Source: Prosthecobacter fusiformis (GTDB lineage: Bacteria; Verrucomicrobiota; Verrucomicrobiia; Verrucomicrobiales; Verrucomicrobiaceae). Taken from it: DNA of 64,000 bases. Shown here piece after piece: positions 1 through 64,000 of this stretch. Within the stretch, counting starts at the first letter, position 1; the number at the start of each line of letters is the position of its first letter. Below the pieces are notes generated by a model. That model searched no databases. It was given only the letters and a program-made list of their open reading frames with translations, and had not been told where the DNA came from. The translations under genes and the position numbers were made by a program. The stretch lies in the NCBI RefSeq assembly GCF_004364345.1, contig NZ_SOCA01000002.1, positions 199,711 through 263,710 on the forward strand. Reading direction: 5' to 3'.

Positions 1-302
1 ATAATGCCGTATTCCAGCGCCTGGTTTTGCAGATCTTCCAGTAACTGCCCCTGGGCACGTCCCAGGCTTTCGGTCACTGGCATTTTCTCGATCAACCAAG
101 CCCGGCGTTTTTCCCAAAAGGCACGGTCGGCCATCCAGGTATCATTTTCACTTTTCTGCACCTGCAAGGCAGAGATTTTTTGCAATGCCGTACTGCGCCG
201 CTGCATGAATTCATTGGCCAGGATGGCGAACCCCATGAAAACGAGCACACCTACACAGCCGAGCAGGAGGTTCTTTTCACGGGGGGTTAGTTTTTGAGCC
301 AT
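1..302 (-). CDS. GspM/PilO-like secretion protein (3' part cut by window edge)
   Basis: Reading the minus strand from an ATG at 302 gives an open frame to the window edge. It starts MAQKLTPREKNLLLG, runs into one hydrophobic segment (about residues 12-32), and continues with a charged, helix-prone region. This layout of a short cytoplasmic start, one membrane span and a coiled periplasmic part is usual for GspM or PilO, which anchor the inner-membrane assembly platform. It follows the gspL-like gene by about 33 bp in the same direction, as gspM does in type II secretion operons. The name rests on position and topology rather than on a motif; about 100 residues are visible. Confidence 0.65.
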   Translation of the reverse strand, partial: MAQKLTPREKNLLLGCVGVLVFMGFAILANEFMQRRSTALQKISALQVQKSENDTWMADRAFWEKRRAWLIEKMPVTESLGRAQGQLLEDLQNQALEYGI

Positions 303-335
303 GGGTAGGAAAGGTTAAGGGTGGGCGGGCTCAGA

Positions 336-1646
336 TTACTGGAGCTTTCCCTGGGCGCGGAACTGGGCAGTCTTTTCACGCACGGTAGGTTGGGGCTTGC
401 TCCATACATATTGGCCCAGAACTTTGTGTTTTTGCAGGTCTTCCACAAACTGAACGGCGACCTGCGCGTCCCGTGCCTCACCGCGGATATCGATCTCGGT
501 GTCTTTGACCTCGAACTCACGAATGACGATCCCACTCGGCGGCATGAGTTTAGTGACCTCGGCCAGCAGGACCATAGGGTAACGTCTTGGCTCGATGGCA
601 GGTGCGAGCGCTTTCCATCGGTCCACCGTCTTTTTCACCTGCATGGCAGGTTCTGCCGTGGCTTCCACGGCGGCGACCAGCTCTGCTGCCGTGGCTTCCT
701 GCATGCGCAGATAGGCGTAGGAAACAAACGCCAGGGCGATGAAAAGCAAAACGCCCAGGATGCCAAAACGCATCAATTTACTGCGCCGTGCGGTACTGTT
801 CTGCGCCAGGCGGACGGACGTTGGCAACAGGCGCGGCCACGTGCGGGTATCCAATTCTGCATTTGGCGGCAGGTGGGGTACTAGCCTCACAGTCAGACCG
901 GTCAGGCTGGTGAGCGTTTCCGCCGTTTCATCGTTCCATGAAGTACCTGCCAGAGCGATGCCAGAAATGCCACCGACCCCCAGATCCTGTTCCAGGGCTA
1001 AACGGGAAATCAGGATTTCCTGCGCAATCTCATCCATGGAGGCAGTGGCCGGCGCGAAAAGATGGCTGTGATAAAGCTTCCCCTGATAATTGGCAGCCAG
1101 CACCAGAGAACCATGCTCCTCAGTGATCAACACATGGCCGTTCGGCAGCGTCAGCAGACGCAGGGCAGACGTATAGTCCGAGGCCTGCGGTAGTGCCAGA
1201 TCCTGTGGAAAGGGCTCGGCCAGGATATCTACACTGACCGTCGCCACGGAGGCGTTTTGAGTGAGCAGATGCCAGCGAAAATTACGCTGATCTCCGCCCT
1301 CCAGTTTCAGGCCCTTGCGGTCCATCTGGGTGATGATGATCTGCTCCAAAATTTCATGGTCAGCATTCGGCAGCACCAAGCCCACCGTGCGGCATGCGGA
1401 AGCCGGCAGGCCAACGATCAGCGGCTTTCCCTGGCTGGAGACTGAGGCGGGCGTTTCCACAGACTCGCCACCGGTTGCACTCCTTGGTTTCCAAACACGC
1501 CAGGTGGCATCAGGGGAGGGCAAAAGGAGTGTGGTGGCTGCAAACGACATGCGGTATTCTTTCAACGTCGGCTTTGAGGGGAAGTTGCGGGGGAAAGTGA
1601 TCTTCCGTTGATACCGTAAAATCAGCGGTGGGACAGATGGAATCAT
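336..1646 (-). CDS. gspL: GspL/PilM-PilN-like platform protein
   Basis: This 436-residue protein has a long cytoplasmic N-terminal part, one membrane span at about 293-313, and a periplasmic part of about 120 residues resembling the PilN/GspL ferredoxin-like domain. GspL links the secretion ATPase GspE to the membrane platform, and the gene lies between gspK and a gspM-like gene. The ATG at 1646 has a GGCGGG run just before it; an in-frame ATG at 1550 (MSFAATTLLL) is a good alternative start, since the first 32 residues look unlike a conserved N-terminus. The family is assigned from topology and gene order; the sequence is divergent. Confidence 0.7.
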   Translation of the reverse strand: MIPSVPPLILRYQRKITFPRNFPSKPTLKEYRMSFAATTLLLPSPDATWRVWKPRSATGGESVETPASVSSQGKPLIVGLPASACRTVGLVLPNADHEILEQIIITQMDRKGLKLEGGDQRNFRWHLLTQNASVATVSVDILAEPFPQDLALPQASDYTSALRLLTLPNGHVLITEEHGSLVLAANYQGKLYHSHLFAPATASMDEIAQEILISRLALEQDLGVGGISGIALAGTSWNDETAETLTSLTGLTVRLVPHLPPNAELDTRTWPRLLPTSVRLAQNSTARRSKLMRFGILGVLLFIALAFVSYAYLRMQEATAAELVAAVEATAEPAMQVKKTVDRWKALAPAIEPRRYPMVLLAEVTKLMPPSGIVIREFEVKDTEIDIRGEARDAQVAVQFVEDLQKHKVLGQYVWSKPQPTVREKTAQFRAQGKLQ

Positions 1647-1665
1647 CCCGCCACGCCCAACCTTG

Positions 1666-2634
1666 TTATTCCTCCAACCGAGCGAGGTAGGTCAAAGAAC
1701 GGTCATCACCACGCCGCGCGATGATGATGATCTGCGCCCGCTTTTCCCCTACATAACCGGTGCTGGTGATCCGGCGTAAATCATCGTCACTGGTCAGGAT
1801 GCTGCCCATGCTGCGTGCCTGGTCGCCCGTGATGCCGAGCATGCGAAATGCTTCACCATCCGAGATGCGCTGGTCATCCTCCGTTCCCGCGATGCCATCC
1901 GGCCCGTCCCGGCGGCTGATGTAACTGTCCACATCTGTCTCCGAAGCTCCAGATACGGCAATGAGCGTTTCTTTAAATGCCGTGCGCAGATCAATAGTTC
2001 CATCCCCATACACGCTGAAAAATTCACGCCAGTCCGGCTTCAGGCGATCCACCATGCCCATGCCACGCACCAGAAGCATTTCATCCACGTTGATGAAACC
2101 TTTCTGGCGCGGCAGCTCAAAGACGCCCTGGCTTTCGTAAAAGGCAGTCTCAGCACCATTGCTGCGCACTTCATCATTGTTATCCACCCAGTCAGCCAGG
2201 GATTCACTGGCGATGCTGGCTTCATCACTGTTCAGTCCCCACCTGACAAAGAGCTCATAAACCGCCTCCCTCAGACGTTCATCCGTGATGAAATTGATGG
2301 GGATGCGGGCCCCTTCATAATTGATGACCACATCGAAGCCGCTGTCGGGACCGATCTTCTGCTTCAGCACCTTGTCCCCGCGCCGGGCATTGGGATGAAG
2401 TCCCACCGCCAGCCCGCTTTCCGCCAGATGCAACGCACGAAATTCGGCTGAGGCCAGCACTGCCTCTTCCGCACTGTAGCGGATGTATTCCACCACCCCC
2501 ATCACAGTGACAGACATAAGCAACAGCGCCCACACCATCAGCATCAGTGCTGAGCCTGAACGATGGGGCAATCTTGTCGCGCTATGGACGCCATCGGCAT
2601 TCACAGGTGAATCATAAAACAAAAGCGTCTTCAT
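1666..2634 (-). CDS. gspK: Type II secretion minor pseudopilin GspK
   Basis: GspK is the large minor pseudopilin that, with GspI and GspJ, caps the pseudopilus tip. The 322-residue length fits the family. A basic leader ends in RSG and is followed by a hydrophobic helix starting SALMLMVW; the predicted prepilin cut is after Gly27. There is no Glu at position +5 of the mature protein, which is normal for GspK. The helical domain contains LADWVDNNDE, typical of the family. The ATG overlaps the gspJ stop by four bases (ATGA), indicating translational coupling. Confidence 0.85.
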   Translation of the reverse strand: MKTLLFYDSPVNADGVHSATRLPHRSGSALMLMVWALLLMSVTVMGVVEYIRYSAEEAVLASAEFRALHLAESGLAVGLHPNARRGDKVLKQKIGPDSGFDVVINYEGARIPINFITDERLREAVYELFVRWGLNSDEASIASESLADWVDNNDEVRSNGAETAFYESQGVFELPRQKGFINVDEMLLVRGMGMVDRLKPDWREFFSVYGDGTIDLRTAFKETLIAVSGASETDVDSYISRRDGPDGIAGTEDDQRISDGEAFRMLGITGDQARSMGSILTSDDDLRRITSTGYVGEKRAQIIIIARRGDDRSLTYLARLEE

Positions 2635-3476
2635 TTCTTCTCCTCCCCTCCGCCATCTTGTTCACCGCGTCCGCCAGCCTGATTGCCGCCGCCCCGGTTG
2701 TTTTGATTGCTTTGAGTGCTTTGATTTGCAGATGAAGTGCTAGTGCTGCTGCTGCGCGTGCTGGCTGCGATGATGGTGATCGTCGGCACGCTGTACACCA
2801 TGCGGATGGGAGTGGTTCGGTCCTTCATCACAAGCTGCACCTCAATGAGCGCCGGCCACTCGCTGTCGTCCCATTCCTCCAGCCAAGTATCGTCATCCTC
2901 CTTGTAAAAGCGCCATTTGAGCTGCACCACATCCGGCAGCAGCGGCATCCAGTAGCGGCCCTGCTCATCCGGTGCACTCAAACCGGATGTCTCCTGGCGC
3001 AGAGCCATGCCGCTGTCACTCTGGGGGATCAGGTCGTCGCGGGAAAGGCTCAGGTATTGGAGCAGGAGGCCGTTGGCATCCGTGGCACCGTTCGGGTCAG
3101 GCCGCAGTCCCAGGATGGTATCCTCATAAGAAATGGGGTTGATCCCAAAGCTGAAACAGTGAGTGGATCCACTGATCGTCAGTTCCTGTCCCGAGGAGGT
3201 GGGATTGTTCGGATCCAGTGCTGTCAGCGTCAGGGTTGCCGTACTGGGAAGGGTGGTAAAAGCCTTGCGGCAGATGTCCAGGAAACGGTTGATGGAATCA
3301 TTCTCCCGCTGGAGCTGCTCCACCTGGCTCGCCGCACGCACGCTTCCTTGGATAATGGAAAAAAGTGTCCCGGTGATCATCCCGAGGATGGTCAGGGCGA
3401 TGACCACTTCCATCAGGCTGAATCCCGGCAGGAGGCTTCCAGGACAGTTTTTATTTGGTGGCAGGTTTATAAACAT
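2631..3476 (-). CDS. gspJ: Type II secretion minor pseudopilin GspJ
   Basis: The N-terminus carries a prepilin peptidase site, PG|FSLMEVVIALTIL, with Glu at +5, followed by the hydrophobic alpha-1 helix. With the ATG at 3476 the leader is 18 residues and the protein 281 residues. GspJ is a tip pseudopilin partnered with GspI and GspK. The C-terminus has a Ser/Thr/Asn/Gln-rich and then Gly-rich tail (about the last 50 residues), which looks disordered and is not a standard part of the family. The gene overlaps the end of gspI by 26 bp. An AGGAGG lies 15 bases before the ATG; an in-frame GTG nearer to it is a possible alternative start. Confidence 0.82.
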   Translation of the reverse strand: MFINLPPNKNCPGSLLPGFSLMEVVIALTILGMITGTLFSIIQGSVRAASQVEQLQRENDSINRFLDICRKAFTTLPSTATLTLTALDPNNPTSSGQELTISGSTHCFSFGINPISYEDTILGLRPDPNGATDANGLLLQYLSLSRDDLIPQSDSGMALRQETSGLSAPDEQGRYWMPLLPDVVQLKWRFYKEDDDTWLEEWDDSEWPALIEVQLVMKDRTTPIRMVYSVPTITIIAASTRSSSTSTSSANQSTQSNQNNRGGGNQAGGRGEQDGGGEEKK

Positions 3477-3876
3477 ACACGTCCACACTTTCCTCCTGTT
3501 GGTCGTTGCCAGCCACAAAGGTGGCCACGATTTTGAGGTTGTATAAATCTTCCAAAATCTCTCCCCGTGTTGTGGTCAGGGCCACCCGTTCCACAGCGCT
3601 TGTATACGTCACGCCTATGGCGACGTCCGTGTAAGTAGTGGACATCTCATTGAGCGGCTTCCGCCTCACTTCCTCCAAAAAGGATCTCATGCCGATGCGC
3701 ACCCGTTGGTCCTTGTTCAGGATATTGGCCACCTCCATGGAGGTATTCAGTGCCCGTGCCAGCCCCAGGACACCGATGGCAAACATCGATAGAGCAATCA
3801 CCAGTTCAAGCAGGATATAGCCCCCTGGAACTCGCACTTGAGCGTCAGATCGGCGCACGCTAAAACTCCGTTTCAT
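3451..3876 (-). CDS. gspI: Type II secretion minor pseudopilin GspI
   Basis: This 141-residue pseudopilin has the cleavage site GG|YILLELVIALSMFAIGVLG with Glu at +5, then a short globular domain. GspI starts the assembly of the pseudopilus tip. The ATG overlaps the gspH stop by four bases (ATGA), and the 3' end overlaps gspJ. This tight H-I-J-K order is the standard one for type II secretion operons. The closing residues (VDVYVYKPATK) follow a Gln/Glu-rich stretch. Confidence 0.82.
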   Translation of the reverse strand: MKRSFSVRRSDAQVRVPGGYILLELVIALSMFAIGVLGLARALNTSMEVANILNKDQRVRIGMRSFLEEVRRKPLNEMSTTYTDVAIGVTYTSAVERVALTTTRGEILEDLYNLKIVATFVAGNDQQEESVDVYVYKPATK

Positions 3877-4589
3877 CGCAGATCAATGGCCTCCCTGATG
3901 ATGTCAGCCGTCAGTGCGCCGAACTCCACATCAAAGACGGCACTTGGTTGCTCCAGATGCAGCTTCAGCGGCTGGCAAATACCGCTTGGTTGAAAGACCC
4001 ACAGTTTCACCATCTCCCCCTCAACGAAGGTCTCTTCTAGATCCTGCCAAAATTTGAGCCGGTATTGCACATCTGGTGCCAGACTATAGTGCTCCTCCCA
4101 GTTATCGTCCAGTTTGGGTCCCGCAGGTGCCAGGGGCAGGTCAGTCTTGCTGGTTTCGCCAGCCCCGGCATCCAGGTCGGCATCATTATCGTCTGCATTC
4201 GGATTGAGCCGATACACCCCGCTTTCGCCTTGCTGGAGAAAAGTCGTCAGTTCCGCCAGTTGCAAATACGGGCTGAAATAGCGCGAGGCCACAAACCCGC
4301 CCGGGTAAAAAGCCACCTGATAAGGTCGCTTCTCCCTCATGGCCCGGATACGCGCCTCCTTGGCCAGCCGAGCCAGTTCAATGATCGGCTCCCGCGCCTG
4401 TTGCTCCTCCCGCAACCCCTTGAACATCGGCACCGCACCTGCCGCAATGACGATGATGATCGTCAACGAGATGACGATTTCAACCAGGGTGAAACCACGG
4501 TTGAATGAGGAATGGCGAACAAGGCACGGCAAAGCCCCGGAATGATCCGGCTTTGTGCAGTTCTTGATCCTGGATTTGCCATTCTTCAT
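3873..4589 (-). CDS. gspH: Type II secretion pseudopilin GspH/FimT-like
   Basis: The prepilin motif RG|FTLVEIVISLTIIIV with Glu at +5 marks a class III signal, followed by a pilin-like globular domain. GspH is the minor pseudopilin that joins the tip to the GspG shaft. The start is uncertain: ATGs at 4619, 4610 and 4589 and a TTG at 4532 are in frame. The ATG choices give unusually long leaders (32 or more residues before the cut), while the TTG gives a normal one of about 13. The DNA coding for this leader lies in a hairpin-forming repeat (4503-4591), so the extra residues may come from that element. An Asp/Asn-rich loop (NADDNDADLD) lies in the middle of the protein. Confidence 0.78.
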   Translation of the reverse strand: MKNGKSRIKNCTKPDHSGALPCLVRHSSFNRGFTLVEIVISLTIIIVIAAGAVPMFKGLREEQQAREPIIELARLAKEARIRAMREKRPYQVAFYPGGFVASRYFSPYLQLAELTTFLQQGESGVYRLNPNADDNDADLDAGAGETSKTDLPLAPAGPKLDDNWEEHYSLAPDVQYRLKFWQDLEETFVEGEMVKLWVFQPSGICQPLKLHLEQPSAVFDVEFGALTADIIREAIDLR

Positions 4590-4591
4590 TC
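4503..4591. repeat. Imperfect inverted repeat covering the gspH leader region
   Basis: The outer arms GAATGAGGAATGGC (4503-4516) and GCCATTCTTCATTC (4578-4591) are inverted copies with one mismatch. Inside, GCACGGCAAAGCC is matched by GGCTTTGTGC with a two-base bulge, and the centre is CCCCGGAATGATCCGG. The 89-bp unit can fold into one long hairpin, like a REP or MITE element. It lies over the possible starts of gspH. I saw no second copy in this window. Confidence 0.6.
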
Positions 4592-4675
4592 TGGATGGTT
4601 CTGGGGCCATTACTTCCAACCCCGTACATCATCATCGGTTTCATCCAATTTGTCGGGCACGGGGATCGGCTTAAC

Positions 4676-5125
4676 TCACTTCGTCGCGCCAGCCTTCCAG
4701 TTACCCACATCGTCTTCATTGCCGTCCACTCCGTCTTTGCCAACGGACCAGACGTCATAAGCCTTTTTGGATTTCTGGGCTGGATAGCGATACTTGTATT
4801 CCTGTCCCCATGGATCTTTGGGCACTTCTTCCATGAGTGCCGTCCATTTTTCTGGAAGCGGCTCAGTGGTGGGTTTTTCCACGAGCGCTTTCAGCCCCTG
4901 GTCCGTGGTCGGCGGGCGCATATTGCGGGCTTCATAAAGCTGGATCTGGGTCATGATGTTTTGCAGATCTCCGTCCACCCGGGTTTCCTTGGCCACATCC
5001 ACGTTACCTTTCAGCATGTAGATGGAACCGGCGGCCAGGATAGAAATGATCGTCAGCACGATAACGATCTCGATCAGGGTGAAGGCGTGGCGCGGGAGGC
5101 GTTGGAGTTGGCGTGGGATGTTCAT
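4676..5125 (-). CDS. gspG: Type II secretion major pseudopilin GspG
   Basis: GspG forms the shaft of the pseudopilus. The 149-residue protein has a 14-residue basic leader, the motif HA|FTLIEIVIVLTIISILAAG with Glu at +5, and the C-terminal calcium-site pattern DVWSVGKDGVDGNEDDVGNW seen in true GspG proteins. PPTTDQGLKALVEKP and KDPWGQEYKYRYP are also typical. The residue before the cut is Ala rather than the usual Gly. The gene lies between gspF (65 bp away) and gspH. A start at ATG 5125 fits the leader length. Confidence 0.93.
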   Translation of the reverse strand: MNIPRQLQRLPRHAFTLIEIVIVLTIISILAAGSIYMLKGNVDVAKETRVDGDLQNIMTQIQLYEARNMRPPTTDQGLKALVEKPTTEPLPEKWTALMEEVPKDPWGQEYKYRYPAQKSKKAYDVWSVGKDGVDGNEDDVGNWKAGATK

Positions 5126-5189
5126 GGTATTGGATGAAACTGAATGAGATATGAGACTTTAAAAAGATGAAACCGTTGAGTGTAGGACC

Positions 5190-6428
5190 TCACACCCGGC
5201 TCTTGATGCCGTTTACAGATTGGAAAACGGCCGAAATGATGGAGTATGCCACCACCCCGACAATGACGGCCATGAAGACAATGATGATGGGGGAGATGAG
5301 CGCAGTCATACGCTTGATACGCTTATCCAGCTCTTTGTCGTAACGCGCAGCGGCCTTCTCCAGGGAACGGCCCAGCATCCCGGTCTGCTCACCCACGGCG
5401 ATCATGTCAATGAGTGTCATGGGAAAGTGGGATACCTTTTTGAGGGAATTTGAAAGCGCACCGCCTTCGGCCACCAAGCCTGTTACCTTGGCCAGCAGGG
5501 ACTGAATATACACATTCGCGGAGATTTTCGATACCAGACGGATGCTGTTAAGCAGCGGAACTCCATTCCCCACCAAGCTGCCCATGGAGTGGGCGAACTG
5601 GGCATAAAACCGGGTGGCGATCACCGGTCCAAAAAGTGGCAGCTTCAAACGCGTCTCATGCCACCACATCAGCCCCTTCGGAGTAGCCACATACGCTTTA
5701 AACGAAAGCGAAACAGTGATGATCACCGTCAGCATCAACCACCACCACTGAGCCAAAAAGTTGTTAAAGCTGATGAGCATCTGCGTGGCAAACGGCAGCT
5801 TTTGACCGCTCTTGGCCAGCAGGTCCGTGATCTGCGGAACCATCACCGTCATGAATACAATCATCAGGACAATGCATGCACCGATAAGGAAGGCCGGATA
5901 GATCATGGCCGAAGTCACCTTGGCCTGAAGCTCCGCCATGACCACAAGGTTCTGCGCTAGCCGTCGCAGGATTTCGGGAAGCGAGCCGCTCACTTCACCG
6001 GCCGCGACGAGGTTGCAATACAACTCGTCAAAACTGGGCGAGGCTTTCTTCAACGCCTTGGACACTGAGGAACCCTCACGCAACTGGTCCCGCAAAATGG
6101 CCGAGACACGGCGCAGGCCCACGTCTTCTTGGCGCTCCGCAATGACCCTCAGCGCTTGGTCGATCTGCAACCCGCCATCGAGCATGTCTGCCAGCTCTTC
6201 GGTGAAAAGAATGATCTGCGCTCGTTTCAGTCGTACTGGCTGATTATCCAAAGTTTTGGCCGCCGTCTCCGCCGCCGACTTTGCGGATTTCGCTTCCTCC
6301 GCCACCTTCACCGGCGTCAGTGCCTGCGCTTCAAGCTTGCGAAAGGCCTCCGCCTTGGACCCCACAGCAAGGCTACCCGTAACGGTCTGGCCGGTGGCGT
6401 TTAAAGCAGTATAGGAGAAGGAAGGCAT
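5190..6428 (-). CDS. gspF: Type II secretion inner-membrane platform protein GspF
   Basis: GspF/PilC is the polytopic inner-membrane protein thought to be turned by the ATPase to add pseudopilin subunits. The 412-residue length is standard. The N-terminus (MPSFSYTALNATGQ) has the usual start of the family, and two T2SF domains follow (about 75-195 and 275-400). Membrane segments are seen at about 170-195, 220-240 and 380-405. The gene begins eight bases after the toxin gene stop, so it probably depends on transcription through the toxin-antitoxin pair. Confidence 0.93.
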   Translation of the reverse strand: MPSFSYTALNATGQTVTGSLAVGSKAEAFRKLEAQALTPVKVAEEAKSAKSAAETAAKTLDNQPVRLKRAQIILFTEELADMLDGGLQIDQALRVIAERQEDVGLRRVSAILRDQLREGSSVSKALKKASPSFDELYCNLVAAGEVSGSLPEILRRLAQNLVVMAELQAKVTSAMIYPAFLIGACIVLMIVFMTVMVPQITDLLAKSGQKLPFATQMLISFNNFLAQWWWLMLTVIITVSLSFKAYVATPKGLMWWHETRLKLPLFGPVIATRFYAQFAHSMGSLVGNGVPLLNSIRLVSKISANVYIQSLLAKVTGLVAEGGALSNSLKKVSHFPMTLIDMIAVGEQTGMLGRSLEKAAARYDKELDKRIKRMTALISPIIIVFMAVIVGVVAYSIISAVFQSVNGIKSRV

Positions 6429-6435
6429 GAGGAAG

Positions 6436-6732
6436 TTAGCGAGTGCGGAGAATGTCTTGAAGCAGGCTGGGATGGCGACGGCTGTCTAGAATGGCCGCTA
6501 TTTTAACGGTATCATGTTCAACTTGATAAAACACGCCGTGTGGAAAACGCCGGGATGCATAGAAATGAAAGCCATGGCGTTTGCGATGAATACCTCCGAT
6601 CTGACCTAGGGAACGAATCTCCTCCTGAATCTTTTCGAGAAAATACCATCCTGCACCGGTTTCATTTTCCTCATAAAAGTGAAAACTTTCCCGCAGGTCT
6701 TGCTTGGCATCTTCTTCGAGGACGACTTTCAT
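6436..6732 (-). CDS. ParE/RelE-family toxin
   Basis: This 98-residue basic protein has the ParE/RelE fold pattern: KVVLEEDAKQDLRESFHFYEE at the start, a central FLEKIQEEIRSL helix, then RRFPHGVFYQVEHDTVKIAAILDSRRHP, the usual C-terminal strand and Arg-rich end. ParE toxins poison gyrase and RelE cuts mRNA; which applies here cannot be told from sequence. The ATG overlaps the stop of the upstream antitoxin by four bases, the usual arrangement. The pair sits between gspE and gspF in the same direction. Confidence 0.85.
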   Translation of the reverse strand: MKVVLEEDAKQDLRESFHFYEENETGAGWYFLEKIQEEIRSLGQIGGIHRKRHGFHFYASRRFPHGVFYQVEHDTVKIAAILDSRRHPSLLQDILRTR

Positions 6733-6968
6733 TTCAGTTCGTTTCGCAAGTCATCAAAAGCCTGATCCAGATCCTGCCATACAGCTTTGCCACTTTCGAT
6801 TTTTTCAAGGCGTTGGCGAAGAATGGGTTCATGCCATGATGGAGGTGCAATATCGTTTTCATGATCCTCAACCACATCTTGCCATAGAAATTGAAAAAGC
6901 TCCCATTTCTGAGCTGCCGTCAGCTTCTCAATGGGCAGATCAATAGGGGGATTTGCAGAAAAGATCAT
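6729..6968 (-). CDS. Addiction-module antitoxin (TIGR02574-like)
   Basis: This 79-residue acidic protein lies directly upstream of, and overlaps, the ParE-like toxin. The pattern LPIEKLTAAQKWELFQFLWQD followed by PPSWHEPILRQRLEKIESGKAVWQDLDQAFDDLR matches the putative addiction-module component family, whose C-terminus binds the toxin. It probably represses its own promoter, as many such antitoxins do; no operator was identified. It starts 36 bases after the gspE stop. Confidence 0.82.
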   Translation of the reverse strand: MIFSANPPIDLPIEKLTAAQKWELFQFLWQDVVEDHENDIAPPSWHEPILRQRLEKIESGKAVWQDLDQAFDDLRNELK

Positions 6969-7004
6969 GGTCTGAGGATAAGGTTTAGCTGCGGTTTTGC
7001 AATC

Positions 7005-8699
7005 CTACTCGCTGGCTGCCGTCACGGTCATCACTTCTTCCAGGGTGGTGATGCCTTGGAAGGCTTTGCGGAAGCCATACTGGCGCATGGGGATCATGCC
7101 ATCCTTTAGCGCCTGGGCTTTCAGTTCCATGCTGGTCGCGCGTTGGTTGATCTTCTCCTGGAGTGTCTCTGTCATCAGGCAGATTTCCATGATGGCCAGG
7201 CGTCCGGTGAATCCGGTATTGCGGCAGGAGCGGCAGCCGACGGAAGTAAACAGCTTGTCCTTCCATTCCAGGGGGAATCCGCACGCGCGCAGGTGGCTGT
7301 CCTCATAATGCGCCGGGGCTTTGCAATGCGGGCACAGGGTGCGCACCAGCCGCTGGGCCTGGAAGGCACGTACGGAGGAGGAAACCATGAACGGCTCGAT
7401 CCCCATGTCCAAAAGACGGGAGATCCCGCCCACCGCATCATTGGTATGCAGGGTGGAGAATACCAAGTGCCCGGTAAGGGCACCACGAATGGCGATTTCC
7501 ACCGTCTCCTGGTCGCGCATTTCCCCCACCATGATCACGTTCGGGTCACCACGCAGAATGCTGCGCAGACCGGCGGCAAAGGTAAGGTCAATCTCCGGTT
7601 TCACGGCGATCTGGATGATCCCATCCAGCTTGTTTTCCACCGGGTCTTCGATGGTGACGATGCGGCGGTCCTTCGTATTCAGCTCCTTCAGCAGGGTATA
7701 AAGCGTGGTGCTTTTGCCAGATCCGGTCGGCCCGGTGATGAGGATGATGCCATTCGGCGCGGCCAGCAGTTTGCGGAATTTCGCCTCCGTATCCGGGTCC
7801 AGGCCAATGGCTCCCATGTCGAACTTTTTACGGGTCAGCAAACGTAGCGCCACGGATTCTCCATTGACGCTGGGAATGGTCGCTACACGGACGTCGATCG
7901 GCTCGCCATCCAGTTCCAGGTTGATACGGCCATCCTGCGGCATGCGGCGCTCTGCGATATCCAGATGCGCCATGATTTTCAGTCGGGAAATGAGCGAATT
8001 TTGCAGCACCCGCATGTTCGGCGGCACGGGCACCTCGATCAGCTTGCCATCCACTCGGTAGCGGATGCGCAGGTCACGTTCCAGCGGCTCCACATGGATG
8101 TCCGTTGCCCGTTCTTTCAGCGCCTCGCGGAAGACCTGGTTCACAAAGTTCATCACGGTGGCTTCCTCGTCCGCCTCATCCAGGACGTTGACCTCCTGTT
8201 TCATGTCATCGTCCTGGTCGCTGCCATCGCGGCCTTCCAGCAGCTCCTCAAAGTTTTCCGCCCCCACGCCGTATCCCTGATGCAGCGCTTCCAAGATGCG
8301 ATGACGGCTGGCGATCTGCCAATGCACGCGTTTTTGCAGTTCCTGTCCCACCGCCTGGCGTGCGCTGAGGTCAAAGGGGTTATAGGTCAGCACCGTCACT
8401 TCTACGGCACTCACTTGCGTCGGAAAGATGCGATGGCGCAGCGCCAGTTTCGCGGGAAAGCGATTGTGCAGCCCTTCTTGCTCCTGGGATTCTTCATTCG
8501 CATATGGCAGGCTCAGTTGCCCCGCCAGATTGGAAAAGAAGCTCTCCTCATCCACCACATTGGCGTCCAGGACCGCATCAATGAGCGGCAGGCGTTTGTC
8601 TGTTGCTTCCTCCAGCGCATGGCGCAGCCGCGACTGATCCCGGCAGCCCGCGTGGCTGGCGGTTTGGAAAAGGACATCAGAAAGGGAAAGCAGTGCCAT
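7005..8699 (-). CDS. gspE: Type II secretion ATPase GspE
   Basis: GspE/PilB is the hexameric cytoplasmic ATPase that drives pseudopilus growth. The 564-residue protein has an N1E-like domain (about 30-150), then RATDIHVEP at 197, Walker A GPTGSGKST at 323-331, the Asp box around VTIEDPVE at 348, Walker B VIMVGEMRDQET at 388, and the His box FSTLHTND. Two CxxC pairs (456/459 and 489/492) form the zinc site characteristic of GspE and PilB. All catalytic motifs are intact. It precedes the toxin-antitoxin pair and gspF in the operon. Confidence 0.94.
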   Translation of the reverse strand: MALLSLSDVLFQTASHAGCRDQSRLRHALEEATDKRLPLIDAVLDANVVDEESFFSNLAGQLSLPYANEESQEQEGLHNRFPAKLALRHRIFPTQVSAVEVTVLTYNPFDLSARQAVGQELQKRVHWQIASRHRILEALHQGYGVGAENFEELLEGRDGSDQDDDMKQEVNVLDEADEEATVMNFVNQVFREALKERATDIHVEPLERDLRIRYRVDGKLIEVPVPPNMRVLQNSLISRLKIMAHLDIAERRMPQDGRINLELDGEPIDVRVATIPSVNGESVALRLLTRKKFDMGAIGLDPDTEAKFRKLLAAPNGIILITGPTGSGKSTTLYTLLKELNTKDRRIVTIEDPVENKLDGIIQIAVKPEIDLTFAAGLRSILRGDPNVIMVGEMRDQETVEIAIRGALTGHLVFSTLHTNDAVGGISRLLDMGIEPFMVSSSVRAFQAQRLVRTLCPHCKAPAHYEDSHLRACGFPLEWKDKLFTSVGCRSCRNTGFTGRLAIMEICLMTETLQEKINQRATSMELKAQALKDGMIPMRQYGFRKAFQGITTLEEVMTVTAASE

Positions 8700-8812
8700 G
8701 AGGTAAGCGGCTAAAACGCTGGTATTCGGCCAAGGTTGCGCAAGAAATGCGTATTCGGGTCTTCCCGCAGATTAATTGAAAAGGAAATGCCTGAATCAGC
8801 ATCCGGGTATCC

Positions 8813-10639
8813 CTACCTCGTCGCCTTCACCATGCAGACCCGCTCCTCCGGCAGCATCCGCGCTTGGGCTTCGATGGTATTCACCACATCCCGTGCCGCT
8901 TGTTCCGCATTGTTAGCCCCGCTGTCACGGGCAATGGCCGCATAGATGGCTTTTTGGCCGGATGAAAGCTGGCTGACGTCCATGTCTTGTAGGAATGGTG
9001 TAGCGGCTTTGAAATCCATCAGGCGCCAGTGGCCCAGAGCAGCCATTAGGCGACGCACTTGGTCTTGAGGGCGCTGCTCCAATAGCTTCAGGCATTCGGT
9101 CAGCGTCAGTTCCATCTGTCGACCCGTCAGGAGGTTAACGTATAAAAAACGCTCGACGTATTGAGGGTCGTCGGGCCAGCGCCTTGCCGCTTCCGTGGCG
9201 GCTTCAAGTAGACCCTCGGTATTGCCATTGGCCTCGGAGGCACGCAGCAGCCCCTTATACCCCAGGCGGTCTGTACGTGGATTTAGGGCAGCACTTTTAT
9301 AAGCATCTTCTGCGATGTCCGGATGTCCCCGGGCCTCGGCGTATTCGGCGATTTTCATGCAAAGCTCCCCGCGTCGTTCGATGTCCGCTGCATTCTTGGC
9401 CGCAATCAGGGCCGCCCGCACTTCTTCCGGCGGCTTGTTCATAACGAAGGCCAGATGCGCCCGGTAAAAGGCACTGACACTTTGATTCAGTATTCCTGCC
9501 ACTTTGGGGTCTTTGACCAGTCTTTCCAGGTCGGCAAACCGTTTCAGCATCGTCAGAGCCGTGAGGTAGTTTTCCAAAATAGGCTGATAACCCTTCGCCT
9601 CATCTTCACTCACCAGGGCCAGCACTTGCAGGAATTGCTGCTCCTCCACCAGCCAGCGTACCATGGGCACCAAGTCCTCGCGCGATTTGCCGCGTGCCAG
9701 TTCAATGGCTTCTTGGATGAGCGCGACTCGTTGTGCAGGGTTCAGGCGCAGTTGGCGTTTCAATGCCGCCACCTGATGCCAGCCAGTGGCCTTTGGATGT
9801 GAGCGTAATTTTTTGATCAACTGCCCCGCCTCGTCGGGAGGCAGGTTTTCAAAACTGTCCAAAAACTCCAGGGCTTGAAGGCCCAGCGCATCCTCCCTTT
9901 CGGCCACTGCCCAGGCCCGGCGCATTCCATCAGAGCTTTCGGTACTGTCCCCAGAATCCGTCTGGATCTTGGCCAGTCGCAGTCCATGGGCAGCATCGTC
10001 CGGGTGCTTTTCGGCATAGGCTTTCAGCGTTTTGACAAGCATGCTGTTTTTCTGGCTGCTGTCCCATACCTCTTCCGCCAGTTTCATGGATGCCAGGTCC
10101 GTCGGGGATTCAGCCAGCACTTGCTCCAGGAGCGTCGCCGCTTCTTTGCCCCGGTTCAGGTTGATCAGTGCTTTGACACGCGTCTGTTTGTCCTTCAGTT
10201 CCGTGGCACCACTGGCTTCCAGGCGGTCCAGAAAGTAAAGAGCTTCTGGGCGGCGCATCGCGGTCAAAAACTCTGTGTTTAGCCGGATGGCATTCACATT
10301 GTCGGGGGCCAGGCTGACGGCTTCCTGGGCTTTGAACACCGCATTGACGATCTGACCGTCCTCAGCCATCTGACGGGATTCAGCGACCAGCTTGTCTGCC
10401 TTCCAGTCCTGATAAGTATCCTGCATGGGCTTGGCGAAATAGATGGCCAGGCCCATCAGAAGAAGGCAAAACGCGATGACACTGATCCGCGCTGCCCATA
10501 GCGCCCCCTTCGACTGACGATCCTTGTGGGCTTGAGTCGGAGGCACCAGCCAGTGCCACACCATCAGAAAAGGGCGGAAAAGAATAAAGGGTTTCGGCTG
10601 TCCGTTCTGGTTCGGATCAATCGTCTGGTTGGTAAGCAC
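8813..10639 (-). CDS. Membrane-anchored TPR-repeat protein, function unknown
   Basis: The 608-residue protein has a short cytoplasmic N-terminus, one membrane span (about 50-69), and then a long all-helical region of TPR-like repeats (for example DGQIVNAVFKAQEAVSLAPDN). Such scaffolds bind partner proteins on the periplasmic side. It reads into gspE after 113 bp and could be an accessory factor of the secretion operon, but this is inference from position only. The start is uncertain: a GTG at 10639 is chosen; an ATG at 10564 would still keep the span; an upstream TTG at 10756 extends the frame through sequence that does not look coding. Confidence 0.7.
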   Translation of the reverse strand: MLTNQTIDPNQNGQPKPFILFRPFLMVWHWLVPPTQAHKDRQSKGALWAARISVIAFCLLLMGLAIYFAKPMQDTYQDWKADKLVAESRQMAEDGQIVNAVFKAQEAVSLAPDNVNAIRLNTEFLTAMRRPEALYFLDRLEASGATELKDKQTRVKALINLNRGKEAATLLEQVLAESPTDLASMKLAEEVWDSSQKNSMLVKTLKAYAEKHPDDAAHGLRLAKIQTDSGDSTESSDGMRRAWAVAEREDALGLQALEFLDSFENLPPDEAGQLIKKLRSHPKATGWHQVAALKRQLRLNPAQRVALIQEAIELARGKSREDLVPMVRWLVEEQQFLQVLALVSEDEAKGYQPILENYLTALTMLKRFADLERLVKDPKVAGILNQSVSAFYRAHLAFVMNKPPEEVRAALIAAKNAADIERRGELCMKIAEYAEARGHPDIAEDAYKSAALNPRTDRLGYKGLLRASEANGNTEGLLEAATEAARRWPDDPQYVERFLYVNLLTGRQMELTLTECLKLLEQRPQDQVRRLMAALGHWRLMDFKAATPFLQDMDVSQLSSGQKAIYAAIARDSGANNAEQAARDVVNTIEAQARMLPEERVCMVKATR

Positions 10640-10762
10640 TGCGTATGGAAGGGGGGCGGTTGGGGGAGTGTACCCAAAGATAACGACTGCGCCCCGTCTC
10701 GTCACGGTTAAATTTTCTCTTTGGAACCCCAGCCGGGTGAGGATGCGCCTCCGCAAAGAAGA

Positions 10763-12127
10763 TCAGCCTTCCAGCTTCCACGGGCTGCGATATTCCCGCG
10801 TGAGCAATTTGGAGGCCTCCGGATCATCCATGATCACTTCATTCACGGGATCCCATCGGATGGGTCGGTTGACCAGGAAGGCGATGAGGGCCAAATGACC
10901 GGGCGTCGCGCTGCGGTGGGCGGTCTCCACCGGAGTCACAGTGGGCTTGCGGCTCTTCACGCAGTCCAGGAAATTGCGGTGATGACCGGGCGTCTCGTAA
11001 AGGCGGGTCTTGATGACGTCGTCCCCTAGTTTTGGGGCCGCCGCCGCTTCAATGATTTGATCTCCATCCCGTTTTTTGATGATCTTTTTGAGCTCAGGTT
11101 TGGAGGCGTCATAGGCTCCGTTGCGGTTCACATACACCCAGCCATCGGTGCCGATCCACTTGGTGCCCATTTTAATATCCTCGTGACCGCCAGCGATGGT
11201 CATCAGGATATCGCCCGGGTAGGTGGCCTCAGCGCGATAGCGGGTGGCTGTGTTCCAAATGTCCGTGCGGGGTGGCATATCCACCTGGATGGGTTTGATC
11301 AGGGTAGGGCCGCTGCTGTCCATATCCATGCCCCAGTGGGCGATGTCGCAATGGTGGCCAACCCAGTCCAGGAGCTGGCCGCCGCCGATGTTATAATCCC
11401 AGCGCCAGTTCTTATGGACGCGGCACTCGATGTAATCCTGCATGGCTGCCGGACCGATCCACATCTCATAGTCCAGGCTTGGCGGGGGAGGGGAGACTTC
11501 CCGCTTATCCCCGGTTTTGGCAAAGTCGTTGTGGCCGGAAGGCAGGCCCACTTCCACATGCGTCAGCTTGCCGATCAATCCGTTGCGGACGATCTCGGCA
11601 CCGATGCGGAAGTTATCCTCACTCCGCTGCCAGGAGCCTGTTTGCCAGATTCGGCCATAGCGCTTCACGGCATTGACGATGGCCTGCTGCTCAGAAATCG
11701 TGCGCGCCAGGGGCTTTTCACCATAGATGTCTTTGCCGTTTTTCGCGGCTTCGATGGAGGTAAGCGCGTGCCAGTTGTCCGGGATGGCCAGCATCACTGT
11801 GTCAATGTCATCCCTGGCCATGACCTCACGGTAATCATGGTAGGCTTTGCAATCTGTGTTTTTATAGGCGGCATTGACGGTGCCGACGGCTTTTTCCAGG
11901 TTCTGCTTGTCGATGTCACAGGCAGCCACAATCTGGCAATCCGCCTCCGCCAAAAATTTATTCGTATTGCTCGGCCCCATCATGCCCCAGCCGACCACAG
12001 CCATGGTGATTTTGGTGGAAGGAGCGTTTTCACCCAGAACGGAAGCTGGGATGATGGCAGGAAAGCCAAGGACCCCTGCCGACTTGGCCAGGAATTGACG
12101 ACGGGACGAAAGGGGAACGCGTTTCAT
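10763..12127 (-). CDS. Gfo/Idh/MocA-family oxidoreductase with Tat signal
   Basis: The 454-residue protein starts with a twin-arginine signal (SSRRQFLAKSAGVLGFPAIIP), so it is probably exported folded. A Rossmann fold follows (ITMAVVGWGMMG), then the family motif GEKPLART with the catalytic Lys. Members of this family act on sugars, inositols or related compounds using NAD(P); the substrate cannot be told. The C-terminal MocA domain includes WDYNIGGGQLLDWVGHHCDI, typical of the large secreted family in Planctomycetes and Verrucomicrobia. It is divergent from the ABC operon at 12,373, with 245 bp between. Confidence 0.9.
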   Translation of the reverse strand: MKRVPLSSRRQFLAKSAGVLGFPAIIPASVLGENAPSTKITMAVVGWGMMGPSNTNKFLAEADCQIVAACDIDKQNLEKAVGTVNAAYKNTDCKAYHDYREVMARDDIDTVMLAIPDNWHALTSIEAAKNGKDIYGEKPLARTISEQQAIVNAVKRYGRIWQTGSWQRSEDNFRIGAEIVRNGLIGKLTHVEVGLPSGHNDFAKTGDKREVSPPPPSLDYEMWIGPAAMQDYIECRVHKNWRWDYNIGGGQLLDWVGHHCDIAHWGMDMDSSGPTLIKPIQVDMPPRTDIWNTATRYRAEATYPGDILMTIAGGHEDIKMGTKWIGTDGWVYVNRNGAYDASKPELKKIIKKRDGDQIIEAAAAPKLGDDVIKTRLYETPGHHRNFLDCVKSRKPTVTPVETAHRSATPGHLALIAFLVNRPIRWDPVNEVIMDDPEASKLLTREYRSPWKLEG

Positions 12128-12372
12128 GGAAGTCTGTGGTTTTAGCCAGTTCGGCCCATTTATGTCGAGAATGAATTGGCAGATTCACAGTCTTCGCACG
12201 CCATTAGCTGCAGCCCTGGATTAAATCTGTAGGTTCTGGATGGAAAATCCGTTTGCAAAATGAGCGATGGCAACCATAAAGCGCCCCCGCGCTTTTTTGA
12301 ACGCATCAGAGTGCCTCTGTGTCACAGAGCGCTCTTATCAAGACAACCCCAAACAACCATGATAGTGACAGT

Positions 12373-13101
12373 ATGATCCAAGTGCAAAACCTCCGAAAAG
12401 TGTTCGGCAGCAAGGTGGCGGTGGACAACGTCTCCTTCTCTGTCGAAAAGGGTCAGGTCCTCGGCTTCCTTGGCCCGAACGGTGCTGGCAAATCCACCTC
12501 CATGCGCATGGTCACGGGCTATTTCCGCCCCACGTCCGGCAGCATCAAAATCGGTGGCGTCGATATGCTGGAAGAGCCAGAACTGGCCAAACGTTCCATC
12601 GGCTACCTTCCTGAAAATGCCCCTCTCTATTCCGATATGACGGTGGCCAGCTTCCTAGGCTTCTGCGCCGAAGTGCGCGGGGTGACCGGCGCTGCTAAGA
12701 GCAAGGCGATTGATCGTGTACTGGAACTTTGCTTCCTGGAAAGCGTGCGCAACCAGAGCGTGGATACCCTTTCCAAGGGTTACCGTCACCGCACCTGCTT
12801 CGCCCAGAGCATCATCCACGACCCCGAGGTCCTCATTCTGGATGAGCCGACCGACGGCCTGGATCCTAACCAGAAGCATGAAGTGCGCGGCCTCATCAAG
12901 CGCATGGGTGAAACCAAGGCGATCATTTTCTCCACTCACATTCTGGAGGAAGTCGAGGCGGCCTGCTCCCGTGCCATCATCATCGACCGGGGAAAGATCG
13001 TTGCCGACGGCACCCCCGACCAGTTGAAGAAACTCGTGCCGGGTGTGAACACCCTGGACGAAGTCTTCCGCGCCATCACCCGTCCTGACACGGTGAAATA
13101 A
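12373..13101 (+). CDS. ABC transporter ATP-binding protein, GldA-like
   Basis: The 242-residue ATPase has Walker A GPNGAGKST, Q-loop region IGYLPENAPLY, signature LSKGYRHR (the variant seen in GldA and related ABC-2 exporters), Walker B VLILDEPTDGLDP and the switch His in STHILEEVE. The ATG at 12373 gives the usual MIQVQNLRKVFG start; a GTG at 12319 would add 18 residues. It is the first gene of a four-gene operon with the permease and two accessory proteins. In Bacteroidetes GldA, GldF and GldG support gliding, but the same set occurs in many non-gliding bacteria, so the role here is open. Confidence 0.92.
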   Translation: MIQVQNLRKVFGSKVAVDNVSFSVEKGQVLGFLGPNGAGKSTSMRMVTGYFRPTSGSIKIGGVDMLEEPELAKRSIGYLPENAPLYSDMTVASFLGFCAEVRGVTGAAKSKAIDRVLELCFLESVRNQSVDTLSKGYRHRTCFAQSIIHDPEVLILDEPTDGLDPNQKHEVRGLIKRMGETKAIIFSTHILEEVEAACSRAIIIDRGKIVADGTPDQLKKLVPGVNTLDEVFRAITRPDTVK

Positions 13102-13140
13102 CCCCTTCAGAACCTCTTTACTCCCATTTCTAACAACCTC

Positions 13141-13899
13141 ATGAAAAGCAGAGATCTGGAAAACACCCTCGCGATTTTTAAGCGGGAGTTCCTCTCCTAC
13201 TTCAATTCACCGGTGCTCTATGTCATCGTCGTGATCTTCCTTCTCGTCTCGATGAGCTTTACGTTCATCTTTGGCCAGTTGCTGATGAGTGACAATGCCT
13301 CCCTGGCACAGCCATTCTTCATCTGGCATCCGTGGATCTACATGGTCCTGGCTCCTGCCGTCGGGATGCGCCTCTGGTCGGAAGAGCATCGTTTGGGCAC
13401 CTTTGAATTGCTCATGACCATGCCCATCTCCCCCTGGCAGGCCATTGTTGGCAAATTCGTCGCCGCTGCCCTGGTCTGGCTGATTGCGCTGGCGCTCACG
13501 TTTCCCGTCGTCGTCACCGTTTACTGGCTGGGTACTCCGGATTCCGGTCCCATCATCACCGGTTATGCTGCCAGCTACCTGTATGCTCTCGGCTGCCTGG
13601 CCGTCACCAGCGCAGTGAGTGCGTATACCCGCAGCCAAGTCGTTTGTTTCATCGTCTCCGTGACCGTATGCGCTGGCCTCACCCTAATTGGGAATCCCGG
13701 CATTGTGGAAACGGTGGTCCGCACCCTGCCTTCCTCCCTGGAATTCATCGTGCGTTTCATCAGCTACCTCAGCTTCATGGATCATTTTTATGAAATGACC
13801 AAGGGCATCTTCGTCTTCCGCGACGTGCTTTACTTCCTTTCGGTGATCGTCGTGGCGCTCGTTGTCACCCACATGGGCCTGCGTTCTAAACGCGCCTGA
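13141..13899 (+). CDS. ABC-2 type permease, GldF-like
   Basis: The 252-residue protein has about six hydrophobic segments and begins with a short cytoplasmic arm (NTLAIFKREFLSYFNSPVLYV), the standard opening of ABC-2 permeases. It contains MRLWSEEHRLGTFELLMTMPIS, a strongly conserved coupling-helix region of this family. It starts 39 bp after the ATPase and would form the membrane channel with it. The substrate is unknown. Its end lies 37 bp before the ATG of the GldG-like gene. Confidence 0.9.
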   Translation: MKSRDLENTLAIFKREFLSYFNSPVLYVIVVIFLLVSMSFTFIFGQLLMSDNASLAQPFFIWHPWIYMVLAPAVGMRLWSEEHRLGTFELLMTMPISPWQAIVGKFVAAALVWLIALALTFPVVVTVYWLGTPDSGPIITGYAASYLYALGCLAVTSAVSAYTRSQVVCFIVSVTVCAGLTLIGNPGIVETVVRTLPSSLEFIVRFISYLSFMDHFYEMTKGIFVFRDVLYFLSVIVVALVVTHMGLRSKRA

Positions 13900-13936
13900 T
13901 TTCCCACGGACATCCACACACCCTGAGAATCCTTTT

Positions 13937-15922
13937 ATGAATTTAAATAGCAAAGAAGGCAGCGCAGGCATCACGGCCCTGCTCGTCATCGCCATCGTAT
14001 TCGCCGTGAACTTCCTCGTTGGCGGCCTCGGCTTGGGCAACTTCCGCATGGACCTCACCCAGGACGGTCTTTATACACTGACCCCTGGAACCAAGCGGAT
14101 CCTGGAACGCCTGAACGCCGATAAGCCAGTCACCATCCGTTATTATGTCACGACAGAGGACCGGGTCATGCCGCCTGTGCTCAAAACATTGGCCGGCACC
14201 GTCCAGGACCTCCTTGTGGAATTCCAAAAAGCTTCCCAGGGCAAAATCATCCTGGAAAAGCTGAATCCGAATCCCAACACAGAGGAAGAAGACCGCGCTC
14301 GCGAGGACGACCTCCAAGGCATGACCGTCAACCAAAATGGTGACAACATCTACCTGGGCATGGCCATCCAGAGCGCCGCTCAAAAGGAAGTGCTGCCATT
14401 CATCAGCCCAGACAGTGAAACCAGCATGGAATACAACATTGCACGCGCCATCCAAAAGGTCTCTCAGGAGAAGAAGACCGTCATCGGCGTCATGAGTGCC
14501 ATGCCCATCATGGGTTCTCCCATGTTTCCTTACCAGCGTCAGGCTGGGCAGGATCCCTGGATCGTCATTCAGCGCCTGCGCATGGATTATGAAGTGCGGG
14601 ACATCCCGATGGGCACCGAGAAAATTGATTCCGATATCAGCACCCTCCTGCTCATCCATCCGGCGGACATCATTGAATCGGCCGAATACGCCATCGACCA
14701 ATACTTGATGAAAGGTGGCAAAGTCATCGCACTGGTGGATCCTTTCAGTGTCGTAGCCCAGCGCGTGTATAGCAATCAGCAAAACCCCGCGACTGGCCAG
14801 CCCGGTGGTGTCGTCAATCCCACTTCAGATCTCACTAACCTGTTCAAGGCCTGGGGCATCACATACAACAAATCCCAGGTCGTCGCCGATGTAAACTACC
14901 GTGGCATGGCCCAGGCAGGCCAGAACCCAGTGGAGTTGCAGCTTCCCCGTGAAGCCCTCAACGACAAGGAAAGCATCACGGCCAAGCTGCAATCCCTGCG
15001 CTTGTACATGGCGGGTTCTTTCAAGGTGGAAAATCAGGCTGGAATCACCGCCACGACACTTTTCAGCAGTTCGGAAGCCAGCGAAATGATTGATGCCACC
15101 GAGGCCGAAAAACTGATTCGGGATCGGCTTACCAATTTCACCCCCAGCGGTCGTAGCCAGATCATGGGCCTGCAATTGAGCGGTAAATTCAAGACCGCCT
15201 TCCCTGGGGGCAGACCCAAGACACCTACGGCCAGCCCGGAAACAGGCGGTCCTGAAGACGATGCCACCGCCCCTAAACCTGAAGCGCCTGCACAGCCTGT
15301 GGCAGACGCGGCAACTCCTAAAACGGAGGAAAAAGCGGAAGCGTTTAACATCAGTGACGGCACCATCAAAGAATCCGTCAATGACGAAGGCGTGGTCATC
15401 CTCTTTGCAGATGCTGACATGATGTATGATGCCCTCTGCGTGGAGCAGGACCGCACCACCGGTGAACTGGTGGCCGCCAACTCCAACCTTCCCCTCCTGC
15501 TGAACTCCATTGAGGCACTCAGCGGCGGTGGCGATCTGCTCCAGGTCCGCAGCCGCGCCTCCACCAAGCGCCCGTTCGCCAAGATGGATGAACTGCGTGA
15601 AAAAGTGGAAAGGGACTACCGTCCAAAGCTCCAGGCCCTTCAAAACAAACTCAATGACACCGCTCAAAAGATGGGACCCCTCCGTCTCAAAGACGGGCAG
15701 ATCGTTGCTGACCAGAGACAGATCAAGGAACTGGATGAGCTGAAAAAAACCCAGGTGGACATCAATCGCCAGATCCGTGAAATCAAAAAGAGCCAGAATA
15801 AGGAGATCAATTTCACGGAATCCATGATCGTCGCGCTCAACTGCCTGGTTGTGCCGCTCCTGGTCGTCTCGGTGGGTATCTTCCTGGCCATCCGGCGCCG
15901 GGTCTCCACGGCTGCCGTCTAA
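13937..15922 (+). CDS. GldG-like ABC-associated protein
   Basis: The 661-residue protein has an N-terminal membrane span (about 12-35), a long periplasmic domain of the GldG/ABC-type uncharacterized transport family (for example FRMDLTQDGLYTLTPGTKRIL, the family hallmark), a Pro/Ala/Glu-rich linker (about 430-470), and a C-terminal span (about 635-655) preceded by a coiled coil (about 560-630). GldG works with GldA and GldF in an exporter complex. The ATG at 13937 gives MNLNSKEGSAGIT; the frame is open further up but overlaps the permease. Confidence 0.88.
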   Translation: MNLNSKEGSAGITALLVIAIVFAVNFLVGGLGLGNFRMDLTQDGLYTLTPGTKRILERLNADKPVTIRYYVTTEDRVMPPVLKTLAGTVQDLLVEFQKASQGKIILEKLNPNPNTEEEDRAREDDLQGMTVNQNGDNIYLGMAIQSAAQKEVLPFISPDSETSMEYNIARAIQKVSQEKKTVIGVMSAMPIMGSPMFPYQRQAGQDPWIVIQRLRMDYEVRDIPMGTEKIDSDISTLLLIHPADIIESAEYAIDQYLMKGGKVIALVDPFSVVAQRVYSNQQNPATGQPGGVVNPTSDLTNLFKAWGITYNKSQVVADVNYRGMAQAGQNPVELQLPREALNDKESITAKLQSLRLYMAGSFKVENQAGITATTLFSSSEASEMIDATEAEKLIRDRLTNFTPSGRSQIMGLQLSGKFKTAFPGGRPKTPTASPETGGPEDDATAPKPEAPAQPVADAATPKTEEKAEAFNISDGTIKESVNDEGVVILFADADMMYDALCVEQDRTTGELVAANSNLPLLLNSIEALSGGGDLLQVRSRASTKRPFAKMDELREKVERDYRPKLQALQNKLNDTAQKMGPLRLKDGQIVADQRQIKELDELKKTQVDINRQIREIKKSQNKEINFTESMIVALNCLVVPLLVVSVGIFLAIRRRVSTAAV

Positions 15923-15957
15923 TCCCTTCTTACCTCTTCAATTCTCCATTCACACTC

Positions 15958-17328
15958 ATGAAGAAGATACTGATCCTTCTCATCATCCTTGGCGGACTGA
16001 TCGCGACAGCCGTCGTCTATCAAGGCCAGCAGAATGCCATGCTCAACGGCACCGCCAGCCAGGGGGTCAAATTACGTGAACGCCTCCTGCCTGACCTCAA
16101 CGTTGCCGCCGTTAAAAAAATCCGCATCGTGGATGCCAAATCCGAGGCCACCATCGCCATCAACAATGATGGCAAAGGGGCCAAGGTGGTAGAGCGCAGC
16201 GGTTATCCCGCCAGCGTCAGCCGTGTCAAAAGCATCCTGAGTGAGCTGTATGAGCAGTTCATCGCCAGCAAGCAGGAAGTCCGCAAAGGTGCCTGGGCTG
16301 AAATTCAGGTCCACCCTCCCGGTGATGGTAAAGAAGGCACCGGCACCCTCGTGGAACTCATCGGAGACGAAGGCAAGGTTATCCGTTCTCTGGTTCTCGG
16401 CAAGCAGATCGAGGTCATGGGTGGCCGCAGCAGCACTCAGTTTGATGGTGGCACCCAGCGTTTTGTGCGTATCCCGGAGGATGGGGATACCATCTGGGTC
16501 ATCTCCAACAGCTTCATGGATCTGGAGCCCAATCCCGATGGCTGGCTGGATAAAGCCTTCTTCAATGTCGGCAGTATCAAGGAAGCCTCCGTTACCCATC
16601 CCCAGCCTGAAGAAAGCTGGAAGGTGAGTAGAAAAGTGGAAAACATTCCGGATTATGAACTTGTGGACGCCAAGACCGGAGAAGGTCTGGACGCCACCAA
16701 AGTGACCATCAACAGCCTGCTTTCCACTCCGGTCTTCAATGACGTCTTCCCTAAAGAACAGATGGCCGAAATCTTCAAAGGCGCCTCCAAAGCCAAGCTC
16801 GTGACCTACGACGGGTTCACCTACGACCTTCAGATCGTTAAAAAGTCAAAAGATGGCTCTGACCGTTATTACCTGACGGTGGATGTGAGTGCGGATATTC
16901 CAGCCACGCGGCCTCCTGTGAAGGATGAAAAAGAAGCGGACAAAAAGGCAGCAGATGAAGAATTCGCCGCCAAAAAGAAGACCGCTGAAGAAAAGCTCGC
17001 CAAAGAGAAAGCTTTCTCTGGCTGGGGATTTGAAGTGTCTGAATACACCATCAACAACCTGCTCAAAAAGCGCAGTGAGATCGTTAAGGTCGTCGCCACA
17101 GCCACACCGGTCCCCGATTCTGCCCCAGCCGCTTCACCAGCGCCTGCCGCAGAACCCTCGGCACCCGCACCTGCCCCAGCACCGCCTGCACCTTCAACCC
17201 CACCTGAGCTCAACCCGAAACCAGCTTCAGTCAGCACCCCGGCCGTTCAGATTCCCGCGGTCCCCGCCCCTGAAATTAAACCCGAGGCAGATCCAGAGGC
17301 TGCCCCTGTGATTCCAGAAAAAAACTGA
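15958..17328 (+). CDS. DUF4340 protein, partner of the GldAFG-like transporter
   Basis: The 456-residue protein has an N-terminal signal anchor (KKILILLIILGGLIATAVVY), then a domain matching DUF4340, which is often found next to GldG-type ABC genes. Motifs seen include LLPDLNVAAVKKIRIVD and DTIWVISNSFMDLEPNPDGWLDK. A Lys/Glu/Ala-rich coiled region (about 320-350) and a Pro/Ala-rich tail of about 80 residues follow; the tail may span the periplasm or lie in the cell wall. It starts 35 bp after the GldG-like gene and is the last gene of the operon. Confidence 0.85.
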   Translation: MKKILILLIILGGLIATAVVYQGQQNAMLNGTASQGVKLRERLLPDLNVAAVKKIRIVDAKSEATIAINNDGKGAKVVERSGYPASVSRVKSILSELYEQFIASKQEVRKGAWAEIQVHPPGDGKEGTGTLVELIGDEGKVIRSLVLGKQIEVMGGRSSTQFDGGTQRFVRIPEDGDTIWVISNSFMDLEPNPDGWLDKAFFNVGSIKEASVTHPQPEESWKVSRKVENIPDYELVDAKTGEGLDATKVTINSLLSTPVFNDVFPKEQMAEIFKGASKAKLVTYDGFTYDLQIVKKSKDGSDRYYLTVDVSADIPATRPPVKDEKEADKKAADEEFAAKKKTAEEKLAKEKAFSGWGFEVSEYTINNLLKKRSEIVKVVATATPVPDSAPAASPAPAAEPSAPAPAPAPPAPSTPPELNPKPASVSTPAVQIPAVPAPEIKPEADPEAAPVIPEKN

Positions 17329-17353
17329 TTCGCCCTCAACGCTTCATTATCCT

Positions 17354-17388
17354 AACGGCAACCTGCTTCACGTGGGTTGCCGTTTTTT
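17354..17388 (+). terminator. Rho-independent terminator after the ABC operon
   Basis: AACGGCAACC (17354-17363) pairs perfectly with GGTTGCCGTT (17375-17384) across an 11-base loop, and the right arm runs into a T6 tract. It lies 26 bp after the stop of the DUF4340 gene. Confidence 0.88.
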
Positions 17389-17565
17389 GTGTCTTCAGAT
17401 AAAGCGAGCCACAAAACCGAACGGCGTCCGTATTTTCGTCACCGCCTAAGCCAGAGCTGGGGCCAAAGTCCCGGCATAATGCTTTGTGCTGATCGGATAT
17501 TTCCTCGGATTTCATCCATTGTCGGGTGACATTGTTCTGTGAGCGGCTACAGGTCAGTGGTCGCC

Positions 17566-20500
17566 ATGTTCCCCTGCCATCCAGGTTTTCATCACACCTC
17601 CATCCTCAGCGCCCTGAGGATCTTCATCGCGACAGTTTCGCTTCTGGCGTTGCTACAGCTCCCTGCCGCCACCGCTTCAACAACGCCGCTTGAGCCGGAG
17701 TTGGTGAAAAATATCCACACAGGTGCAGCATCGCGACGCGCCCTGCAATCGGACTCCTATGTCACCGCCTGGGTAAACGACCGCTGCCTAGTTACGATGC
17801 CGAGTCTGGGTTATGGGCAGGAACTGTGGGTCTCCGATGACACCCCGGCAGGCATGCACCTGCTGGCAGACATCTCCCCCGGCCCCACCTCGTCGAGTCC
17901 CCACTCCTTCACGCCCAATGCCGAGGGCAGCAGGGTGTTTTTCTCGGCGGCGGATATCCTGAACGGCAGGAACCTATGGGTGACGGATGGCACGGAGGCG
18001 GGCACTCTGCGGCTGACGGACCCGATCAACGCCGCCGGGAAGGGCGTCTGGCCGAGCGACATCCGGGCCTTTCGGGACGGCGTCCTGTTTCATTCGCTCT
18101 ATGATGGCAACCAGACGGCGCTGTGGTTTTCCGACGGCACCGTCGTCGGCACCCGGCCACTGGTGGTCCTGCCTTCCCCCTACAGGCAGGTCAATTGTCT
18201 GATCGACGGAGAGGTCTGCTACCTCTGGACTCAGGGCGGGACCGACTCCGAGCTTTGGCGGACAGATGGCACCACCGCTGGCACCTGGCGGGTCGGGGTC
18301 TTTCCCTGGGCTTCGTCGGCGCTGTTTCACATGCTCGGCGACCGCCTGTATTTCACCGCAGGAGATGCCAAAAAGGGCTGGCAGATCTGGTGCACGGACG
18401 GCACGCCTGAGGGCACCCGCAGCCTCGGTGTCCTGGATCGCGGGCCGGATGCGCCGCAGATCGTTCAAGCAATGGCGACAGCGAACCGCCTTTTCTTCAC
18501 GGCGGTGACTAAGAAGGACGGTCTGGAATTGTGGAGCACCGATGGCACCGCAGGCGGTACAGGCATCGTGAAAAACCTGGCTCCAGGGCGAGCGGATGCG
18601 GACATCACGCTGCTCGGCACTCTGGGGAACAGCCTCTGCTTCACGGCCAGGACCAAGGCCTACGGCAAGGAGTTTTGGCTCACCGATGGGACGCCGGGGG
18701 GCACGGAGATGAAGGACATCCATCCCGGTAAAGGCGACGCCAACATCGGTTGGCAGCACGTTGCCGCTGGTGATCATCTCTACTTCACGGCCTCGAATGG
18801 TCTGCAGTATGATCTCTGGACCACGGACGGCACGATGGCCGGGACGGTCCCGGCGGCGAGCTTTTTCCCAGAGCGGAATTACATCAATCCGAGTGAGCTA
18901 AGTGTTCAGAAAGGCCGCTTGTCCTTTGTCAGTCAGCCTAACCAAGGGGATGACCAGCCGATGCAGGTCTGGCTCAGTGAGGATGGCACTCCCGGCGGCA
19001 TTCAGCCTCTTTTGGCGGATATCTCGCCCTTCAGTCCCCGGGGGGCCGTGCGTCCGGTTCAGGTAAATGGGAAGGTGCTGATCCCGCACGGTGAGATCGA
19101 CAGCTACCGTACCGATATTCCGGTGGATCTGATCAGTCATGATCCGAGCACGGGGACGACGGAGAATCTCTTCAGAGGCTCAGTGACTTATTTTACGTGG
19201 CTCTGGCAATCGCCCATCCATGCGATGTTCAGTTACCGCACGTCAGCCTCAGCCACTGCGGAAATCGTTCTTCAGATCACCGATGGCACGGCTGCCGGGA
19301 CCCGCGTCCTGGCGGAGATCCCTGCCAATCTGGCCAGGTCCATCCTGACGACCGATGACACGGTGTGGTTCATGGGTCCAGATGCCGCGCAGGACGACCG
19401 CATCACACTCTGGAAGACCGATGGCACGGTTGAGGGCACCGTCGCGGCTCAGCTTCCTGCCGCTGCGGACGCGAACTCCTTCCCTTTCCTGAAGGCCCGT
19501 CTGGGAGATCTGGCCATCTTCACGGCGGAGGATGCCACCCATGGACGTGAACTCTGGCGTAGCGACGGCACGGAGGCGGGGACCTTCATGCTGAAGGACA
19601 TCATCCCCGAAACTGACTCCACCCCGCTGACCATCCATGGCACCTATGCGGGCCTGCTTTACTTCACCGCTGCGATCTCAGCTCAAAACAAGCAGCTCTG
19701 GCGCACGGATGGCACAGAGGCAGGCACCTTCATGCTAAAGGAGGTCAGCTCCTGGCTCAGTTCAGCCGATCCCTCCGAGTTCACGGTCATGGACGGTGTG
19801 GTGTATTTCAAGGCTCCTGGGGCCGGCTTCCAGATCTGGCGGACGGATGGCACCGTGGCCGGGACCCGGCAGGCGACCAACATTGCCTCCCACTACAGCA
19901 ACGAGGCTCCCAGCCAGTTCACGTTGTTCCAAGGACGCCTCTATTTCGTCGGATCAGGCTCTCATGGCCGGGACATCTGGTCCACCGACGGCACTCCGCA
20001 GGGGACCTTGCCACTGTCTCTGAATGACCAGGGCTTTAGCCAGTTCCAGGTCTCAAGCACCGCTGTGCTCAGAGCTGCGGGTGAGTTCCTCTACTGGATC
20101 GAGGGCGGCAGTCTCTACCGGACAGACGGCACCCCGGGCACGCGCACCACCCTCACTTCCACTAACTTTGACATTTCGTCTCTGCTCGTCCGCCCGCCCA
20201 TGCCGGGGGCCTCCGTCTCGCCAGACCAGCACGTCGTCTTCTTCCTCAGCAACGGCAAGCTGTGTCGCTGCAGCAATGACGAAACCGCCGCCGTGGAGAT
20301 CTGTCAGGCCGGTGCCGCGAGCATCCTGTTATGCGGGGACCGGATCGTCTATACGGAGGCCCCTCTGGGAGGCGGCCTCTGCAGCCTCTGGTCCAGCGAT
20401 GGCACCGCCGGGAGCAGGCAGCAGCTCCTGCCTGTGCTGGTGACGAACCCTCTCCTGGCCAGCACCGCGCAGCGCCTTTACTACACCTGCACAGATGCCG

Positions 20501-23160
20501 GCGGACGGCTGAATCTGGAGTGCATCCGCCCGGACGGCAGCGACCGCACCGTGCTGCATCCGGCGGATCCGGGCGATGTCTTTTACCCGGAGCTCATCGA
20601 GGGCGAGCATGTGATCTTCCGGAGACAGCTATCGAAAGCTTACAGTCAGACGGTGGCGGATCAGCTCCTGGTGGAAACCAGCGGCACTCTGGAGAGCACC
20701 CGCCAGTCCGGTTTCATCAGTGCGCCCAACTGGGGCGGCATGGTTCGGGCAGGCAGCCTGGTTTTCCTGGCCGCCAATGACCCCGCCGCAGGCCAGGAAC
20801 TGCACAAGCTGGCCATCGACGGCCCGCCTGCACTGATACTCGGCCAGAGTGCCGGGCAACCGTCTCTGGAGATTGGTGAGGATGACCTCATCGAGCTGCC
20901 TCCGCAGGTCCTGCATCAGCCGCGTGTGCGCACCCTGCATCTGCGCAATACCGGCCTGCAGGCGCTCACGGACATCACTTTTTCAGCCCCCAGTCTGACG
21001 GACTTTGAGATCGCTCCTGCCAGCATCGCCTCACTGGCCCCGGGCGCGGTGGCGGAGGTCCAGATCACCTTCACCCCGCAGCAGACCGGCTTGCGGGAGA
21101 CGACCGTCCAGTTCAGCAGCACCCTCGGCGCCTCCTCTTTCACCCGCACCCTGCACCTGCGCGGTCGCGGATTGGCTCAAGATGCCGCCCCGGAGAACCT
21201 AACTGCGCCCAGCTCCCGCCTCGTCCTGGCCGGGCAGTCCGTGACCTTTGCGGCAGACATCCTCGCCCCGGCGGGCATCACCACGGCGGGCTGGCAGCGC
21301 ACTCCCGGCACCGCTTTGGCCGAAACCGGTCCTGTCCTCACCTTGCCCGCCGTGCAGGCGGAGGATGTGGGCGTTTACACCTACCACGTCAGCACCCCGG
21401 CCGGAGAGGTGACCACTCGGCCTGCCAGTCTCGGCGTGGTCGCAGCGGCCATTCCCTTGCTCCGGGTGACCCTCGACACCGGGTTTGTACTGAGCTGCAC
21501 CGCCCAGGCTCCCCCCGGCAGCACTCTGAGCTATCAGTGGACTTTTAAGAACCATCCCCTGCGCTCCGGTGGCCGCATCCAGGGCAGCCAGACCGCCCGC
21601 CTGCACATCGAAACCCTGAGCCCTGACGATATCGGTTCTTATGAGTGCCTCGTCACCCTCCACGCCCCGGATCGCAGCGTCACCCTCAGCCATGGCCGTA
21701 CCGAGGTCACCCGACTGCTGCCGCCGGAGATCCTCGTGGGCGGGGACACGTATTATTACATCGGCCAGGCCATGCAATATCAGGTGCCGACCAGCCAGCC
21801 AGCGGATAGCTTTACCTTCAAAGGCCTGCCTCCCGGCCTGACCGCCAGCGCCTCCGGCCTGATCACCGGTCGCCCGACCAAGTCACTGCCCCTGGATCCG
21901 GCAACCGGGTTTCCGCGTCCTTACAAAGTCAGCGTCATCGCCCGCAATGCCGCGGGGATCGGCCAGCCCGGGATCGTGCCCATGGTCGTCATGTCGGTCG
22001 CCCTTCCCGGCACCTACCATGGCCTCATCGCGCGCAGCACCGAAGTGGCCGGTGGCAAAAACCTCGGTGGCAGGGTCACCATGACCGTCGCCGCAGCAGG
22101 CGGCTTCAGCGGCCAGCTCGTCCACGGCGGCAAAACTTATCGCTTCACCCGCCCTAGTCTGGCGACCGAGGTCACTCAACTGGGGGCTGCCGTGGAGTAT
22201 GAAGTCCCCATCATCCCCGACCGCAAGCTGCCACCGCTGCGGCTCATCCTCAGCGGTTCCGGCGGCCCCGACTTGGTCGCCACCCTCATGGATGCCGAGG
22301 GCCATAGCACCTTTGGAATGCTGGAACTCCAGGTAACCCGCACCTCCACCGAGATGGTCCATGCCTCTGGCATCTACAACGTCCTCCTCAGCCCCCGCCC
22401 TGCCCAGCCAGAGGACAGCGATCCCACACCCCCCGTCGGCCCCCAGGTGCCCGGCGGGACCGGCTATCTGGTCGTCAATGTCGCTAAATCCGGCACCGCC
22501 ACCTGGAAGGGTAAACTGGCCGATGGCACCGCCGTCACCGGCACTTGCCCCATCGTCTCGGCCTCCCGTCCGCAGGTTTTCCTTCACTCCCCCGTCAATA
22601 AGGAGACTGGCTCCCTGCACGGCTATCTGACCCCCGCCTCCGGCAGCATCAATCCCAGCAGGAGCTCCCTGAGCTGGATGAAGGCCCCGCACCAAAGCCG
22701 CAGCTACGCGGACGGCATCCTCCTCCACCGCCTCAATGCCGACGGCTCCGTCTGGTCCAAACCGGACCGGTATAATTTTTTCTGGGATCTCCAATACATC
22801 GGCTACAACCTGAAGATCAACCTCTCTGGCCCGGGCCTGTCGGAGGAGGGTGTCCTGCAATATGCCGGCATCAGCACCGCCTACCGCGTGACCCTGCCGC
22901 TGAAGATCTCCGGCAACATCATGCAGAAGCTGAGCATCTCCACCACCACGGGTCTCTTCAAAGGCAGCTTCCGCCTCTATGCCCTGCCTGGCCCCGACCT
23001 GCCTCCCAAGGCCGTGGACATCCCCTTTGAAGGCGCCTTTACCACCCGCGGCCCCGCGCGCGGCTTCTTCCTCCTGCCCGTGCTCGATGAGGAAGGCTGG
23101 CTCCCCAAAACCCCCCAGCTTCAGTCCGGCACGATTGAATTCATCCCCAACACGCCCTGA
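17566..23160 (+). CDS. Giant secreted ELWxxDGT-repeat protein with ASH-like and Ig-like domains
   Basis: The 1,864-residue protein has a signal peptide (hydrophobic LSALRIFIATVSLLALLQL, ending near PAATAS). Residues about 80-960 hold roughly 16 copies of a 50-60-residue unit with the core ELWxTDGTxxGT (for example ELWRTDGTTAGT, EFWLTDGTPGGT), a beta-propeller-like surface repeat. About 1,100-1,210 is an ASH/choice-of-anchor D-like domain, then two Ig-like domains (about 1,220-1,380), a putative-Ig segment (GLPPGLTASASGLITGRPT) and two C-terminal beta domains. No enzyme motif or membrane anchor was seen. Adhesion or matrix structure is likely. An in-frame GTG at 17539 is an alternative start. 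Its GC content looks higher than that of its neighbours. Confidence 0.88.
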   Translation: MFPCHPGFHHTSILSALRIFIATVSLLALLQLPAATASTTPLEPELVKNIHTGAASRRALQSDSYVTAWVNDRCLVTMPSLGYGQELWVSDDTPAGMHLLADISPGPTSSSPHSFTPNAEGSRVFFSAADILNGRNLWVTDGTEAGTLRLTDPINAAGKGVWPSDIRAFRDGVLFHSLYDGNQTALWFSDGTVVGTRPLVVLPSPYRQVNCLIDGEVCYLWTQGGTDSELWRTDGTTAGTWRVGVFPWASSALFHMLGDRLYFTAGDAKKGWQIWCTDGTPEGTRSLGVLDRGPDAPQIVQAMATANRLFFTAVTKKDGLELWSTDGTAGGTGIVKNLAPGRADADITLLGTLGNSLCFTARTKAYGKEFWLTDGTPGGTEMKDIHPGKGDANIGWQHVAAGDHLYFTASNGLQYDLWTTDGTMAGTVPAASFFPERNYINPSELSVQKGRLSFVSQPNQGDDQPMQVWLSEDGTPGGIQPLLADISPFSPRGAVRPVQVNGKVLIPHGEIDSYRTDIPVDLISHDPSTGTTENLFRGSVTYFTWLWQSPIHAMFSYRTSASATAEIVLQITDGTAAGTRVLAEIPANLARSILTTDDTVWFMGPDAAQDDRITLWKTDGTVEGTVAAQLPAAADANSFPFLKARLGDLAIFTAEDATHGRELWRSDGTEAGTFMLKDIIPETDSTPLTIHGTYAGLLYFTAAISAQNKQLWRTDGTEAGTFMLKEVSSWLSSADPSEFTVMDGVVYFKAPGAGFQIWRTDGTVAGTRQATNIASHYSNEAPSQFTLFQGRLYFVGSGSHGRDIWSTDGTPQGTLPLSLNDQGFSQFQVSSTAVLRAAGEFLYWIEGGSLYRTDGTPGTRTTLTSTNFDISSLLVRPPMPGASVSPDQHVVFFLSNGKLCRCSNDETAAVEICQAGAASILLCGDRIVYTEAPLGGGLCSLWSSDGTAGSRQQLLPVLVTNPLLASTAQRLYYTCTDAGGRLNLECIRPDGSDRTVLHPADPGDVFYPELIEGEHVIFRRQLSKAYSQTVADQLLVETSGTLESTRQSGFISAPNWGGMVRAGSLVFLAANDPAAGQELHKLAIDGPPALILGQSAGQPSLEIGEDDLIELPPQVLHQPRVRTLHLRNTGLQALTDITFSAPSLTDFEIAPASIASLAPGAVAEVQITFTPQQTGLRETTVQFSSTLGASSFTRTLHLRGRGLAQDAAPENLTAPSSRLVLAGQSVTFAADILAPAGITTAGWQRTPGTALAETGPVLTLPAVQAEDVGVYTYHVSTPAGEVTTRPASLGVVAAAIPLLRVTLDTGFVLSCTAQAPPGSTLSYQWTFKNHPLRSGGRIQGSQTARLHIETLSPDDIGSYECLVTLHAPDRSVTLSHGRTEVTRLLPPEILVGGDTYYYIGQAMQYQVPTSQPADSFTFKGLPPGLTASASGLITGRPTKSLPLDPATGFPRPYKVSVIARNAAGIGQPGIVPMVVMSVALPGTYHGLIARSTEVAGGKNLGGRVTMTVAAAGGFSGQLVHGGKTYRFTRPSLATEVTQLGAAVEYEVPIIPDRKLPPLRLILSGSGGPDLVATLMDAEGHSTFGMLELQVTRTSTEMVHASGIYNVLLSPRPAQPEDSDPTPPVGPQVPGGTGYLVVNVAKSGTATWKGKLADGTAVTGTCPIVSASRPQVFLHSPVNKETGSLHGYLTPASGSINPSRSSLSWMKAPHQSRSYADGILLHRLNADGSVWSKPDRYNFFWDLQYIGYNLKINLSGPGLSEEGVLQYAGISTAYRVTLPLKISGNIMQKLSISTTTGLFKGSFRLYALPGPDLPPKAVDIPFEGAFTTRGPARGFFLLPVLDEEGWLPKTPQLQSGTIEFIPNTP

Positions 23161-23860
23161 GGCGGGGAATGACGAACGACCAGGCTTCGAAAGCTTGTTG
23201 GCTTGACCGCCCGCTTGCAAATCTGATTTTTTCACAAAGAAACCAAGATTTGATCCTCATTCCATTATTGTAAAATTATGTCAGGGATGTCTGACAATGA
23301 CTGCGAAAGCACCTTGTGAAGAAACTGCTGTCAACCACCCTTTTTGAGCATTTTTATCTACCTTTTTCGGTTGCAAAAGTTACCGTGAAATATGCATCAC
23401 AGGATCAATTTCCCAAAGGCTCACATGACGTGCAATATGCATTAAAATGCAGTTTAAGCATTGTCACATTCCTGTCACTGTAACACTGAGAGTAGAAAAA
23501 TATTTCGCGGAAGTTAATATGTCTTCGAATAATGTATCGTAATACGTTCATTTTCAATACATTATGAGGTTTCTATTTCCGAGGTTTGACGCAAGTCTAA
23601 CCAATGCAGGTGGAAGGGTGCCTGGTAACAGCTTGCAGTTCCTCTCTGAAGATCTGCATGTTCCACAGCTCTGAGTCTCTTTTCCCAGTCGTAAACTAGC
23701 CTCATGAATGGCTGCAAAAATGGGTGCAAAAAGAGTTGCGATCAGTTCTTCAGAGTGATTGTGAATAACTTGTGAATTGATGTGGCTAACCCATCCAGTT
23801 TTTGAGAAAAAGAAGCTGGCTTGAATTGAGGTAATCTTCCGAAATTGTTGAAACTGAACC
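23161..23860. other. AT-rich 700-bp intergenic region
   Basis: No convincing gene is present. The region is much richer in A and T than its surroundings from about 23,220 on. It contains a perfect inverted repeat TGTCAGGGATGTCTGACA (23279-23296) and two similar ATATGCAT stretches around 23,392 and 23,437. A minus-strand frame of 107 codons at 23,554-23,877 has no recognisable family and runs into the next gene's start. Promoters for the plus-strand gene at 23,861 are probably here but none is clear. Confidence 0.5.
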
Positions 23861-24931
23861 ATGAAACGCTGGCGCATCGCAGGAATTAATTTTGAACATT
23901 TTCACATGGGTGACCTGCTGCGTCAGGTTTTTGAGCATCCCTTGGCTGACATCGTGGGGATCTGTGATGAGCAGCCCCAGCGGATGGTCGAGGCGGCACG
24001 GCAGTTCGGATTGCATGACGGTCAGGTCTTCACAGACTTTCGCTCATGTCTGGAATTCACTCGCCCGGACATCGTCATCATGTGCCCCGCCGCTAGCAAG
24101 CATGGAGAATGGGTGCACAAAGTGGCCCCTTTCGGCACGCACATCATGATAGAAAAGCCTTTCGCTGCCTCATTGGCCGAGGCGGATGCCATGGTCACTG
24201 CCATGAAACCCCATGGCAAAGTCCTGGCGGTGAACTGGCCACTGGTTTGGGATGCAGGGCAGCAGACCGCTCATCGCTTAGTGCAGGAGGGGCTGATTGG
24301 CCAGATTGTTGAGTTTCATCACCATGGCGGAAACCGTGGCCCTCTTTTTCATGGAGCGGACAAAGCTGACCACATTCCTACCGCCGCCGAAAAGGCTGAA
24401 AGCTGGTTTTACAGTCAGGCGCAGGGCGGGGGATCGCTGCTGGATTATATGGGCTATGGCACCACCCTCGGCTCCTGGCACATGAGTGGTCAGGTACCCC
24501 TGGAGGTGACTTGCACCTGGGACCACCCCAGTGGCTTGGAGGTGGATGAGCACAGCGTCACGGTCATCCGCTATGCGACTGGACTTAGCAAAACCGAAAC
24601 CCGCTGGGGCACCTTTACAGATCCCTGGACCCACCAGCCCCAGCCCAAATGCGGATTCGTCCTGCGCGGCACAGACGGCACCCTTTCCTGCTACGACTAT
24701 GAAAAAACCCTGTGGGTGCAGACGCGGACCCGCCCTGAAGGCTACGCAGTGCCTGTGGATGTGATCGCCTCTCCGAATCGCAATCCTGTGGAGCATTTAA
24801 TCCATTCGCTGGAAACGGGCACTCCACTGATCGGCCCGCTCACACTGCAAATCAGCCGCTTGGGACAGCAAATCGTGGATACAGCCTTCCAGAGCGCTCA
24901 ACAAAAGCGGACCTTGTCTCTGCTCGGTTGA
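23861..24931 (+). CDS. Gfo/Idh/MocA-family oxidoreductase
   Basis: The 356-residue protein has no signal peptide, unlike the relative at 10,763. It starts with an altered Rossmann strand (WRIAGINFEHFHMGDLLRQ) in which the usual GxGxxG is replaced by INFEHFH, so cofactor binding may be unusual or lost. The motif MIEKPFAASLAEAD with the catalytic Lys is present. The C-terminal half has GGGSLLDYMGYGTTLG, fitting the MocA domain. The substrate is unknown. It lies 33 bp upstream of lpxA in the same direction, but no functional link is known. Confidence 0.87.
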   Translation: MKRWRIAGINFEHFHMGDLLRQVFEHPLADIVGICDEQPQRMVEAARQFGLHDGQVFTDFRSCLEFTRPDIVIMCPAASKHGEWVHKVAPFGTHIMIEKPFAASLAEADAMVTAMKPHGKVLAVNWPLVWDAGQQTAHRLVQEGLIGQIVEFHHHGGNRGPLFHGADKADHIPTAAEKAESWFYSQAQGGGSLLDYMGYGTTLGSWHMSGQVPLEVTCTWDHPSGLEVDEHSVTVIRYATGLSKTETRWGTFTDPWTHQPQPKCGFVLRGTDGTLSCYDYEKTLWVQTRTRPEGYAVPVDVIASPNRNPVEHLIHSLETGTPLIGPLTLQISRLGQQIVDTAFQSAQQKRTLSLLG

Positions 24932-24964
24932 TTCCTCTCACGGATTCTGCCATTGCTAAGCCCA

Positions 24965-25759
24965 ATGATCCATCCCACAGCCCTGATCCACCCTTCTGCC
25001 CAGATTGATTCCACTGCGGAAATTGGTCCCTATGTGATTGTGGACGGACCGGCTGAAATTGGCCCAGGCTGCCGCTTGGAAGCTCATTCCCAGATCGTCG
25101 GCCAGGTTAAAATGGGGGCAGGGACCGTGATCGGACGTGCCGCCATCATCGGCGGAGATCCCCAGGATCTGGGATTCAAGACTGAAACAGAGAGCGGCGT
25201 CATCCTGGGGGAGGCGAATGTCATCCGGGAACACGTCACCATCCACCGTGGCAGCAAGCCCGGCAGCTTCACCCGCATAGGCGATGGCAATTTCATCATG
25301 GCCAGCGCCCATCTGGCGCATGACGTTGTTCTGGGGAATAAAAACATCCTGGCCAATGCCTGCTTGCTGGCCGGTCATATCACCGTGGGCAGCCATACCT
25401 TCATTGGTGGCGGTGCCGTTTTCCACCAGTTCATCCGCATCGGGGATTACTGTGTGATTCAGGGGAATGGAGGTTTTGGCAAGGACATCCCCCACTTCTG
25501 TGCCGCTCATCGCATCAATCGCCTCATGGGGCTCAATGTCATCGGTCTCAGGCGTCAGGGCTTCAGCTCAGAACAGCGCGCCAGCATCAAACAAATGTTC
25601 CACCTGCTCTTTAGTTCTGGAAGAAACCTCTCCCAGGCAGTCGCCGCAGCGCGTGAAAAGGAGTGGTCTGAGCCTGCACAGCGCCTCCTGGATTTTGTCG
25701 CCACCCCCTCCAAAAGAGGCATTTGTGCGCTCCAAGGTGGCAGGGAAGGGGAGGATTGA
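24965..25759 (+). CDS. lpxA: Acyl-ACP:UDP-N-acetylglucosamine O-acyltransferase LpxA
   Basis: LpxA adds the first fatty acid to UDP-GlcNAc in lipid A synthesis. The 264-residue protein starts MIHPTALIHPSAQI and has left-handed beta-helix hexapeptide repeats to about residue 190, with IREHVTIHRGS and the catalytic His in SAHLAHDVVLG. GGDPQDLGFK aligns with the substrate loop. The helical C-terminal domain is present; the last residues (KRGICALQGGREGED) look divergent. The ATG at 24965 was chosen over an upstream TTG. Its presence with lptD indicates a lipopolysaccharide-type outer membrane. Confidence 0.94.
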   Translation: MIHPTALIHPSAQIDSTAEIGPYVIVDGPAEIGPGCRLEAHSQIVGQVKMGAGTVIGRAAIIGGDPQDLGFKTETESGVILGEANVIREHVTIHRGSKPGSFTRIGDGNFIMASAHLAHDVVLGNKNILANACLLAGHITVGSHTFIGGGAVFHQFIRIGDYCVIQGNGGFGKDIPHFCAAHRINRLMGLNVIGLRRQGFSSEQRASIKQMFHLLFSSGRNLSQAVAAAREKEWSEPAQRLLDFVATPSKRGICALQGGREGED

Positions 25760-25890
25760 GAATAAGCAGGAATTTTTCCACCTGCTTTTTCTTGTCACCT
25801 TTGAGGCGGTGGCCTATTGAATGGCCTGCTTGGATCAGTTCCCGGTTTAGTTTCCCTGTTCCTGGCTTTTTTCTCAATCTCTACGGCATC

Positions 25891-28314
25891 ATGACATTCT
25901 CCCGACTGTGCGTCGTTCTCGGCTTTGCAGCTCTGATGGTCGCTCCTGGCGTTCGCGGCCAGGCTCTGCTCGACTCTCTGACCAGCAACCTCAACATTGA
26001 GGGGCTGGAAACCACCTATGACCCTGAAACAGGCCTGGCCACTGCCAACGGTGACGTGCGCATTAGCTACACCGATGTCGAGATTCGCTGCGGCACGGCC
26101 AGTTACAATGCCACCACTGGGGAAGTCATCGCCAGAGACAATGTCGTCATCTGGAAGGCTGGCACCACCTACCGCGGTGACAACATCATCTACAATGCCA
26201 ATTCCGGCGAACTCAGCGGTGATGCCGTCCGTAGCGCCATGCCCATGGACATGGGGAACTTCTTTTACGAAACCACCAAGTTTGAGACCGAGACTAAACT
26301 GATTCAGAAAGTGGAGGGGGAGGACACTTACTTCACCACGCATGACGTGCAGAATCCAAACTTCCGCCTGCGTGCCCGTAAGCTGACCATTTATCCCGGG
26401 AATCGCATCGTCATGCGCAATGTCACCGTCCTGGCTGGCAATACCCCTGTCTTTTACTTTCCCTACATTTCACAGCCCTTGGAGGATGAGGTGGGCTACC
26501 GTTTCACCCCTGGTTTCCAGAGCCGCTGGGGCGCTTTCCTCCTGGCCCAGTATGGCGTCATCCATGGCGACCACACCCTGGCCAAATATCGCCTGGACCT
26601 GCGCTCAGCACGCGGTGTCGGTGTCGGGGCTGATTTCCTGTCTCTTCGCCACAAAGAGAACCGCAACAATTTCGGTAACCTGAAGCTCTACTATCTGAAA
26701 GACTCGGATCCGGATAAAAACCGCACCGGCGTGGCCCGTGGCCCGGTGGGTGAGGACCGTTACCGCATTAATTTCCAGCATCGCATCTATCTGCCTGGAC
26801 CTGAAAAGAGCACCTGGTACCTGGATTTTGACATCAATAAGGTCTCCGATGCCCACTTCTACGAAGACTTTTACTTCAATGACTTCCGTGAGACACCTGA
26901 GCCAGAAAACCAGATCTCCCTCGTCCACAATAACCCCGCCTACCTCGCCACTTTGATGGCCCGGTTTCAGGCCAATGACTTTTATACCGTTGGTACCAAG
27001 CTTCCAGAGCTCGCCATCGACTGGACCCGCCGCCAGCTTTGGCACACCGGCATTTATCATCAGGGCACATTCAGCGCAGGCATCCTCAAGGATGAACTTG
27101 GTGATGAACAGGAGCGCGACTTTGCCGGCCTTATCACAGAAGGCAGGGGCGGTGTCCTCAGTGCGGATTCTACCCGTCGTTATCAGGATATCCTCGGCCT
27201 TGGCACTGGCTCAGTTTTGGGTGCAGGAGATATTGCCCGCGGGGTGGATCTCTTCTCGGCACAGCTTGAAGGTGCAGGTTTCGCCCGAGTCCACACTTAC
27301 CAGGAACTCCTCTACCCCAAGACTTTGTTTGGGTGGCTGAATGTCGTCCCTCGCGTGGGTGGTGGTGTGACCCACTATTCGGATATCGACGGAGCATCAC
27401 CTGAGCTTTCCTCGGAGACGAAGACCCTTTTCCATGCAGGTCTGGATGTCTCCTTTAAAGTGACAAAAACCTGGAGCGACTACTACAAGCCTGAGTGGGG
27501 CCTGGACGGCCTGCGTCACGTCCTTCAGCCATACCTGAATTACTCCTACTTGGATGCTTCCCAGGCGACCGGTTTCCGTGGTGTGGACCGTCTTTCCCCC
27601 ACCACCCGTCCCCGCTCCATTGACGTCCCTCTTTATACCGCTGTGGATGATCTCCAGTCCTGGAACATCGCTCGTATCGGGATGCGCAACCTCCTGCAGA
27701 CGAAGCGTGATTATACCAGCACCAAGAACGGCACCTTTTACTCCGCTACGAGCGAAGGGCCGCAGACTTATACCTGGGCTGGTCTGAATACGTATGTGGA
27801 TGTCTTCCTCAAAGACCCTGAATTCGACCGTAATTTCTCCAACCTTTACAACGAACTGTTCTTCCGTCCGGTTCCTTGGGTGAATTTCTGGATGGACTGG
27901 CAGATGCCGCTCGAAAGTGGTGAAGGCAGCTTCACAGAACTCAACCAGGGCGTGACATTCATGCCAGGGCGTAATATGCAGCTGACTCTGGGTCACCAGT
28001 ATGTGAGTGACAGCCCTTACTTTGCGGATTCCAGCCTGGTCTTCTCCCGCATCTACGCCCGCTTGACGGACAATTGGGGCTTCTCCATGAACCACATTTT
28101 CGAAATGGATGACGGCACGATGGAATTTCAAAGCTACAGCGTCTCGCGGGATCTCTCCAGTTGGGTGGCTTCAGTCGGTGCCATGGTCCGGGACAACCGC
28201 AATGGCCTCTCAGATTACGGTATTCTCTTCTCCCTGACTCTGAAGGACTTCCCTCAGCTCAGCATGCCGCTGGATATCGACCCCAACCCATCTGGCCGTG
28301 GAGGCAATCAGTAG
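25891..28314 (+). CDS. lptD: LPS-assembly outer-membrane protein LptD (OstA)
   Basis: LptD is the outer-membrane barrel that puts lipopolysaccharide into the outer leaflet. The 807-residue protein has a signal peptide (LCVVLGFAALMVAPGVRGQ), an OstA/LptA-like jellyroll (about 45-200, with YDPETGLATANGDVRISY and NVVIWKAGTTYRGDNIIYN), then a C-terminal barrel region of many amphipathic strands, ending without a classical Phe. PVFYFPYISQPLEDEVGYRF is typical of the LptD start of barrel. The start ATG at 25891 follows an open stretch that overlaps lpxA and is not a signal peptide. The gene follows lpxA by 131 bp. Confidence 0.88.
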   Translation: MTFSRLCVVLGFAALMVAPGVRGQALLDSLTSNLNIEGLETTYDPETGLATANGDVRISYTDVEIRCGTASYNATTGEVIARDNVVIWKAGTTYRGDNIIYNANSGELSGDAVRSAMPMDMGNFFYETTKFETETKLIQKVEGEDTYFTTHDVQNPNFRLRARKLTIYPGNRIVMRNVTVLAGNTPVFYFPYISQPLEDEVGYRFTPGFQSRWGAFLLAQYGVIHGDHTLAKYRLDLRSARGVGVGADFLSLRHKENRNNFGNLKLYYLKDSDPDKNRTGVARGPVGEDRYRINFQHRIYLPGPEKSTWYLDFDINKVSDAHFYEDFYFNDFRETPEPENQISLVHNNPAYLATLMARFQANDFYTVGTKLPELAIDWTRRQLWHTGIYHQGTFSAGILKDELGDEQERDFAGLITEGRGGVLSADSTRRYQDILGLGTGSVLGAGDIARGVDLFSAQLEGAGFARVHTYQELLYPKTLFGWLNVVPRVGGGVTHYSDIDGASPELSSETKTLFHAGLDVSFKVTKTWSDYYKPEWGLDGLRHVLQPYLNYSYLDASQATGFRGVDRLSPTTRPRSIDVPLYTAVDDLQSWNIARIGMRNLLQTKRDYTSTKNGTFYSATSEGPQTYTWAGLNTYVDVFLKDPEFDRNFSNLYNELFFRPVPWVNFWMDWQMPLESGEGSFTELNQGVTFMPGRNMQLTLGHQYVSDSPYFADSSLVFSRIYARLTDNWGFSMNHIFEMDDGTMEFQSYSVSRDLSSWVASVGAMVRDNRNGLSDYGILFSLTLKDFPQLSMPLDIDPNPSGRGGNQ

Positions 28315-28442
28315 GGCAGTTTTGCTCTTGAGAGTGAATGGCGTTGAGCGCAGTGTTGTGCTCTCATAATGGACCCGGTGATTCACAGCAGCAGCCACTG
28401 CTGGTAATCATCGGATTTCCTCGCCGTTTTCTCCTATATTTC

Positions 28443-29759
28443 ATGAAGCTCACCATCATCGGTTCTGGATACGTCGGTCTCACCACAGGGGCTTGTTTTG
28501 CCGAGGTTGGGCATCAAGTGCTTTGTGTGGATAACGACGAGGCCAAGGTGAAATCCCTACAGGCCGGAGAAATCCCCATTTTCGAGCCGGGCCTGGAATC
28601 TCTCGTGAGAAAAAATGTGGCCGCACGCCGACTTCAATTCACCACTTCGACCGAGGAAGGCGTGGACCATGGGGAGGTGCTCTTTATCGCCGTCCCCACA
28701 CCTCCTCAGGCCGATGGCAGCGTGGATCTCAGTTTCATCGAGAAGGTGGCCCGCGAAATCGCCCAGTACCTTTCCAGTTACCGCGTCATTGTGGACAAGA
28801 GCACCGTCCCCGTGAAAACCGGTGAACGCGTGGCCTCCACCATCCGCCGCCATGCCAAGCCAGGGGCAGAGTTTGATGTGGTCAGCAATCCTGAGTTTCT
28901 GCGCGAAGGCTGTGCCGTGGCCGATCTCATGCGGCCTGACCGCATCGTCATCGGCGGAAACAGCGACAGGGCGCTCGCCTTGATGCAGAAAATTTACGAG
29001 CCCTTTGTCGCTCCCGTCCTCGTCACTGATATCAACAGCGCCGAACTCATCAAACACGCAGCCAACAGCTTTCTGGCGCTGAAGATCAGCTACATCAATG
29101 CCCTGGCGGAAATTTGCGAAGTCAGCGGTGCGGATGTCCTCAAAGTCGCCGAAGGCATCGGCGCGGATAAACGCATCGGTCGCGGTTTCCTCAATGCCGG
29201 CCTGGGCTATGGCGGCTCTTGTTTCCCCAAGGATGTTTCCGCCTTCATAGCCATCGCTGAGCAGTTAGGCCTTCCCTTTGACCTGCTCAAAGAAGTCCAG
29301 AAAATCAACATCCGGCAGGTGGACCGCTTCCTGGATGCCATTCGTGAGGCGCTTTGGGTGCTGAAGGATAAAAAAATCGCCGTCTGGGGACTCAGCTTCA
29401 AGCCGAATACCGACGATGTCCGCTCTTCTGTCGCCGTGAATCTGGTGGAGCGTTTGGTGGCGGAAGGCGCTTTGGTCAGTGCTTACGATCCCCAGGCGAT
29501 GCCAAAAGCGGCTGAGTTACCCATGGCTTCTAAAATTCGTTTCGCCAGCAGCGCACTGGATGCTGCCGCAGATGCGGAGGTCCTCATCATCGCCACCGAA
29601 TGGCCGGAATTTGCCTCGGCGGACCTCGCCTCACTGCGCAGTACCATGCGCACCCCTTTGATCTTTGACGGTCGTAATCTGCTTGATCCTGTCGCCGTTC
29701 GCGATTTTGGCTTCCAATACCGTGGCATTGGCCGCGGCATCGTGGCTGAGCGTGGATAG
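28443..29759 (+). CDS. ugd: UDP-glucose 6-dehydrogenase
   Basis: Ugd oxidises UDP-glucose to UDP-glucuronate with two NAD+, feeding exopolysaccharide and lipid A-linked sugars. The 438-residue protein has the NAD motif GSGYVGLTTGACFAEVGH, the family signatures VPTPP and STVPVKTGE, the substrate-site Lys in AELIKHAANSFLALKISYIN, and the catalytic Cys in GYGGSCFPKD. The C-terminal domain has WGLSFKPNTDDVRSS. All catalytic residues are present. The ATG at 28443 matches the usual MKLTIIGSGYVG start. It may share transcription with lptD, 128 bp upstream. Confidence 0.95.
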   Translation: MKLTIIGSGYVGLTTGACFAEVGHQVLCVDNDEAKVKSLQAGEIPIFEPGLESLVRKNVAARRLQFTTSTEEGVDHGEVLFIAVPTPPQADGSVDLSFIEKVAREIAQYLSSYRVIVDKSTVPVKTGERVASTIRRHAKPGAEFDVVSNPEFLREGCAVADLMRPDRIVIGGNSDRALALMQKIYEPFVAPVLVTDINSAELIKHAANSFLALKISYINALAEICEVSGADVLKVAEGIGADKRIGRGFLNAGLGYGGSCFPKDVSAFIAIAEQLGLPFDLLKEVQKINIRQVDRFLDAIREALWVLKDKKIAVWGLSFKPNTDDVRSSVAVNLVERLVAEGALVSAYDPQAMPKAAELPMASKIRFASSALDAAADAEVLIIATEWPEFASADLASLRSTMRTPLIFDGRNLLDPVAVRDFGFQYRGIGRGIVAERG

Positions 29760-29867
29760 ACCGCCTGCCTGTCTGTTGTTAAGTCTGAGCCTTCCATTCT
29801 GAATCCGCTGAAAACCATCCATTCATCCTCCCCTGCCACCAGCGTCCGCAACCACGCCCTGGACGTC

Positions 29868-31070
29868 TTGACCGACTGGCAAAAATCCGGCCGCTTTGCC
29901 ACAGACCTGCTGGACGAGCGCGTCCGCCGTGCCGTGCTTTCACCTCCCAATGCTGCTTTCCTTCACGATATCGTCTTTACGACGCTGCGGAATCTCAGCC
30001 TGCTGGACTTCTGGGCGGATCAAATGACTGATGGAAAGCATCTGGACCATCGCACCCGCTGGCTGCTGCGCATCGGCCTCTGCCAGCTCCTGCTTTTGGG
30101 CGTGCCATCCCATGCCGCCGTCAATGAAACTGTCGCTGCTGCCGGTCGTTCCGGGGCTCTCGTCAATGCCGTCCTGCGCCGTGCTGGGCGTGAGGAAGCC
30201 AGGCTGCATGCTCTCGTCGAGGCTCAGCCGCTGACCGTTCGTTATTCGCACCCAGAATTCATGGTCCGCCGCTGGATCAAGATCATGGGCAAGACCAAGG
30301 CCGAAAGCCTCTGCCAGTGGAATCAGGAACCCCCACCCGTGTTTGTGCGCCTGAATGCCCTTCACGAAGAAGCCTTCCTCCGACTGTCCAAAATGCCCGA
30401 GCTCACCGATATCGGTGAAGGCTTTTACCAATGCGAAAGTGCCCCACGCGAAGCCCTGAAGCATGGCCTTTGTTATGCCCAGGACCCCAGCACTGCCCAT
30501 GCCCCGCGCATGCTGGCACCGAAACCGGGTGAAACCGTGCTCGATGCTTGCGCTGCCCCGGGTGGCAAAACCGCACTCCTGGCCGAGATCATGTGCAATG
30601 AAGGCCGCATCTTTGCCTGCGATTCATCTCCCGCCCGGCTCACCCGCCTGCGTGAAAATCTCACCCGTCTGAAGGTCCGTATCGCCCACGTCCACACCTT
30701 CGATTTATTAGGGGATGCGCCCCCACCGTTTGGCGATCTGCTCTTTGACCGCATCCTTCTGGATGTTCCGTGTTCGAATACAGGCGTCATGCGCCGTCGC
30801 ATTGATGTACGCTGGCGCCTCCAGGAGGAAGAATTCGCCGTCCTGGCGGATACCCAGCGCCGCATTGTGGCTTCCGCCCTTCGTTTCCTCAAGCCTGGCG
30901 GTTCCCTGGTTTACAGCACCTGCAGCATTGATCCGGATGAAAATCAGTCCGTCATCAAAGCCATCCTGGAGGCTCATCCAGATATGGAATTGATCGAAAG
31001 CCGCCTCATCTTCCCGCCCAAAGAGCAGACGGATGGAGCCTTCGCCGCACGCTTGGTCAAGAAGGCATGA
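29868..31070 (+). CDS. rsmB: 16S rRNA m5C methyltransferase RsmB-like
   Basis: RsmB methylates C967 of 16S rRNA using S-adenosylmethionine. The 400-residue protein has a NusB-like helical N-terminal domain, then a Rossmann methyltransferase with DACAAPGGKTALLAEI (SAM motif), LLDVPCSNTGVMRR (the PC motif Cys) and VYSTCSIDPDENQ (the catalytic TC motif Cys). The TTG at 29868 is the first standard start codon, yet the matching N-terminal helix seems to begin about 10-20 codons earlier, with only CTG or ATT codons available. The true start may be non-standard. It overlaps the next gene by four bases. Confidence 0.9.
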   Translation: MTDWQKSGRFATDLLDERVRRAVLSPPNAAFLHDIVFTTLRNLSLLDFWADQMTDGKHLDHRTRWLLRIGLCQLLLLGVPSHAAVNETVAAAGRSGALVNAVLRRAGREEARLHALVEAQPLTVRYSHPEFMVRRWIKIMGKTKAESLCQWNQEPPPVFVRLNALHEEAFLRLSKMPELTDIGEGFYQCESAPREALKHGLCYAQDPSTAHAPRMLAPKPGETVLDACAAPGGKTALLAEIMCNEGRIFACDSSPARLTRLRENLTRLKVRIAHVHTFDLLGDAPPPFGDLLFDRILLDVPCSNTGVMRRRIDVRWRLQEEEFAVLADTQRRIVASALRFLKPGGSLVYSTCSIDPDENQSVIKAILEAHPDMELIESRLIFPPKEQTDGAFAARLVKKA

Positions 31071-31474
31071 GCGAGGCCGTCCAGACCCAGCGGGCCGATA
31101 AATGGCTGCACCACGTGCGCGTCTTTAAAACCCGCAGTCTGGCCACCCAGGCCTGTACGAAAGGCAACGTCACCCTCGATGACCAGCCTGTAAAACCCGC
31201 GCGCGATTTGCGGGCAGGGGACGTCATTGAGGTGGTGCGTGGAGACCTGCGCCTGCGCTTGCGGGTGACCGCCTTTGCCCCACGCCGACTCAGTGCCCCG
31301 CAGGTATCGGAATTCTACGAAAACCTCACCCCCCAGGAGTGGATCGAAAAAGCTGCCGAGCTCCGCCGTCAAAAGGAGCTCGAAACCCCTCACGAGCACG
31401 AAATGGTGACCAAGCCTAACAAACAGCAGCTTCGCCAGTTGCGTGAATGGCAGGAGCAGAATCATTCCATGTAG
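31067..31474 (+). CDS. S4-domain RNA-binding protein (HSP15-like)
   Basis: The 135-residue protein has an S4 domain at about 8-70 (RADKWLHHVRVFKTRSLATQ, then GNVTLDDQPVKPARDLRAGDVIEV). E. coli Hsp15 has the same layout and binds blocked 50S subunits with peptidyl-tRNA. Its ATG overlaps the rsmB stop (ATGA), so the two are co-translated, which fits a role in ribosome or rRNA biology. The C-terminal tail is charged and helical, ending in Gln-rich sequence. Confidence 0.87.
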   Translation: MSEAVQTQRADKWLHHVRVFKTRSLATQACTKGNVTLDDQPVKPARDLRAGDVIEVVRGDLRLRLRVTAFAPRRLSAPQVSEFYENLTPQEWIEKAAELRRQKELETPHEHEMVTKPNKQQLRQLREWQEQNHSM

Positions 31475-31598
31475 CCGAGCACTGCCTGGCCCGAATTCAC
31501 GGGGCTGAAGACAAAGAATAGACGGGGCGGAAACAGGGAAGGGGAGCTGCAATCCCCGGTTGCCCCTGGTCCATGAGGTGCTAAGAAGGAAGTGCCCT

Positions 31599-32576
31599 AT
31601 GCCGCGTTTTTTCCGCCCTCTCCCTCTTTCAAAATGCGTCTCTGCCATGCTCTCCCTCGGGAGCATCTGGTTGGTTTTTGCCCCGGCTACCGCCTCTGCA
31701 CAATCCGCAGTCCTGGCGGCAGATAGCTTCAACCGTAAGATTCACGTGGCCAATCAGGCCAATGAGAAGCGCCCCGTAGGCGGCCTAGCCAAAATCGCCA
31801 CCGCCATGGTCACGCTCGATTGGGCGGAGGCCTCCAAAGCCGGCGTCAATATCCTCGCCACCGTCCCTGCCTATGCGCCGCAGGTCGCCGGTAGCAATAC
31901 CCTCGGCCTCCAGCCAGGGGACCGCCTCACCCTGCGCGACCTCATTTATGCCACCCTCATGACGGCAGATGACATCGCCGCCATCACCCTGGGGGACTTC
32001 GTCGGGCGCGATCACCTTCAGCGGCTTCAGCGTGGCGGCGATCCGCTCAATGAATTTGTCCGTCAGATGAATCAGCTCGCTGCCCGCGAAGGTGCAAGCA
32101 ATACCCGGTTCACCAATCCTCACGGGTTTGAGAATACCCGCACCATGCCCTATTCCACCGCAGCGGACATGACCCGCCTGGGGCTTTATGCCATCTCACG
32201 TCCGGCCCTGCGTTTTTATACCAACCAGCGCTCCCGTGAAGTCACCGTTTACCGTGCCACCGGCCAGCTTAGCCTGCCGTTAAACAACACCAATGAACTG
32301 CTCGGCGTATCCAGCATCGACGGCATCAAATACACCTCTACTCCCCGTTCCGGTGGCTGCATCGTCGTCACCGCAGAGCGCCCCGCTTCCGTCACCAAGC
32401 AGCCGGATGGATCCAGTCTCATCTATCGTCACCGCATGGTCGTCACCGTCATAGGTTCTTCCAACCCCGCTGCTGAAGCCCACGCGCTGCTTCAGCAAAG
32501 CTGGGCCGCCTATGATCGCTGGCTGGCCGCAGGCCGTCCCATCACAGACAAGCGCCAGCTTTTGAATAACTACTAA
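31599..32576 (+). CDS. D-alanyl-D-alanine carboxypeptidase-like protein with degenerate active site
   Basis: The 325-residue protein has a signal peptide (cut near ATASAQ) and the S11 peptidase pattern of PBP5-type carboxypeptidases, which trim peptidoglycan side chains. The catalytic motifs are not the standard ones: SxxK is read as G62-LAK, SxN as TAD at 122-124, and KTG as KYT at 244-246 after DGI. TNPHGF, expected in the family, is present. It may be an inactive or regulatory homologue. AAGAAGGA lies eight bases before the ATG at 31599, supporting this start. The frame is intact, so it is probably expressed. Confidence 0.85.
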   Translation: MPRFFRPLPLSKCVSAMLSLGSIWLVFAPATASAQSAVLAADSFNRKIHVANQANEKRPVGGLAKIATAMVTLDWAEASKAGVNILATVPAYAPQVAGSNTLGLQPGDRLTLRDLIYATLMTADDIAAITLGDFVGRDHLQRLQRGGDPLNEFVRQMNQLAAREGASNTRFTNPHGFENTRTMPYSTAADMTRLGLYAISRPALRFYTNQRSREVTVYRATGQLSLPLNNTNELLGVSSIDGIKYTSTPRSGGCIVVTAERPASVTKQPDGSSLIYRHRMVVTVIGSSNPAAEAHALLQQSWAAYDRWLAAGRPITDKRQLLNNY

Positions 32577-32637
32577 TCTGGCTGCAACTCCGTAGTCCAC
32601 CGCGCACACTTTTTCACACCCAACCCATACGAACGAC

Positions 32638-33729
32638 ATGCGAATCGGTATCCTCAACAGTGGCGGCGATTGCCCCGGTCTCAATGCAGTCATCCACGGC
32701 GTCGTTGGCGCTGCTCATAATCTTGGCTGGGAAGTCGTCGGCTTCCGCGATGGTTTCGAAGGCCTGCTGCCTCCGGGGGATTACATGATGCTGGACCCCA
32801 GCCGCACTGTCGGGATCATGAAGCTCGGTGGCACCATTCTGGGCACCACCAACAAAGGCCACTTCGTCGCCAAAGTCGGTGAAGGCAACGTCGCTGAAGT
32901 CCCCAAGGAAATCGTCGAAAAAGCCAAAAACACCCTCCGTCATTTGGAGATCGGCGCACTCATCGTCGTCGGCGGAGACGGCTCCCTGACCACCGGCCTG
33001 CAGCTTTACAACATGGGCGTGCCCGTCATCGGCGTGCCCAAGACCATTGATAATGACATCCAGGCCACAGCCATGACCTTTGGCTTTGATTCCGCCTGCC
33101 ACGCCGTGGTGGATGCCCTGGACCGCCTTCACACCACCGCAGAAAGCCACAAGCGCGTCATCGTGCTCGAAGTCATGGGCCGCCACGCCGGCTGGATCGC
33201 CCTTTATGGCGGCATGGCAGGTGGGGCCGATGTCATCCTGCTCCCGGAAATCCCCTTCCACATGGAGCACGTGGCCGATGCCATCCGCCAGCGCGATGCC
33301 CGCGGCCTGCACAGCACCCTCGTCGTCGTCGCTGAAGGCGCACGCATGGAGACCGGGGAGCTTTTGAAAAAAGAAAACGTCGGTGGCAAAGGCGAGGACC
33401 GCCTGGGTGGCATCGGCGATTACGTGGCCAAAAAGATCGAAGGCATGACGGGCAAGGAAACCCGCGCCTGCACCCTTGGCCACCTTCAGCGTGGTGGCGC
33501 ACCCACCGCCCTGGACCGCATCCTCGGCGTCCGTTTCGGAGCCAAAGCCGTTCACTTGATCGAAGAAGGCAAATTCGGCCGCATGGTCAGCTACCAGCAT
33601 TATCAAGTCGGCGATGTCAGCATCGAGGAAGCCGTCAACCAGCTCCGTCTCGTGCAGCCAGATAGCGAAATCATCCGCGCAGGCCGCAGCATCGGCATCT
33701 GCTTTGGGGATCGCAACGTCTCTCGTTGA
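32638..33729 (+). CDS. 6-phosphofructokinase family protein (phosphate donor unclear)
   Basis: The 363-residue protein phosphorylates fructose 6-phosphate. Seen are the N-terminal GILNSGGDCPGLN, the loop GGDGSLTTG, the catalytic Asp loop PKTIDNDI, MGRHAGWIA, and CTLGHLQRGGAPTALDR. Gly in GGDG is usual for ATP-dependent enzymes while Lys in PKTIDND is usual for pyrophosphate-dependent ones, so the donor (ATP or PPi) cannot be fixed from sequence. The start ATG at 32638 gives a standard N-terminus. A hairpin lies 25 bp after the stop. Confidence 0.92.
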   Translation: MRIGILNSGGDCPGLNAVIHGVVGAAHNLGWEVVGFRDGFEGLLPPGDYMMLDPSRTVGIMKLGGTILGTTNKGHFVAKVGEGNVAEVPKEIVEKAKNTLRHLEIGALIVVGGDGSLTTGLQLYNMGVPVIGVPKTIDNDIQATAMTFGFDSACHAVVDALDRLHTTAESHKRVIVLEVMGRHAGWIALYGGMAGGADVILLPEIPFHMEHVADAIRQRDARGLHSTLVVVAEGARMETGELLKKENVGGKGEDRLGGIGDYVAKKIEGMTGKETRACTLGHLQRGGAPTALDRILGVRFGAKAVHLIEEGKFGRMVSYQHYQVGDVSIEEAVNQLRLVQPDSEIIRAGRSIGICFGDRNVSR

Positions 33730-33753
33730 TCCACCTCACGCCCCTGTTGTAAA

Positions 33754-33784
33754 TGAGTCCGCGCCTTTGAGTGGCGCGGACTCA
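33754..33784. terminator. Hairpin between the phosphofructokinase gene and the opposite gene
   Basis: GAGTCCGCGCC (33755-33765) pairs perfectly with GGCGCGGACTC (33773-33783), and one more T-A pair extends it. It lies between the converging ends of the two genes and could stop transcripts from both sides, although neither side has a strong T tract. Confidence 0.6.
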
Positions 33785-34339
33785 ATTCAGTATCATTCGC
33801 CGCCGTTCCAGCCCTAGCTGGTTTCGGCGGTCCCGGCGCAGGCGAAATTCCTCCTTCTTCGGCTGCGTATAGCCCGCCGCCCCATACTCCACCACCACCG
33901 TCACCACCTGCGGTGCAGCATCCAGACTCACCATCCGGAATACAGGCTCCCTTTTGATGCGGAAAAAAGTATGCAGCGGGATGTGCGGATGCCCCGCATT
34001 CCACAGCCAGCGTCCGGGTGGAAAATCGCTCAGCTCAGACAGCGCCAGCAGCACCTCCCGCACCAGCGTTTCTTCGTGATGTTTCAGCAGCTTGGCAGCC
34101 GCCCGTCGGCAGAGCATCTGCTCCACGAAAGCCGCTGCCGGATTGAGGTGATCCTCCTCCATCTCCTCGATCACCTCCCGCGCATGAAAGGCCATGGACT
34201 CACGAAACTGCTCAGGGGTGATGCTGCCCGTATCGAGCAAGTGGAAAAGCTGGCGGGGGCTGGGGGGGACTTCGGACACGGCTGGATTAAAAAAGAACGT
34301 GCCATACCGCTGCAAGGATGATTTCCACTTTCTGCTCAT
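33782..34339 (-). CDS. Conserved-looking hypothetical protein, 185 residues
   Basis: I do not recognise a family. The protein is soluble and charged, with a helical middle (AFHAREVIEEMEEDHLNPAAAFVEQMLCRRAAAKLLKHHEE) and a C-terminal part with beta pattern ending in a very basic tail (FRLRRDRRNQLGLERRRMILN). It has no signal peptide or membrane span. It is convergent with the phosphofructokinase gene and its end overlaps the hairpin there. The coding likelihood comes from codon pattern and length only. Confidence 0.6.
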   Translation of the reverse strand: MSRKWKSSLQRYGTFFFNPAVSEVPPSPRQLFHLLDTGSITPEQFRESMAFHAREVIEEMEEDHLNPAAAFVEQMLCRRAAAKLLKHHEETLVREVLLALSELSDFPPGRWLWNAGHPHIPLHTFFRIKREPVFRMVSLDAAPQVVTVVVEYGAAGYTQPKKEEFRLRRDRRNQLGLERRRMILN

Positions 34340-34449
34340 TCCGGTAAGCCCCGCCCGTCCGTGACTTCCTGCTTGCCCTGCACCCCTTTTAGGCGTGATT
34401 ATACACCGCCTTGGCCCCCTGCTGCGGTCACCGGATCCATCTCACTGCC

Positions 34450-35130
34450 ATGAAGACACCCATCCAGCCTGCTTCCAGCATCCTCCAGGCGGCATGCGCC
34501 ACCTGCCTGCTGCTGGCCATGACCAGTTGCGAAATGCCTCCCCGTGAGGCCTGGCGCATCATTCAGCGGGACGGTCTTTTCACGTATATGGATCGTGAGT
34601 ACAATCCCAGCATCCTGCCCAGCCGCTATCTCACGTCCAATGGTCGGCCCTTCGTCCCGGCCCGCAGTTCCCAGGTACCCTACCGCCCCGGTTATCATCA
34701 AAGCCGTTACTTAGCCTCCACTTCCACCGTTCCTTATCGCACACGCCCACGGCCAGAGCCCCAGCGTTACTCACGGCCCAAGCCCGCACCCGCACCGGAA
34801 TCCAAGATTCTTCTGGAGCCGTCTAAAACCGCATCATCCACACCTCGCAGCAGTCCCAAGCCGCCTCCAGCATCCGCCCCGGCTCCTTCCATGGATTCCC
34901 TGCCTTACGGCACCCCGGTCCCCGGTCGCCCCGGCATGGTGAATAGTCCATTCGCCACTCAGCAGCAGCTGGTCGATGTCACCGGCATGGCCGCAGGGGA
35001 AGCCGTCAAAGACCCTTACAGTGGAAAACTTTTCCGCGTTCCTCCCACCCAGCAGGCCGCAGCCGAACCGGCCGAATCGTCCCCTCCACCGCCTCCCGCA
35101 CCCGCTGAAGAGCCGAAAGTACAGCCTTAA
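34450..35130 (+). CDS. Pro-rich secreted protein with DPYSGKLFRVP motif
   Basis: The 226-residue protein has a signal-like N-terminus ending LLLAMTSC, a loose lipobox, so it may be a lipoprotein. A Pro/Ser/Arg-rich, probably disordered middle follows (about 90-165), then GRPGMVNSPF and VDVTGMAAGEAVKDPYSGKLFRVP, a short motif I believe recurs in verrucomicrobial lipoproteins, then a Pro-rich end. ATG 34450 is chosen; a further upstream ATG gives an unlikely N-terminus. Its function is unknown. Confidence 0.7.
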   Translation: MKTPIQPASSILQAACATCLLLAMTSCEMPPREAWRIIQRDGLFTYMDREYNPSILPSRYLTSNGRPFVPARSSQVPYRPGYHQSRYLASTSTVPYRTRPRPEPQRYSRPKPAPAPESKILLEPSKTASSTPRSSPKPPPASAPAPSMDSLPYGTPVPGRPGMVNSPFATQQQLVDVTGMAAGEAVKDPYSGKLFRVPPTQQAAAEPAESSPPPPPAPAEEPKVQP

Positions 35131-35238
35131 AACGGTTTCTGTGACCGTTCTCAGCGTTTAGAGTGACATTCGGGCTTGATTCCCCCTGTGATGGTGTCAC
35201 TCTCCGCCCCCGCTTTTAGCATTCCAATACCAGCCACC

Positions 35239-35607
35239 ATGGGCCAGCAACTCAACAAAATCGTCAAACGTCGCCGTCGTAAACTCTATGCCGCTCGCAA
35301 GAAAGCTCTTGTGAAGTCCGGTCTGAGCCGCAAGTCCATCGTCCGTGAGCCCAAGGCCGCCAAGAAGACTGTGAAGAAGGCTGCTGCCCCCAAGAAGGAT
35401 AAAGCACCTGCCAAGGCCAAGGCTGCCCCCGCCGCTGAAATCGTGGAAACCACCGCCGCCGCTCCTGAAGTGGTCACACCGGTGGTCGAAGAAGCTGCTG
35501 CTCCTGCTGCCGAAGTGGCAACCGAAGAAGCTGCTCCAGCCGCTGAAGAGACCGCTCCTGCCACTGAGGAAGCCGCTCCTGCTGCTGAAGAAAAGACCGC
35601 TGAATAA
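35239..35607 (+). CDS. Small bipartite basic/acidic protein, function unknown
   Basis: The 122-residue protein has two halves. Residues 1-65 are Lys/Arg-rich (IVKRRRRKLYAARKKALVKSG, then AKKTVKKAAAPKK), as in histone-like or ribosome-associated proteins. Residues 66-122 are an Ala/Glu/Pro/Thr run with near-repeats EEAAPAAE. The basic half could bind nucleic acid and the acidic half could be a flexible tail. ATG 35239 (MGQQLNKIVKR) is chosen because the upstream frame does not look coding. A strong terminator follows, so it is probably a single, well-expressed gene. Confidence 0.8.
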   Translation: MGQQLNKIVKRRRRKLYAARKKALVKSGLSRKSIVREPKAAKKTVKKAAAPKKDKAPAKAKAAPAAEIVETTAAAPEVVTPVVEEAAAPAAEVATEEAAPAAEETAPATEEAAPAAEEKTAE

Positions 35608-35632
35608 GCTTCGCTTCTCAGCTCATATTTCT

Positions 35633-35664
35633 AAAAACCCGCGCATGCTCTGCGCGGGTTTTTT
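35633..35664 (+). terminator. Strong Rho-independent terminator
   Basis: AAAAACCCGCGCA (35633-35645) pairs with TGCGCGGGTTTTT across a five-base loop and ends in a T6 tract. It lies 26 bp after the stop of the basic/acidic protein gene. The flanking A and T tracts make it able to act on both strands. Confidence 0.9.
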
Positions 35665-35742
35665 GTGTCTGGATATGCCACTCAAAAAGAAAGGCCCGGG
35701 TGGGAGCCATGGCCTTTCATGCTTCTCTTCAGATCAAATCCC

Positions 35743-36780
35743 TCACCCCAGCTCCGCGATCGTCACCGGCTTCCCACCCAGTTCCGCACTGCGGTCGGAG
35801 GCAAAGATCACCTCAAAGGTCCGCAGGGATTCGTTAAAGCTCGTCAGCGCCATGTCCTGGCCCTCATCCAGCGCATCGAAGAACACCTGAAACTGCGTCT
35901 GATACGGGTGGTCGCTCACATCACCGGAGTCCAGCATGTGCATGGACAGATTGCCCCAGGCCTTCTTGTCGCTCTTCAGCTTGTTGGAGTGGATCTTGTT
36001 ATCCAGCAGGCTGCCCTCACTGCCCACCAGATGGGTGTGGAAGTAATACGGCTGCAGGCAGTCCACCACCGCCGCCGTCTTGCCCACCGCCCCGTTCTTA
36101 AATTTCACCAGCGTCACACTCGTCGTGTCATACTCATACGGGGCGAAGGTCGTGCTCTTGGATTTCGTGCTCAGGCTCGTCACACTTTCCACCTCCCCCG
36201 GCATCACCATCAGCAGCGCATCCAGCGCGTGGCAGCCCGCCGTCAGCAGCGCACTGCCGCCATCCTTCTTGCCGGTGTTCCAGCGGAACTGCCCATACCA
36301 CGGCCCGATGCCATGATAGTAATCCACCTCACCATAATGGATCTCCCCCAGCAGCCCCTCATCCAGGATCGCCTTGGTGGACTGGAACTGGCCTGAAAAA
36401 CGGCACTCGAAGCACACACAACCCTTCACCCCGTTCGCATTCGCCGCCGCCACGATCTCCCGCACTTCCTGGAGAGAGTTCGCCATCGGCTTTTCCAGAA
36501 TGATGTGCTTCTTCGCATTCGCCGCCGCCACCGCTTGTTTGCGATGCTGGCTTGGATAGCTCGTGATGTCCACGATGTGGATGTCCGGATTGGCCAGCAT
36601 TGCATCCAGGTCCTGATACGCCGTGATCGTGCCACCATGCTTCGCACTCAGCTCCGCACCATCCAGCGGGCGGGAGGAGTAAACCGCCGTGACCTGCGCC
36701 TGCTTGCTGGCGTTGATCGCTTCGATGTGGGCAGTCGCTGCCCAGCCATAACCAATGATGCCGACGTTGTATTTTTTCAT
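35743..36780 (-). CDS. Gfo/Idh/MocA-family oxidoreductase
   Basis: The 345-residue protein starts MKKYNVGIIGYGWAATAH with an intact nucleotide-binding GxGxxA motif, has the catalytic ILEKPMANSLQE, and a MocA domain with GGSALLTAGCHALDALLMVMPG. No signal peptide is seen, so it is cytoplasmic. It is the third member of this family in the window. The substrate is probably a sugar or inositol derivative, but no transporter or sugar enzyme adjoins it. An upstream in-frame start at 36861 looks less likely. Confidence 0.92.
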   Translation of the reverse strand: MKKYNVGIIGYGWAATAHIEAINASKQAQVTAVYSSRPLDGAELSAKHGGTITAYQDLDAMLANPDIHIVDITSYPSQHRKQAVAAANAKKHIILEKPMANSLQEVREIVAAANANGVKGCVCFECRFSGQFQSTKAILDEGLLGEIHYGEVDYYHGIGPWYGQFRWNTGKKDGGSALLTAGCHALDALLMVMPGEVESVTSLSTKSKSTTFAPYEYDTTSVTLVKFKNGAVGKTAAVVDCLQPYYFHTHLVGSEGSLLDNKIHSNKLKSDKKAWGNLSMHMLDSGDVSDHPYQTQFQVFFDALDEGQDMALTSFNESLRTFEVIFASDRSAELGGKPVTIAELG

Positions 36781-36855
36781 GAGAAGAAGAGTCATTGCTC
36801 CCAAACCTGGGAGCCTTGTCAAATCAATACCCGCCCCATCGCCCCCGCCTTTCAC

Positions 36856-36990
36856 TCTCATTCACTCCCCCGTGCCCCAATCACATACTTCTGTGAGCCT
36901 ACTCCCATCTCTGTACTTCCTGCCCCCTCTGCCTCTCCGCCCCTCTGTGGCCAAAACGAATCACCAAACCAGCCCGCCTCACCGCAAAGG
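36856..36990 (+). repeat. Intergenic direct repeat, copy 1
   Basis: This 135-bp unit and copy 2 share the same order of segments. A 53-bp core (36915-36967 here, 37211-37263 in copy 2) differs at only two positions. This copy holds about 22 extra bases near 36,882-36,903. The shared sequence is C-rich, with the pieces CCCCTCTGCCTCTCCGCCCC and GCCAAAACGAATCACC. Confidence 0.75.
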
Positions 36991-37069
36991 CACCTAGTTT
37001 CAGTCCTCTTGGGCCTGATCGGCATCCCTATCCCTCTTTCCCAGCTGCAGAGCGGTGTCCGTATTTTAG

Positions 37070-37089
37070 CCGCGCCTTTTAAGGCGCGG
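37070..37089. repeat. Perfect hairpin between the two direct repeats
   Basis: CCGCGCCTT (37070-37078) pairs with AAGGCGCGG (37081-37089) over a TT loop. It is followed on the plus strand by TTTCTCCCCC. It may stop transcripts that leave the kinase gene or be part of a repeated unit. Confidence 0.6.
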
Positions 37090-37175
37090 TTTCTCCCCCA
37101 GCACCGCCTTCACTCATTGCGTCGCAGCGCGCCGCGCGATCCTCCGCGATTTCACCACTCCATGACGCTAAGCCG

Positions 37176-37286
37176 TCTCATTCACTCCCCGTGCCCAATC
37201 CCATCTCTGCTCTTCCTGCCCCCTCTGCCTCTCCGCCCCTCTGCGGCCAAAACGAATCACCAACCCACCCCGCCTCACCGCAAAGG
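37176..37286 (+). repeat. Intergenic direct repeat, copy 2
   Basis: This is the shorter partner of the repeat at 36,856, 111 bp long. It shares TCTCATTCACTCCCC at its left end and CGCCTCACCGCAAAGG at its right end. The 549 bp between the two flanking genes contain these two copies and the hairpin but no gene that I can support. Confidence 0.75.
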
Positions 37287-37329
37287 GGCTAAGGAGCAGA
37301 GAACGGTCACACCCGTGCCTGCTGAGTCG

Positions 37330-40300
37330 TCACACCCCTTGTGGCAGATGGTTCAGCAACAGCCTTAGCTGGTCGAGATTCACCGGCTTGACCAGATGGG
37401 CAAAGAACCCTGCCTCCTTCGTCTGGCGGAAGTCCTCTTCCATCCCGTATCCGCTCAGGGCGATGCCTGGAACTGGCCGCTGCCGCTGGATCTCCCGCAT
37501 CAGGTCCAGGCCGCTGCCATCCGGCAGACCTAGATCTGTGATCACCGCATCAAAATTCGCCGCCGCAAACGCGGCCAGCGCTTCGCGTGAGTTCGTCGCC
37601 GTCGTCACCGTGTGTCCGCGGCGTATCAGCAATCGGGAAAGCACCGCCAGGGTCGCCTCATGGTCCTCCACCACCAGCAGGCGCAGCGTACGGTCCGGTT
37701 GAGCGGGCGTTTTCGGCTTTGCGGGCACAGAGGGTGGTGCTTTTACAGAGGCCATTTCCACGGAGAAAGTCGCGCCATGCCCCTCGCCTCGGCTCTCGGC
37801 ATAAATTTCACCGCCATGTGCCATGACGATAGCCTTGGAGATCGCCAGGCCCAGCCCCAGCCCGCCAAAATGGTGTGACCCTGTAGCTTCAATCTGCTCA
37901 AAGGCATTGAAGATTCTAGTCAGTGAATCGCCCGCAATGCCGATGCCCGTGTCTGCAACAGAGACGATGATGGAGCCATCATTATCGGTTTGCGTATTCA
38001 CCGTGATGGTGCCGCCTGTGGGGGTGAATTTCAGTGCATTCTTGATCAGATTCCAAAACACCTGCTGCAGCCTGGCCGGATCCGCCATCACATGGTGGTG
38101 TTCTGCTTCCAGGGTGAAACGGATGCGCACCTGCTTGCCCTGTCCATCACTGCGGACGATCTCCGCCGTATGCTTCAGCAGCTCATGGATGTCTGAAACC
38201 ACCGGGGATATTTTCAACTTGCCATGACTGATGCGTGTCAGGTCCAGCAGATCGTCGATCAGGCGCGCCTCCAGCTCCACATTGCGCCGGATCACACCTA
38301 GCTGGCTGCGCACATCCTCGGACAGGCAGGTATCACTTTCCAGGGAGGCTGCCGTCATCAGCACCGGAGTCAGCGGCGTCCGCAGCTCATGGCTCAGCGC
38401 CGCTAGAAATTCATCTTTGGCACAGGATGACCTTTCGATCTCAGCCATCGCCCGGCGCAGGGACTTCTCCGCCTGCGTCCGTTCCGTAATGTCCTCGATC
38501 GCCAGCACGATGCGGTCCGGCGTCCCGTCCATGCTATCCACCTGCCGCGCATTCAGCAGCATCGTCCGGCGGCCCAGGCTCTCAAACTCATGCGTTACCT
38601 CATACCCGTTGAAGTAGTTTTTCTGCGGCAGGATGTCCTCCAGCAGCTTGCGCAGATCAGGGATGTCCCATTGCCGGTTGCCCAGTTCATAGATCAGCCG
38701 CCCCTCACTCTCCTTGGCATCCACATCAAACGCTTTGTAAAACACATCGCTGGCGGAGTCCACCCTCAGGTCCGCACGGAGGATTAGGAAAGGCACCGGC
38801 AGCGTCCTCAAGATCGCTTCAGCATAGTCTCGGGACGCCACAATCTGCTGCTGGTGGCGTTTCAGATCATCAATGTCATTGAGCACCAGCACCACGCCGT
38901 CGATCCTCTTGTCCAGCGTAATGTAGGGACGCACATGCAGGGAATACCAGCACCCTTCGTGATCCTTCACTTCCAATTCACGCGGAATAACGGTCTCCAT
39001 CACCTCGGTGATGATGTCAGTCAGACCGGGCAGGTTAAGATGATGTCTCAGGCTGACAAAATTCCGCCCCAGATCAGCCGCCACCAGATTGAATATCTTC
39101 TCCGCTGATGCGGAAAAACGGCGGATCGAAAGATCCCTGCCCAGGAGCAGAATCGCCGTTTGCAGGCTGGCTTGCAGGTTGTTCAGGTCCGCATTCAGTC
39201 GGCTCTGTTCAGCGTCCCGATGCACCAGCTCCTCATTGATCGTCGTCAGCTCTTCATTGGTGGATTCCAGCTCCTCCTTGGAGGTTTCCAGCTCTTCATT
39301 GATGCTTTGCAGCTCTTCATTCGCACTCTGCAATTCCTCACTGGAGGCCTGCAAATCGTCTGTGACGGACTCATTTTGCTCCTGGATGGAAAGCAGATAG
39401 TCCCGCGTTTCAGCCAGTTCCTGCTCCAGTTCCGTGATGCGGCTGGCCGCATCTTTCTTCCCCTTGGGGAAAGGTGGAGTGGGCGGCTTCACCTTTCCCA
39501 CCGGGCCGTTCTCAGCATTTTCAAAGAGTACCAGCAGGCACTGCTCCTTGAGGTTTCGCAGTGGGATCACGCGCAGATTCACAGTCCGCTGGTCACCGTA
39601 TTTGCGGATCTGCACATTTTCCCGGCAGACCGTCGTGTTGTCCCGCCGCGCCACCTGGATGGCTGCACGCAGCGGCAGCATCAGTCCTTCAGGAGCCATC
39701 TTCAGCAGGTCAAAGCTGGCCTTGCCCGTCGGTGGTTCCAAAAAGGCTCCTGTTGCCCCCCGGAACTGCAGGATCTGCCCTTCTGCATTGATCAGCACCC
39801 CCGGTGGCGCAAACAGGCTTACCGAGATTCGGTCCGCCTCCCGCTGGGCATTGAATTCGCCACCTGGAGCATGCGCGAACTGCCCTTCAGCCAGGCTGCG
39901 TTGGCCTTGACGTTGTGCTGCGGGCTCCTTGGGCTGCGGAGAATGGAAGGACGGAGTCGTCGCCGATTTCCGGATAAAGATCTTCTGTTTTTTGTCAGCG
40001 GCCGTGAACAGATCCGTGAACTGACCGATGGACTCGCTAGCCCCCAGAAACAGATAGCCTTCCGGCTTCAGCGCATAATGAAATGCGGGAAAGATCTTTT
40101 TCTGCAACTCTGGTTCAAAGTAGATCAGCAGATTGCGGCAGGAGATCAGGTCCATCCGCGAAAACGGAGGATCACTCATCACATTCTGTCGGGCGAAGAC
40201 CACCTGCTCCCGCAGGGCCTTGTTCACCCGGTAGCCACCTTCTTCTTCGGTGAAAAAACGCCTCAGTCTTTCAGGCGTGATATCCATCGCCAGAGACTTG

Positions 40301-41583
40301 GCATAAAGCCCCGCCCGTGCCTTGTCCAGCAGCGCCTCATTGAGGTCCGTGGCAAAGATTTGCAACTTCATTGGATGCGGATTCTCTGTGACTGCCTCAG
40401 CAAATGTCATGGCCAGCGAATACGCCTCCTGCCCGGTCGAGCAGCCCAGCACCCAGATGCGCAGGAGACCATTCCTTTTGGGCTGCGCCAAAAGTTTTGG
40501 GAAAACCTTGTTCTTGAGAATCTCGAACGCTTCTGGATTGCGGAAAAAGCTCGTCACACTGATCAGCACATCAGAATAGAGAGCATCCAGCTCCTTGGTG
40601 TTGCCATTCAGAAATGTCCCGTAAGCCGCCAGCGTCTCATGCTTGTTCAGCACTAGCCGCCGTGCTACCCGCCGCTGGATCGTGCTTGATTTGTAGAGTG
40701 AAAAATCCACCCCGCAATGTTTCCGCAGCAGCCCCAGGATTTTCACATAGCCTTCCAGGCTTTCCTTGCCTGGCTCATCCCTGGCTTCTGTCCGCGCCCG
40801 GCGTGAGTCCGTGCGTGGAGTGCCGTGTCCGCCGGATGCCAGCGCCGTATCTGCATCATCACTCTGGTCGCTCTCCCTCTCCGCCTCAGATGCTAGCCGC
40901 CCAGGCTGTGGCCCGGTGGCGGCTGCCATCACAAAAGGGTGCTTCGCAATGCGCGCCAGCTCCTTCGCTATGGCCTCTGGAGACAGCACAAAGTCCACGC
41001 AGCCTGCGGCGATGGCACTGTGCGGCATCGAGTCGTATTTGGCCGTTTCATCCTGCGCAAAAGTCAGCCCTCCTTCAGCCTTCACCGATTCCAGGCCCAT
41101 AGTGCCATCTGTCGCCGTACCGGACAGCACCACCCCGATAGCATTTTCACGCTGGTCTTCCGCCAAAGACTCAAAAAAGCAGTCGATGGACCTCGCTGGA
41201 CCCCTCACCCGGCCACGCGGAGTCAGATTCAGCACGCCTTTGGAGATCTCCATCATCACATTAGGCGGGATGATGTAAATGTGATTCCGCTCCACCTGCA
41301 TCCCATGGGTCACTTGCAGCACCGGTATCGGCGTGCAACGTTGCAGGAGCAGCACCAGCGCACTCTCATGCTGCGGGTCCAGATGCTGGACGAGCACAAA
41401 GCCCATGCCCGTATCCGCAGGCAGATGTTTCAGCAGTTCTTGAAACGCCTCAAATCCCCCGGCTGAGGCCCCCACACCCACAATGGGAAAACTGCCCTGG
41501 ATAGCAGGCGTCGTTTTCAGTGCCCCGGCACCTTTAGTGAGCCGCGGTTTGCGTGTCGAGGCTTTCGGCGCGGCTTTAATCAA
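37330..41583 (-). CDS. CheB-CheR-PAS-hybrid histidine kinase with receiver domain
   Basis: The 1,417-residue protein fuses a CheB-type methylesterase (GASAGG with Ser40, VQHLDP with His67, Asp159 in GTATDGT), a CheR-type methyltransferase (about 285-555, with FFRNPEAFE, GCSTGQEAYSLAM and ATDLNEALLDKA), a Glu-rich coiled coil (about 765-830), two PAS-like domains, a histidine kinase (H-box SHELRTP near 1,065, N-box NLIKNALKF near 1,180, DTGIGI, GLGLGLAISK) and a C-terminal receiver from about 1,297 (phospho-acceptor Asp in VITDLGLPDG). Such fusions may link protein methylation to signalling in bacteria. No chemoreceptor or other che gene adjoins it. It is divergent from a small lipoprotein gene. 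Confidence 0.93.
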   Translation of the reverse strand: MIKAAPKASTRKPRLTKGAGALKTTPAIQGSFPIVGVGASAGGFEAFQELLKHLPADTGMGFVLVQHLDPQHESALVLLLQRCTPIPVLQVTHGMQVERNHIYIIPPNVMMEISKGVLNLTPRGRVRGPARSIDCFFESLAEDQRENAIGVVLSGTATDGTMGLESVKAEGGLTFAQDETAKYDSMPHSAIAAGCVDFVLSPEAIAKELARIAKHPFVMAAATGPQPGRLASEAERESDQSDDADTALASGGHGTPRTDSRRARTEARDEPGKESLEGYVKILGLLRKHCGVDFSLYKSSTIQRRVARRLVLNKHETLAAYGTFLNGNTKELDALYSDVLISVTSFFRNPEAFEILKNKVFPKLLAQPKRNGLLRIWVLGCSTGQEAYSLAMTFAEAVTENPHPMKLQIFATDLNEALLDKARAGLYAKSLAMDITPERLRRFFTEEEGGYRVNKALREQVVFARQNVMSDPPFSRMDLISCRNLLIYFEPELQKKIFPAFHYALKPEGYLFLGASESIGQFTDLFTAADKKQKIFIRKSATTPSFHSPQPKEPAAQRQGQRSLAEGQFAHAPGGEFNAQREADRISVSLFAPPGVLINAEGQILQFRGATGAFLEPPTGKASFDLLKMAPEGLMLPLRAAIQVARRDNTTVCRENVQIRKYGDQRTVNLRVIPLRNLKEQCLLVLFENAENGPVGKVKPPTPPFPKGKKDAASRITELEQELAETRDYLLSIQEQNESVTDDLQASSEELQSANEELQSINEELETSKEELESTNEELTTINEELVHRDAEQSRLNADLNNLQASLQTAILLLGRDLSIRRFSASAEKIFNLVAADLGRNFVSLRHHLNLPGLTDIITEVMETVIPRELEVKDHEGCWYSLHVRPYITLDKRIDGVVLVLNDIDDLKRHQQQIVASRDYAEAILRTLPVPFLILRADLRVDSASDVFYKAFDVDAKESEGRLIYELGNRQWDIPDLRKLLEDILPQKNYFNGYEVTHEFESLGRRTMLLNARQVDSMDGTPDRIVLAIEDITERTQAEKSLRRAMAEIERSSCAKDEFLAALSHELRTPLTPVLMTAASLESDTCLSEDVRSQLGVIRRNVELEARLIDDLLDLTRISHGKLKISPVVSDIHELLKHTAEIVRSDGQGKQVRIRFTLEAEHHHVMADPARLQQVFWNLIKNALKFTPTGGTITVNTQTDNDGSIIVSVADTGIGIAGDSLTRIFNAFEQIEATGSHHFGGLGLGLAISKAIVMAHGGEIYAESRGEGHGATFSVEMASVKAPPSVPAKPKTPAQPDRTLRLLVVEDHEATLAVLSRLLIRRGHTVTTATNSREALAAFAAANFDAVITDLGLPDGSGLDLMREIQRQRPVPGIALSGYGMEEDFRQTKEAGFFAHLVKPVNLDQLRLLLNHLPQGV

Positions 41584-41813
41584 GAACTTATCATACAGGT
41601 CCGCACCTCCAGGGCTAGAGAAATCGGTGAGTCAATCCTGCGGCACAAGATCCGTCTCGATTTACCAAATGACTATACCCCCCATAATGACAAGTCTTCT
41701 GCCTCCTCGAGTTAACCCCATAAGGAATCTTATACGATTTCACCACACCGCTTGATGAAACCAGGAATTCACCAGTCTTGCGTGCTGACAAGTTTTAGCG
41801 TTAGCTCAAACGC

Positions 41814-42266
41814 ATGAATATCATTTCTGTCGCAGCAACCCTCTTAGCATCCATTCTGCTGATCGGCTGCAATCCGATCAAGAGCACTGCCGAGGCTGAA
41901 AAGGCAGCCGTCGAATTCCATGGGCTGTTCGATTCCCAGGATTATGAAAAGATTTACGATACTTCTCATCCTGATTTAAAAGCTGCCCAATCCAAACAAG
42001 AGCTGGTCGCTTTTATCAAAGCCGTTCGCGAAAAATTGGGAACCGTGAAGTCATCCGACAGAAAAGGCTGGAAGGCCAATTCATACAACCTCAAAACCAC
42101 CGTTGTTCTTAGCTACGCAACCGTGTTTGAGCACGGACAAGGAACCGAAACCTTCACCTATCGCATTGAGGACGGTAAAGCATCTTTGCTCGGATGGCAC
42201 ATCAACTCGAATGCTCTAATGAGCAATCCGGCTCCATTGACAGCTGAAGCCGATAAACCGCAATGA
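41814..42266 (+). CDS. Small lipoprotein, DUF4019-like
   Basis: The 150-residue protein has a signal peptide with lipobox LLIGC, then a domain of the sort AVEFHGLFDSQDYEKIYDTS and FIKAVREKLGTVKSS, resembling DUF4019 or related NTF2-like folds found in secreted proteins. The function is unknown. It is preceded by a 230-bp gap after the divergent kinase gene, and is followed by an opposite-strand xylA. Confidence 0.78.
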   Translation: MNIISVAATLLASILLIGCNPIKSTAEAEKAAVEFHGLFDSQDYEKIYDTSHPDLKAAQSKQELVAFIKAVREKLGTVKSSDRKGWKANSYNLKTTVVLSYATVFEHGQGTETFTYRIEDGKASLLGWHINSNALMSNPAPLTAEADKPQ

Positions 42267-42333
42267 CCTTCTTCAGAAACCCGGACGCCGGGGACTTTCA
42301 TCCCCGACGTCTTGAGTATCACTTGTTAGGCAG

Positions 42334-43644
42334 TCAGATAAAATCGTTCACCAGGTTCTCCAGCATCTCCTGGCGACCGCTGCCGATCATCGGCTCGCCA
42401 TTCTCCAGCGTATAAGCCTCCAGCTCTGCAAAGCTTGCTGTGCCTGCTTCGATCTTTGCGCCGATGCCCTGATCAAAGGTGCTGTAACGTGCTTTTTTGA
42501 AGGCATCCAGACGGCCGTCTTCAATGATCGCTGCTGCGATTTTAAGGCCACGGGCGAAGGCATCCATACCGCCGATGTGTGCATGGAATAGATCCACCGG
42601 CTCGAAAGATTCACGGCGTACCTTGGCATCAAAGTTAAGTCCACCCGTGGTGAAGCCACCGCTCTTCAGCATCACCAGCATCATCTGCGTGGTCATATAA
42701 ATATCCGTCGGGAACTGGTCCGTATCCCAGCCGATCAGTTCATCCCCGGTATTCGCATCCACAGAGCCCAGTGCTCCCGCAGCCACGGCCACCTCCATCT
42801 CATGCCACATCGTATGCCCGGCCAGTGTGGCATGGTTCGTTTCCAGGTTCAGCTTGAAATGCTCCATCAGCCCATGCTCGCGCAGGAAGTTCAGACAGGC
42901 TGCCGCATCGCTATCATACTGGTGCGTGGACGGCTCACGTGGTTTCGGCTCAATATAAAACGGTCCCTTGAAACCGATCTCTTTTTTATACGCCACGGCC
43001 ATGTGCAGAAACTTCGCCAGGTGGTCCAGCTCCCTCTTCATATCCGTATTCCATAGGGAGGCATAGCCTTCACGGCCACCCCAGAAGGTATACCCTTCAC
43101 CACCCAGACGGTGGGTCACCTCAATGGCCTTTTTCACCTGGGCTGCCGCATAGGCATACACACTCGCATTGGGGCTCGTCGCCGCGCCCTGGTTATACCG
43201 AGGATGAGCAAAGAGGCAGGCTGTACCCCAAAGAAGCTTTTTGCCCGTCGCCTTCTGGGCCTTCTCCAGTTCATCCGCCACAGCATCCAGATTCGCATTG
43301 CTCTCCGCCAGGGTTTCCCCCTCTGGAGCCACATCGCGATCATGGAAGCAGTAATAATCCACGCCCAGCTTGTCCATGAATTCAAAGCACGCCCACACGC
43401 GCCGCTGCGCATTGGCCACCGAGTTCGTCCCATCATCCCAAGGCCGCTGCGCCGTGCCTGCTCCAAAGGGATCCGCCAGCGTGTTGCGCATGGCATGCCA
43501 GTAAGCCACGCCAAAGCGGAAATGGTCCCGCATCTTCTTGCCGGCGATCACCTCGTCCGCATTGTAATGTTTAAAGGACAGCGGGTTCTTGGACTTGGGG
43601 CCCTCGTACTGGATTTTTTGAATGTCTGGAAAAGCTTCGCTCAT
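42334..43644 (-). CDS. xylA: Xylose isomerase
   Basis: XylA converts xylose to xylulose (and glucose to fructose). The 436-residue protein has the catalytic [10 protein letters not shown] with the His, the metal site around [27 protein letters not shown], and the [17 protein letters not shown] region. All the usual metal ligands appear present. The start [16 protein letters not shown] at 43644 matches the family; ATGs at 43659 and 43686 are alternatives. No xylulokinase or xylose transporter adjoins it, so pathway genes must lie elsewhere. Confidence 0.96.
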
Positions 43645-44067
43645 GGTGTGAGCCGCCATTGGAACCGCTCCCCAGGAAAGCGTCAAGCCTTGTTCATGGC
43701 TTGCTTCATTTTCAACTCAAGTGAACGGCGACCCTAATGCAGCCGGACCGCTTTTTTTTCAAAAGCGGCCCGGTGGGACCCAACCAAAATCCCACCGGGC
43801 CTTAATTGACCGGGCTGTCCCCAACCATGAAGTGACAGTCCAGCTCGTTGTGGTGAAGCTCGCGCTTCGAATAAAGAATTAAGCAGCTAGCAGGCCAACT
43901 TTTGTGGCTTCTTTCATTAAAATTAAAAGTCTGCATTACCCGTCTCCAGCCTAGGCAGGCGGGAACAAACATTAATTGGGGCGTAACCAGTGATCGTGCA
44001 ATTCTCAACATCTGCATTGACACGCAATAAAGGTAGTTCGTAGTTCCTGCCTGTCCTTAGCTACTCT
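43645..44067. other. Intergenic region with tandem hairpins
   Basis: No convincing gene is present between xylA and the plus-strand gene at 44,068. A short minus-strand frame (43,802-44,023) ends exactly at the hairpins but has no recognisable family. CCGCTTTT (43748-43755) pairs with AAAAGCGG (43761-43768), and next to it GGCCCGGTGGGA (43767-43778) pairs perfectly with TCCCACCGGGCC (43790-43801). Confidence 0.6.
44017..44046 (+). promoter_or_regulatory. Possible sigma-70-type promoter for the secreted protein gene
   Basis: A perfect TTGACA lies at 44017-44022. At 44041, 18 bases on, is TAGTTC, a weak match to TATAAT. It lies about 25 bp before the ATG of the next gene. The -35 is good but the -10 is poor. 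Confidence 0.3.
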
Positions 44068-44571
44068 ATGAAATCACGCCTAATAAATTCAGTCTTGGCC
44101 TCCTGTGTAACTCTGATGGTCTCCTTGTCAGCCCAGGCTGATCAAACCATCAACTATCCTGACAAGAACCCTATCTTCTCCATTTCCTTCCCGGATAAAT
44201 GGACGGTCGAAGAAGCTGACCAGTCCGTTTCCGCCTCTTCTGAAGATGAGTTGGTAAACATGGAACTGCTCGCCCTGGATGCTGAGGCTCTCGATAGCGC
44301 TGTGGACATCGCCAAGGAATCTCTCGAAGAAGAATTTGAAGGCATGAAGTTCAAGGATGCCCCGGAAAAAGGCGAGCTGAATGGCATGCATGTCGTTTTC
44401 CTCAATGCTCAGACCACCATGGAAGGCGTCAAAATGGCGGTGAACTGCTGTATCTTTGCCCCCAAAGGCGCAGACAAATTTTTCATGCTCTTCAATGTGG
44501 TGCCGTTTGAGTCTCTTGAGGCTCATGGCGAAGACATCTCCAAGATCATCAATTCCATCAAGGGCGAGTAA
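44068..44571 (+). CDS. Secreted hypothetical protein, 167 residues
   Basis: The protein has a clear signal peptide (LINSVLASCVTLMVSLSAQA) and a periplasmic domain that starts with PIFSISFPDKWTVEEAD, a pattern seen in secreted proteins of the PsbP or DUF1795-like type. It is acidic, with Glu-rich helices in the middle. No enzymatic motif is seen. It is followed by a small membrane protein gene 33 bp downstream, so the two may be transcribed together. Confidence 0.78.
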   Translation: MKSRLINSVLASCVTLMVSLSAQADQTINYPDKNPIFSISFPDKWTVEEADQSVSASSEDELVNMELLALDAEALDSAVDIAKESLEEEFEGMKFKDAPEKGELNGMHVVFLNAQTTMEGVKMAVNCCIFAPKGADKFFMLFNVVPFESLEAHGEDISKIINSIKGE

Positions 44572-44603
44572 CGCTCTCCATCTTGCACCTTTAATCCACG
44601 ACA

Positions 44604-44981
44604 ATGAGCGAATCTTCACTGCCGCCGTCCTCCGTTCCGCAGGTTGCTCCGGTATCCCCGGTACTCATTGTCGTGGGCATCTTATTCATCGTCGGATGGA
44701 TCCTTGTATCCATCACGGTGGTGGCCATGTCCCTGATGGGCACACTCATGGCCAATGATTCCAGCGCCGCCTCCACGGATAGTCACTCGGCCCTGATCCT
44801 TGGCGTACTCGTCAGCCAGATCATCACCGGCATTTCTGGGATCCCTGGTGGTCTCGCCTTTTTCTGGAGGACCAAGCGCCGACTCATGGTCCTCCTTTTC
44901 ATCGGCCTCTTCGTCCTTGGCGTCCTCGGACAGGTCGCCGCCTTCATGTCCTTCCTTCCAGGCGGCAGCCCTGAATCCTAG
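44604..44981 (+). CDS. Small membrane protein, 125 residues
   Basis: The protein has three predicted membrane segments (about 19-45, 63-85 and 91-115), with a Ser/Pro-rich start and a short loop between the second and third. I do not recognise a family. It follows the secreted protein gene closely and ends 13 bp before the end of the convergent thrH. Confidence 0.7.
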   Translation: MSESSLPPSSVPQVAPVSPVLIVVGILFIVGWILVSITVVAMSLMGTLMANDSSAASTDSHSALILGVLVSQIITGISGIPGGLAFFWRTKRRLMVLLFIGLFVLGVLGQVAAFMSFLPGGSPES

Positions 44982-44993
44982 CACTGGTCAAAG

Positions 44994-45602
44994 TCAGAGC
45001 TCGGCTTTGATCGCCGCGAGCAAGTCTTCATACTGCTCAAACGGTGTAAACTGGGGAAACTGGGCCTGGATGCTGGCCGGGCTGTGGAAAAGGAAACCTT
45101 TATGCGCTTCCCCTAGCATCGTCGTATCGTTAAACGAATCCCCAGCAGCGATGAGGTGGTAATTCAGGCTCTTGAATGCTTCGACGGCTCTCTGCTTTTG
45201 GTTAGGCTGACGCAGCTTGTAATTTGCAATACGGCCATCCGCATCCGTTTCTAAATAGTGGCAGAAGATGGTCGGCCAGCCGAGCTGACGCATAAGCGGC
45301 TGGGCGAATTCTTCAAACGTATCGCTGAGGATGATCACCTGCGTCAGTGACCGCAGCTCATCCAAAAAGTCCTTGGCTCCTTCCATGGGTGACAGGGTGC
45401 CGATGACCTCCTGGATGTCCTTCAACTTCAGCCCATGCTGATCCAGGATGTCCAGGCGCCCCTTCATGAGCACATCGTAATCAGGCTCGTCACGGGTGGT
45501 GCGGCGTAGTTCGGCGATGCCGGTCTTTTCAGCAAAGGCGATCCAAATCTCCGGCACAAGCACGCCTTCGAGGTCCAGGGTGACGATGGTCTGTTTTTTC
45601 AT
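44994..45602 (-). CDS. thrH: Phosphoserine phosphatase/homoserine phosphotransferase ThrH-like
   Basis: The 202-residue HAD-family enzyme starts TIVTLDLEGVLVPEIWIAFAEKTGI, the ThrH signature with the nucleophilic Asp. It also has IILSDTFEEFAQPLM and GDSFNDTTML, the HAD motifs II and III. ThrH can remove phosphate from phosphoserine and pass it to homoserine. It is not next to other serine or threonine genes. The ATG at 45602 gives the usual length. Confidence 0.9.
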   Translation of the reverse strand: MKKQTIVTLDLEGVLVPEIWIAFAEKTGIAELRRTTRDEPDYDVLMKGRLDILDQHGLKLKDIQEVIGTLSPMEGAKDFLDELRSLTQVIILSDTFEEFAQPLMRQLGWPTIFCHYLETDADGRIANYKLRQPNQKQRAVEAFKSLNYHLIAAGDSFNDTTMLGEAHKGFLFHSPASIQAQFPQFTPFEQYEDLLAAIKAEL

Positions 45603-45785
45603 GGAAAGCGCTTCTGTGTCATCACTTCAGGTCAATGTCCAGTTACAGCGACTAACAAAGCATCTTTCCGGCATCCAGATTTCCTACGGGTTGCGTATTT
45701 TGATACCGCGCCAGATCTTCACCAAGCTGTCTTCGGCGGCTGGCAACTATGGATCTGAGTTGCAACCCCCCCCACCAAATCCGAC

Positions 45786-45995
45786 ATGATGTATATCTCT
45801 CGCGGCCTGCTGGCCGCATCCGTGGGCCTGCTCATTGCTGGCACCAGTTGCAGTCAGATTCAGTCTGCTGGCTCCCTCGGTTATATGATGCACGGCAGCA
45901 CTTTGCTGCGCCCGACCCCTGATAATTTCCGCCATGTTCCTCCACGTGATCAGGATCGCACTCCGACTCCCATGCAGTGGGGCTTGGACTTTTAA
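45786..45995 (+). CDS. Very small predicted lipoprotein
   Basis: The 69-residue protein has a signal peptide with a lipobox-like LIAGTSC and a short mature part of about 45 residues (MHGSTLLRPTPDNFRHVPPRD). No family is recognised. It stands alone between divergent thrH and the convergent acpS gene. Small size makes the call uncertain. Confidence 0.5.
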   Translation: MMYISRGLLAASVGLLIAGTSCSQIQSAGSLGYMMHGSTLLRPTPDNFRHVPPRDQDRTPTPMQWGLDF

Positions 45996-46007
45996 ATCAA
46001 AGCTGGC

Positions 46008-46388
46008 TCATACTAAAATCACCTGCGCCTGCGCCAGATCGCGGGTGTGAGTGAGTGAAACGAGGAAACGCGTTACACCCTGAGCTTCTGCATGGCGCTT
46101 AGCCCCTCCATGCAGGTTCAGTATCGGCTTGCCTGATGCCTCACGGGTGATCTCGAAGTCTTTCCAATCCACGCCTTCGGCCCATAAGCCGGTGCCGATG
46201 GCTTTGGCCGCAGCTTCTTTGGCAGCAAACCGAGCCGCATAATGCATGGCTGGATCTGCGCATGCATCACAGTAGGTGATCTCTCCAGCCGTAAAGGTCT
46301 TCTCTTTGAATCGGACCCCATGTTTAACGATGAGGTCTCGTATACGCCCTACCTCGACCAAGTCTATACCAATGCCGATGGGGTTCAT
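46008..46388 (-). CDS. acpS: Holo-[acyl-carrier-protein] synthase AcpS
   Basis: AcpS puts the 4'-phosphopantetheine arm on acyl carrier protein. The 126-residue length is standard. GIGIDLVEVGRI holds the metal-binding Asp and FAAKEAAAKAIGTG holds the conserved Glu and Lys. LVSLTHTRDLAQAQV ends the fold. The ATG overlaps the pdxJ stop by four bases (ATGA), as in many bacteria where pdxJ and acpS are joined. Confidence 0.95.
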   Translation of the reverse strand: MNPIGIGIDLVEVGRIRDLIVKHGVRFKEKTFTAGEITYCDACADPAMHYAARFAAKEAAAKAIGTGLWAEGVDWKDFEITREASGKPILNLHGGAKRHAEAQGVTRFLVSLTHTRDLAQAQVILV

Positions 46389-47140
46389 GCGCGGGTATAC
46401 CTGGCCATGACCTCAAGGAATTCGGCGATGGCCTGACGCAGACCAACGAATACCGAACGGGCGACGATGCTATGGCCGATGTTCAGTTCGGTCAGATGCG
46501 GGACGGGGAACAGATCAGGCAAGTTCAGGGTCGTAAGGCCATGCCCGGCATTGATTTGCAGGCCCAGGCTGTGGCCCAGTTCAGCCGCAGCGATGAGGCG
46601 CGCAGTCTCTTGCGCCCGTTTTTCACCCAGCTCATTGGCAAAGGTGCCCGTATGCAGCTCCACCATGCTGGCACCGATTTCAGCGGAAGCACGAATTTGG
46701 TCCAGGTCCGGGTCGATGAACATGCTCACGCGAGTGCCATTGGCTTCCAATTGAGACACACTGGAGCGAAGCGCCTCTTTTTGCCCAACGACATCCAGCC
46801 CGCCTTCGGTGGTCACTTCCTCGCGGTTCTCTGGAACCATGCACACAAAGTCCGGCTTCACCTCCAGGGCGATGCCCAGGATCTCGGCCGTATTGCCCAT
46901 CTCCAGGTTCATCTTGGTGCCGATGTTTTGGCGCAGCAGGCGGACGTCCGCATCCACGATGTGGCGGCGGTCTGCCCGCAGGTGGATGGTGATGGACTGT
47001 GCGCCTGCGGCCTCCGCCTCAAGCGCGGCCTCCAGGATGGAAGGCTCCACATTATGTGCTCCCAGCATGGTCCGATAACGAGCCTGACGGAGAGTGGCGA
47101 CGTGGTCAATATTGACGCCGAGAAGAAGGTTGGGATTCAT
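46385..47140 (-). CDS. pdxJ: Pyridoxine 5'-phosphate synthase PdxJ
   Basis: PdxJ makes pyridoxine phosphate from aminoacetone phosphate and deoxyxylulose phosphate. The 251-residue TIM barrel has LGVNIDHVATLRQAR at the start, TIHLRADRRHI, and a C-terminal NIGHSIVARSVFVGL. All are typical. The ATG at 47140 (MNPNLLLGVNIDHV) is chosen over an adjoining TTG. It follows purH by 18 bp, giving a three-gene cluster purH-pdxJ-acpS. Confidence 0.95.
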   Translation of the reverse strand: MNPNLLLGVNIDHVATLRQARYRTMLGAHNVEPSILEAALEAEAAGAQSITIHLRADRRHIVDADVRLLRQNIGTKMNLEMGNTAEILGIALEVKPDFVCMVPENREEVTTEGGLDVVGQKEALRSSVSQLEANGTRVSMFIDPDLDQIRASAEIGASMVELHTGTFANELGEKRAQETARLIAAAELGHSLGLQINAGHGLTTLNLPDLFPVPHLTELNIGHSIVARSVFVGLRQAIAEFLEVMARYTRA

Positions 47141-47158
47141 CAATGAAGGGTTGTTCTC

Positions 47159-48697
47159 TCAATGCAGGAAGTGGCGGTGGCCGGTGAAGACCATGGCCAT
47201 TTTCCGCTCGTCTGCGGCGGCAATGACTTCTTCGTCACGCATGGATCCGCCGGGCTGGATGGCGGCGGTGGCACCGGCTTCGGCGCAGGCGATGAGGCCG
47301 TCGGCGAAGGGGAACATGGCATCGCTGGCGACGACACTGCCGGCCAGGGAGAGGCCGGCTTCCTTGGCTTTCCAGATGGCGATGCGGCAGGAATCCACGC
47401 GGCTCATCTGGCCGGCACCGATGCCGAGGGTACGGTCATGGGTGGCGAAGACGATGGCGTTGGACTTCACATGCTTGACCACGCGCCAAGCGAAGCGCAT
47501 GGCCTCGAGTTCATCGCGGGTGGGTGGGCGCTGGGTTTTGACCTTGTTTTCGAGGTCTTCGAGGCCGAGGGCACGTGGATCGCTGTCCATCACGAGCACT
47601 CCACCGGGGGCGCTGCGGATGATCGGGTCGCTGAAGGTCTTGGTGACCTCGGGCAGCATCTGGATGAGGCGCAGATTCTTCTTCTTCTGGAGAAGGGCGC
47701 GGGCATCGGCATCGAAGTCCGGTGCGATGATGATGTCAGTAAAGATTTCCGAGATGATGCGGGCCAGGCCGAGCGTCATGCTGCGATTGATGACGATGAC
47801 GCCGCCGAAGGGGGCCTGCTTGTCCGTCTCAAAGGCTTTGGCCCAGGCTTCACGCAGATCTTCATCCGCACAGCCGATGCCGCAGGGATTGGTGTGCTTC
47901 AGGATGGCGACGGTCGGGCGGCGGAACTCATGGATGAGACCGGCGGCACCGTGGATGTCCAGGATGTTGGTGTAGCTCAGTTCTTTGCCGTGCAGTTTGA
48001 CAAAGTAATCGCTGAAATTCCCGTAAAGGGCGGACTTCTGGTGGGGGTTATCACCGTACCGAAGCTCGCTGTGAAGGGGCAGGCTAAGGGAGAAGGTCTT
48101 TTGGGTGACCTGTTCCTTGTTCAGGAAGCTGGCGATGGCTGCATCGTAGCTGGAGGTGCGCTGAAAGACTTTGCAGGCCAGACGCTCACGGGTGGCGAGG
48201 GTGGTTTCACCTTTGTTTTCCTTCAGTTCAGCGAGGACAATGGGGTAGTCAGCAGGATCAGAAATCACCGTCACCCAGCGGTGGTTTTTGGCTGCGCTGC
48301 GCAGCATGGAAGGGCCGCCGATGTCGATGTTTTCGATGGCTTCCTCGAGAGTGACATCTTTTTTGGCGATGGTCTGCTCAAAGGGATAAAGATTGATGGC
48401 CACCAGGTCGATGACCGGGATGTTGTGCTTGGCTGCGTTCTTTTTGTCCTCGTCATTGTCCCGGCGCTGAAGGAGACCGCCGTGGACCTTGGGGTGGAGA
48501 GTTTTGACACGACCATCAAACATCTCGGGGAAACCGGTGTGTTCGGAAACATCAATGACAGTCAGGCCTGCGTCTTTGAGATGCTTCGCAGTGCCGCCAG
48601 TGGACAGGATTTCGATGCCGAGCTCGGCCAGACCTTTGGCAAAGTCGAGAAGGCCGGTTTTATCGGAGACAGAAAGAAGAGCGCGAGCGATGGGCAT
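47159..48697 (-). CDS. purH: Bifunctional AICAR transformylase/IMP cyclohydrolase PurH
   Basis: PurH performs the last two steps of IMP synthesis. The 512-residue protein has the cyclohydrolase part ([38 protein letters not shown]) and the transformylase part with the catalytic KHTNPCGIG and a C-terminal [13 protein letters not shown]. The length and all motifs are standard. It is the first gene of the cluster with pdxJ. The upstream region contains an array of TGGGGA boxes, which may bear on its control. Confidence 0.96.
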
Positions 48698-49180
48698 GAG
48701 GACGAAGTGGTGTTACGGGAGGGTGGAGTAAAGGGGGAAAGCTGGCGGCGGCAATGACGAATATTGAGAGTAATGGAGGATGATGTCTGAATATCCGGCT
48801 ACAGGTGGTCAGGAATGGGGATGAAATTCATTTTTTCCCCATTTGGGGATTTTAGGGGTTAATCAGTTGTGAATCAAGGGATTGCCAATGGGGATTGTAT
48901 GGGGATTTTTCCCCATGGGGACATTTCGGGGATTTCTTGGAAGGTTGGGGATGCTGGTAAAGCGACAGGAATTTCATGGGAAAATTTTGGGGTGATCCCT
49001 GGATGGCAGCCAAATGTGAATACAGTCAGCTGATGGTGTATAATATTATCTTATACTATCAATAAAAGCGTCCGTATGCAAGTGGCTGTGCCCTGGCTCG
49101 ATTTTCCAAAATCGAGATGTATCGATGCCCGGTCTATACTCCCGAGCCCGGACACTGCTGGCTGAATACGGCACGGCGCC
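48698..49180. promoter_or_regulatory. Intergenic region upstream of purH with TGGGGA box array and hairpins
   Basis: The region is richer in A and T than its surroundings and has no supported gene. TGGGGA occurs at 48816, 48844, 48889, 48900, 48916 and 48946, TCCCCA at 48836 and 48910, and CGGGGA at 48927. Two pairs form short palindromes (TCCCCATTTGGGGA and ATGGGGATTTTTCCCCAT). Further left of the next gene are GTATAATATTATCTTATAC (49038-49056) and CTCGATTTT/AAAATCGAG (49097-49116); the second may be a terminator-like hairpin. Confidence 0.5.
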
Positions 49181-51325
49181 CTATTCCACGTCGGCGGTGA
49201 CGCGAGAAGTTGGCTGTTTGGCGAGTTCCAGGACGACGAGGGCTTCGACGTCGTTAATGGGCTTGGCGGTGAGGGGGAGGGAATGGGTGAGGTAACCGTC
49301 CGGCCCCTGGAGGGTAAGCCTGACGGAGAGGCCGAGCTGGCTGTTGCCGTTTTCCAGCGCCCATTCGTGGAGATACAGATAGGTGCGCGGAATGGTGAAG
49401 GTGATCTGGCGTTTTTCTTTGGTGCTGCTCAGAGCGGCTTTGAATTCCTTGGGGTCAAAGGAGGCCGCATACCCATTTCCAAAGGCCCAGGCGGGAATGG
49501 GGTGGACTTTTCCTGGCCCATCGGTGGCTTTACCTGTGGCACGCAGAGGGGAGGTGCCGCCCGGCTCAAGACGTTTGCCGTAACTGCGGGCATCCAGGTT
49601 GACTTCGACCTGCCATGCGGGACCCACGCCATCGGGTGATTCCTGGGGGAGATCGGTGGATGGGATGTCCAGGGTGAGCGTCAGGGAATTGGCATCCGCA
49701 CTCGGTGTGAGGGTGATGGGGGTCGGAAGTGACTGGGCGGAGGTGGCCGGAGTCAGGGGGACGCTTTGGTCGAGACCGAGATTGCGGGTGAGGGTAACGT
49801 TTCTTGTGGAAACGAGAGTTTGAGAGCCGATTTTGACGGTCAGACGAAGTGGGATCGTACTTACCGACGGGCTGTTTTTAGGCAGATTAAATCGGAGGTT
49901 GAGCGGGGTGGTGGCCTGGCCAGGGAGATTGAAGTTGTCATCCAAAGTCTGGGAACCGAATTCGGCCTGCCAGCTTCCTTTGATGGTGCCCTTGCCGGGA
50001 TTAACGATCTGACAGCCGGCGAGGAAAGCTTCTTCCTGGTTAAAAAGGGTCTCAAGGCCCCAGACGATGGAGACTGGTTCCAGGGTGGCATGCAGAGTCT
50101 CAATGCGGGCGGCGGTCTCGGTGCAGATGAGCACGGGCTGGCGGAGCAGGGCTTCCTGGAGAGGCGGGGCTTCACCCTGGCAGGTATAGCTGACGGTGAG
50201 GGCCTGAGAAGTACCTGCTTCAAGTGTGAGTGATGATCTGGCTTCGACGGGTTTCCACCCGTTAGCGATGAGAGGAAGTGCCTTGAGGACCAAGGCTGTG
50301 GTGCCTACGTTTTTCAGCTTGTAGGTGAGTGCCAGTTTGCCGGGTTCTGTTTCACGGGCGCTGGCGCTAGAGATTTGCCAAGGGAGCGTGGAGCGGGGTT
50401 CCAGCAGGTCCTTATAAATCAGGGAACCGAGCTGGCGGTGGAGGCTAGGGCGGGGGATGAAACTGCTGTCGGCCTCTTGATAGAAGAACTCGCGGTAGGT
50501 GCGCTCGATGCGATCAAAGACCTGGCCTTCATCCTGGGGCTGGGTGGTGGCCAGGGAAAGGAGGCGGGAGAGGTCCCCGAGGTCCACATGCAGGATGCCA
50601 AGCCCGGAGGCTGTTTCTTCCAGCACATCCGCGAGGGGCCGTGTAAGGCCGAGGACACTTTCAGACTGCTCAGCTACCGGCAGCCAGGGACTGCAAAGGA
50701 TGACTTCGGCCCCGAGTTCCCGTGCCCCGGCGATGGCGGCACCGATGGCGCGTGAGAAGGTGGGGGGCTGCATGGCAGCATCGTTTTGGCCATAGCAGAT
50801 GATGACCAGATCCACCGCAGTCTGGCGTGCGGCGGACTCCAGGATGGGGGCTGCATCCACGACGCTAGAGTCTGAACGGGCAAGGCTACGAAGGACGATG
50901 GTCGGCACGCCGGTGGCGACTACCTTGCCGGTTTCCTGGACGCCGCCTGTATAGAAAAACTGGGTGGCTAGGTGGCTGGCGAAGACGCCTGGAAAGGTAT
51001 CTGTGATAGGGGCGTCCTTAATCTGGACAGCCGTCGCATCCCCGAGCACGAGCAGGTGGAGGGGCTCGCGCTGGGAGAGCTTGCGGTAAGTTTTAGGAAG
51101 GAATTTTTCCAGGCGCTCCTGGCGTGCAGGGCTGAGATCGAAATTCGTCTTGGGCGTGAGGCTGGGGACGGGGAGGCGTTTTTCGAGAGCTTCAGCCTCA
51201 GCTTTTTTCTGTACGAGATCTGGCGCAGTCTGGGCGATGAGAGGGCTGGCGAGAAGGCCAAGGCATCCCATTGCCCAAATTGCGCTGCTGATCGTCCTGT
51301 TGCCTGAAGTCATAAGACGGCTCAT
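49181..51325 (-). CDS. SGNH/GDSL-hydrolase-like secreted protein without the usual nucleophile
   Basis: The 714-residue protein has a signal peptide (SAIWAMGCLGLLASPLIAQ) and an N-terminal domain like SGNH hydrolases: LLVLGDATAV at 91-100 in block I, YGQNDAAMQ at 178-186 in block III, and a His in the later SLHRQLGSLIY. Block I normally reads GDS, but this has GDA, so the nucleophilic Ser is absent. The remaining 400 residues are beta-rich (CARDB-like repeats), with several PGxx turns. It may bind rather than cut glycan esters. ATG 51325 is chosen; a TTG at 51355 would extend it. It follows the giant fusion gene by 56 bp. Confidence 0.78.
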   Translation of the reverse strand: MSRLMTSGNRTISSAIWAMGCLGLLASPLIAQTAPDLVQKKAEAEALEKRLPVPSLTPKTNFDLSPARQERLEKFLPKTYRKLSQREPLHLLVLGDATAVQIKDAPITDTFPGVFASHLATQFFYTGGVQETGKVVATGVPTIVLRSLARSDSSVVDAAPILESAARQTAVDLVIICYGQNDAAMQPPTFSRAIGAAIAGARELGAEVILCSPWLPVAEQSESVLGLTRPLADVLEETASGLGILHVDLGDLSRLLSLATTQPQDEGQVFDRIERTYREFFYQEADSSFIPRPSLHRQLGSLIYKDLLEPRSTLPWQISSASARETEPGKLALTYKLKNVGTTALVLKALPLIANGWKPVEARSSLTLEAGTSQALTVSYTCQGEAPPLQEALLRQPVLICTETAARIETLHATLEPVSIVWGLETLFNQEEAFLAGCQIVNPGKGTIKGSWQAEFGSQTLDDNFNLPGQATTPLNLRFNLPKNSPSVSTIPLRLTVKIGSQTLVSTRNVTLTRNLGLDQSVPLTPATSAQSLPTPITLTPSADANSLTLTLDIPSTDLPQESPDGVGPAWQVEVNLDARSYGKRLEPGGTSPLRATGKATDGPGKVHPIPAWAFGNGYAASFDPKEFKAALSSTKEKRQITFTIPRTYLYLHEWALENGNSQLGLSVRLTLQGPDGYLTHSLPLTAKPINDVEALVVLELAKQPTSRVTADVE

Positions 51326-51381
51326 TTCAGCGAGTTGTGCGGTCTTTTCCAGCAAGAAGATGCGGGTGAGGTGCCTTTCAG

Positions 51382-54300
51382 TTACTTCTTGGCGAGAGCT
51401 TCCAGGTAATCGAGGAGGGAGGCGAATTCGCGGACGGTGAAGTTCATCATGAGGCCAGGAGGCATCATGGACATGGGGAGTTTCTGACGCTCCTTGATGT
51501 CGGTGGTTTTAAAGGCGAACTCCTGAGCGGCGATGTTGCGCAGTTTCACCTCGCTAGCACCTTCTAAGGTGATGAAACCCATCTGCTGGGTGCCGTCCTT
51601 CAGGGTGATCATCTCGCTGGCGAAGCCTTGGGCGATGGTCTTGTTGGGATCGAGGATGTTTTGGGCCAGCTCGGGGCGTTTGTAGGTCTGGGCGATGTTA
51701 CCAAGATAAGGGCCTTTTTGCGCTTCGGATTCCTTCGTGGTATGGCAGGCCACGCAAGTAGCGCGGGTGAAAACCTGCTCTCCCAGGGCCAGATCACCCT
51801 TGGTCTTGAGGACAGCAGCGATGGCGGCTTCCGGTGTCATCGTGGCTAGCTTGGGTGTGGTGTCTGCCACTTTTGTCAGCTTCATGCCTTTGGCGGCGCG
51901 TTCGGCAGCGGCTTTGACCTTGGGATCAGGATCGTCAGTGGCAGCGAGGATTTTCGGTGCGGAGGCCATGTGCTTGATGGAAGCGATGGCATCAATGATC
52001 TGGATGCGACGCTTGGCATCCTGCCAGCCATGGTCGAGGGCTTTTTGGGAAAGCTCGCGGGATTCCGGACTGCCCGTGGTGCGGGAGGCGAGGTTCAGCA
52101 AAGCGGCATCGGCATGACGGGAGGCGGGCGCTTCAAGTTTTTCGGCGATGCTTTCGATGAGCTGGTGATGGTTTTCGAGTTTCGGAGAGGTGAAAAAGGC
52201 CGTTGAGGCGGCTTCGTAGTCCTTGAAGGCACCCGGCATTTTTTGCAAAGGACTGAGCGCGGTGAGGGTGGTGCTGACGCCCTCCGCGCTGTCGGTTTTG
52301 GTGAGGGCGATGATGGCCTGGGAGATGGTGGTGCTGGAGACTTCCGGCTCGACGAGATTGTCGGTGACGGGCGTGGGAGTCGTCTGGCCTTTGGGTGTCT
52401 GGGCGAGCTGAAGCTCGGGAGTACTTTTCAAGACGCTGACCAGCATCGGGATGGCATCCACTGGAATGGTCTCTGCAACAGCAAGCTGGGCGACGGCATC
52501 GGGAATGACTTTCGGGTCCTGCTTGGCCAGCGTGAGGATGCGCTGGAGGGCATCGTCTGACTGGATGCGATTGCGGTTCATCTCCTTCACCAGGAAGGCG
52601 GCTTCTTCGGGACCGGCTTTGGCCAGGGCTTCTTTGAGAGCGGCGGCGATCTTGGTTGTTTCGCTCCAGGGTTCCGGCTGGTAATAAGGGCCGCGTGTGT
52701 CCGGGCGTGTGCCCCAGGAATCGCCTTTCCATTCGCCTTCGGTGAAGTGCAGTCGGCAGATGGCGGCGAGGATGCCCTGGCGTAGGGCGGGATCGGTAGC
52801 CTGGTCGAGCTGCTCAATGAGTCCGGTGACGACCTCGGGTTTGTGCATCATGGCGAGGGCACGAAGAAGAAGTTTTGAGGAAGCATGCGAGGTTTGCTTC
52901 AAGCTCAACTTTGAGAGTAACAGTGAAGGTTCAGCTTTGCTGGCCGCTTTGACAGCCAGATGAGAAAGAACTTCATCGTTTTGAGCAGCGATGAAATCGA
53001 TGGTTGTGGCTGGATTCATCATCTTGCCGGTCAAACCTTCAGTGACCAGACTTGCGGCACTTGCTCTCTTGGGGCTGTAATCAGATTCCTTTTTACCACT
53101 AGTTCTAGACATGGTGATGTTGAGGGAACCGGCTTTTGCCGGAACATTGAAAGCTCGCTGCATCGCTTCAAGGGCATATTGGGACCCCACGTCTTCGCTG
53201 CTTCCAAAATCAATGCCCGAGGTTCTCCCCGGGTGCTGAAAATATAGATGGGTAGCGGCGACTCGAGAACTGACACCTGCTTCTATTTTGACAATCAAAT
53301 CGCTGAGGGCATCACTGCCAGCGAGCTCCTTGCGCCCAAGCAACTGCCTTTGCGCTTCCATCCTGCGCCGGTTGCTCGGCGACTCGAGTTCCTTTACCAG
53401 ATCAGCATCACTGGCTTTGGTGTAATCCGGCAGGGCAGGGGCTTTGTAATCCTTCGGTCTCATCTGCACGATAAAGCCCACATCAGGTCCGGCCCAGTTG
53501 AAGGTGGCACCTTTCCAGCTTGAGGCATAGACGCGGCTGAACCCATCCACATCGGCATCGGTGGGGCGGGTCATTTTGATGAAGGGCTCGGGGGCCTTCA
53601 CTTCTTCAAAGGTGGCACCTTTGGGCCTAACGGAATGTTTGTAGATGGCGTTGGTGCCCCAGTCGGCGGTGAAGGGAGCGTTGTTCCAGGCTTCGCCGAA
53701 TCCAGGCTCGTCAATGTAAACAGCTCCGCATCCGGAGCCGCCGCCGTAGTCGGCCAGAGGCTGGATGGCCTCGTCATTGAAGTTCTTGTAAAGGCGGGGG
53801 TAGCCGTGGTCATCCAGGCCAGTGAAGTGGTGGAAGCGAACGTTCCAGCCGCCGCCGTCGTTGGTGTTGTCGCGGGCGAAGATGTCCATGAGCGGGCTGA
53901 TGGCGACCTCCAGGATATTGCGGGTGCCGGTGGAGTAGATTTCCAATCCGGTGCCGTCAGGACGGACGCGGATGACGCCGCCACCACGATGCTGGAGGGT
54001 GCGGCCATCGGTGCCGGTGGCTTTCATGAAACCGAAGTCTCCACCTGCGATGTAGAGCCAGCCGTCGATGCCCAGGCTGAGGCCGTTGGTGGTGTGGTCG
54101 GCAGGGCGGTCTTTGAAACCGAAGGCGATGTCCTTGACCAAGATGTTTTGTTTTTCAGCGGTGCCATCGCCATCGGCATCGATGAATTCACTGAGGTGCG
54201 GAGGATGAACGAGGTAGAGGCGGTCGTGATCCCAGACGAGGCCACGGGGGCTGTCCACTTCGCAAAAAACCTTTGTTTCATCGGCCTTGCCGTCGCCGTC

Positions 54301-55881
54301 TTTGTCACGCAGGCGAATGATGCGGCCACGCTTTGGGCTGCGACCCAGGGAGCCGTTGCCGTCACTGCTAACGTAAAGTGTGCCATCGGGAGCGGCGGCG
54401 ACGTAAACGGGATAGTTAGCAGCGGCGGAATTGGCGAAGAGGGTGACTTCGAAGCCTTCGGGCACCTTGACATCCTTGAGGATTTCAGCCTCCTGCTGTG
54501 GGGTGAGCTTGACAATGGAAGGGGGGATGTTGCCCTCGTTTTTGTAGGGATCTGATTCTTCCTTCACTACTTTGGCAGCGGTGGCCTGCTGCTGGGCGCT
54601 CATCTTTGGGGCGAGGGACTTGATGCTTTCACCTTTCAGCTTCACCTCCCTGATGCTGGCCCAGCCGCCGCTGTTTTTGCTGAGGGCGTGGATTTTGATG
54701 AACTTGATGTTATCCGATTTGGCGAAGTCGTCGCTGTAGGGGGCTCCTTTGTTGTTGGTGGAGGCATCGACGAGTGTGCTCCAGGTCTTGCCATCGGTGG
54801 AGCCTTCGACTTTGTAACGATAGACGCCTTTGTTTTCCCAGATGGTGGCGATGCCGGTGAGGGCCTGCGGTTTTTCAAATTCAAGCTGGAGCCACTGCGG
54901 GTACTGCTCGTTGCTGGCACACCAGCGGGTGGCTTCGTCGCCATCCACGGCCCGCCAAGCGAAGTTGTTTTTGCCACCTTCCTCACTGCTGGCCGTTGCG
55001 GTGACGAGGGTGGCGTCTTTCGGCGCTGGAGGCGGTGTGGCTGCGGCCGGTTTCGGCTGGGGCTTGGGCGGGGCGGGGTTGCCTTTGACAAAGGTGACTT
55101 TGTTCTGGCCTTTAAAGGGCGTCAGGTAGTCGGGGGTCAGTTTGTCACAGGCCCAGAGGAGGCCACGGGTGAGGAGGTCAAGGTAACGGGCATCGGCGAC
55201 GGTGTCGTTGTTGTGGCCAATGGTGGTGCTGAAGCTGCGTGCCCCCTGCTTTTCATTGGTCCAGGCGACGATGTATTCGACGTCCTTGATGGTGCCGTCC
55301 TTTTGTTTAGCGGTCTGCTTGCCCATGGCCAGGGGATGGGCATCGAAGATGTTGACGTTGTTATAGAGCTCTTCCTTGACCGTGGTCCAGTCCGCCAGGG
55401 GCTGGGTGATGGGGTGCTCTTTGTCCACATAAGTGATGGCGATGGGCTCCTGTGGGCCGTGGGAATTCGACTGGAGACCGAGGTGCTTATACCAGGAGTC
55501 GTTACCGGGGCGGAAGCTGTGCATGGCGCAATGCAGGTGCACGGCGGGGACGGTTTTGTGGACATCCAGGATGCGCTTGATCGCCTTGAAGTCTTTATGA
55601 CCGGCAGCGCATTCGTCGTGGATGATGATGTCGTAACCTTTCGCCCAATCCGGATTGTCATAGAGGGGCAGGGGAGGATTGGTGGATTTATCATCGGTCC
55701 ACACGACATCCACCTGCACATTGGCGCGGGACTGGATGCCCTGGCTGAGGATTTCATGCTGCTTGGCGTAATCATGGCAGCAGCCGCCAGCGATGAGGAG
55801 TGCTTTGAGTGGCTGAGGAGTCGCTGCGTGGGCGATCAGGGACGATGCAAAAAGCAGGGCGAAAAGGGCGTGACGGAGCAT
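51382..55881 (-). CDS. ThuA-discoidin-dehydrogenase-HEAT-cytochrome c fusion
   Basis: The 1,499-residue protein has a signal peptide, a ThuA-like domain (about 25-250: KALLIAGGCCHDYAKQHEIL), a discoidin/F5-8C domain (about 300-415), a PVC-type membrane-bound dehydrogenase or sorbosone-dehydrogenase-like propeller (about 465-830: NGLSLGIDGWLYIAGGDFGF), HEAT-like helices (about 860-1,350) and a cytochrome c domain with CVACH at 1,376-1,380 and a likely Met ligand near 1,472. It probably oxidises a sugar outside the cell and passes electrons to heme. No other gene of that pathway adjoins it. Confidence 0.87.
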   Translation of the reverse strand: MLRHALFALLFASSLIAHAATPQPLKALLIAGGCCHDYAKQHEILSQGIQSRANVQVDVVWTDDKSTNPPLPLYDNPDWAKGYDIIIHDECAAGHKDFKAIKRILDVHKTVPAVHLHCAMHSFRPGNDSWYKHLGLQSNSHGPQEPIAITYVDKEHPITQPLADWTTVKEELYNNVNIFDAHPLAMGKQTAKQKDGTIKDVEYIVAWTNEKQGARSFSTTIGHNNDTVADARYLDLLTRGLLWACDKLTPDYLTPFKGQNKVTFVKGNPAPPKPQPKPAAATPPPAPKDATLVTATASSEEGGKNNFAWRAVDGDEATRWCASNEQYPQWLQLEFEKPQALTGIATIWENKGVYRYKVEGSTDGKTWSTLVDASTNNKGAPYSDDFAKSDNIKFIKIHALSKNSGGWASIREVKLKGESIKSLAPKMSAQQQATAAKVVKEESDPYKNEGNIPPSIVKLTPQQEAEILKDVKVPEGFEVTLFANSAAANYPVYVAAAPDGTLYVSSDGNGSLGRSPKRGRIIRLRDKDGDGKADETKVFCEVDSPRGLVWDHDRLYLVHPPHLSEFIDADGDGTAEKQNILVKDIAFGFKDRPADHTTNGLSLGIDGWLYIAGGDFGFMKATGTDGRTLQHRGGGVIRVRPDGTGLEIYSTGTRNILEVAISPLMDIFARDNTNDGGGWNVRFHHFTGLDDHGYPRLYKNFNDEAIQPLADYGGGSGCGAVYIDEPGFGEAWNNAPFTADWGTNAIYKHSVRPKGATFEEVKAPEPFIKMTRPTDADVDGFSRVYASSWKGATFNWAGPDVGFIVQMRPKDYKAPALPDYTKASDADLVKELESPSNRRRMEAQRQLLGRKELAGSDALSDLIVKIEAGVSSRVAATHLYFQHPGRTSGIDFGSSEDVGSQYALEAMQRAFNVPAKAGSLNITMSRTSGKKESDYSPKRASAASLVTEGLTGKMMNPATTIDFIAAQNDEVLSHLAVKAASKAEPSLLLSKLSLKQTSHASSKLLLRALAMMHKPEVVTGLIEQLDQATDPALRQGILAAICRLHFTEGEWKGDSWGTRPDTRGPYYQPEPWSETTKIAAALKEALAKAGPEEAAFLVKEMNRNRIQSDDALQRILTLAKQDPKVIPDAVAQLAVAETIPVDAIPMLVSVLKSTPELQLAQTPKGQTTPTPVTDNLVEPEVSSTTISQAIIALTKTDSAEGVSTTLTALSPLQKMPGAFKDYEAASTAFFTSPKLENHHQLIESIAEKLEAPASRHADAALLNLASRTTGSPESRELSQKALDHGWQDAKRRIQIIDAIASIKHMASAPKILAATDDPDPKVKAAAERAAKGMKLTKVADTTPKLATMTPEAAIAAVLKTKGDLALGEQVFTRATCVACHTTKESEAQKGPYLGNIAQTYKRPELAQNILDPNKTIAQGFASEMITLKDGTQQMGFITLEGASEVKLRNIAAQEFAFKTTDIKERQKLPMSMMPPGLMMNFTVREFASLLDYLEALAKK

Positions 55882-56034
55882 GATAAAAAAGGCGGCGGAT
55901 AGAATCGCGCTAAAATACCAATTTCGAGCAGAAAAGTGAAGGAAGCGGAAGTCCTCAGAGAATTTGGTTTTAGAAAATCAAAGCCTTGAATTGAAAACAC
56001 GTGAATATGCATATCAATGAGCATAAAATCGTGC

Positions 56035-56295
56035 ATGAGAACAACCCTACTTCTAGATGAAGAACTCATCGCCAAAGCCGGAAGGCTGACCGGCATCACT
56101 GAAAAAACCAAACTCGTGCATATGGGACTCGAAGCACTCATCACCCGTGAATCTTCCCGGCGTCTGGCCGCCCTGGGGGGCTCCATGCCTGAACTTAGCG
56201 TTCCGCCCCGGACCCGTCCGACGGAGGAGCGCCTGGATCTCGCTCATCTGACCTTCAAGGCCGCTGAAGACCCCAAGCCGTATGGTACTCGCTGA
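56035..56295 (+). CDS. vapB: VapB-type antitoxin
   Basis: The 86-residue protein matches the type II VapB family: MRTTLLLDEELIAKAGRLTGITEKTKLVHMGLEALI, a ribbon-helix-helix DNA-binding start, then a tail that would bind the toxin. The ATG at 56035 is the best start; an ATG at 56017 adds six residues. Its stop overlaps the vapC start by 14 bases. VapB usually represses its own promoter, and the 135 bp upstream would hold it. Confidence 0.88.
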   Translation: MRTTLLLDEELIAKAGRLTGITEKTKLVHMGLEALITRESSRRLAALGGSMPELSVPPRTRPTEERLDLAHLTFKAAEDPKPYGTR

Positions 56296-56650
56296 TACCA
56301 ACGTCTGGGTTTATTTCCTGAATGGAAAGAACAACGACCCAAAGCTGGGGCAGATGCTGTGGGCAGGAGAAATCGTCACCCACTGGAACGTCATAGGCGA
56401 GCTGGCAGCAGAGAGTGTGGCCAATCGCGCCCAGTTTCTGACTGATCTGCGGGAGCTGGAGCGTGTGGAGCCGGCTACGGAGAGTGAGGCTCTGGTGCTC
56501 ATTGAAAATCGTAAGCTCTACGGGCGTGGCATCGGCTGGAATGATATCCAGCTCCTGGCGAGCTGTTTGATCCATCAGGTGCCGCTGTGGACTCATGACC
56601 GGCGTTTGCATGAAGCGGCCGTGGAGCTGGGATGCGCGTGGAAGGAGTGA
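56282..56650 (+). CDS. vapC: VapC-type PIN-domain toxin
   Basis: The 122-residue PIN-domain protein has the acidic active-site pattern: Asp5 in LADTNVWVYFL, Glu in NVIGELA, Asp in GWNDIQLLAS and Asp in LWTHDRRLHEAA. VapC toxins cleave RNA, often tRNA. It forms a pair with vapB by an overlap of 14 bases. It lies 46 bp before plsY. Confidence 0.9.
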   Translation: MVLADTNVWVYFLNGKNNDPKLGQMLWAGEIVTHWNVIGELAAESVANRAQFLTDLRELERVEPATESEALVLIENRKLYGRGIGWNDIQLLASCLIHQVPLWTHDRRLHEAAVELGCAWKE

Positions 56651-56695
56651 GTTTTTACTTGGCGCAAGGCGGCATGCTCGGGATACATAGCGGCA

Positions 56696-57334
56696 ATGAA
56701 TCCCGCAGTGGCAATTTTGATCTCCGCAATCGTCGGCTACATCAGTGGCGCGATGCCGTTTGGCTATTGGGCAGGCAAGCTCAAGGGCATGGATATTCGG
56801 CAGCATGGAAGCGGTAACATCGGGGCGACAAACGTCATCCGGGTGCTGGGGAAGGGGATTGGCATTCCAGTTTTTATCCTGGATGCGCTGAAGGGCTGGC
56901 TGCCTGCCTGGCTGGCGGGGTATTTTTTGGCGAAAAACGGGGCTGCGCAGGAGATCGTCTCTGCCGGGGCAGTTGTGGCGGGCCTGGCTGCGGTGCTGGG
57001 GCACATGTTTACCTTTTGGCTGGGTTTTAAAGGCGGAAAAGGCGTGGCGACGACGGCTGGTGTGCTGCTGGGGATTGCCCCGCTGGCGATGCTAGGCGGG
57101 CTGGTGGTGTGGCTGGTGTTTTTCTTCATGACACGTTACGTGTCCCTGGCCTCGATGATGGCCGGGGTGGGCGTGGTGGCCACAATGGTGGCGCTCATGC
57201 TGCGAGATCAGCGCTGGGATTTTGTCATGCTCGGTTTCGGGGTGCTGATCATGCTGCTGGTCATCCTTCGGCACCGGGCGAACATTGGCCGTATCTTTGC
57301 GGGGACTGAGCCTAAGGCAGGGCGTAAAAAATAA
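56696..57334 (+). CDS. plsY: Acyl-phosphate glycerol-3-phosphate acyltransferase PlsY
   Basis: PlsY makes lysophosphatidic acid from acyl-phosphate in the inner membrane. The 212-residue protein has five to six hydrophobic segments and the three family motifs: GSGNIGATNVIR, GHMFTFWLGFKGGKGVAT and LRHRANIGRIFAG. Length and motifs are standard. It is followed 39 bp later by the uracil-DNA glycosylase gene. Confidence 0.95.
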   Translation: MNPAVAILISAIVGYISGAMPFGYWAGKLKGMDIRQHGSGNIGATNVIRVLGKGIGIPVFILDALKGWLPAWLAGYFLAKNGAAQEIVSAGAVVAGLAAVLGHMFTFWLGFKGGKGVATTAGVLLGIAPLAMLGGLVVWLVFFFMTRYVSLASMMAGVGVVATMVALMLRDQRWDFVMLGFGVLIMLLVILRHRANIGRIFAGTEPKAGRKK

Positions 57335-57373
57335 GATCGTTTGGATCTCTAGCTGATTCCTTTTTCTCTAACC

Positions 57374-58330
57374 ATGTCTCAACAAGCTGAAGCTGCCGGA
57401 CTCCTGAAACACTACCTGGAACAGCGCCAGGTGGCGGGGCAGACGCATGTGGGGCTGAGGCCCGGGATGGTGGACCGGCTGTTGCATCGGCGTGGCCTCG
57501 GGCCACAGACCAAGGCTGCGGCGGAGATGCCCCGGCCTGTGCGTGCGGCACCACCTGCTGGCGAAAGTGTGGCTGCTCCGGCCTCATTGCTACGCGAAAC
57601 CTTGGCGGCTCCAGCTTCCGTGAAACCTGCCCCTGCTGCGGTGACGAGTGCCCCGACAAAAGTGCGCTTGGAGCCGACAGTGATCGAAGTGCCCGGCGCC
57701 ACCAAGGCAGAAAAGCTGGCTGCGCTGGCGCAAATGGCGGAACATTCGCCTGAGGCGCGTGCTCTGGGTACCCTGCGGGAGACGATGGTCTTTGCGGTGG
57801 GCAGTCCAGAGGCAGAGATCATGTTCATCGGTGAAGCGCCGGGGTCTGAGGAAGAGCGCCAGCAGGAGCCCTTCGTGGGGCCAGCGGGTCAAAAGCTGAC
57901 GGGCATCATCAAGGCCATGGGTCTGGACCGGAGCGAGGTTTACATCAGTAACATCTGTAAATTCCGTCCGGCAATGGAGAACCAGGGTTACTCCAACCGG
58001 CCGCCGACAACGGTGGAAATGAAGACCTGTCTGCCGTACATATTTACGGAGATCGCCATCATCCAGCCGAAGATCCTGGTGGCGCTGGGCAAGACGGCGG
58101 CGGAAGGCCTGGGACTGAGTGGTCCGGTGAGCAAGCTGCGCGGCCAGTTTTACCAAGTGCAGGGACTGCCTGCCATGGTGACCTTTCACCCCAGCTACAT
58201 CCTGCGGGAAGAAAAACTGGCTGGTGGCGGCATGGTGGCCAAGCGTCAAGTCTGGGAAGACATGCTGCAAGTGATGGAAAAGGCCGGGCTGCCGATCAGT
58301 GAGAAGCAGCGTTCGTATTTTAAGAAGTAG
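57374..58330 (+). CDS. Family-4-like uracil-DNA glycosylase lacking the Fe-S cysteines
   Basis: The 318-residue protein has a helical N-terminus, a Pro/Ala-rich linker (about 50-110), then the UDG fold with motif [23 protein letters not shown] and motif B FHPSYILR, so uracil excision is plausible. Family 4 enzymes hold a 4Fe-4S cluster with four Cys, usually as CxxC before motif A plus a KCRP Cys and one about 16 residues later. Here the CxxC is absent, KCRP is KFRP, and only two Cys (195 and 219) exist in the whole protein. A cluster of that type therefore looks impossible. Confidence 0.87.
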
Positions 58331-58435
58331 AGGCTCCGCTAATGAGCGTAAACGGCTCAGCGGTTCCCTTGAAAGTAGTCCTGTATCCTCGCCCGGCTTG
58401 ACTCTTCAGTCTTCCGGCCCAAATCTCCGCCTCCC

Positions 58436-60133
58436 ATGTCCGACGCCAACGCTGCTGCCCCTGCCTCCCTGGATTTCATCCGCGAAATGATCGCTGCCGA
58501 TGTGGAGGCGCAGCGCAATGATGGCTGGGTGATCACGCGGTTTCCGCCAGAGCCGAACGGCTATCTGCACATCGGCCATGCCAAGAGCATCTGCCTAAAC
58601 TTCGGCCTCAGCCTTGAAAACGCACCCAAGGCCCGCTGCCATCTGCGCTTTGATGACACGAACCCGACGAAGGAAGAGGTGGAGTATGTGGATAGCATCC
58701 AGGAGGATGTGAAGTGGCTGGGCTTTGACTGGGGCGACCATCTTTTTTATGCCAGCGACTACTTTGAAAAGCTCTATGGCTTCGCCGTCCAGCTCATCGA
58801 AAAAGGCCTGGCCTATGTGGATGACCAGACGCCAGAAGAGATGCGCGCCACCCGTGGCACGTTGACCAGTCCCGGCACGGCCAGCCCGTTCCGTGATCGC
58901 AGTGCTGCGGAAAATCTGGACCTGTTTGCGCGCATGCGTGCGGGTGAATTTGCCGAAGGTAGCCGCGTCCTGAGGGCCAAAATTGACATGGCCTCGCCGA
59001 ACATGAACATGCGGGATCCAGCCATCTACCGCATCCTCAAGGCCCATCATCACCGCACGGGCGATGCCTGGTGCATCTACCCGATGTATGACTACGCACA
59101 CCCGCTCAGTGATGCACTGGAAGGCATCACGCACAGCCTTTGCACGCTGGAGTTTGAGCATCACCGTCCCCTTTATGAATGGCTGATCGCCAATGTCAGC
59201 GGCCTGCCGGGCCAGCCTTATCAGCGCGAATTTGCCCGCCTGAACCTGACGAATACGGTGATGAGCAAGCGCAAGCTACTGCGTCTGGTGAAGGAAGGTC
59301 TGGTCAATGGTTGGGATGATCCCCGCATGCCCACCATCAGCGGCATTCGCCGTCGTGGTTATACTCCGGCGGCTGTGCGGACCTTCTGCAAAACGATTGG
59401 CCTAACCAAGTATCCATCTTTGACCGAACTCACCCTGCTGGAGCATTGCGTGCGTGAAGACCTGAATAAGCATGCCCAGCGCGTCTATGGCGTCCTGCGG
59501 CCTATCAAGGTTGTCCTGACCAATTACCCCGAAGGCCAGGTGGAGCATGTGGAGCTGGTGAATAATCCGGAAAACGAGGCCGATGGCAAACGCCAGGTCC
59601 CGCTCAGCCGCGAGCTTTACATTGATGCCGATGACTTCATGGAAACCCCGATCCAGGGTTTTCACCGGCTCGTCCCCGGCGGCGAAGTGCGTCTGAAATA
59701 CGCCTTCTGCATCATCTGCCAGGAGGTCATCAAGGATGACGCGGGCAACATCATTGAACTGCGTTGCACTTACGATGACGCGACGCGTCACGGTGTGAAA
59801 CCTGTGGGTAGGCCAAAAGTGAAAGGCACGATCCACTGGGTCAGCGCTGCCCATGCTCTGGATGTGGAAGTACGCCTCTATGACAAGCTCTTCACGCAGG
59901 AGCAGCCGGAAGAGGCCGCAGGTGAAGACGGTGACTTTACGCAGCTCATCAATCCCCAGTCTCTGGAAGTGATCACGGCGAAGATCGAGCCCTCCGTGGC
60001 CGATGCCAAGCCTGGCTCACACTTCCAGTTTGAACGCGTCGGTTATTTCTATGCCGACCCAAAAGACAGCCAGCCCGGCAAACCTGTGTTTAACCGCACT
60101 GTGGCGCTGAAAGATGGGTTTGTGAAAAAGTGA
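58436..60133 (+). CDS. glnS: Glutaminyl-tRNA synthetase
   Basis: GlnRS attaches Gln to tRNA(Gln). The 565-residue class I enzyme has [18 protein letters not shown] with the HIGH motif, a central Rossmann fold, VMSKRKL as the KMSKS motif, and the anticodon-binding beta-barrel C-terminal domain ([14 protein letters not shown] and [17 protein letters not shown]). Length is standard. Its presence means direct Gln charging is available. It converges with dhaK. Confidence 0.96.
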
Positions 60134-60140
60134 ACAAATC

Positions 60141-60189
60141 TCCCGCATTGTAGCGGGACTAGCCCCCTCACTTCGCGTGCGGGGGGGCT
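60141..60189. terminator. Two hairpins between glnS and dhaK
   Basis: TCCCGC (60141-60146) pairs with GCGGGA (60153-60158), and AGCCCCC (60161-60167) with GGGGGCT (60183-60189). They lie in the 125 bp between convergent genes. T tracts are weak, so the role is inferred. Confidence 0.45.
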
Positions 60190-60258
60190 GAAAGAAGAAA
60201 AGATCAGGAGGCGGATATGGCTTGTGCCATCGTTCTGCCTCCTCACCAGCCGTAGAGA

Positions 60259-61269
60259 TTACAGCTTCGTATACCCCACGCTTTCGCAAGGCAGGTCCCA
60301 GAGAGCTTTCAGCTCGGCATCCAGCTTGGTGATGCTGAAGCTCACGCCGGCCATTTCCTGGCAGGTGACGATGCTGTCCACGATGGTCTGATGTATTTTG
60401 ATGCCACGGGCATCCAGGATAGGCCGGGCGGCACGGAGCATGATCAGCAGCTCCATCATATGCGTGCTGCCCAGGCTGTTGACGAAGAAGACGATCTCAT
60501 CTCCTTCACTCAGTGGCAGGTCATCGCCGAAAAGGAGATCCAGCATCTTGACGGCCAGTTCATCTGCCGTGCACATGGGGATGAGGCCCACGCCTTTTTC
60601 ACCGTGAATGCCCATGCCCAGGCCGATGACGTCATCCGCCAGTTCAAAGGTAGGGGCACCTGTCGCCGGGATGGAGCCGGGTTTGGTGGAAACGCCGACC
60701 GTGCGTGTTGCGTCCACGGCCTTCTGGGCGATGCGGGCCAGTTCATCCAAAGTCTCCACCTGCGTGGCGGCGGCACCGGCCAGCTTGACGATGGGCACCA
60801 GGCCGCCGACGCCACGGCGCTTATGTTTTTCATTCGGCGGGGCGGAGCAAACGTCGTCATTGATAATGACGGTCTTTACCGTGATGCCTGCGTCCTCGGC
60901 GTCCTCCGCACCGATGTCGAAGTTCATGATGTCCCCGGCATAGTTGCCATAAAGATAGAGCACGCCTTTGCCACGGTTCACCGCCTGCGTGGCCTCCAGG
61001 ACGATGTCCGGCGGGGGGGCTGCGAAAATGTCACCCACAGCCGCGCCATCACCCATGCCTTTGCCGACGAGGCCATGATAAATCGGTTCGTGACCTGCAC
61101 CGCCACCAATCAGCAGGGCAGGGGCATCCGGGCGCAGATCGTTCATGACGATGGAGCGCTTGCCCACACGCCGGGCTTTGCCGTCATAAGCCAGCACGAG
61201 GCCCTCGAAGAGTTCGTCGGCACATTTCAGGGGATCGTTGATGATCTTCTTCGCGGTGTTTTTGCTCAT
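60259..61269 (-). CDS. dhaK: Dihydroxyacetone kinase subunit DhaK-like
   Basis: DhaK binds dihydroxyacetone covalently on a His. The 336-residue protein has the glycine-rich IGGGAGHEPIYHGLVGKG, the substrate His in GMGIHGEKGVGLIP, and DDVCSAPP. It has no DhaL domain (nucleotide-binding), so it should need a separate DhaL partner or a PTS-type partner; none is seen in this window. The start MSKNTAKKIINDP at 61269 is chosen over an upstream one. It follows the YraN-like gene by about 75 bp. Confidence 0.92.
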   Translation of the reverse strand: MSKNTAKKIINDPLKCADELFEGLVLAYDGKARRVGKRSIVMNDLRPDAPALLIGGGAGHEPIYHGLVGKGMGDGAAVGDIFAAPPPDIVLEATQAVNRGKGVLYLYGNYAGDIMNFDIGAEDAEDAGITVKTVIINDDVCSAPPNEKHKRRGVGGLVPIVKLAGAAATQVETLDELARIAQKAVDATRTVGVSTKPGSIPATGAPTFELADDVIGLGMGIHGEKGVGLIPMCTADELAVKMLDLLFGDDLPLSEGDEIVFFVNSLGSTHMMELLIMLRAARPILDARGIKIHQTIVDSIVTCQEMAGVSFSITKLDAELKALWDLPCESVGYTKL

Positions 61270-61344
61270 AGGTCGGTGGCAGTGGGAATTCGGGCCGCAA
61301 GGTGTAGCGGGTAGGCTTTGCGATGTCAAAGCAGGAAAGTGGGC

Positions 61345-61896
61345 TCATCTCCCGGCCAGCACCGCATCCGGCATCGTGAAGGCGTTTTCGATGACGTTGA
61401 TTGCCGGCACCTGCCCAGGGGTGAGGACGACCTCCACGATGTCGAATCGGTAGGCCACCTTGGGGTTTTTCAGCAGCCGCAGCCAGGCCAGGGCACCTCG
61501 TTGGAGCAGGCGGCGTTTTTCCGCATTCACCGCATCTGCCGGGCGTCCAAGGCTGGTGTGCGAGCGGGTTTTCACCTCCACAAAAGTCAGCACCTGACCG
61601 TGCCGGGCCACGATGTCCAGTTCCCCACCGAAGAGACTGTCGTGGTTGCGTTGCAGGATCTTGCGCCCGCGCCTGCGCAGCCATTTGGCAGCCAGGATTT
61701 CTCCTGCGATGCCCACTTCCGCATACGTCAGGCGATGGCCGAAAAGAATGGGCTGGTAGGGAGATCGCAGCCTGACATGCCAGCCCAGGGACCGCCGACG
61801 CAACCACGGCAGCAGGCGCCGCCGAATGCCGGGCAGGCGTAGAAAAGGCTGCCAGAGACCACCCTGGCGTGGGGGATCCTCCGGCAGTGATTTCAT
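61345..61896 (-). CDS. YraN/UPF0102 nuclease-like protein with N-terminal extension
   Basis: The 183-residue protein has the YraN core at about 60-175: GEILAAKWLRRRGRKILQRN, then GELDIVARHGQVLTFVEVKTRS, which matches the ExK nuclease-like motif of the family. The first 55 residues are Arg/Leu-rich and are not part of the usual YraN of about 120-130 residues. ATG 61896 is chosen; its four-base overlap with surE (ATGA) supports it. The family has no settled role; it resembles Holliday-junction resolvase folds. Confidence 0.88.
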   Translation of the reverse strand: MKSLPEDPPRQGGLWQPFLRLPGIRRRLLPWLRRRSLGWHVRLRSPYQPILFGHRLTYAEVGIAGEILAAKWLRRRGRKILQRNHDSLFGGELDIVARHGQVLTFVEVKTRSHTSLGRPADAVNAEKRRLLQRGALAWLRLLKNPKVAYRFDIVEVVLTPGQVPAINVIENAFTMPDAVLAGR

Positions 61897-62588
61897 ACTT
61901 TCAAACGGGAGACTGTGATTTTGCCGCCGAAGCATTCATCCACATCGGAGCCGGGGATGCGTGGCCTCTTGGAATACTGCGCCGTGTATTGATACTGGCC
62001 TTCTGCGGTCATTTCGTAATTCACATCCAACGGCATCCGCTCAGGGATGCAGCGGACCATTTCAGGCATCGGCAGGAGCCCGGGGGCGTGGTGGGGAAAG
62101 TTCACGTTCCAATACTCGCCATCATGCAAAAGCTCTCCGGATAACCGCGCCATGATCTCCGTGACCCAACTGGCGATGCGCGGCCAGTCCATCGCCACTC
62201 CTTTGACCAAATAATGGGAAAAAGCCATCGCCGGGATTCCGTGATAGGCGGCCTCCCGTGCCGCTGCGACAGTGCCAGAAATAACGATGTCCTGCCCCAG
62301 ATTTCCCCCGGCATTCACTCCTGAAAGTACCCAGTCTGGCTTCAAATCCAGCCCGAATAGGGCGATGCGTACGCTGTCTGCCGAAGGGCCGCGCACAGCC
62401 CAGCGCCCTTCTCCCCGTGGCTCCACCACCAGGGGCTTTCGCGTGGTCACACAATGCCCGCACATGGACTGCTCATCAGCCGGGGCGACGATGGAAACAC
62501 GCGCGCCGGGCACTGCGGCGACCGCTTCAGCCAGTGCCTTAAGGCCGGGTGCGTCGATGCCGTCATCATTGGTCAGGAGGAAATGCAT
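61893..62588 (-). CDS. surE: 5'/3'-nucleotidase SurE
   Basis: SurE is a metal-dependent phosphatase of nucleoside monophosphates. The 231-residue protein has LLTNDDGIDAPGLKAL with the metal-binding Asp pair, APADEQSMCGHCVT, and VLSGVNAGGNLGQDIVISGTVAAA, the family signatures. Its C-terminal region carries the usual SDV-type loop. It overlaps the YraN-like gene by four bases. Confidence 0.95.
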   Translation of the reverse strand: MHFLLTNDDGIDAPGLKALAEAVAAVPGARVSIVAPADEQSMCGHCVTTRKPLVVEPRGEGRWAVRGPSADSVRIALFGLDLKPDWVLSGVNAGGNLGQDIVISGTVAAAREAAYHGIPAMAFSHYLVKGVAMDWPRIASWVTEIMARLSGELLHDGEYWNVNFPHHAPGLLPMPEMVRCIPERMPLDVNYEMTAEGQYQYTAQYSKRPRIPGSDVDECFGGKITVSRLKV

Positions 62589-62649
62589 GCCCAGAGTATG
62601 GGCAGTTTATCCGGCCGTGCATCTCTATTCCGCCGGGTGAGGTCACGGC

Positions 62650-64000
62650 TCAAGCCGCCGCATGCCGGGCCAGATAAGTCCGGCAGTTTTCCTCACCCAT
62701 GTACTTCGCCAGCAGCTTGGGGTCCGTTTCGGTCAGATCCACCAGGATCAGCCCATCAATGACGGAGGAGAAATCCTTGTCCACATTGAAGCTCAAAATG
62801 GTTCCGCTGAGGCGCAGGTAGTGCTTTAGCAAAATAGGGATGCCTTTGCCATCCGTCTCCACGCTGGAGATCAGGGCGGAGCAGTCATCCACATCCTGGA
62901 GATTCGCGCTGATGAATTCCCGCATCAGTCGTCGTGTGCGCAGGTAGCGGAAGGGATTGCGCGGTTTCACAAAACTGGCCAGGTCCTCATGCAGGCAGTT
63001 TCCCTGGAGAAACTCCACCATCATTTTTTGGCTCAGGCTATCGTAATCCCGGCTGATGCTCACCGGCCCGAAGAGCTTTTTATACCCCGGATTTCTCACC
63101 ATCCAGTGAGCGATGCCCTTCCACAGCAGAGGCAGGGAGGAGAGGTTACGCTGGTATTCCTTAATGATGAAACTGCGGCCCATCTCCACGGCGCTTTCCA
63201 GATGAGCCAGGAAGGGTTTTTCAAATTTGAACAGGGTGCTCGTATAAAGCCCCTTGGGGCCATACTCACGCAGGATGATGTCTGCCCGGCCTAACCGATA
63301 CGCCCCGGCGATCTGCTGCTTGTCCTCATCCCAGAGGAACAGGTGCTGATAGTAGCGGTCGTATTTATCCAGGTCCACCTCGTTACCGGTGCCCTCGCCC
63401 ACCGCACGGAAGGTCAGCTCACGCAGTCTGCCGATCTCCTGCAACGTGTCTGGGATCTCATGGGAATGGGCGGCATAGACGCTCAGATTTCCCTGGCCTG
63501 TCAGGCGGCCACCACGCTCATGCAGGGACATTACCTCATTCAGGATGCGCTCCCGGTGCTCGGCTGCCAGCACGCTTTCACGGGTGGAATCCAGGCTTTC
63601 TATAGCCGGTGCAGTCTCTGCCGTTTTGCGGCGGTTGGCCAGGATGAAGGTATGAATGCGCAGGTATTTAGTCAGCGCCTCATCGTCCTCAAACTTGCGC
63701 AGCTTGGAAAACGCGATGGGACTGCCCACCCGCATCTCCACACGGGTGTTGCGTTTGTTGCAGAATTCTCTCAGCAGCAGGCCAGTGCGCAGACGTGGAT
63801 GCAGCAGGCCTGCCGCATGGAAAAGGGAGCTGTTGCTGCCAGGAAAATAGACCGGCAGCACGGTGGCCTTGCTGCGTCGTACGAGGGAGCCCACATGGGT
63901 GCTCCACACAGGCTCCTGCAGGCCGGTGCCAGGTTTGTAACCAGCCACTTCACCGGCCGGGAAAATCACTAGCGCGCCCCCTGCCTTCAGGTGCTTGATC
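62650..64000 (-). CDS. PlsC-like/GNAT acyltransferase fusion (5' end cut by window)
   Basis: The visible 450 residues continue past the window edge on the minus strand (the frame reads IKHLKAGGALVIFPAGEVAG), where FPAGEVAG is a lysophospholipid-acyltransferase-like motif. The second half (about from residue 175) looks like a GNAT domain of the OlsB/hemolysin kind: LRELTFRAVGEGTGNEVDLDKYDRYYQHLFLWDEDKQQIAGAYRLG, which in other bacteria acylates ornithine lipids. The protein may make aminolipids or membrane phospholipids. The true start lies beyond the window. Confidence 0.85.
   Translation of the reverse strand, partial: IKHLKAGGALVIFPAGEVAGYKPGTGLQEPVWSTHVGSLVRRSKATVLPVYFPGSNSSLFHAAGLLHPRLRTGLLLREFCNKRNTRVEMRVGSPIAFSKLRKFEDDEALTKYLRIHTFILANRRKTAETAPAIESLDSTRESVLAAEHRERILNEVMSLHERGGRLTGQGNLSVYAAHSHEIPDTLQEIGRLRELTFRAVGEGTGNEVDLDKYDRYYQHLFLWDEDKQQIAGAYRLGRADIILREYGPKGLYTSTLFKFEKPFLAHLESAVEMGRSFIIKEYQRNLSSLPLLWKGIAHWMVRNPGYKKLFGPVSISRDYDSLSQKMMVEFLQGNCLHEDLASFVKPRNPFRYLRTRRLMREFISANLQDVDDCSALISSVETDGKGIPILLKHYLRLSGTILSFNVDKDFSSVIDGLILVDLTETDPKLLAKYMGEENCRTYLARHAAA

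Follow-up and report, generated by a model that had tools for sequence, protein, structure and literature searches.

The window, a stretch of 64,000 nucleotides from Prosthecobacter fusiformis, carries on its forward strand an open reading frame that starts with ATG at 31599 and whose stop codon ends at 32576. The features of this gene and its downstream neighbour are listed below, with the basis of each in brackets.

31586..31592, + strand: Shine-Dalgarno-like AAGGAAG, 6 bases before the ATG (sequence reading)
31599..32576, + strand: putative S11-family pseudoenzyme, D-alanyl-D-alanine carboxypeptidase-like, 325 aa (Pfam, AlphaFold2, Foldseek)
31599..31701, + strand: predicted N-terminal export signal with basic n-region, hydrophobic core and ATASA|QS cleavage-like site (sequence reading)
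31686..32381, + strand: Peptidase_S11 domain match, residues 30–261 (Pfam)
31782..31793, + strand: SxxK position, GLAK, residues 62–65; nucleophile Ser replaced by Gly62, Lys65 retained (alignments)
31965..31973, + strand: SxN position, ADD, residues 123–125; S-D-N in intact orthologues (alignments)
32328..32336, + strand: KTG position, KYT, residues 244–246; Lys244 retained (alignments)
32466..32468, + strand: Pro290 in place of the Arg of intact orthologues, the equivalent of PBP5 Arg248 (alignments; role of Arg248 from PMC4979060)
32638..33729, + strand: pfkA (6-phosphofructokinase), the conserved next gene downstream, by which the orthologous locus is recognised (synteny)

The product of 31599–32576 matches PF00768 at 92.1 bits (cut-off 27.6) over profile positions 8–225 of 239, most of the profile length, and also gives a weaker match to Beta-lactamase2. 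It was modelled by AlphaFold2 as a confident fold (pLDDT 89.1, pTM 0.84), residues 1–33 being of low confidence. An earlier note on this DNA had claimed a gene with these coordinates, an open frame, a signal-peptide-like N-terminus and a retained fold signature, all of which are borne out. The top Foldseek matches of the model are S11 DD-peptidases (K15, PBP5, PBP6 and DacB), and the nearest solved structures belong to the same group by sequence search and by fold search alike. The product is therefore clearly a member of peptidase S11 by descent (PBP5-type, penicillin-binding/beta-lactamase fold) and, judging from its N-terminus, is a predicted exported protein. No promoter or terminator patterns above chance were found around the gene.

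Motif positions were set by alignment of the window protein with orthologues and paralogues. The note had read the three motifs as GLAK, TAD and KYT; the first and last stand, whereas TAD lies one residue too far upstream, the aligned SxN position being ADD. Standard SxxK, SxN and KTG motifs, which the note had said would refute its reading, were not found at other positions of the aligned protein. Its statement that all three catalytic motifs are altered is correct but incomplete, because a fourth change was overlooked: residue 290 is Arg in 61/61 intact orthologues and Pro in the window protein. It stands seven positions ahead of the conserved C-terminal-helix LL, where it lines up with PBP6 in a profile alignment and with the PBP5 sequence, and appears to match PBP5 Arg248, an equivalence drawn by alignment only. 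The intact paralogues L001 and L002 have Gly and Lys in this column, so that either the column is perhaps misaligned for both or Arg is perhaps not universal in S11. In PBP5, Arg248 contacts the carboxylate of a bound inhibitor, and that of penicillins, in bidentate fashion (PMC4979060).

Like known S11 enzymes (PBP5/DacA, PBP6/DacC, the PBP7-type endopeptidase and the Streptomyces K15 DD-transpeptidase), the window protein has the family fold, domain extent and motif order, together with an export signal and NPHG and YSTAxD segments. DacA and DacC have a C-terminal PBP5_C domain, to which the window protein gives no match. Unlike these enzymes, it has replacements at the Ser of SxxK, at SxN, at the Thr and Gly of KTG and at the Arg248 equivalent, the four features by which an active S11 DD-peptidase was judged. 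It lacks the nucleophile, SxN, KTG Thr/Gly and carboxylate-binding Arg of the S11 serine mechanism, and covalent beta-lactam binding would not be expected without the Ser. The ADD/KYT pair is common to four genomes, the window's own and three others. A sequencing error or frameshift behind the motif changes was rejected, as the states are common to close species and the frame is open; chance change was likewise rejected, given ADD/KYT in four genomes and the absence of Ser from all 60 orthologues of the family.

The window's group is Prosthecobacter (including Brevifollis) in the Verrucomicrobiaceae. A match was obtained in 55/56 close relatives, for some only to a paralogue, and in 166 of 190 genomes of an order-wide sample at E <= 1e-25; the comparison set comprised 153 related proteins from Verrucomicrobiales. 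The nucleophile position is Gly in 60/60 Verrucomicrobiaceae orthologues examined, and residue 290, where readable, is Pro or rarely Ala and in none of them Arg. These 60 Ser-less orthologues form one clade with intact relatives outside it (SH-aLRT 100; the motif columns were left out of the tree). The first fork within the family separates genera with SDN and KTG intact (e.g. GLTK/SDN/KTG) from the rest; because these early-branching genera keep both motifs, Ser and Arg were lost first and the other motifs later. Within Prosthecobacter the second motif varies (SDN, SDD, GDD, ADD), as does the third (KTG, KAA, KAS, KSA, KYT). Sister families and records named Chthoniobacterales/Spartobacteria, from another order, have SLTK/SDN/KTG, which makes the intact form the ancestral state. 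Such intact orthologues linked to pfkA (e.g. L037, L096, L211 and L230) resemble the window gene in locus, identity (~40–45%) and architecture, and differ from it in keeping SLTK/SDN/KTG. Arg290 is kept by the intact sister-family orthologues; the residue is unread for L211 and L230, which are annotated Chthoniobacterales/Spartobacteria.

In most copies the S11 gene immediately precedes pfkA and is read from the same strand. The neighbour was found in 61/64 Ser-less, 43/61 intact and 23/28 other-loss loci, several of the misses being short contigs, and this adjacency in most intact and lost copies argues that the change occurred mostly in place and not in a stray paralogue. The pairing of the S11-like gene with pfkA on one strand (31599–33729) is conserved across the order and in Spartobacteria-named records. 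Upstream on the same strand, 25723–31474 presumably encodes a large exported LptD-like protein, a UDP-glucose dehydrogenase-like protein, an RsmB-like methyltransferase and an S4-domain protein.

The note had also suggested a search for the true active copy elsewhere in the genome. Besides the window protein, the 5.8-Mb genome encodes two S11 proteins whose motifs are intact (STTK/SSN/KTG in one, STQK/SCN/KTG in the other) and one S13 protein, and the transpeptidase family is matched seven times. SxxK was retained in all 22 paralogues sampled, 20 from related genomes and the window genome's two, from which it follows that catalytic loss is specific to the pfkA-adjacent S11 locus and that other copies in the cell have intact motifs.

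Close Ser-less pairs within the family gave Nei-Gojobori dN/dS values of 0.015–0.15, mostly <0.1 (0.043 for the window gene against L051), about like those of intact pairs (mostly 0.07–0.13, one at 0.35); dS is high for some pairs, which makes the values rough, and all point to purifying selection. The gene is thus under strong purifying selection in the Ser-less family, and a pseudogene was rejected on the same values. The note's description of an intact but probably inactive protein is accordingly strongly supported, the catalytic and Arg residues being gone from a protein with pLDDT 89 and low dN/dS. Within the Ser-less family T245, G246 and N125 are relaxed, as is S123 to a lesser degree, while ~30 other positions are fixed, including K65, K244, D124, R213, R279 and C254. 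Newly invariant are H49, G61–G62, F134, R163–E164, Y207 and H278. Such a pattern would be expected if selection acted on the fold and surface of the protein and no longer on its substrate pocket. His49 (31743–31745) and His278 (32430–32432), found in a minority of intact relatives at most, are candidates for a contact or metal site.

We propose that the window gene is the Verrucomicrobiaceae version of an S11 DD-peptidase whose gene stands beside pfkA throughout Verrucomicrobiales. By sequence, the nucleophile Ser changed to Gly and the substrate-carboxylate Arg to Pro at the base of the Verrucomicrobiaceae, ending acyl-enzyme catalysis, and SxN and KTG then decayed as well in Prosthecobacter. 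The exported, folded protein is retained by purifying selection as a pseudoenzyme. Most likely it makes protein–protein contacts in the periplasm and thereby scaffolds active peptidoglycan enzymes or regulates them allosterically. Candidate partners would include the S13 PBP and the S11 paralogues with intact motifs, and the protein might act in the manner of degenerate LytM factors. We give a probability of roughly 0.6 to this reading, the conversion of an S11 enzyme found throughout the order into a conserved pseudoenzyme of the periplasm that most likely scaffolds or regulates enzymes of the cell wall. Counting against this reading, the gene is unlinked to a cell-wall operon, and the conserved pfkA beside it gives no clue to a mechanism. 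The family has also kept the old-site residues K65 and K244 almost without variation, a hint at continued use of part of the cleft.

These lysines, together with the nearly invariant Asp124 and Thr248, would suit a protein whose old cleft holds peptidoglycan stem peptides uncut, as a decoy, sensor or wall anchor, and so would the early-branching genera, in which SDN and KTG are kept and only Ser and Arg are lost. However, Arg is replaced by Pro or Ala in every readable family member and Asn125, Thr245 and Gly246 vary freely, so that canonical D-Ala-D-Ala recognition is evidently not under selection. Since the window lineage has lost the Arg248 equivalent, the Thr and Gly of KTG and the Asn of SxN, binding of D-Ala-D-Ala in the old pocket is unlikely there. 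The note suggested that the protein may regulate or bind peptidoglycan instead of trimming it; a protein-binding role as regulator or scaffold fits better, and non-hydrolysing ligand binding, which the retained lysines speak for, is the weaker reading with the carboxylate grip gone; we regard it as unlikely.

Continued enzyme activity through another nucleophile or a different chemistry is more doubtful still. Lys65 and Lys244 are retained, His49 and His278 are newly fixed and Cys254 is conserved, but next to the SxxK position the family has fixed no new Ser, Cys or Thr; Cys254, Ser186 and Thr68 are also present in intact relatives, and the second motif is degraded too in the window protein. 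The stepwise decay of motifs two and three, lineage by lineage, might be expected of a gene without function on its way to loss, yet the frame is open in all 60 family copies, dN/dS is mostly <0.1, the gene is near-universal in Prosthecobacter and the fold is confident, which leaves such decay barely credible.

Degenerate LytM factors with inactive peptidase domains are regulators of autolysins (PMC10336132). The members EnvC, NlpD and DipM offer a working analogy only: each is a conserved, exported protein with a peptidoglycan peptidase fold that has lost catalysis, but that fold is the unrelated M23 metallopeptidase fold. No M23/LytM domain was found in the window protein by Pfam, and with its different fold it is not a member of the degenerate LytM group. 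Catalytically inactive serine protease homologues (SPHs), which have lost catalytic residues, are a described class (PMC2605481); that survey covers S1, S8, S12, S14 and S16 and not S11, and traces no single locus through a family. M. tuberculosis Rv2911, a Foldseek match considered as a known diverged case, was dropped because its core catalytic residues are reported to be conserved (PMC4281109). Inactive serine-peptidase homologues are thus already a known kind, and no description of a Ser-less S11 protein or of an S11 pseudoenzyme, including one fixed across a family, was found in the literature searched, which was mostly outside subscription papers.

Low-molecular-weight PBPs are usually regarded as enzymes and drug targets, and here a whole family, the Verrucomicrobiaceae, keeps one that should be unable to acylate. 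The order of loss, and the fact that intact relatives occupy the same locus, would make a non-catalytic role of the PBP fold directly testable by comparison of sister genera. Automatic annotation by family profile would name the Ser-less proteins carboxypeptidases, which is probably wrong.

Other catalytic losses are found in Verrucomicrobiales. In genus g2, which is probably Akkermansia (genomes of 2.2–3.5 Mb), most members have SLSQ/SDN/KAG, with Lys lost and Ser and Arg kept, a loss separate from that in the Verrucomicrobiaceae. Eight g2 orthologues (L042, L043, L041, L108, L127, L129, L130 and L153) have SLSQ or SLAQ, and KAG or KTA in place of KTG, with Ser and Arg kept. The most diverged g2 members (L049, L145, L146 and L149) have MLTN or MLAN, DDS, and RAA or KAA and no NPHG; every motif is gone and the gene still lies beside pfkA. 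Tentatively, at somewhat under even odds, one pfkA-linked S11 locus of the order may have given rise repeatedly, through changes at different residues, to a conserved cell-wall factor without catalysis, which became fixed throughout the Verrucomicrobiaceae and separately in the probable Akkermansia. If true, the penicillin-binding fold would have its own parallel to the degenerate LytM regulators.

As in the Verrucomicrobiaceae, the nucleophile position is Gly in family f6 and in the single L122, and residue 290, where readable, is Pro. L122 (family f3; GLAQ/DDP/KFS) carries an independent Ser-to-Gly and Arg-to-Pro pair with no pfkA seen alongside, and may be a paralogue. With test groups chosen after the first tree had been seen, one origin for all Gly forms was rejected for L122 with the Verrucomicrobiaceae (AU p 0.0016) and with f6 (p 0.0008), and a shared origin of the Verrucomicrobiaceae and f6 forms was not (AU p 0.14), so f6 could share the origin of the family's Gly form. 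Parsimony on a quick tree of the order gave at least six changes at Ser and eight at Lys.
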